A stretch of 25,063 nt of DNA from a virus: the IMG/VR virus record IMGVR_UViG_3300035157_000301, positions 1-25,063 of that record; one strand, given 5' to 3'. Shown one piece after another: positions 1 through 25,063 of this stretch. A program made the translations under genes and the position numbers. Position 1 is the stretch's first letter. Each line of letters opens with the position of its first letter. Below the pieces are notes generated by a model. That model was given only the letters and a program-made list of their open reading frames with translations. It was not told the origin of the DNA and did not search any database.

Positions 1-303
1 AAAGATTGCGTACCACAGTAGATATGCAGTAACCACTGTAGATTTACCTGACTGACGTGGTAGCTTTGCTATATTGAATCTATTCTCATGGAATCGATTC
101 ACCATGTCTTCTTGGAAATCGTACAGATCAAACCCAACTATACCCTGATCGAGGTTAACGATCTTGATATAGTTACGAATGAAATAAACAGGATCTTGAC
201 TACACTTTATAAACTCTTGCACCTGATCAGGTGTAAAGTTCGTGTTGACATTAGCCCGTTTGAGATTGGGGTTACCTAGATATATCTCCTGCTTTTCAGC
301 CAT
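1..303 (-). CDS. 17: Large terminase subunit gp17, N-terminal part (3' end outside window)
   Basis: This is the start of the ATPase-nuclease that pumps DNA into the prohead. The frame opens with ATG at 303-301 and runs 101 codons to base 1 without a stop, so the C-terminal ATPase core and nuclease lie outside the window. Seen: residues 57-72 (VGFDLYDFQEDMVNRF) and a Walker A P-loop at residues 82-89 (PRQSGKST), matching the gp17 arrangement in which the P-loop follows a Phe/Gln-rich adenine-binding stretch. The start overlaps the preceding 63-residue gene by 8 nt. In T4 genes 16 and 17 are adjacent; here about 5.4 kb of accessory genes separate them. The identification is secure although only the N-terminus is visible. 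Confidence 0.93.
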   Translation of the reverse strand, partial: MAEKQEIYLGNPNLKRANVNTNFTPDQVQEFIKCSQDPVYFIRNYIKIVNLDQGIVGFDLYDFQEDMVNRFHENRFNIAKLPRQSGKSTVVTAYLLWYAIF

Positions 304-487
304 TGGCTTCTTTGATTGCCTCTACGATAGTCCTTTTCAATTGATTCTGTTTCTTTCTACCGATGCCAACAGAGGCATCTATCTTTACCTTAACCCAGTA
401 AAGACCTATTAATACTAGAGTGAATGGAATGGCATCTGCCCATGAGATTTCATTCCATGCTTCTACGACATTTAATACTCCAAACAT
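296..487 (-). CDS. Small membrane protein, 63 aa, function unknown
   Basis: A 63-residue protein with one hydrophobic segment at about residues 20-36 (AIPFTLVLIGLYWVKVK), followed by a basic, Lys/Arg-rich C-terminal half with no cysteines. This looks like a single-pass inner-membrane protein with a positively charged tail. It starts in a TAATG overlap with the stop of the nuclease-like gene and ends 8 nt inside gp17, so it is coupled to both. No enzymatic motif is seen. The position just before gp17 might suggest a packaging accessory role, but that is only context. The tight junctions on both sides argue that it is a real gene. Confidence 0.75.
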   Translation of the reverse strand: MFGVLNVVEAWNEISWADAIPFTLVLIGLYWVKVKIDASVGIGRKKQNQLKRTIVEAIKEANG

Positions 488-1041
488 TAGTATAATCCTG
501 GTAAATTAGCAGCAGTAGTTGGTGTAATACCATCTCCTACTTCGGGTAATGGGTCACCTACATCAGGGACCAATTCATCAATATCTGGTGGGGGATCTAG
601 TGTGCCTTGCTCATACCTGATGTCTCTAAGAGATTGGAAATCTTTTCTCTTAGTACCACCATCATACTCCCATGCATACCCTTCAGCGATCATTTGTTCA
701 TTAAGTGATAACTCATCATCGCCAACGTATAGCCAACCAAGAAGCCTACCATACTTACCCATGCCACCTTTAAGCTCGGTACGGATAGTAAGTTCGTGCT
801 CTCCACTAATTGTATCCTCCAGTGTTCCTTTCATCCAGTTAGTAGCATCTATCCCTAGTGCTTTCTCTTCTAGATCTTTAGTACGTTTTTCAGGAGTATC
901 AATACCAGCAATACGCACACGTTCATGCTTATAGATATCAAATCCTAAATCAATTACTACGTCAATGGTATCTCCATCAACTACTTTTACTATCTCCGTC
1001 ACTCGGAAGTTGTAGCAACTCTTCCTCGACGGTGGTGTCAT
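487..1041 (-). CDS. Staphylococcal-nuclease-like (thermonuclease family) protein
   Basis: A probable Ca-dependent phosphodiesterase of the SNase/TNase family acting on DNA or RNA. Seen, counted from the ATG at 1041: the calcium-site and core motif VVDGDTIDV at about residues 20-28, VRIAGIDTPE at about 42-51 (equivalents of Arg35, Asp40/Thr41 and Glu43 of staphylococcal nuclease), GRLLGW at about 98-103 (equivalent of Arg87), and the conserved LNEQMIAEGYAWEY block at about 113-126. All expected catalytic residues are present. A Pro/Asp-rich tail of about 35 residues follows the domain. No signal peptide is seen, so it should act inside the cell. The frame stays open up to a GTG at 1119, but that extension lies over another gene; ATGs at 1068, 1050 and 1041 are possible and 1041 is nearest the domain. 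Confidence 0.85.
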   Translation of the reverse strand: MTPPSRKSCYNFRVTEIVKVVDGDTIDVVIDLGFDIYKHERVRIAGIDTPEKRTKDLEEKALGIDATNWMKGTLEDTISGEHELTIRTELKGGMGKYGRLLGWLYVGDDELSLNEQMIAEGYAWEYDGGTKRKDFQSLRDIRYEQGTLDPPPDIDELVPDVGDPLPEVGDGITPTTAANLPGLY

Positions 1042-1153
1042 CTTTCCCATTGGGGTACCATTCGTCATACTTAAATATGTATACGAGTGCGACACCCACC
1101 AGTAATATAAGGATGCCACACATAATATTAACAGACCAGACTACTTCAGACAT
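977..1153 (-). CDS. Small one-pass membrane protein, 58 aa, overlapping the nuclease gene
   Basis: A short reading frame from ATG at 1153-1151 to TGA at 977-979. It encodes 58 residues with a hydrophobic helix at about residues 10-27 (IMCGILILLVGVALVYIF), then an acidic hydrophilic tail rich in Asp and Glu. It overlaps the last 13 nt of pcyA, and its 3' part overlaps the start of the SNase-like gene in another frame. Favouring a real gene: the clean helix-plus-acidic-tail composition, and the fact that the nuclease frame upstream of 1041 carries no recognisable domain. Against: I see no Shine-Dalgarno sequence. Function unknown. Confidence 0.55.
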   Translation of the reverse strand: MSEVVWSVNIMCGILILLVGVALVYIFKYDEWYPNGKDDTTVEEELLQLPSDGDSKSS

Positions 1154-1827
1154 GGTGGGTCAAACAAGACTTCATTCATATACTTATCTGTCCATTCTTT
1201 ATCGAACCATTTCTCTAGTATACCACGTGTCTTATCATTCTTCTTCTGACTTTCACAGTACCATATCTGATCATCAAGTCTCCTCATAGTATTAACCCAG
1301 AAGGTATCTCTAGTAGCAATCTCAACGTAATGACGGAAGATACCAAGATAATGCATAACAATACAATAGAAGTTTGCCTTATCAATCTCCTCAGTCAAAC
1401 GTGTAAACTTACAATAAGGTGAGAAGATCTCATCACCCCACAATGGCAATGGTCTCCTACCACTAAAATTAAAATTATTAGATACTTCCCTTATCTCTCT
1501 ATAAAATTCTTGATCTGCATTATGTACAGGTGATACATCAACTATAGCAGCAGTAACTACCTTACCATTTGATACAATATCACACCCGAATATAGGTAGA
1601 TTATAATGAGGATCAGGAAACATGACACAATGTAGTATCTTTATCCCACCTATCTCTGCTTCCTCTATATGAATCTTCCTCAGAGCAGGAGACTTGTACA
1701 TTGTATTACGAATGACTAGATCATCCTTCTCAACTATAGAGTGAGGACTCTCTAATGGTTCAACATCAGGTATCCTCTCAATGATATCCTCTATCAGTGA
1801 TCTAATATCATATACTAAGTCACGCAT
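1141..1827 (-). CDS. pcyA: Phycocyanobilin:ferredoxin oxidoreductase (PcyA)
   Basis: A ferredoxin-dependent bilin reductase of 228 residues that reduces biliverdin IXalpha by four electrons to phycocyanobilin. Seen: the PcyA signature RKIHIE at residues 50-55, KILHCVMFPDP at 63-73, LPIFGCDIV at 77-85, and near the C-terminus QKKNDKTRGILEKWF followed by YMNEVLFD, all very close to cyanobacterial PcyA. By recalled alignment, E55, H66 and D83 correspond to Synechocystis Glu76, His88 and Asp105; Glu76 is the residue needed to reduce the D-ring vinyl group, so true PcyA activity is expected. It is about 20 residues shorter at the N-terminus than host enzymes. The start lies inside the last 8 nt of pebS, implying translational coupling. 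Electrons would come from ferredoxin, encoded two genes upstream. Confidence 0.95.
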   Translation of the reverse strand: MRDLVYDIRSLIEDIIERIPDVEPLESPHSIVEKDDLVIRNTMYKSPALRKIHIEEAEIGGIKILHCVMFPDPHYNLPIFGCDIVSNGKVVTAAIVDVSPVHNADQEFYREIREVSNNFNFSGRRPLPLWGDEIFSPYCKFTRLTEEIDKANFYCIVMHYLGIFRHYVEIATRDTFWVNTMRRLDDQIWYCESQKKNDKTRGILEKWFDKEWTDKYMNEVLFDPPCLK

Positions 1828-2461
1828 AACTAAAAAAGAATTCCCTGATTATTTTCTCCGACTCTTCTTTGCCGAAGGCACTACCCAGATACCCTGAGAT
1901 AGGATCTAACTTAATCATATACTTATCAAAGTCATGATAGAAGTTACCATCTTCTCCAGTAGGTTTCCCTTCATCTATTAGATGTTTATACCACAGTAAA
2001 TATGTCTTAAACATTGGTAGATAATCATCTACCTCTGATGCCTTACAGTATCTAACGTAAATATTTTTTGAGAAATGATTACCCTTCTCAAAGAATCTAT
2101 AATCTTTCTCTGCATACGGTAGACTGTCTACCTCATACAAATAATTCTCTGTTGGATGTTGGAAATCAAATACTATTATAACTTTCTTCTCACTAAATCC
2201 CATCAAGTCCATACCAAAGCAAGGGATTATCTCCTCCCCTACCTGTGGAGTCTTGGGATATATGATATTGTTATGAATATTAAGTTGCTTACCATCCCAT
2301 ATATCTACATGCCTAGACTTGAGGAAGTACTTACCACTGTATAAATCAGCAGTTAACTTAACCCCTTTTTTATTTTCCCATGTTGCATGATTAAATTCAA
2401 ATTTCAGGTCAGGGAACACGTCAAAAACTGCTTCCCTGTAACCTGACCATAAGTCGGTCAT
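1820..2461 (-). CDS. pebS: Phycoerythrobilin synthase (PebS)
   Basis: A phage-type ferredoxin-dependent bilin reductase of 213 residues. PebS makes phycoerythrobilin from biliverdin in two consecutive two-electron steps, work that host cells divide between PebA and PebB. Seen: [12 protein letters not shown] at residues 78-89, [12 protein letters not shown] at 92-103, [20 protein letters not shown] at 121-140, and [12 protein letters not shown] at 176-187. D85 and D186 match the two essential aspartates of P-SSM2 PebS (Asp105 and Asp206, by recalled alignment). The resemblance to phage PebS is much closer than to host PebA or PebB, but the assignment to PebS rather than a PebA-like enzyme rests on that similarity. 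The start overlaps the petF stop as ATGA, and the gene ends inside the pcyA start. The N-terminus is about 20 residues shorter than in P-SSM2. Confidence 0.92.
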
Positions 2462-2745
2462 AAATTTTCTTCTTGCTCTGTTAGAAGTACCAAATCAGAT
2501 GTTGGTTTCCCAACACATGTTAGCACAAAACCTGCTTCAAGTTGATCATCATCTAAAAAGAATTGGTCTTCTTGATCCACAGTACCTTCTTCAATCTTCA
2601 TTGCACATGAAGAGCATGCACCAGCACGACAGGAATAGTTATGGTCTAAACCCGCTTCCTCCAGTGCATCTAAGATAGTTGTATCTTCATCACACTCAAA
2701 GGTATTAACTTCCCCATCAGGTGACTTAAGTGTTATGGTAGCCAT
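2458..2745 (-). CDS. petF: Plant-type 2Fe-2S ferredoxin
   Basis: A 95-residue soluble [2Fe-2S] ferredoxin. The cluster ligands are Cys39, Cys44, Cys47 and Cys77 in the pattern C-X4-C-X2-C-X29-C ([15 protein letters not shown], later VLTCVG), exactly as in photosynthetic ferredoxins. Length and acidity (many Asp and Glu around residues 51-70) are also typical. It would take electrons from photosystem I and pass them to the bilin reductases encoded directly downstream; its stop overlaps the pebS start by four bases (ATGA), which supports that pairing. It follows petE after 24 nt, and that gap holds the late-promoter-like AATAAATA. No Shine-Dalgarno sequence is visible before the ATG, which sits in AT-rich sequence. 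Confidence 0.95.
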
Positions 2746-2766
2746 TTATAATATACAAGGCAATGT

Positions 2767-2774
2767 TATTTATT
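2767..2774 (-). promoter_or_regulatory. Late-promoter-like AATAAATA before petF
   Basis: A seven-of-eight match on the minus strand that includes the petE stop codon; 21 nt separate it from the petF ATG. A second near match, TATAAATG, overlaps the petF start codon itself and is too close to serve that gene. It would allow petF-pebS-pcyA to be transcribed separately from petE. Confidence 0.4.
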
Positions 2775-3129
2775 CTACATGAATAACGCCTTTCATGCCA
2801 GCCCCTGCATGAGGTGCACATGAGAAATTATAATCTCCTGCATCTGCAAAAGTAATTTCCTGTGTCTCACCTGGACTAAACATTAATGACTCCCTTGATA
2901 GATCTGCTCTACCATCAACAATGATGTTGTGAGGGGGTAAGGCATTATTGATGAATGTAACTGTATCTCCAGCAGAAATAGTCACTTCACTTGGTTCAAA
3001 GACTAGGTTACCTTCGTAACCCATCTGTATATCAACAGCGTATGCTTTCGCTGCTAGTGTCATTGATAAAAACAATGACGTTAACATAATAGTTAATCTG
3101 GACATCCACCACATAATTTCGTGTTTCAT
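2770..3129 (-). CDS. petE: Plastocyanin (blue copper protein)
   Basis: A lumenal copper protein that carries electrons from cytochrome b6f (or cyanophage-modified donors) to photosystem I. Numbered from the ATG at 3129: a signal peptide with a hydrophobic core at about residues 11-27 ending AAKAYA (likely cleavage after residue 31), then a compact cupredoxin domain. The copper ligands are visible: His67 (PPHNIIV), Cys104, His107 and Met112 ([13 protein letters not shown]), with the usual C-X2-H-X4-M spacing. The mature part is about 88 residues, slightly shorter than the usual 97 or more. The start at 3129 is preferred because it forms an ATGA overlap with the upstream 55-residue gene; 3105 (MSRLTIM) is an alternative, and an upstream non-ATG start at 3150 is unlikely. 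Confidence 0.93.
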
Positions 3130-3293
3130 AATTCGATACCCATCGTGCAATAGTCAATAAAATGAGGATGCTCCCTTAGTCCAGGGACATCCTCTTTTGA
3201 ATTCTGTATTGCTTCGTAGGCATCTTGGGCGTACTCACATATTTCATGATGTTCTCGGTTTGAATCGTGGTAACCAACCGTGTAGTGGGACAT
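3126..3293 (-). CDS. Small protein, 55 aa, function unknown
   Basis: Begins [20 protein letters not shown] and ends just inside petE by an ATGA overlap. It is soluble, rich in His and acidic residues ([23 protein letters not shown]), with two cysteines and several histidines that could bind a metal, although no standard motif fits. The frame is open upstream to 3392, but that extension is a run of Arg and Lys made by reading the neighbouring 3334-3474 gene out of frame, so the ATG at 3293 is chosen. A late-promoter-like AATAAATA lies 37 nt upstream of the start. Small proteins of this type occur in other cyanomyoviruses as far as I recall; no function is known to me. Confidence 0.72.
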
Positions 3294-3330
3294 GATAGTT
3301 TCAACTCCACTAAGTCTCAAATGACGTAAG

Positions 3331-3338
3331 TATTTATT
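3331..3338 (-). promoter_or_regulatory. Late-promoter-like AATAAATA before the 55-aa gene and petE
   Basis: A seven-of-eight match on the minus strand overlapping the stop of the lysine-rich small gene; 37 nt lie between it and the ATG at 3293. It could start a transcript for the 55-residue protein and the coupled petE. Confidence 0.4.
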
Positions 3339-3474
3339 CCTGTTTCTTCTTCTTTTCGATTCTTTTTGTCTCTTTCCTAACCTGCTTGGCATAGTATACT
3401 TCCTGCGGTGTATACCAATCAGGATGTTCCTTTGCTCTCTTTAATAATAACTTAGCCGCCTTCTTATTCTTCAA
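3334..3474 (-). CDS. Lysine-rich small protein with a non-ATG start
   Basis: A stop-free frame between the TAA at 3336-3334 and an upstream stop at 3510-3508 with no ATG. It reads convincingly as protein: KNKKAAKLLLKRAKEHP, then WYTPQEVYYAKQVRKET, then a basic tail ending KKKKQE. It contains no ATG or GTG; the only common start is TTG at 3474-3472, which overlaps the TGA of the preceding 78-residue gene as TTGA, copying the ATGA coupling used elsewhere in this cassette. That gives 46 residues. Alternatives are initiation at ATC (3492) or a +1/-1 shift from the upstream gene. An exact TATAAATA lies about 34 nt upstream. Function unknown; basic and probably helical. Confidence 0.55.
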   Translation of the reverse strand: MKNKKAAKLLLKRAKEHPDWYTPQEVYYAKQVRKETKRIEKKKKQE

Positions 3475-3707
3475 CCGTTGATATTCTGCGATGGTGCTCT
3501 GAAGTACTTATTTATAACCTCAACCTGATCATGATACCTTGCTATCTTATCTAACTCAACTCCAATTGCTTCTGTTATATCAGAGTGCTCTCCGATACCT
3601 ACAGGATTCTCAAGATAAACATTAACGTTCACCTTATGCTTCTCAATCTCACCCTGAGCATGTGCTAGGACTGCTCTGATTAATTGTTCTCTCATGTGTA
3701 GTGCCAT
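3471..3707 (-). CDS. Conserved-looking cyanophage protein, 78 aa, function unknown
   Basis: A small soluble protein, MALHMREQLIRAVLAHAQ and onward, with a mostly helical, amphipathic composition (EIEKHKVNVNVYLENP; LDKIARYHDQVEVINKYF) and a Gly/His-rich loop VGIGEHSDITEAI in the middle. No catalytic motif or membrane segment is recognisable. The ATG at 3707 follows the upstream gene's stop by 2 nt; a second ATG at 3695 is possible. Its 3' end contains an exact late-promoter sequence in coding DNA and a TTGA overlap with the next frame. I recall similar proteins in other T4-like cyanophages, always without an assigned role. Confidence 0.72.
   Translation of the reverse strand: MALHMREQLIRAVLAHAQGEIEKHKVNVNVYLENPVGIGEHSDITEAIGVELDKIARYHDQVEVINKYFRAPSQNING
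3509..3516 (-). promoter_or_regulatory. Late promoter, exact TATAAATA, inside a coding region
   Basis: An exact match on the minus strand inside the last codons of the 78-residue gene (GTTATAAATAAG, encoding VINK). It is 34 nt upstream of the TTG at 3474 and would give transcripts covering the small genes, petE, petF, pebS and pcyA. A chance match in AT-rich DNA is possible. Confidence 0.5.
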
Positions 3708-3709
3708 TA

Positions 3710-3847
3710 CTATTCTTTGGTTAATTTAGGGTTCTTAGGACAGAGGGCTTCATGCTTCTCAATATAATCGTACGGACGCTTATGTCCTTGTGGTGCTTTA
3801 AGTCCACAATAGATGCATACAGTACGTGTGAATCCTGGGCTAGCCAT
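3710..3847 (-). CDS. Small zinc-finger-like protein, 45 aa
   Basis: A 45-residue protein beginning MASPGFTRTVCIYCGLKAP. It has a CxxC knuckle (CIYC) followed by HKRPYDYIEKHEALC, giving a C-X2-C ... H-X4-C arrangement of possible zinc ligands. A basic patch (KAPQGHKRP) suggests a nucleic-acid or protein contact. The ATG at 3847 overlaps the end of the 448-residue gene by 8 nt and is preferred over a longer frame to 3916 that would lie entirely inside that gene. Zinc binding is inferred from cysteine and histidine spacing only. Confidence 0.65.
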   Translation of the reverse strand: MASPGFTRTVCIYCGLKAPQGHKRPYDYIEKHEALCPKNPKLTKE

Positions 3848-5186
3848 AATGATAACTCGGTTTGTTAGTTTTCTTGGATAGCTTCTTATCTCTGACCTTA
3901 GTGCCAGAGGTTTCACCGTATCCCTTTGGATGTTTACCAGGTTTACTCTTACCTAGACTCTCAGAAGGTTTTGGCTTCTTAGATTGGGTGTCATGTAAAC
4001 GTGCTGGCTTATCCTTATCTTTAGTTATAACACTTTCTTGTCCATGTTTACGACCTAATCGTCGCATAACTTTACCAAATCTTCTTTTACTCATGCCTTT
4101 AGCAGGAGATGTTTGGTATGAGACTTCACGTCCAGTGCCTTCCTTACCGTCATTACTCTTATATTTGTACTCACCTACTCCTTTCTTATATCCTATTCCT
4201 TTCTTCTTGAGGTCTTTTTCGAGCCCCTTGCGGGACTCTTTATTCTTTTTTGCGTCTGTACCCCTGTCTGCACTAATGTTTCCAGTTTGTTGAGTCTTTG
4301 ATTTAGACAACATTCGAGTCGTAGGGTTTCCCTCTGCTATGAATGTTTTAAATGACATCAAAGGAGTCACAGACTCATCCTTAACATGGTCTGCCTTCTT
4401 ATATAAAGGTTTGCCTGTCTTGGCATTCTTCTTACCTGACTTGTATCCTTGCCATGCAGGTGTGTTACCTTTCTTGTCAGCATTGGTAACAGTATACTCT
4501 TCTTTTGCTTCTTCCTTACGCTTTGATGCAGCAGCAGCATAGAATTTAGATGCTTGCTTAACTCGCTTCTTAGCACCTTCTCTATCGCCAGCAACTGCTT
4601 TCTTTCCACGATCAACATCAGCAGCCTTAGATGCTTTCTGAAGTGTATCAGAGGATAGCTCGTGAAGAACCTCTTCTTTTTTAGTACTCATAATAGCTCC
4701 CTTGCCATGTTTTGCTTCAATTTTTTTCTTGACGATATCAAGTGCTGTAGCACCCTTACCATACTTTTTCTCTGCCTCTTTCTGATAGACAGTTTTACCT
4801 TTAGGTTGTTTACCACTAGACCTACTAGGGGTTGACTTACGGTCAGAACCATCGTGTCCGATACCATACTTTACGAGACGATCATCTCGCATCCTATCGT
4901 AACCTTCTTCTCCAATGTTTACTGATTCAGTCTCAACGTATTGTGACTTATCACCTTTGATCTTTTTATCTCCACGGTTGGATCTATGGAGTGCTCTCCT
5001 TAGTTTACCATGACCAGCAACGTTATGACTGACACCAAACTTACGAACATTTCTGTCCTTCTCTTTGGTCTCAGGAGACTTACCTGAGTCTACCTTTGCC
5101 TCATCGATGATATGCTTGTTATGTTGTTTAGTTGTATGTTCCATTGATCCACATTTACCACAACATTTTTCCTTGCCGTGTGCCAC
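3840..5186 (-). CDS. Very lysine-rich protein, 448 aa, probable virion or DNA-associated protein
   Basis: A strongly basic, low-complexity protein. Seen: an N-terminal cysteine cluster (EKCCGKCGSMEH) that could hold a metal; a segment around residues 85-170 with KYGIGHDGSDRK and KKYGKGATALDIVKKKIE; a helical segment LSSDTLQKASKAADVDRGKK followed by ASKFYAAAASKRKEE; a mid-protein SFKTFIAE; and a more ordered C-terminal part with MSKRRFGKVMRRLGRKHGQ. Much is probably disordered. It starts with GTG, supported by a GGAGG Shine-Dalgarno sequence six bases upstream that spans the end of the previous gene. The middle helices resemble segments I recall in several cyanophage virion proteins, but I do not recognise the whole. 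Charge suggests DNA binding, for example an internal head protein; this is inference. Confidence 0.7.
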   Translation of the reverse strand: MAHGKEKCCGKCGSMEHTTKQHNKHIIDEAKVDSGKSPETKEKDRNVRKFGVSHNVAGHGKLRRALHRSNRGDKKIKGDKSQYVETESVNIGEEGYDRMRDDRLVKYGIGHDGSDRKSTPSRSSGKQPKGKTVYQKEAEKKYGKGATALDIVKKKIEAKHGKGAIMSTKKEEVLHELSSDTLQKASKAADVDRGKKAVAGDREGAKKRVKQASKFYAAAASKRKEEAKEEYTVTNADKKGNTPAWQGYKSGKKNAKTGKPLYKKADHVKDESVTPLMSFKTFIAEGNPTTRMLSKSKTQQTGNISADRGTDAKKNKESRKGLEKDLKKKGIGYKKGVGEYKYKSNDGKEGTGREVSYQTSPAKGMSKRRFGKVMRRLGRKHGQESVITKDKDKPARLHDTQSKKPKPSESLGKSKPGKHPKGYGETSGTKVRDKKLSKKTNKPSYHYG

Positions 5187-5188
5187 GT

Positions 5189-5722
5189 TTAGCCTCCAAC
5201 AACTTGGACTTGCTCCACAATAACATCAGCACTACCAGCAGTTAGTTTAACTGCACGTTGTACTACAGGTCTTGTACCTGCTTCAACCTTAGCGGTTGCT
5301 AATGCATAATCAGCTGATGCACCAGATGCATCAATATCAGTAGTAATAGTAGAGTCAGTAATAGATGCGACTAGCTTGCCACTACCAGCAGCAGAGACAA
5401 ACGCTGCAACGAATGCAGTGTCACCACCATTAGCAGTAGAAATATAATCTTGAGCCGCAAAGTTATGCCTTTGTCCAGCACCACCAGTAATGGTGAGTAC
5501 CGTAGGATTGGCATCCGTTGCTGCCTCTATTGTAGCTGACTTAGGTTTACCGACTGAGATTAACTCAGGGACTCCTGCTGCCAAAGTAATGGCAGGACCA
5601 GCATCAACTTGTATAGATGACGCTGAAGTTGCTAGGACACGCACTACTCCAGACTTAACTGTTATGTATGCGGTTCCAGAACCACTTACTGTTTGCGTAT
5701 CTAATACGTTTAATACCGACAT
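5189..5722 (-). CDS. Ala/Thr/Val-rich probable virion protein, 177 aa
   Basis: Composed almost wholly of alternating small and beta-branched residues (GTAYITVKSGVVRVLATSAS; GPAITLAAGVPELISVGKPK), with no cysteine, tryptophan or methionine after the start. This is typical of a beta-sandwich surface or decoration protein. It starts 23 nt downstream of a GATAAATA late-promoter-like sequence and precedes the GTG-started lysine-rich gene by 2 nt, its last codons supplying that gene's Shine-Dalgarno. I recall comparable proteins in cyanomyovirus virions, but the exact role (head decoration, collar or other) cannot be read from sequence. Confidence 0.7.
   Translation of the reverse strand: MSVLNVLDTQTVSGSGTAYITVKSGVVRVLATSASSIQVDAGPAITLAAGVPELISVGKPKSATIEAATDANPTVLTITGGAGQRHNFAAQDYISTANGGDTAFVAAFVSAAGSGKLVASITDSTITTDIDASGASADYALATAKVEAGTRPVVQRAVKLTAGSADVIVEQVQVVGG
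5193..5197 (-). promoter_or_regulatory. GGAGG ribosome binding site that fixes a GTG start
   Basis: The minus strand carries GGAGG six bases before the GTG at 5186-5184. The same bases form the last codons of the 177-residue gene (GGAGGC then TAA). It is the main reason for accepting GTG as the start of the lysine-rich gene and implies that its translation is coupled to the gene before it. Confidence 0.75.
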
Positions 5723-5744
5723 GACTTAATACTTTCCTACTATG

Positions 5745-6155
5745 TTATTTATCTTGCTTTTGTTTTAGAAATTTAGCAAGTTCTGCTGTGCTACCAACAA
5801 ACATGGTGTTGTTAGTAACTTGTTTGTCTGCTGAGGATCCTTTAGGATTCTCAATCTCATTGACTTTTTTGTGAAGATCAGCAAGTTTATCAGCAACGTC
5901 ACCGACGTGTTTGATCATTTGACCTGCTACTTCGTACGCCCTTGGTTGATCAGAGCTCTGAGCCACTTCGAGGATACCGTCCACCGCTTCCTGACCTTTT
6001 TCAATAAGCGAGTAGAGATTTGCCCTCGTGTAGTCATAGTCTTTCTTGAGTTGCTCCGTAGTCGTCGTTGGTACAACTTCCACCTTATGCTCCTTTTTAG
6101 GAACAATAGATGTTTCAACGTCCAGAGCTTCTTCGATCCCATCAAACTGCTTCAT
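5745..6155 (-). CDS. 16: Small terminase subunit gp16
   Basis: The DNA-recognition subunit of the packaging motor, working with gp17. Seen: an N-terminal MKQFDGIEEALDVE, central helices DYDYTRANLYSLIEKGQEAV and PRAYEVAGQMIKHVGDVADK, and a C-terminal FVGSTAELAKFLKQ; this order and wording is the T4-like gp16 pattern (coiled-coil oligomerisation core and conserved tail). The ATG at 6155 gives 136 residues, is preceded by AGGACAAG (a good Shine-Dalgarno) and overlaps gp15 by 14 nt; a frame start at 6200 would add 15 residues inside gp15 and is less likely. T4 gp16 is 164 residues. Confidence 0.9.
   Translation of the reverse strand: MKQFDGIEEALDVETSIVPKKEHKVEVVPTTTTEQLKKDYDYTRANLYSLIEKGQEAVDGILEVAQSSDQPRAYEVAGQMIKHVGDVADKLADLHKKVNEIENPKGSSADKQVTNNTMFVGSTAELAKFLKQKQDK
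5746..5753 (-). promoter_or_regulatory. Late-promoter-like GATAAATA
   Basis: A seven-of-eight match to TATAAATA on the minus strand, at the end of gp16 and the start of the 22-nt gap before the 177-residue gene; 23 nt separate it from the ATG at 5722. The spacing suits a short late leader for the gene that opens the accessory cassette. Confidence 0.55.
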
Positions 6156-6945
6156 CTTGTCCTGTGGTTGGGTTCCATTGCTTAGAATCAACAAACTCAC
6201 TCGTTAGCTCATTGAATCCAAAGTTATCATCTGCGTCAGCAGTGATTGGATCAGGTTGTACTGAGTACCTGACCTCTCTTGGTGCATTAGGTGCATTAGC
6301 AGTATCAGTTGCGTAATCAACGATTGCCTTCTTAATGATCTCACCAGACTTATCTTGGACAGGACCGTATAGGTAAGTCTTAGCAACAAATTGTAAGGTA
6401 TATACTAATGTCCTACGAGTATCATAGTCACCTTCATAAACATCTTCATAATTTATTGATGTTAATGTAACAGGATAGTCTCTCTTCTCATCCATTGTTG
6501 GGACTAGATTCAATGTAATATTAAAACTAGGTTGGAAGAAAGGTAATATCTGCTCAAGAATCTGAAGACCATCGTCTTGATTCTTTGCCATTATTGCCAA
6601 CTCAAAATTCAAATTATATGGTACTGGCATGAAGGATTTAAACTCCTTACCATCAGCCTGTGTGTTTCTGATGTATTGTGTAGGAGATACCTTTCTAGTT
6701 GCATCATAATTAAATCCTTGTATCTCAAAGGATATTCTAGGAAGAGTGATCTGAGTTGAAGTCTTATTGAGACCAACAGAACGTAGACGCTCTAAGAATT
6801 TCTGACGAGGACCATATGCCAGGGGCACCTTCATCACCTCTGTCTTTCCAGATGTCACACGACGCAATTCAATATTATTGAACAGCGTACCAAAACCGAC
6901 TACTGTCTTCTTGATAATTTCGTGATATGAATATGTTCCTAACAT
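6142..6945 (-). CDS. 15: Proximal tail sheath stabiliser gp15
   Basis: The tail terminator/connector that caps the tail tube and sheath and joins the tail to the neck. The 267-residue product is close to the 272 of T4 gp15. Matching features: an N-terminal YSYHEIIKKTVVGFGTLFNN, LPRISFEIQGFNYD at about residues 69-82 (T4 has LPRINLHLVDFSYN at this place), ILEQILPFFQPSFNITL at about 130-146, and RRTLVYTLQFVAKTYLYGPV at about 179-198. It starts in a TAATG junction with the gp14 stop and overlaps gp16, preserving the T4 order 13-14-15-16. Confidence 0.94.
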   Translation of the reverse strand: MLGTYSYHEIIKKTVVGFGTLFNNIELRRVTSGKTEVMKVPLAYGPRQKFLERLRSVGLNKTSTQITLPRISFEIQGFNYDATRKVSPTQYIRNTQADGKEFKSFMPVPYNLNFELAIMAKNQDDGLQILEQILPFFQPSFNITLNLVPTMDEKRDYPVTLTSINYEDVYEGDYDTRRTLVYTLQFVAKTYLYGPVQDKSGEIIKKAIVDYATDTANAPNAPREVRYSVQPDPITADADDNFGFNELTSEFVDSKQWNPTTGQDEAV

Positions 6946-7820
6946 TAGATACTACTTCCTTTGTTTCCAAACTCACCAAAGGGATTAGCCTCAGTGAAGT
7001 CAATGATATTATCAGCCTGAGTTTCAATTTGCCAGTTGGCCTCAGAGTCTGTGTTTTGATTATTTAGTGTATTATATGTAGCACTTGTCCATGCAGCACT
7101 AGATGTGTCTCCTGTAATAGTCTCAGGTATACTAAAGATACCAGATCTATTGTATACCACCAACTGACGTGTGGCACTATTCCAAGACTTGACTGTAGCA
7201 GTTACATTAGAGTTACCACCTGTAACAATCTCATCAGCAACAAAGTCTCCACTACCACCTTCAGCAACGTTGAGACTTATTGCATTGGCATAGTTGACCT
7301 CAACTGCATCAACCGCAGTGATTCCTGTGTCGAAGTCTTCGTCACTGTACTGGAAGAGTTCACAGCGTAAACCCCACGTATATTGCTTACCCAATGTAAA
7401 AAATGGGACTTCATACTCGACAAACTGGATCTCAAAGATCTTATTTGCCATGGGGAAGTATACGAGATCGCCTTCATTTGGTCTACCCTCCACTATTAAG
7501 GTTGCGTTGTCATCGACGGCAGCAGTAAACCTAGTACGTGATATAACAAAAGTACATTGATCTGCTATCTGCACACCAAACTTGGTAAACATATCACCGT
7601 CACCACGAAAGCCCGTGTTGTCTTCGATGTATGCTTCTATTTCATACGCACCATCAAACTTTGACATAGTATCTTCACCAAACACTGTGTCTTCTTTTAC
7701 TAAAGTCCGAGGTATGTAATAAACATTCCTACCGAACATCTTAATTTGCTCATCGACAAGACTCTGTTGTAAGTCTTGCTCACCTGTAGATCCTTGAGAA
7801 AAATAAGTGTTAGTAGCCAT
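6945..7820 (-). CDS. 14: Neck protein gp14
   Basis: A head-completion/neck protein that links portal and tail together with gp13 and gp15. Seen: an N-terminal QLVDEQ-like region (QDLQQSLVDEQIKMFGRNVY) and YIPRTLVKEDTVFGEDTMSK at about residues 35-54, the most recognisable gp14 block, then FGVQIADQCTFVISRTRF at about 81-98 and FFTLGKQYTWGLRCELFQY. At 291 residues it is longer than T4 gp14 (256); the excess corresponds to an insertion at about residues 190-253 (NSNVTATVKSWNSATRQLVV onward) resembling a beta module also seen in gp8 and the DUF4815 protein here. One base separates its start from the gp13 stop. Confidence 0.94.
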   Translation of the reverse strand: MATNTYFSQGSTGEQDLQQSLVDEQIKMFGRNVYYIPRTLVKEDTVFGEDTMSKFDGAYEIEAYIEDNTGFRGDGDMFTKFGVQIADQCTFVISRTRFTAAVDDNATLIVEGRPNEGDLVYFPMANKIFEIQFVEYEVPFFTLGKQYTWGLRCELFQYSDEDFDTGITAVDAVEVNYANAISLNVAEGGSGDFVADEIVTGGNSNVTATVKSWNSATRQLVVYNRSGIFSIPETITGDTSSAAWTSATYNTLNNQNTDSEANWQIETQADNIIDFTEANPFGEFGNKGSSI

Positions 7821-7821
7821 G

Positions 7822-8628
7822 TTATCCTATCATGTCTAGTGGTGGAGTTTCCCATTCCTGGCGTAGTTGCTCATCCAAATCTTTTAACTCTTGGACTGCA
7901 TCATTGTATATCATTTCTCCATTTAACGTAACACCACCTGGCATCTGGACGTTTTGGAATTTGGTCATATTCTGACCCCACTGTTTCTTAATCTTAGCAG
8001 AAGCATAGTCCTTGACCCACATGTTGTCATAGATCTCTGTCCATGTAGTAGGATCCAATGCTCTCCAGCATTTAATAACAAAATACTGATCTAGTAATAC
8101 ATCTGCTCCCCAATCCATGTCAAGATATAATCTATCTTGAGTAGCAATATAACGAGTAGGTTTGATTCCTTCTAATAGGAAATCAATTGTACCCAAGTGT
8201 TGCTGAATCATATAGTAATGGTAGAACTGTGTAGATGTAAAATCATACAAGTCATTCAAACGCATCTGATATCTAATATCAAATATGTTTGCAGTACCCT
8301 TATCAGTGAAGGAGAAGATTCCTTCAATGGAAAGTATATGCTGTGGTATTTCTATGTAAGTATTTGATTCCAACCACGTGGAATTACCAGCAGTTGAAGT
8401 GGTTATACTATCATTAGCACTTGCAGCTCTATCCAAATCTGCTTGAGTTATCTTATGCTTTAGATAGACTCTCTCAGCACCATCATAATGGAACTGTTGA
8501 AACTTCTGTATCGTATAATCAATAGCGTCATCTACTTGATCATCAGATACATTGATCTCTAGTACAGGTTTACCTAACCTGCGTAAAGCATACTCTTTTA
8601 ATTCAGCTTTGGAAGTGGGTTTTGCCAT
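7822..8628 (-). CDS. 13: Neck protein gp13
   Basis: A head-completion protein of 268 residues (T4 gp13 has 309) that sits between the portal and gp14. Family features: the N-terminal ELKEYALRRLGKPVLEINVS at about residues 9-28, DDAIDYTIQKFQQFHYDGAE at about 33-52, YIEIPQHILSIEGIF at about 91-105, and the C-terminal QNMTKFQNVQMPGGVTLNG followed by AVQELKDLDEQLRQEWETPP. It begins 4 nt after the giant fibre gene, so it is part of the same late unit. In T4 the gene just before gp13 is fibritin (wac); here it is the 2583-residue fibre. Confidence 0.95.
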   Translation of the reverse strand: MAKPTSKAELKEYALRRLGKPVLEINVSDDQVDDAIDYTIQKFQQFHYDGAERVYLKHKITQADLDRAASANDSITTSTAGNSTWLESNTYIEIPQHILSIEGIFSFTDKGTANIFDIRYQMRLNDLYDFTSTQFYHYYMIQQHLGTIDFLLEGIKPTRYIATQDRLYLDMDWGADVLLDQYFVIKCWRALDPTTWTEIYDNMWVKDYASAKIKKQWGQNMTKFQNVQMPGGVTLNGEMIYNDAVQELKDLDEQLRQEWETPPLDMIG

Positions 8629-8632
8629 TTAC

Positions 8633-11600
8633 TTATCTTGCGAGAGCGGCTAGTGCTGCCTTAAGTTGTGCGACGGTTGTTATAGAAGCATCATTACCAA
8701 TAGCATTCAATTCAGTATAGATATCATCGATATCACTATCGTTAGTGGTTGCCTGTGTACCTTGTGCAGCAGTTGCAAATGCAGTAGATGCAGCGACAGC
8801 AGCAGATCCAAGTCCAAGGGTTGTCCTTGCAGCAGCAGCGTCTGCGTCATCAATCAGAGTGCCACCGAAGGTGCTTACAGCAGACGCAGCGAGTGCGTTG
8901 TCAGCAGTTGTACCTTGTGCAGCAGTAGCGAAGTCACCAGTTGCAGCAACAGCAGCAGTGCCAAGTCCAAGAGTTGTCCTTGCAGTAGCAGCGTCAGCAT
9001 CATCAACCAATGTTAGACCGAAAGCACTAACAGCAGAAGCATCAAGTTTTCCAGTTATACCTGCTGTTACACGAGCATCAGCACGAGCGTTAGTGAAGTA
9101 TAGATTGGTTGATCCTTCAGATAGATCATCGGTATCAGCAGCAGCGATTCTCGCATCTGCTCTAGCATTAGTGAAGTATAGGTTAGAGGATCCTTCAGAT
9201 AGATCGTCAGTATCAGCAGCAGCAATACGTGCGTCTGCTCTAGCATCTGTATAGTAAAGATTGTTTGATCCTTCGGATACTGTATCAGTATCACCCTGAG
9301 TATATGTCAATACACCAGTGGTGGAGTTGTATGCTAGTTGTGTGCTATTCTCAGAGATTGCAGCTCTTGCTCTAGCATCTGTATAGTATAGATTAGAAGA
9401 TCCTTCAGAAACACCATCAGTATCAGGTGTAGTGTAAGAAATAACACCAGTGCCACTGTTGTATGCTAGAGATCCACCAACACTGATATGACCACGAGTG
9501 CGAGCAGCAGTGGTAAAGAGGTTAGTGCTGCCTTCAGTAATAGTATCAGAATTAATATCGGCTTGAGTAACAGATAGTGTATAAGTGTTTGCAGCATCGT
9601 CGTATACCTTCTCGACTCCAGTACCAGCGATGATAACAGCATTCAATCTGTCATCTACTCTCTCATCTGTATAATACTTGTTAGTTGATCCCTCTGCTAC
9701 ATCATCTGTATCATGGTTGGATAGAGATGCGATAGTTGTTGGGATTGTGTATGAGATAACACCAGTAGAAGCATTGTATGCTAAGTCTCCACTTACACTG
9801 ATGTGTCCACGAGTCCTTGCAGCAGTAGTAAAGAGATTAGTAGAACCTTCGGTTACGTTATCAGTATTAATGTCTGACTGAGTAACAGAAAGTTCTCCAC
9901 CACCCGACAACTCGACACCTGTTCCGTAGGTGAAGTGAGTCCTCGTTCTAGCTGCAGTGGTGAAGAGGTTGGTAGATCCTTCAGTGAAGTTGTCAGTATT
10001 AAGATCTGACTGGACTGCACTTAGGGTTAACATGTTACCTGCATCATCATATGTTGCAGATATACCTGTACCAGCATTGATTAGGTTGTTAACTCTATCA
10101 TCTACTCTCTCGTTAGTGAAATACTTGTTAGATGACCCTTCTACCAAATCATCAGTATCGTGGTTAGCAATACTACCAACCTGTGACTGGAAGAATGTTA
10201 ATGCTCCAGTAACGTTTAAGTTACCTTGTACCTCGAAGTCAGTAGTTGACTTGAAGTTATTAACTGTAAGAGTATTAGTTGAAGGATTATAAGTTAAGTT
10301 GCTTGAGTCTGTCCTGATTTCAGTGTTACCTGTGTTAGCAGAAACGAAAGTAGGATAGTATGTCAAGTTTGATGTAGCAGTCTCAGTTACGTCAACCAAC
10401 GATGCTGTGTCTGCATTACCAGTTAGGTCACCAGTTACATCACCAGTGATCTGTCCTGTTACACCAAGTGTGCCACCTATGGTGGTGTTGTTTGTTACAG
10501 AGAGAGTGCCAAGAGTTGAAGTACCAGTTATCTCAGCATTACCAGATGTTGAGTGTAAGGTAATCTTATCTGTGCCAGATCCATTCTGAAGTTTTAATGT
10601 CTTACTGCCACCCCTTAATGTAACACTATCTTTGAATAGAGAAGTTGTATCAACAGTAAGTGTGCCATCTATCTGAGCATTACCATCTACATTAAGGTCA
10701 GAATCAAAGTCTACATTCTGTGTTACCTGTAAAGTATCATCGATGATTGTGCGTCCAGCAACATCAAGTGTACCATCTATAGTAGTATTACCAGTAGCAC
10801 CTGCAACAATAAACTTGCTGGTGTTAACGATAATCGATCCAGAGATGTTAGCGTTAGATGATAGGTTAAGTGTACCTACATCAGCAATACCTAGGGTAGT
10901 TGTACCAGTGACACCTAATGTGCCTCCGATAAGAGTATTACCTGTTGCACCAACAATAGAGAATGATGGAGCATTGTTTGGACCCATGTAGAAGTCTTCA
11001 CCTAAGAAGACATCCTTATTAATTACAGCACCACCTGTAACCTGTAGTGCAGCAGCACCTATAAGGTTAGAAGGATTAGTAGCATTAGTGATGGAGGTAA
11101 TACCAGTAACGCCAAGAGTATTAGTGATATTTGTAGCACCATTAACGTCGAGGGTTCCTTGAATATCTGTGTTACCTGTTGCTGAAGCGATAGTGAACTT
11201 ATCTGTTGTATCATTCAACTGTACCTTAAAGTTAGCAGAATCTGCGTTAAGTATAACATCAGTCTGGAAGGTTGAGACACCATCCACATTCAATGTTGAA
11301 TCTAAATCAACTCCCTGTGTGACATTAAGAGTGTCATCAATAGTTGTAGCACCCTCTACGTTTAGAGTGCCTTGAATATCTGTATTACCATTGTCAGTAT
11401 CAATGCTGACCTTGGTTAGTCCAGCAGCAGTCTGAATCTGGACAAGTTTGTTATCGGCCTTGACTGTTAGACCGTCTGTAATAGTAGTAAGACCATCAAT
11501 ATCTGCTGTGCCATTAACAGTTACGTTGTCATCAATAACTGTCTCACCAGTAGCAGAGTCAAGAGTTAAGTTACCTGATGAGGTATCAACTTCGGAAGCA

Positions 11601-14600
11601 CCAGATACACCCAACTGCACGTTATCAGCAGTAATATCAGTAGATGTAATTGCCTGATTGAATGTTACTGTACCTGTGAAGGCATGAGCATCACTAGAGT
11701 TGTTACCAATCTGTGTATTACCATCTACATCTAAGGTGCCAGTGACTGTGAGGTTATCATCGACTTGAGTTTCTCCAGTTGCGGAGTCGAGTATGAGATT
11801 GACCCCAGTAGTAGTGCTAATTTCACCATCAGAATCCACGCCAATGGTAACAGAATCTGCTGTGATATTTGTGGAGGTGATTGCTTGGTTGAATTGAACT
11901 GTGCCAGTAAAGCTATGAGCGTCACCAGAAGCATTGCCGATAGTAGTATTCCCATCAACTGTAAGGGTACCATCGACCTTAGTATTTCCATCTACATTTA
12001 AGTTATTGTCTACATCTAGATCATCAGTAACATTTACTGTGCCACCATCAGAGTCTAGTACTAAATTACCAGAAGTAGTGCTGATCTCATTAGCACCATC
12101 AACACCAATCTGGACTTGATCAGCAGTAATATCTGTTGAAGTAATTGCTTGGTTAAACTGGACTGTACCTGTAATGCTGTGAGAATCACCTGCTGCATTA
12201 CCAATAGTTGCGTTACCATCTACTTGTAATGTACCTTGGACAACTGTGTTACCAGTAGCAGCAGCGACTGTAAATTTCTGTGAGTTAACAGCGAAGTCAT
12301 TTGTTACATCAAGTGTTCCTGTTATGTCAGCATTGCCACCGACAGAAGCATGTGATGTTACATCAAGGACTGCTCCAACATATAAGTTAAGACCAATACC
12401 AGCACCACCACCTACGATTAAGGTACCTGAAGATGCTGAAGATGAATCTGTTGTATCAAATAGTTTTACAGATCCAGCATCAATACCTGATCTATTACCT
12501 GAGAATGCTTCAGAGCTATTAGTTGCATTATGATAGAAAGCAAATCTACTAGCAGAGTTATCCCATCCGAAGAATCCAAGTCTTGCTGAAGTGTCATAGT
12601 ATCTGAATTCAATACCACGATCCTTAGCGTCATTACTACCTGGGGCTGTATCACCACCTAAAGTGAATACAGGATCATCTACTGTAACTACGGTACTATT
12701 CACGGTAGTTGTAGTACCATTAACTGTGAGGTTACCTTCAACTAATGCGTTAGTGTTAACTGTCAGCGATCCATCAACTGTGACATCATCTGTAAACTGA
12801 GATACTGCATTGACTGTAAGTACGTCAGTGTTAGCATCACCAATGGTTGTTAGTGCACCAGTTATATTAACTTCACGATTTAATTCTACGTCACCATGGA
12901 CGGTTAATGTACCAGCAGTATTACTACCCTGACCAACACGACCAATAGTTGTATTACCACTCTCTCCTAATATCTGGAATTCAATCGTATCATTAGTAGC
13001 GACCTTACCAACGTAGAAGTCGTCACCAACATATAGATCTTGTACAATACCAGCACCACCAGCAACCCTTAAATTACTTGCAGGGTCATTGGCGAATGTT
13101 GGGTTATGTTGTGTAGTAGCACCGAAGTAACCATGATATAAAACATCAAGGTTATTCATCAATGATGGACGACCTCTTCCAGTGCCGTCATCCTTAACTA
13201 CTATTCTATCTGCAACATATAAGTCAGTCCCAATACGGACATCTTTATCGATATTAACGCCACCAGCGAAAGTAGTATTACCAGCAGTGGAAAGGGTAAT
13301 GTCCGATTCAGATGAAGACGCATCAACTGCAATATTGTTAGTACGCTCAAAAGTATTGAAGCCACCAACATTAAGACTACCCTCAATATCGGTATTTCCG
13401 TTAGTAGAGGAAATTGTAAACTTGGTAGCTGATCCATTTGTTATTGTAAAATTCTTACCAGTGACATCCATTAGGAAGTCGTTATGGAATACTACGTCAC
13501 CATCTACATCTAACTCAGCATTAAAGGTTACGTTATCATCAACATCAAGAGTGCTATTAAACGTTACTCCACTATCTACATCCAGAGTACCATCTGTATG
13601 GACGTTACCATTATCAGTATCTACATCGAATACACTGACACCAGCAGCAGTCTGGATATCAAATTTCTTATTGTCTGCTTTAATAATGAGGTTATCTGTG
13701 ATCTCAGTCTCTAACTGAATATCAACTGTACCCTCAATGACTGTATTACCATTGTCGTAATCTACAGTAAACTTATCTACACCAGCATTATTCTGGATGT
13801 TAAATGATTTGTTATCTGCTTTAAAGATTACATTATTATTTACTTCTGTTTGTCCAGCAATAGTAGTGGTACCACCGACATGGACATTCTCACTTATACC
13901 AACACCACCCGTTACGACCAGAGTCCCCGTAGTGGTCGAGGTAGATCCTGTGTTTGTTGTGAGAGCGAGGTTTCCAGCAATGACAGGAGCGTCAGTGCCA
14001 GAGAAAATTTCAGATGAGTTGGTGGCATCGACGAGGAACCTAAAGCCGCCAGTGCCTGACCATATATTAGAGTTTGCATAACTTGAATCCCAACCAAAGA
14101 ATCCTACTCTTGCAGAACTACTTTGATAATATCTAAATTCTATACCACGATCAAGGTTATCTGCAACTGTAGGTGCTGTATCTCCACCTAATGTAATAAT
14201 AGGATCGTCTACAGTTAATGTAGTGCTGTTAACTGTGGTAGTTGTACCTTGTACTAAGAGGTCACCCCAGATCTCAACAACACCAGATGAGGAATCATTG
14301 GTATCATTAGGATCAAGGATCATGTTACCGACAGGATCACATGCTAAAACGTTTTGTTTAGTATGGAAATTCTCGAAACAAACACGACCATGATTGTATG
14401 CACCTGAAGCATCAGTAGCATGAAGTGTTATACCATCTTCAGCACGTATGTTTAATCTAGATGAACCTGCTCCAGCGTTAGTAATCTGAATGTCAAGTAT
14501 TCTATCTTGATCTGAATTCTGAGTACTCTTAATCCATAGATCTCCATCACCAGTCTTATCAACAGTCTGTGTCCATCCACCATCAAGTACAAAGTCTGGA

Positions 14601-16384
14601 TCACTGAATAATGTCTTTACATTAATATCAAGTTCACCTGCACCACCATCAGTAAGAGCAAAACTATCACCTTGACCTGTGTGATGATGACACCAATAGT
14701 ATAATGTATTAGGTGCTTCAACTTGCACCTCCCATTCCATTCTACGAGTGGTTGCTGCTGCAAACCCACTGGTATATCCCATCATGTTGACGACAACACC
14801 ATCCAATTTATAGGTGATGCCCATCATATAATGATCGTGACCATTGTGCTCACCATCATTACCAGGAGAAACCATTAGGGGGTGAGCCATGCCATTGAAT
14901 GTGGCATTGGATGACTCATCCTGATTAAAGATATACTTAACACCTCTCTTAAGAGAGAAGTTTGAAGGAGTCTCTACTCCATCTAAGTAGAATACACCTG
15001 TTGCTTGTCCACCTACTGTGTCTGTACCTACTGTAACAGCAACTTCCTGTACCGCTAACTGTGTACCACCAGATCCATCTCCAGTATTATTAGCACCTAC
15101 AAGAAGGTTACCTCCAATGTCATTTACCTTGGTATAATTAAGATAGTTAAATCCTCTATAACCAGTAATAGGAGTTAATTCTTGGTCTAGCTCAAAATGC
15201 TCATGTGTATTACCATCAGCAAAAGAGACTCTATTATTTTGTAGTTGTGTGTTATCTACACCTGCGTCTGCGATGGTTACAAAACCACCTTCTATACCGT
15301 TACCATTATCCCATGCAGTAACATCAAAATCTTCTTGGTTAAAGGATGCTAGTCCCTTCTGAGGTGCTAGTCCTGATCCCAAATATCTCCAAGACCCTGT
15401 ATCTGATGTATCACTATGTGATGGTTCACCACCTCCAGCAGCGATATCAGCAATTGCCTGATAAAGTTTATCAGTAGTATTCTTTACAGTATCGTATCTT
15501 GAATAGGTTGCTGCGTTATCATATGCAGCAGTTAATGTACCTTCTTTAGCAGTAGCAATAGCAGAGGTCTGAGCATAAGTCAGACGACCATATCTATCTA
15601 CTGTGAAGTTAGTTGTGTTAACAGTCTCATCACCTGTAGTTGCAGATAGTAAAGGTGTGTCTAAGTTACCTATTGGGTTATAGGTACCGACAACAACTGT
15701 AGTATCAGCAAGGTCAATGTATGGGTTAGATGACTGACCGTTACCATTCTGTACAATAATACGGTTGGCACCACCAGTAATAGATCTACTAACAATAGTA
15801 CCTTCTGCTTGTCTTGATAATAGACCAAAGGTGGTCATACTTGCAAGAGAAGTTAGATCTGTATCTAATGGTTGTGCGTCAGCAATTCCATACGCAGCAA
15901 GAGTTGTTGGGTTAGAAGCATCAACAATTCTACCTCTAGAGTCAACTGTTACCTGACTGTATGTACCTTGAGCATCTAGATCATTAGCATCATAATGAGG
16001 TAGAGCAACAACATAGTTCAATTCAGCAGTGATGGTTAAGTTCGAGGATCCATCGAACGTACCACTACCCGACATATCACCACCAAGTGCGATAGATCGG
16101 GCGTTTGCTAGTCGTGTTGCGGTTGCTGCATTACCGATAATAGAAGCGGTGATAGCACCTGCTTCAAAGTTACCGTCAGCATCTCTCTTTACTAGAGTAT
16201 TTGCAGTGTTTGATTCCGTTTCTAATGGTCTCTCATACTTTAGAGAGTTCCATGAGGTAACACCATCTCCTATCTTCAGTCGAGAGGTATCTATTTCGAT
16301 ACCTAACTCACCCTGAGCTAAGATGGGGTTGACGTTAGCCCACTGCTGTGCACCGTCACGTCTTAATTGTATTCTATTTGCCAT
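8633..16384 (-). CDS. Giant repetitive tail-fibre protein, 2583 aa, with Mtd-like N-terminus and cupredoxin-like domain
   Basis: A probable receptor-contacting fibre or baseplate-attached structural protein. Domain order: residues 1-50, an N-terminal module (RIQLRRDGAQQWA, then ELGIEIDTSRLKIGDG) of the kind found at the start of Mtd and many phage fibres; about 120-430, glycine-rich beta repeats; about 440-585, a His-rich cupredoxin-like domain (HPLMV, HNGHDHYMMG, YYWCHHHTGQGD); about 710-2100, many short beta-solenoid-like repeats with GNTDIQGTLNV and FDVDTDNG wording, including a duplicated block of about 80 residues; about 2150-2430, repeats of EGSTNLFTTAARTRGHISV type; and an Ala-rich C-terminus with RTTLGLG repeats. 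Most repeats are coiled-coil-free and trimeric beta structure is expected. No catalytic site or autoprotease domain is seen. An exact TATAAATA lies upstream. It replaces T4 fibritin/gp12 in position. Confidence 0.88.
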   Translation of the reverse strand: MANRIQLRRDGAQQWANVNPILAQGELGIEIDTSRLKIGDGVTSWNSLKYERPLETESNTANTLVKRDADGNFEAGAITASIIGNAATATRLANARSIALGGDMSGSGTFDGSSNLTITAELNYVVALPHYDANDLDAQGTYSQVTVDSRGRIVDASNPTTLAAYGIADAQPLDTDLTSLASMTTFGLLSRQAEGTIVSRSITGGANRIIVQNGNGQSSNPYIDLADTTVVVGTYNPIGNLDTPLLSATTGDETVNTTNFTVDRYGRLTYAQTSAIATAKEGTLTAAYDNAATYSRYDTVKNTTDKLYQAIADIAAGGGEPSHSDTSDTGSWRYLGSGLAPQKGLASFNQEDFDVTAWDNGNGIEGGFVTIADAGVDNTQLQNNRVSFADGNTHEHFELDQELTPITGYRGFNYLNYTKVNDIGGNLLVGANNTGDGSGGTQLAVQEVAVTVGTDTVGGQATGVFYLDGVETPSNFSLKRGVKYIFNQDESSNATFNGMAHPLMVSPGNDGEHNGHDHYMMGITYKLDGVVVNMMGYTSGFAAATTRRMEWEVQVEAPNTLYYWCHHHTGQGDSFALTDGGAGELDINVKTLFSDPDFVLDGGWTQTVDKTGDGDLWIKSTQNSDQDRILDIQITNAGAGSSRLNIRAEDGITLHATDASGAYNHGRVCFENFHTKQNVLACDPVGNMILDPNDTNDSSSGVVEIWGDLLVQGTTTTVNSTTLTVDDPIITLGGDTAPTVADNLDRGIEFRYYQSSSARVGFFGWDSSYANSNIWSGTGGFRFLVDATNSSEIFSGTDAPVIAGNLALTTNTGSTSTTTGTLVVTGGVGISENVHVGGTTTIAGQTEVNNNVIFKADNKSFNIQNNAGVDKFTVDYDNGNTVIEGTVDIQLETEITDNLIIKADNKKFDIQTAAGVSVFDVDTDNGNVHTDGTLDVDSGVTFNSTLDVDDNVTFNAELDVDGDVVFHNDFLMDVTGKNFTITNGSATKFTISSTNGNTDIEGSLNVGGFNTFERTNNIAVDASSSESDITLSTAGNTTFAGGVNIDKDVRIGTDLYVADRIVVKDDGTGRGRPSLMNNLDVLYHGYFGATTQHNPTFANDPASNLRVAGGAGIVQDLYVGDDFYVGKVATNDTIEFQILGESGNTTIGRVGQGSNTAGTLTVHGDVELNREVNITGALTTIGDANTDVLTVNAVSQFTDDVTVDGSLTVNTNALVEGNLTVNGTTTTVNSTVVTVDDPVFTLGGDTAPGSNDAKDRGIEFRYYDTSARLGFFGWDNSASRFAFYHNATNSSEAFSGNRSGIDAGSVKLFDTTDSSSASSGTLIVGGGAGIGLNLYVGAVLDVTSHASVGGNADITGTLDVTNDFAVNSQKFTVAAATGNTVVQGTLQVDGNATIGNAAGDSHSITGTVQFNQAITSTDITADQVQIGVDGANEISTTSGNLVLDSDGGTVNVTDDLDVDNNLNVDGNTKVDGTLTVDGNTTIGNASGDAHSFTGTVQFNQAITSTNITADSVTIGVDSDGEISTTTGVNLILDSATGETQVDDNLTVTGTLDVDGNTQIGNNSSDAHAFTGTVTFNQAITSTDITADNVQLGVSGASEVDTSSGNLTLDSATGETVIDDNVTVNGTADIDGLTTITDGLTVKADNKLVQIQTAAGLTKVSIDTDNGNTDIQGTLNVEGATTIDDTLNVTQGVDLDSTLNVDGVSTFQTDVILNADSANFKVQLNDTTDKFTIASATGNTDIQGTLDVNGATNITNTLGVTGITSITNATNPSNLIGAAALQVTGGAVINKDVFLGEDFYMGPNNAPSFSIVGATGNTLIGGTLGVTGTTTLGIADVGTLNLSSNANISGSIIVNTSKFIVAGATGNTTIDGTLDVAGRTIIDDTLQVTQNVDFDSDLNVDGNAQIDGTLTVDTTSLFKDSVTLRGGSKTLKLQNGSGTDKITLHSTSGNAEITGTSTLGTLSVTNNTTIGGTLGVTGQITGDVTGDLTGNADTASLVDVTETATSNLTYYPTFVSANTGNTEIRTDSSNLTYNPSTNTLTVNNFKSTTDFEVQGNLNVTGALTFFQSQVGSIANHDTDDLVEGSSNKYFTNERVDDRVNNLINAGTGISATYDDAGNMLTLSAVQSDLNTDNFTEGSTNLFTTAARTRTHFTYGTGVELSGGGELSVTQSDINTDNVTEGSTNLFTTAARTRGHISVSGDLAYNASTGVISYTIPTTIASLSNHDTDDVAEGSTNKYYTDERVDDRLNAVIIAGTGVEKVYDDAANTYTLSVTQADINSDTITEGSTNLFTTAARTRGHISVGGSLAYNSGTGVISYTTPDTDGVSEGSSNLYYTDARARAAISENSTQLAYNSTTGVLTYTQGDTDTVSEGSNNLYYTDARADARIAAADTDDLSEGSSNLYFTNARADARIAAADTDDLSEGSTNLYFTNARADARVTAGITGKLDASAVSAFGLTLVDDADAATARTTLGLGTAAVAATGDFATAAQGTTADNALAASAVSTFGGTLIDDADAAAARTTLGLGSAAVAASTAFATAAQGTQATTNDSDIDDIYTELNAIGNDASITTVAQLKAALAALAR
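8747..9043 (-). repeat. Two tandem 51-residue repeats at the fibre C-terminus
   Basis: Within the giant fibre gene, two adjacent units of 153 nt encode SAVSAFGLTLVDDADAATAR... and SAVSTFGGTLIDDADAAAAR..., each followed by TTLGLG and FATAAQGT. The shared stretch around AGTCCAAG at 8811 recurs at 8964, exactly 153 nt away. Such RTTLGLG units are common near the ends of phage fibres. Confidence 0.85.
9078..9280 (-). repeat. Three tandem 26-residue repeats (EGSxNLYxTxARADAR)
   Basis: Three successive units of 78 nt encode SEGSNNLYYTDARADARIAA, SEGSSNLYFTNARADARIAA and SEGSTNLYFTNARADARVTA, the first two followed by ADTDDL. They are nearly identical as DNA, pointing to recent tandem duplication or gene conversion. 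Diverged relatives (EGSTNLFTTAARTRGHISV) continue to about 10140. Confidence 0.85.
11600..12215 (-). repeat. Three long repeats with FTGTVQFNQAITST core
   Basis: Within the fibre gene, units with the core GTVQFNQAITSTDITAD recur with their ATTGC-type DNA landmarks at 12144, 11880 and 11649 on the window, i.e. spaced by 264 and 231 nt. Each is followed by a variable SGNLxLDSxxG stretch. Unequal spacing shows insertion or loss of a small sub-repeat (LDVDNNLNVDGN type) between copies. Confidence 0.8.
12455..12720 (-). repeat. Second copy of duplicated fibre block (VDDPxxTLGGDTAP ... FFGWD)
   Basis: Encodes VDDPVFTLGGDTAPGSNDAK, DRGIEFRYYDTSARLGFFGW and ATNSSEAFSGNRSG. It is a diverged copy of the block at 13970-14250, about 1533 nt (511 residues) away in the same frame. 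The spacing suggests duplication of a large segment, not of the small block alone. Confidence 0.85.
13970..14250 (-). repeat. First copy of duplicated fibre block
   Basis: Encodes VDDPIITLGGDTAPTVADNL, DRGIEFRYYQSSSARVGFFG and ATNSSEIFSGTDAP. Compared with the second copy it has a few additional residues in the middle (SYANSNIWSGTGG). The Trp- and aromatic-rich wording, unlike the simple repeats around it, suggests a separate folded domain. Confidence 0.85.
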
Positions 16385-16425
16385 TGCTTATAAGGATCCT
16401 AGCACTGCATACAGTCTTACTGGTT

Positions 16426-16433
16426 TATTTATA
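16426..16433 (-). promoter_or_regulatory. T4-type late promoter, exact TATAAATA
   Basis: The minus strand reads TATAAATA exactly, in the 49-nt gap between the 73-residue gene and the giant fibre gene, with 41 nt between the motif and the ATG at 16384. In T4 this -10 element is read by host RNA polymerase with gp55 and gp33/gp45. It is the strongest intergenic match in the window. Confidence 0.72.
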
Positions 16434-16655
16434 TCACTCAGCAGCAGTGGTAGTCTCCTCTTTAGTTCCTTCCTCCTCTGGGGGATTTAGATACTCTAGT
16501 GTCTCGATGGCACCAAGAAGTTTTAACGCTGTTGCTTCATTATCTTTGATCTTTTTTGATAACTGATTGTTTTCATTTATCAAATTTTGATATCTTTCTT
16601 TGAATTGTCCTACTAGTTCCGCAGGATCTTTTGTTTCGGTCACATCAGCTGGCAT
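16434..16655 (-). CDS. Small coiled-coil protein, 73 aa
   Basis: A 73-residue acidic protein with a predicted heptad-rich helix at about residues 15-55 (VGQFKERYQNLINENNQLSK, then KDNEATALKLLGAIETLEYL) and a disordered Glu/Thr tail. It overlaps the preceding gene by 11 nt. It lies between two giant tail genes, so a role as a bushing, chaperone or oligomerisation partner of the fibre is plausible, but nothing in the sequence proves it. No cysteine and no membrane segment. Confidence 0.75.
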   Translation of the reverse strand: MPADVTETKDPAELVGQFKERYQNLINENNQLSKKIKDNEATALKLLGAIETLEYLNPPEEEGTKEETTTAAE

Positions 16656-16929
16656 TTTTTCTCTCCACTAAATTTTGTAATAATGATTTAATATCACTTA
16701 TATCCGATTTTAGACCATCAACGTCATTTTGTAAAGTGTTGAAATCGTCTTCCTTCTTCTGTCTCTTGTTAAATGAAGCCATATACTCATCATATTGAGT
16801 TTGGTTACAATTTACAATAGCATTAGAATCGGGATCACGATACCAACCATCGTGGCCGTCAACTGGGATTAGGTCATCCTTAAAGATTTTGATATGGTCT
16901 TCAGGATTTTGGGACTTGACATCTGTCAT
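16645..16929 (-). CDS. Small protein with GWYRDPDS motif and C-terminal coiled coil, 94 aa
   Basis: Starts with ATG at 16929 (MTDVKSQNPEDHIKIFKDD); a longer frame from a TTG at 16947 would only add isoleucines. The N-terminal half has DGWYRDPDSNAIVNCNQTQY, a motif I recall from small structural-region proteins of T4-like cyanophages. The C-terminal half is a heptad-rich helix (FNTLQNDVDGLKSDISDIKS and LLQNLV). It follows the DUF4815 gene after about 43 nt of AT-rich sequence and overlaps the next gene. Its helix could trimerise like a short fibritin, which would fit its place before gp13 in the T4 order, but this is speculation. Confidence 0.75.
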   Translation of the reverse strand: MTDVKSQNPEDHIKIFKDDLIPVDGHDGWYRDPDSNAIVNCNQTQYDEYMASFNKRQKKEDDFNTLQNDVDGLKSDISDIKSLLQNLVERKNAS

Positions 16930-16972
16930 AATAATAATTATAATCAACCATGTAAGGGTTGGGGATGAGGTT

Positions 16973-19900
16973 CTATGTAGCTAAGGCAATAGCACGTAGA
17001 TCAGCAATCAGAGGCACACGAGCCTGATTCTTAGATCTCATAACAATCTTAACTTGGAAAGCATTGAAATTTAAACCTCGCACTTCGTATGCATAGTCCT
17101 TCCAAAGTGGCTCATCTGAAGGAGTAGAGTCATATGCCTGTCCTTGTGAGTCATTAGATGGAGCACCGACATATGTCCAACCAATCGTATTAGGATCAGC
17201 AGTATCACCTGTCTTAAATGCACGATAATATACTTTAATTTCAGTACTTGGATGTCTAGTTATCTGGAAGTCGATCTTAAGTGATCTGGCCTCAGAACCT
17301 AGGCGAGCGAGACGTGATAGATACACGGCATCGTTTTGATCTCCTGTTGGTAGGACTGATACATCCATTGTCCTATCAATTTGTCCTTGCTGTCCATAAG
17401 GAGCAGGACCACCAGGCCACCAGTTGATTCGGTTGGTAGTTGTGATCAATGACAATCTATCCAAGTCAATACAAGGAGAGAATTTATCAGACTCAGAAGT
17501 TAGAGTCAGTGCCATAGTCAACGACTTATTACCATCCAATTTATTTTGCTCGTTGATCTTAGACGCAATCATTTGAGGACTTGTGAAAGCATTTTCCTCA
17601 TTTAATACGATGTCAAGATACTGACCATTGTTAACAAACGATGATTGGTCACGAGCAGATGATGCACCCTCACCACCACCATCTCCAACAGAGGTAGCAG
17701 TAGTAGTATTAATACGAGCAGTTATCTCAGTATCTGGCAGTACCATAGTAGATACGGTAGGTGTCAGAGTTTCAAACTGGACGTTTTGAGATGACCATAC
17801 ATTAGCACCACCACCTCTAATACCATTAGTTGCAACATGCTCAACCTGTAACATGAATGTATCCAACCATGGACACTCAATAGAACTATGGACTTTATTG
17901 ATTTCTGTTAGAGGTATACCATCTAGGTTATAGCATTCAACAATCGATCCAGAAGGATGCTCTACATCAGCAGTACCACTGTTACCTCTACCAGAGTTAG
18001 CAACTGTAATTACTTGTCCGTTAGCAGAGATGTTGTTGTACTGGATGATCTCATCATTAATCTTAAGATAACCTGGATTTAAGTTATCGATTGCAGCACC
18101 ACCAACGATCTGATGGAATTGAGATGCATCAGCAACCTGTATAGACGTACCTGCTTGAGACAGAGTAGTTGTCAAGGTTGTATGAGGTACCTCAGATATT
18201 ACACCCTCAATCTCTACGTTATTGGTACGTTGATGCATACCATGGTTTCTACAAGAGATTGCGATTTCCTTATCGTCTGAAGGATATGAAGGAGTTGCAG
18301 TTGGATATGCAACATAAGAGTCACCACTATAAGAGATACTTGTAATGGTAGCACTTGTGCCTCCTGGCTCTGATAATGTATCACTAGCATCGAATGCTTT
18401 AGTGATATAGTTTAGAGTCAATGTGCTAGTACCTGCATTATAGTCTGTGACTATACCAGTAGCAGCAGATGTAGATCCACTAACTACGTTACCTACTTCA
18501 AACGTGCCGTTGTAGATAGCAGATAGTACTATAGTTGATACTGACTGAGATGAAGCAAGACCTTGGAATGGGTCACCGTTAGCATCTAAGAAACCTGCTG
18601 AGAATGCACCATCTATATCTGTAATGGTTATCTTCTCAGGGTCTGAGTTAGCATCAAATTCTTTAATGGTAGCAGATGCACCAGATGGACTCTGTGTGAT
18701 TCTTGCACCAATAGTAAAGTTAAAGTTTTGACCAGCTGGCAGTGTTAGTAACTGAGTTGGTTTCAAGGTTAAGATAGGATTCTCAATAAGGTTGTGAATA
18801 CCACCGTTACCCTTACCTAATTCTGCGTTATTAAGTATTGCAGTACCTGACAATTCAGTAAACTTAGCACGATAGACAGTAAACTTCATGTCTTCATACT
18901 GGTCTGCTGTCCAAGTAGATGCGTTTTGTGACTTGAATAACACACCTGCATATGGCTGCTCAGATATTGTCCTAGTACCAGAGACATCAACGTCACCCAT
19001 TCTGGAGATCCAGACTTGATATTCGTTAGAGTCAGATAGTAATACGAAACAATATTCAGTAGATGCCTTAATGTATACAGGAGATCTGAATGTGAAACGA
19101 GATGCAATCGCTGCATTGTCTGACAATTCAATCTGATCAGGTGTAATTGTTACGTCAGAGAAAGGAAGAATATCCTTAGTAGGATAACCATTCTCCATAG
19201 TCCTGATCTGCATAGAGATAGGAATGTTAGTATCTTTGGTCTTAAAGAATACATCAATACCAGTTAAGAATACACCACCCTCATCATCAACAATGAATGA
19301 TTGAGCAAGAGGGTCATACCAACCAATCTGTCTTGTCTCAGTCCTAGTTGTGATAACCTGTCTAGTATCTGAAACGGTATCTTTAACCAATTCAGCATTT
19401 CTAACTGCTAAGATATTCTCTCTAACAGTCTTCAATGTACCTTGTGCTGAGTATGTGGTATCAGCAGATGAATCTACCTCTCCACTCGCCTTACTGTTCG
19501 TCGATGACGTTGTGAATCGGAATGTCCTTGTACCTGTAGCCCAACGAGGGTTTGAATCGTTACCTGGGTTAGGAATAAAGAATGATCCTTTGAAACTTCC
19601 AACATTGTCTGTAAGTAAACGACGGTCTTTAACAACTGCACGTGCACCAGATGTCTGTCCTACCAATACTTCTCCGACATTCATATTGCCGTAGTAGTTA
19701 GGGTTAACACTCTCTGATAGAGATGCAGTATCAATATTAATATAAGGTGTCTGCGATGCATAAGACTCTGCTAATGTCGCAGTACCTGTCCCATATGGGT
19801 CAGTCTTATATCCATCATTTGCTGGAGCAACCTTAAATCTACATCCTGAAATACTACCAACTACAGTCTCACCTTCAACGAAAGGTGTCTCGTTAGTTTG

Positions 19901-22900
19901 TGGATCAGCAGTAGATGATTTAACGATCTCAATAACTTTAGGTGTGATATAGGTTGTAACATTAACACCATCAAAGAATGCATATATTCTTGTGCGTGGC
20001 TTCATCCTATCACAGTTGAATGAAACGTTACGAGATCTAATCCAAGGGATCGCTGTTTGTGATAACTGTGTATCTCCTAAAGATTTCTTATCGATCTTAG
20101 CAACAACACGAGTCTTAATACCCTGTCTTGCTTGGTTATTAACAACCCTCCAAGTACGTCTTTCATGTACGAATAGAGGCTGTCTTCCTTGTCCATGACC
20201 CAATCTACCGAGTCTACGACCACCTGCACTGAATGATCCAGATCTGTTTCTAAACTGTGAAGTAGATTGTAGTGATTCACCTGTCCAGTTGGTCTTCCAT
20301 GATCCCCACTGAATAGGAGCGAATCCATTCTGGTCAACTTGTAAGTCTCTTGATACAGCAGAGAAGTCACCTTCTACGTTTTCAACACGTGCTGGTAATC
20401 TCTTGATGTCAACCCAGTCATCTGATGCAGGAGTTAGGTCAATACGACCAATGAAAGTAAACACGTTAAATGGGTTTACATTCTCTACCCTAGATGCATA
20501 TGGTTGTGTAATGATTGCTAGATCTTCCCATGGTAGCAATGCCATGTTACCAGTAGTCTTAACAATATTACTTGAAGCACCAAGGTTTAATTCGAGTGGG
20601 ACGTTAGTTGTATAGTGTGATGGTCTAAGGAATCCATTCTTGAAGTCGAGAGAGCATTTGTAGTCAACTGAGAAAACGTCACCAACGTTGTGATCGGTAA
20701 AGTCATCAACAACGTAACCATTCTTAAGACGGTCAAATCCGTTATCATCATAAGTCTTAGTATTTTCTGCTTGTGATTCTAATAGAGATAGAGATGTGTA
20801 GTACTCTACATGCTCTAGTCTTGTCTCAAGATCACCGATATCCTTCATGGTATATCGTCTAATAATCTCAGGACTGATTAGAATATCTCTTTCTACATCA
20901 TATGTAAATGGACGGTATTCAATCTGTGCTAATAGCATAGCATTAGCAATACCATCAGGAGGTGGTAGATCCTCAGAAGATACACCCTTAACTATCTTAA
21001 GTTGGTTATCATGTGTCAAGTATAACTTGTCAGCACGAGGGAGATAGTATGAGTAATCCATACGGATCTCAGTATTCACCTTCGGTATATCGAAGATGGT
21101 TGATCCTCCAGTACCTCCAGAGGTATCAAACTGTCTAGCAGCAAAGTCTAGTGATGCACAGTTAACATAGAAAGGAGCAGTAACTGTACCTGACCCAGAT
21201 GCCAATTCACCTACACCTGGACGGAAATCTACTTGGTCTCTTAGGAAGTTAATAGATCCATCAAGTTTATAGGTTGGAATATCTTTGTAACTAATACCAG
21301 TATATGACTGAGATGAGAAGTAATCTCCAGATGATTCATGGATGAAGTAGTCAAAGATGATTAACATCTTACGAATAGGTGGAGTATACTGTGGATACCT
21401 ACTGATCTTACACACATCATAGTAGTGTGCTTTCTGACCTGGATCTAAAGTAAACTGTGTAGTAATAACTTTACTACCTCTGAATACTGATCCTTCAGCA
21501 TCATCAACGAATGCTGATAGTGGAATTCCATCATCATCTACACCTTCAACAGTCTCACCAGCAGCAAATGGAATCTCATTTAACTGGACATAGTATAGTC
21601 TTAGAGTAGAGTTGATAAACTGAATAACTCTACCACGAGCACCAGATGTCTTACCTATAATAACTGTGCCGTTATCAAAGAAGGTTGACTCTGTTAATAC
21701 AATATAAGGAGGTGATGCATCGTCATCATTCTCTGACTCATATACAGCATGTACTTTGTATACGTCATTAAGAGCAAATGATATCTCTTCATCTTCAATA
21801 CGTGTGCCATATAGGTTACCATATGCCAAACCATATTTTTGTTGGTCGTTGTTAATACGAGTGCGGATAACTTTCAACGCTCTCATCTTAGCAGCAGTCT
21901 TAATCTTCTTACTGACGATATTCTTAGATACCAATGCAGTTAGTTTGATAGTAGATACGTTAGCAAGACCATCAATAGTAATTGACTGTCTATCAGCACC
22001 AAAGGTAACTGTCAAAGTACCAACAGTGTTAAGTGAATCTATATCTAAGTTTTCTCCAACTGACCATGCAGATCCTGATTCTGCAATGATAGTTAGAATA
22101 TAGTTTTCATCGTCAAGTGTTGCAAACTGCTCTGATTCTGGTAGTGATACAGTAACACCACCTGATACAACAGTCTTATTAGTGAATGTCCTGAATACAA
22201 AGAATGATTCGTCAGAGATTGACTTCATTGATGTACGTGGACAGTCAATAGATAGCTCACCATTCTGGTAGTCTTTCTGGAAGATGAATGGTCTCATACG
22301 TGCGAGAGCATTTACTTCCCCATCATTAACAGTACCTTTCTTCAGACCAACTTCTAGTAATGCATACTGGTTTAAGTAGTCAAAAATATACGACGACTGA
22401 CCTGTAGCAGCATTTGTAGATGAAGTATTAATTGCAGTAACATCAACTGTTGCAATTCTAAGAGTATTCTCACCCTCTTCAGATGTATTAGTTGATGTAA
22501 CAACGTCTCCTGGACGTAGGTCTTGTGCAAACTTAGATCTGAATCCTTCTAGTCTACTATTACCTGCTTGATCGATGGTAATAGTTGTGCCTTCAATGAT
22601 TCTTACATCATTAAGCATTAAGTTAGCACCAAAGATAATAGCATTACCTGTGTTTCTACCAACTACATGTCTACCATCAGTTAGGTTGAATGTATGTGCT
22701 GCCTCTAGGGTACCAATAACTCGGCCATCACGCTCGATAACCTCGCCATTTTGGAAGACCCCTGAGACTTGCTCTAGTCTACAGTTGGTACCTGAACCTT
22801 GCTCTGCAACGAAACCTGTTGCCTGAGATGTCCTTCCCTTGAGTAAATCACCTACTTGTACGTTGTTATTACCTGCTGCAAAGTTGATTGCAGTAAACAT

Positions 22901-24298
22901 TTGGGCATCAAATATCCACAAATCCCAGACACCATTTATGTTAGTCTCTTGAATCTGGACTGTGCGACACCTACCAATGAGTGTACCTTGGACAGTATTA
23001 GTAGTGTTTAATTGCCAATCATCATATATCTCTAGTGTTTGATATGCAGATGTAACACCTTCACCAGTTAGGTCGGGCCATCCATACACATCGTAAACTT
23101 TTACATACTGTCCTAATCTGAATGGTAGGATAGTATTTTGTACTGAAGCAAAGTCTCTTGGTTTAGGAGCATCCACATATTGTGGGACTAAGAATTCTGT
23201 CCTATAACCTTTAACGTATGCACGTCCTGGAGATACCTCAAATGCTACTAAATCATCTGATGCTAACTGTCCACCAGAGGTAGTATCACCTGCACGGTAT
23301 ACACCATTGTTGAAACCATCATCAAGACTCTCTCTTGCCTTAACTGTGAAGGTATCAATTACATAGTCGCCACTTTCTTCAAAGGTTCTTCTTGCGAGTG
23401 ATCTCTCAAGTTCTGAATAAGCAGTGTGAGTAACAAACTGTTCAACCTTTGAGTTGTTGATACGAAGTAATTCAATGAAGTTTTTATCGGTCTCATCATT
23501 GATTGGCTTCTTAGTAAGAGAAGTTTTAATTCTAAATCTGTGACCACCTGGAGCAGAGTAGTTAGATGTACCTGCTGCATTGTCATTAAGTGATGGGTCG
23601 TCTTCTGGTGTAACGATTGACTCACTGACTTCAAGTCCAACTCTGTAAGATGGGTTGTTGTCGTATTGATCAAGGATGAGATATGAGCTTGGAACATCAA
23701 CGAAATGACCTCTGATAAAGTACACACCAGCATTAATGTATGCAGTAGATGCTACCGCAGTTGCATTGACTGGTAATAGTTGAGCAAATGGTGATCCAAC
23801 TTCGATCAGTGTAGTACCGAAGGTGATTTCATTTTCGGCCAATAATTGCTCGTTGGGCTGAAAAGTCTTGAGGGTGGTGTCACTTGTGGTGTCACCTGAC
23901 TCAACATACTTAACATACAGAGTAACATAACCCTTAGTAGACTCTGTAGAAGGGATAGAATATAATACTTTTGCCTTAATACCTGTAGTAATACCCTCAA
24001 TAATCTGTCCAGTTAACTGGGTACGATACGTCTCAACGTCTACCCCTAGGAATGATTGTTGAAGTACAATTGCTTGCACCTGAAGGTCATAACCCACCTG
24101 ACCTGGTATAACCATACTTCCTTCTTTGAAGAAGTGTTGTCCGACAGACTCCAACTGGTTTTGCAGTATGGACTGCATGGTCGTGAGCTCACGTGCCTGT
24201 ATCGGATATCCTGGTCTAAAGAGGACTCTGTAAAAATTCTTGTCCTTATCAAAGTCATCAAAGTAAGGACTAATGTTTAAATTAGTATTCTGTGGCAT
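16973..24298 (-). CDS. Giant DUF4815-like baseplate/tail structural protein, 2441 aa
   Basis: A virion protein seen in cyanomyoviruses and related marine phages. The N-terminus (LNISPYFDDFDKDKNFYRVL, RPGYPIQARELTTMQSILQN, ESVGQHFFKEGSMVIPGQ) is the DUF4815 signature, residues about 1-60. Further regions: around 330-370 a VKGYRTEF-type stretch; about 1420-1450 SFNCDRMKPRTRIYAFFDGV; about 1660-1850 YDPLAQSFIVDDEGGVFLTG onward, a beta-sandwich-like block; and a C-terminal FNAFQVKIVMRSKNQARVPL. Short modules of the form G-x2-V-x-G-x-TSGA-x-A-x-V recur at about residues 489, 886, 1478, 1545 and 1943. It begins 4 nt after gp8 stops and takes the place of T4 gp9-gp11, so a wedge or fibre-attachment role is likely, but no specific T4 homology is visible. 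Confidence 0.85.
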   Translation of the reverse strand: MPQNTNLNISPYFDDFDKDKNFYRVLFRPGYPIQARELTTMQSILQNQLESVGQHFFKEGSMVIPGQVGYDLQVQAIVLQQSFLGVDVETYRTQLTGQIIEGITTGIKAKVLYSIPSTESTKGYVTLYVKYVESGDTTSDTTLKTFQPNEQLLAENEITFGTTLIEVGSPFAQLLPVNATAVASTAYINAGVYFIRGHFVDVPSSYLILDQYDNNPSYRVGLEVSESIVTPEDDPSLNDNAAGTSNYSAPGGHRFRIKTSLTKKPINDETDKNFIELLRINNSKVEQFVTHTAYSELERSLARRTFEESGDYVIDTFTVKARESLDDGFNNGVYRAGDTTSGGQLASDDLVAFEVSPGRAYVKGYRTEFLVPQYVDAPKPRDFASVQNTILPFRLGQYVKVYDVYGWPDLTGEGVTSAYQTLEIYDDWQLNTTNTVQGTLIGRCRTVQIQETNINGVWDLWIFDAQMFTAINFAAGNNNVQVGDLLKGRTSQATGFVAEQGSGTNCRLEQVSGVFQNGEVIERDGRVIGTLEAAHTFNLTDGRHVVGRNTGNAIIFGANLMLNDVRIIEGTTITIDQAGNSRLEGFRSKFAQDLRPGDVVTSTNTSEEGENTLRIATVDVTAINTSSTNAATGQSSYIFDYLNQYALLEVGLKKGTVNDGEVNALARMRPFIFQKDYQNGELSIDCPRTSMKSISDESFFVFRTFTNKTVVSGGVTVSLPESEQFATLDDENYILTIIAESGSAWSVGENLDIDSLNTVGTLTVTFGADRQSITIDGLANVSTIKLTALVSKNIVSKKIKTAAKMRALKVIRTRINNDQQKYGLAYGNLYGTRIEDEEISFALNDVYKVHAVYESENDDDASPPYIVLTESTFFDNGTVIIGKTSGARGRVIQFINSTLRLYYVQLNEIPFAAGETVEGVDDDGIPLSAFVDDAEGSVFRGSKVITTQFTLDPGQKAHYYDVCKISRYPQYTPPIRKMLIIFDYFIHESSGDYFSSQSYTGISYKDIPTYKLDGSINFLRDQVDFRPGVGELASGSGTVTAPFYVNCASLDFAARQFDTSGGTGGSTIFDIPKVNTEIRMDYSYYLPRADKLYLTHDNQLKIVKGVSSEDLPPPDGIANAMLLAQIEYRPFTYDVERDILISPEIIRRYTMKDIGDLETRLEHVEYYTSLSLLESQAENTKTYDDNGFDRLKNGYVVDDFTDHNVGDVFSVDYKCSLDFKNGFLRPSHYTTNVPLELNLGASSNIVKTTGNMALLPWEDLAIITQPYASRVENVNPFNVFTFIGRIDLTPASDDWVDIKRLPARVENVEGDFSAVSRDLQVDQNGFAPIQWGSWKTNWTGESLQSTSQFRNRSGSFSAGGRRLGRLGHGQGRQPLFVHERRTWRVVNNQARQGIKTRVVAKIDKKSLGDTQLSQTAIPWIRSRNVSFNCDRMKPRTRIYAFFDGVNVTTYITPKVIEIVKSSTADPQTNETPFVEGETVVGSISGCRFKVAPANDGYKTDPYGTGTATLAESYASQTPYINIDTASLSESVNPNYYGNMNVGEVLVGQTSGARAVVKDRRLLTDNVGSFKGSFFIPNPGNDSNPRWATGTRTFRFTTSSTNSKASGEVDSSADTTYSAQGTLKTVRENILAVRNAELVKDTVSDTRQVITTRTETRQIGWYDPLAQSFIVDDEGGVFLTGIDVFFKTKDTNIPISMQIRTMENGYPTKDILPFSDVTITPDQIELSDNAAIASRFTFRSPVYIKASTEYCFVLLSDSNEYQVWISRMGDVDVSGTRTISEQPYAGVLFKSQNASTWTADQYEDMKFTVYRAKFTELSGTAILNNAELGKGNGGIHNLIENPILTLKPTQLLTLPAGQNFNFTIGARITQSPSGASATIKEFDANSDPEKITITDIDGAFSAGFLDANGDPFQGLASSQSVSTIVLSAIYNGTFEVGNVVSGSTSAATGIVTDYNAGTSTLTLNYITKAFDASDTLSEPGGTSATITSISYSGDSYVAYPTATPSYPSDDKEIAISCRNHGMHQRTNNVEIEGVISEVPHTTLTTTLSQAGTSIQVADASQFHQIVGGAAIDNLNPGYLKINDEIIQYNNISANGQVITVANSGRGNSGTADVEHPSGSIVECYNLDGIPLTEINKVHSSIECPWLDTFMLQVEHVATNGIRGGGANVWSSQNVQFETLTPTVSTMVLPDTEITARINTTTATSVGDGGGEGASSARDQSSFVNNGQYLDIVLNEENAFTSPQMIASKINEQNKLDGNKSLTMALTLTSESDKFSPCIDLDRLSLITTTNRINWWPGGPAPYGQQGQIDRTMDVSVLPTGDQNDAVYLSRLARLGSEARSLKIDFQITRHPSTEIKVYYRAFKTGDTADPNTIGWTYVGAPSNDSQGQAYDSTPSDEPLWKDYAYEVRGLNFNAFQVKIVMRSKNQARVPLIADLRAIALAT

Positions 24299-24302
24299 GT
24301 CT

Positions 24303-25063
24303 TTAGAACTCGATTACGATTTTGATGTCTTCAATTTGGTCTCCAGCACGAGTAATTGCTCCTCTGTTATCTATGTAGATGACATCGCCTGAGTTAGGAT
24401 CAACTTCTGCTTTTGCATAACCATTAGTAAATGCCATACCTAGGTCATACTCAGCATTGTTAATAACCCTCGTAGAGGATCCAGAAACAATGGGGAAGTT
24501 AATATCTGGGTCAGCAGATGCACCTGAGATAGCACCCACAATTGGGTTACCACCTTCAAACTCGATTAAGTTACCAGTGAATTCAGGGAAGATACCATCA
24601 ATTCTATTCTGATAATACTTAAGCACTTTAGTAGTTGCATTCCATGATATAACACGTCCTCTTGCCGTTACCTGTTGACCACCAACAGTACGAGACTGGG
24701 TTATAATCTCGTCAGTCTGGAAGTTTCCAGTAAACGTAGGTGCAAATATTGCAGCCTTTGTGGCACTTAATGTCAGGTCAGACGTTAATTCCTGAGTACC
24801 AAACTTGTTAGGATTAATTACCAAACCAATACGACGATAGTCGTTGTCAGTTGGGAAGTCACCAGATCCTTCATCGTAGGTGAACTTAGTGTTAATCATT
24901 ACACGGAAACCACCCAACTCAGTTGCAGGGGATTTACCATGTCCTCCTACTGGAGGTATGACAACCTCAACGCTACCACCAGTACCTGTTCCAGCACCAA
25001 TACCGTTGACTTCATCGATGATTACTTTACCAAAGGTGTATCCAGATCCACCAGATGTAACAG
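24303..25063 (-). CDS. 8: Baseplate wedge subunit gp8, C-terminal part (5' end outside window)
   Basis: The last 252 residues of the baseplate wedge protein; the frame is open to the window edge, so the true start lies beyond 25063 (the TTG at 24917 is not a start). Seen from the edge: GSGYTFGKVIIDEV, then PPVGGHGKSPATELGGFRVM, then DFPTDNDYRRIGLVINPNKF, the gp8 core wording; and the C-terminus DVIYIDNRGAITRAGDQIED followed by IKIVIEF, the usual end of gp8. A beta module (TDEIITQ, then RGRVISWNATTKVLKYYQN) at about 24560-24740 is inserted compared with T4 gp8. Position before the DUF4815 gene agrees with the T4 late order. Confidence 0.88.
   Translation of the reverse strand, partial: VTSGGSGYTFGKVIIDEVNGIGAGTGTGGSVEVVIPPVGGHGKSPATELGGFRVMINTKFTYDEGSGDFPTDNDYRRIGLVINPNKFGTQELTSDLTLSATKAAIFAPTFTGNFQTDEIITQSRTVGGQQVTARGRVISWNATTKVLKYYQNRIDGIFPEFTGNLIEFEGGNPIVGAISGASADPDINFPIVSGSSTRVINNAEYDLGMAFTNGYAKAEVDPNSGDVIYIDNRGAITRAGDQIEDIKIVIEF

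Follow-up and report, generated by a model that had tools for sequence, protein, structure and literature searches.

Four-nucleotide overlaps between a stop codon and the next start are the commonest overlaps in prokaryotes and have been linked to termination-reinitiation (in the part of PMC10666635 available to us). Overlaps of the type (A/G/T)TGA arise wherever the start codon has an A after it, and TTG, at 3%, is used least among the three common starts, according to the available part of PMC3887535. With regard to late transcription, the portions of the literature at hand give NATAAATA as the cyanophage late motif (PMC2984593) and place TATAAATA at -13 to -6 in T4 (PMC1524935).

The locus described here brings together an overlap and a late-type motif of these kinds. 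It lies in the window, i.e., the whole stretch of 25,063 nucleotides of virus DNA that was analysed, and comprises the following features:

3471..3707, minus strand: upstream gene of 78 aa, phrog_1811 (PHROG E 2.6e-34, the profile spanning residues 5-71)
3509..3516, minus strand: TATAAATA, late-promoter-like, inside the 3'-terminal part of phrog_1811 and 35-42 nt ahead of the TTG (family placement)
3471..3474, minus strand: TTGA overlap of the small-gene start TTG and the upstream-gene stop TGA (sequence; coupled loci)
3334..3474, minus strand: predicted gene of a 46-aa basic protein, phrog_14921, from TTG 3474-3472 to TAA 3336-3334 (PHROG, relatives, pN/pS)
3331..3338, minus strand: AATAAATA, late-promoter-like, including the TAA stop of the small gene and preceding the next gene (NATAAATA at the stop in coupled loci)
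3126..3293, minus strand: next gene, 55 aa (MSHYTV...), phrog_8866 (PHROG E 1.4e-29 over residues 1-54)

The minus-strand frame that ends at 3334 is open for 57 codons, from 3507 to the stop at 3334-3336, and its translation, read from the window sequence, is VLQSTIAEYQRLKNKKAAKLLLKRAKEHPDWYTPQEVYYAKQVRKETKRIEKKKKQE. It contains no ATG, no GTG and a single TTG, at 3474-3472, and is closed upstream by an in-frame TAA (3510-3508), which overlaps the putative promoter TATAAATA. The stop of the 78-aa open reading frame at 3471-3707 is the TGA at 3473-3471, so that the tetranucleotide TTGA (3474-3471) is common to both genes. The first-pass annotation had drawn attention to a frame devoid of ATG and GTG, whose sole TTG overlaps the previous TGA, and to an exact late promoter in front of it; the sequence bears out both observations, TATAAATA being exact at 3516-3509 on the minus strand.

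On sequence evidence, we regard the frame ending at 3334 as a real gene, and the virus carrying it is a T4-like cyanophage, i.e., a marine cyanobacterial virus. The same annotation had called the product a convincing basic protein, an assessment upheld by the PHROG search, in which the protein matches phrog_14921 with an E of 1.9e-12 over profile positions 5-47 of 52, and by relatives at 71 viral loci found in one scan of viral contigs (the profile scan gave 424 relatives, the best 80 of which were retained). Substitutions downstream of the TTG obey the small-gene frame in the loci that share the overlap: pN/pS is 0.34 across the 25 distinct loci, and in the same 23 ungapped sequences it is 0.33 in the small-gene frame vs 1.22 and 1.31 in the other two. 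Between the window and its nearest relative, L075 (which is one contig with L001), there are 8 synonymous changes over 23.5 sites and 4 non-synonymous changes over 111.5 sites. Searches of the small protein against Pfam and NCBIfam gave no useful match. The AlphaFold2 model has two helices with a mean pLDDT of 93.6, and the net charge, counted by hand, is about +10. From this charge and the modelled fold one might guess that the partner of the protein is a nucleic acid or another protein; a 45-residue two-helix hairpin is not diagnostic.

The gene that follows is the 55-aa MSHYTV protein starting at 3293. A longer, 88-aa ATG open reading frame (3126-3392) overlaps the small gene in another frame; we rejected it as a gene, since it is an upstream over-extension whose conserved part is the 55-aa protein, and the annotation of P-RSM6 has the 55-aa form. 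Farther along, a plastocyanin gene was recorded at 2770-3150 by DNA match to annotated petE genes, and the next open reading frame after it (2458-2745) is presumably ferredoxin-like, a name we give it from its sequence.

The start of the small gene, as read from sequence comparison, is TTG 3474, and it is the relatives that fix it. Among the matches listed, 25 of the 73 distinct loci containing the upstream gene have the overlap, hereafter the coupled loci. In 11 of these 25, an in-frame stop lies one codon upstream of the TTG or GTG, and in all 25 the frame, followed back from the start to the first in-frame stop, holds no other ATG, GTG or TTG. The start codon of the window aligns with the starts of ATG-started phrog_14921 members (column 1 of the seed alignment, whose first residue was set as Met). 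A census of the family, which took as the start the candidate closest to column 1 of the profile, gave 97 ATG, 31 TTG and 6 GTG starts in 134 distinct loci among the best matches listed, counts in which TTG is possibly over-represented because the lists were drawn up by similarity to the window and its relatives. A few distant family members start away from the aligned position. Where the gene lies in contexts other than the overlap with phrog_1811, its aligned first codon is mostly ATG (among the matches listed). Thus, the alignment of homologues proposed in the first-pass annotation finds the frame conserved, with an ATG at the aligned position in most relatives elsewhere.

Within the coupled loci the 4-nt overlap of the TGA stop with the next start is conserved across all 25 distinct members, as TTGA in 23 and GTGA in two and never with ATG (among the matches listed). 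TTGA occurs here because a TTG start is followed by a codon beginning with A where the upstream frame stops. Among the ATG-started loci listed, 76 of 97 have ATGA, mostly without a long upstream frame ending there. Departures from the arrangement are found in L093, which has a TAA upstream, retains TTG and has no overlap, and in L116, L118 and L119, in which an ATG start lies inside a longer, 8-nt overlap. Selection against ATG at the overlap was entertained and dropped, for a missing A is also seen elsewhere in the upstream gene: of 54 third positions that could take a synonymous A, 6 are without A in every one of these 25 loci, and the lack of ATGA is therefore not significant. A start-codon tree of 128 rows (L092, L096, L101, L121, L138 and L153 were dropped from the 134 as distant) implies 12 changes between ATG and non-ATG; it is poorly resolved, with 13 of 110 inner branches starred.

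Two other origins of the protein had been proposed alongside a rare TTG start, namely a programmed frameshift out of the 78-residue gene and a hidden start upstream; the TTG start overlapping the stop is what the homologues support, and neither alternative survives the comparison. A -1 frameshift towards the 3' end of the gene for the 78-residue protein would yield a fusion of both proteins, and the overlap of the two frames, with the small-gene frame of the window open for 11 codons upstream of the TTG, leaves room for it. In the 11 of 25 distinct coupled loci mentioned above, however, the in-frame stop one codon before the start shuts the overlap, and because the frame is closed there a slip would be confined to the last sense codon before the TGA (GGT, TCT, GAG and others). 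The overlap is accordingly not open in both frames in all members, and inspection by eye revealed no slippery heptamer or run at that last sense codon. L093 and loci of the L116 type, moreover, alter the spacing or use ATG. Between 118 upstream-gene frames and 199 small-gene frames, duplicates included, no stop-to-stop frame is shared; since no frame joins the small protein to the 78-residue phrog_1811 protein, a programmed fusion is unsupported, and we consider it most improbable. The same stops bear on a longer protein or a non-canonical start farther upstream. The window would permit such a start, as its frame is open to 3507 and has a single ATC six codons ahead of the TTG, but the 11 stops split that region from the protein, neither ATC nor ATA occurs there in four of the remaining 14 coupled loci, the match to the PHROG profile sets in around the TTG (profile position 5), and the upstream letters are accounted for by the 78-aa gene's own frame. 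This reading, too, retains only the slightest probability. In-frame stops in relatives and the complete lack of fused frames thus rule out both for practical purposes. The two outcomes that had been named in advance as counting against a separate gene, loss of conservation and fusion of the frames, were both absent.

In our opinion, then, this is very probably, on present sequence comparisons, a small late gene of an ordinary kind, carried by a T4-like cyanophage and read from TTG 3474. Its candidate late promoter draws its support from the relatives and not from the window count: TATAAATA was found twice in the window vs a mean of 1.73 in shuffles, and by count it is uninformative for that reason. 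Among the family loci listed, the start is preceded at 20-55 nt by NATAAATA in 71 of 134, by contrast with 0.65% at random positions of the same loci. The motif, both at 3509-3516 of the window and in the family, lies ahead of the gene in coding orientation and is conserved, the exact form TATAAATA being present in 14 of the 25 coupled loci and not exact in the other 11. All five ATAAATA cores of the window are on the minus strand, which is the strand of the genes discussed. Minus-strand sites were recorded in the window at 2774, 3338, 3516, 5753 and 16433; the loci compared are related and do not form an independent sample.

Within the upstream gene, TATAAATA covers the codons V-I-N-K of a VINKYF stretch. 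Of 32 loci with the small gene directly next, 21 have it at these codons, vs none of 41 without that gene (Fisher 1.2e-10; the 32 include L115 and L123, contigs that end just past the upstream gene, where the small gene is unverifiable). On a tree of 70 loci, which omits L115, L123 and L072, only 1 to 3 independent pairs fall on supported branches, a number with which significance is unreachable for the association of TATAAATA with the gene. The comparison is therefore suggestive of a promoter written into codons and tied to the presence of the small gene.

A related observation concerns the other end of the gene, where its TAA lies in or adjoins NATAAATA in every one of the 24 coupled loci whose sequence extends far enough; this copy is likely the late promoter of the next gene.

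As to how the TTG would be reached, both initiation routes and the activity of the promoter are what we infer from this arrangement. On a read-through mRNA, ribosomes finishing the 78-aa protein at the TGA would re-initiate at the overlapping TTG, a route that is plausible. An mRNA from the late promoter would, with the T4 spacing of -13 to -6, begin near 3503, about 29 nt before the TTG, and direct initiation would therefore be needed on it, the ribosome starting at the TTG from a short, unstructured leader. The region of the start shows no RNA structure beyond that of shuffles (z 0.69). It may be that direct initiation on the late-promoter mRNA is the only route and that TTGA is incidental, the upstream gene having simply run on as far as the next TGA. 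Small genes behind other genes often keep a late-type motif, often without a long overlapping frame; L093 retains its TTG despite a TAA stop before it; and NTGA arises whenever A follows a start codon (PMC3887535, in its available part). Against this, no Shine-Dalgarno-like motif precedes the TTG of the window, and 25 distinct loci preserve the 4-nt overlap, a configuration that the accessible text of PMC10666635 links to coupling. We regard direct initiation alone as a real possibility, though one we lean against. A switch between two modes, with low, coupled expression from the read-through mRNA and late expression from the gene's own short-leader mRNA, strikes us as rather unlikely; it is built on the weak TTG/GTG start and the late promoter in synonymous codons of the upstream gene. 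Among the papers listed for cyanophage and ribosome profiling, none, judging by title, is on cyanophage translation.

Translation from TTG 3474 has a bearing on annotation. Homologues that start with ATG are annotated, as established by tblastn and translation, in Bellamy (gp69) and S-SM2 (SSM2_053). A phrog_14921-like gene with a TTG start in P-SSM7 (GU071103.1 180152-180244, L236) has no annotated feature, and one with a GTG start and TATAAATA upstream in SynMITS9220M01 (MT408532.1 37973-38035, L238) is likewise unannotated. The earlier expectation that standard rules would miss such genes thus holds true for two isolate genomes; the comparison covers four isolates, too few for a rate. Because these TTG and GTG homologues are unannotated, counts of small late genes in abundant marine phages may be too low for those with non-ATG starts. 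In P-RSM6 the small gene is absent, and the MSHYTV gene comes immediately after the phrog_1811 homologue. A tblastn match in Syn19 was rejected as a family member, its translation being unlike phrog_14921. Comparison has settled the question of the start site and exposed a concrete gap in annotation; aside from that gap, compact phage genomes typically show arrangements of this kind.

Set beside the described systems, the small gene is an ordinary member of a known family, phrog_14921, with a TTG start and a classical four-base overlap. Its protein agrees with the family in length and sequence, whereas the annotated homologues start with ATG and the window gene with TTG, and the window gene differs further by its 4-nt overlap with phrog_1811. 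As in the four-base (A/G/T)TGA overlaps treated in the available parts of PMC3887535 and PMC10666635, the TGA of the window shares two bases with the next start; the start used here, TTG, is the least frequent of the three common ones, and the coupling is putative. The window likewise resembles the T4-type cyanophage late promoters, as far as they are covered by the part of PMC2984593 at hand, in carrying, 35-42 nt ahead of the small-gene start, an exact TATAAATA on the coding strand; it differs from them in that this putative promoter sits inside the upstream coding sequence.
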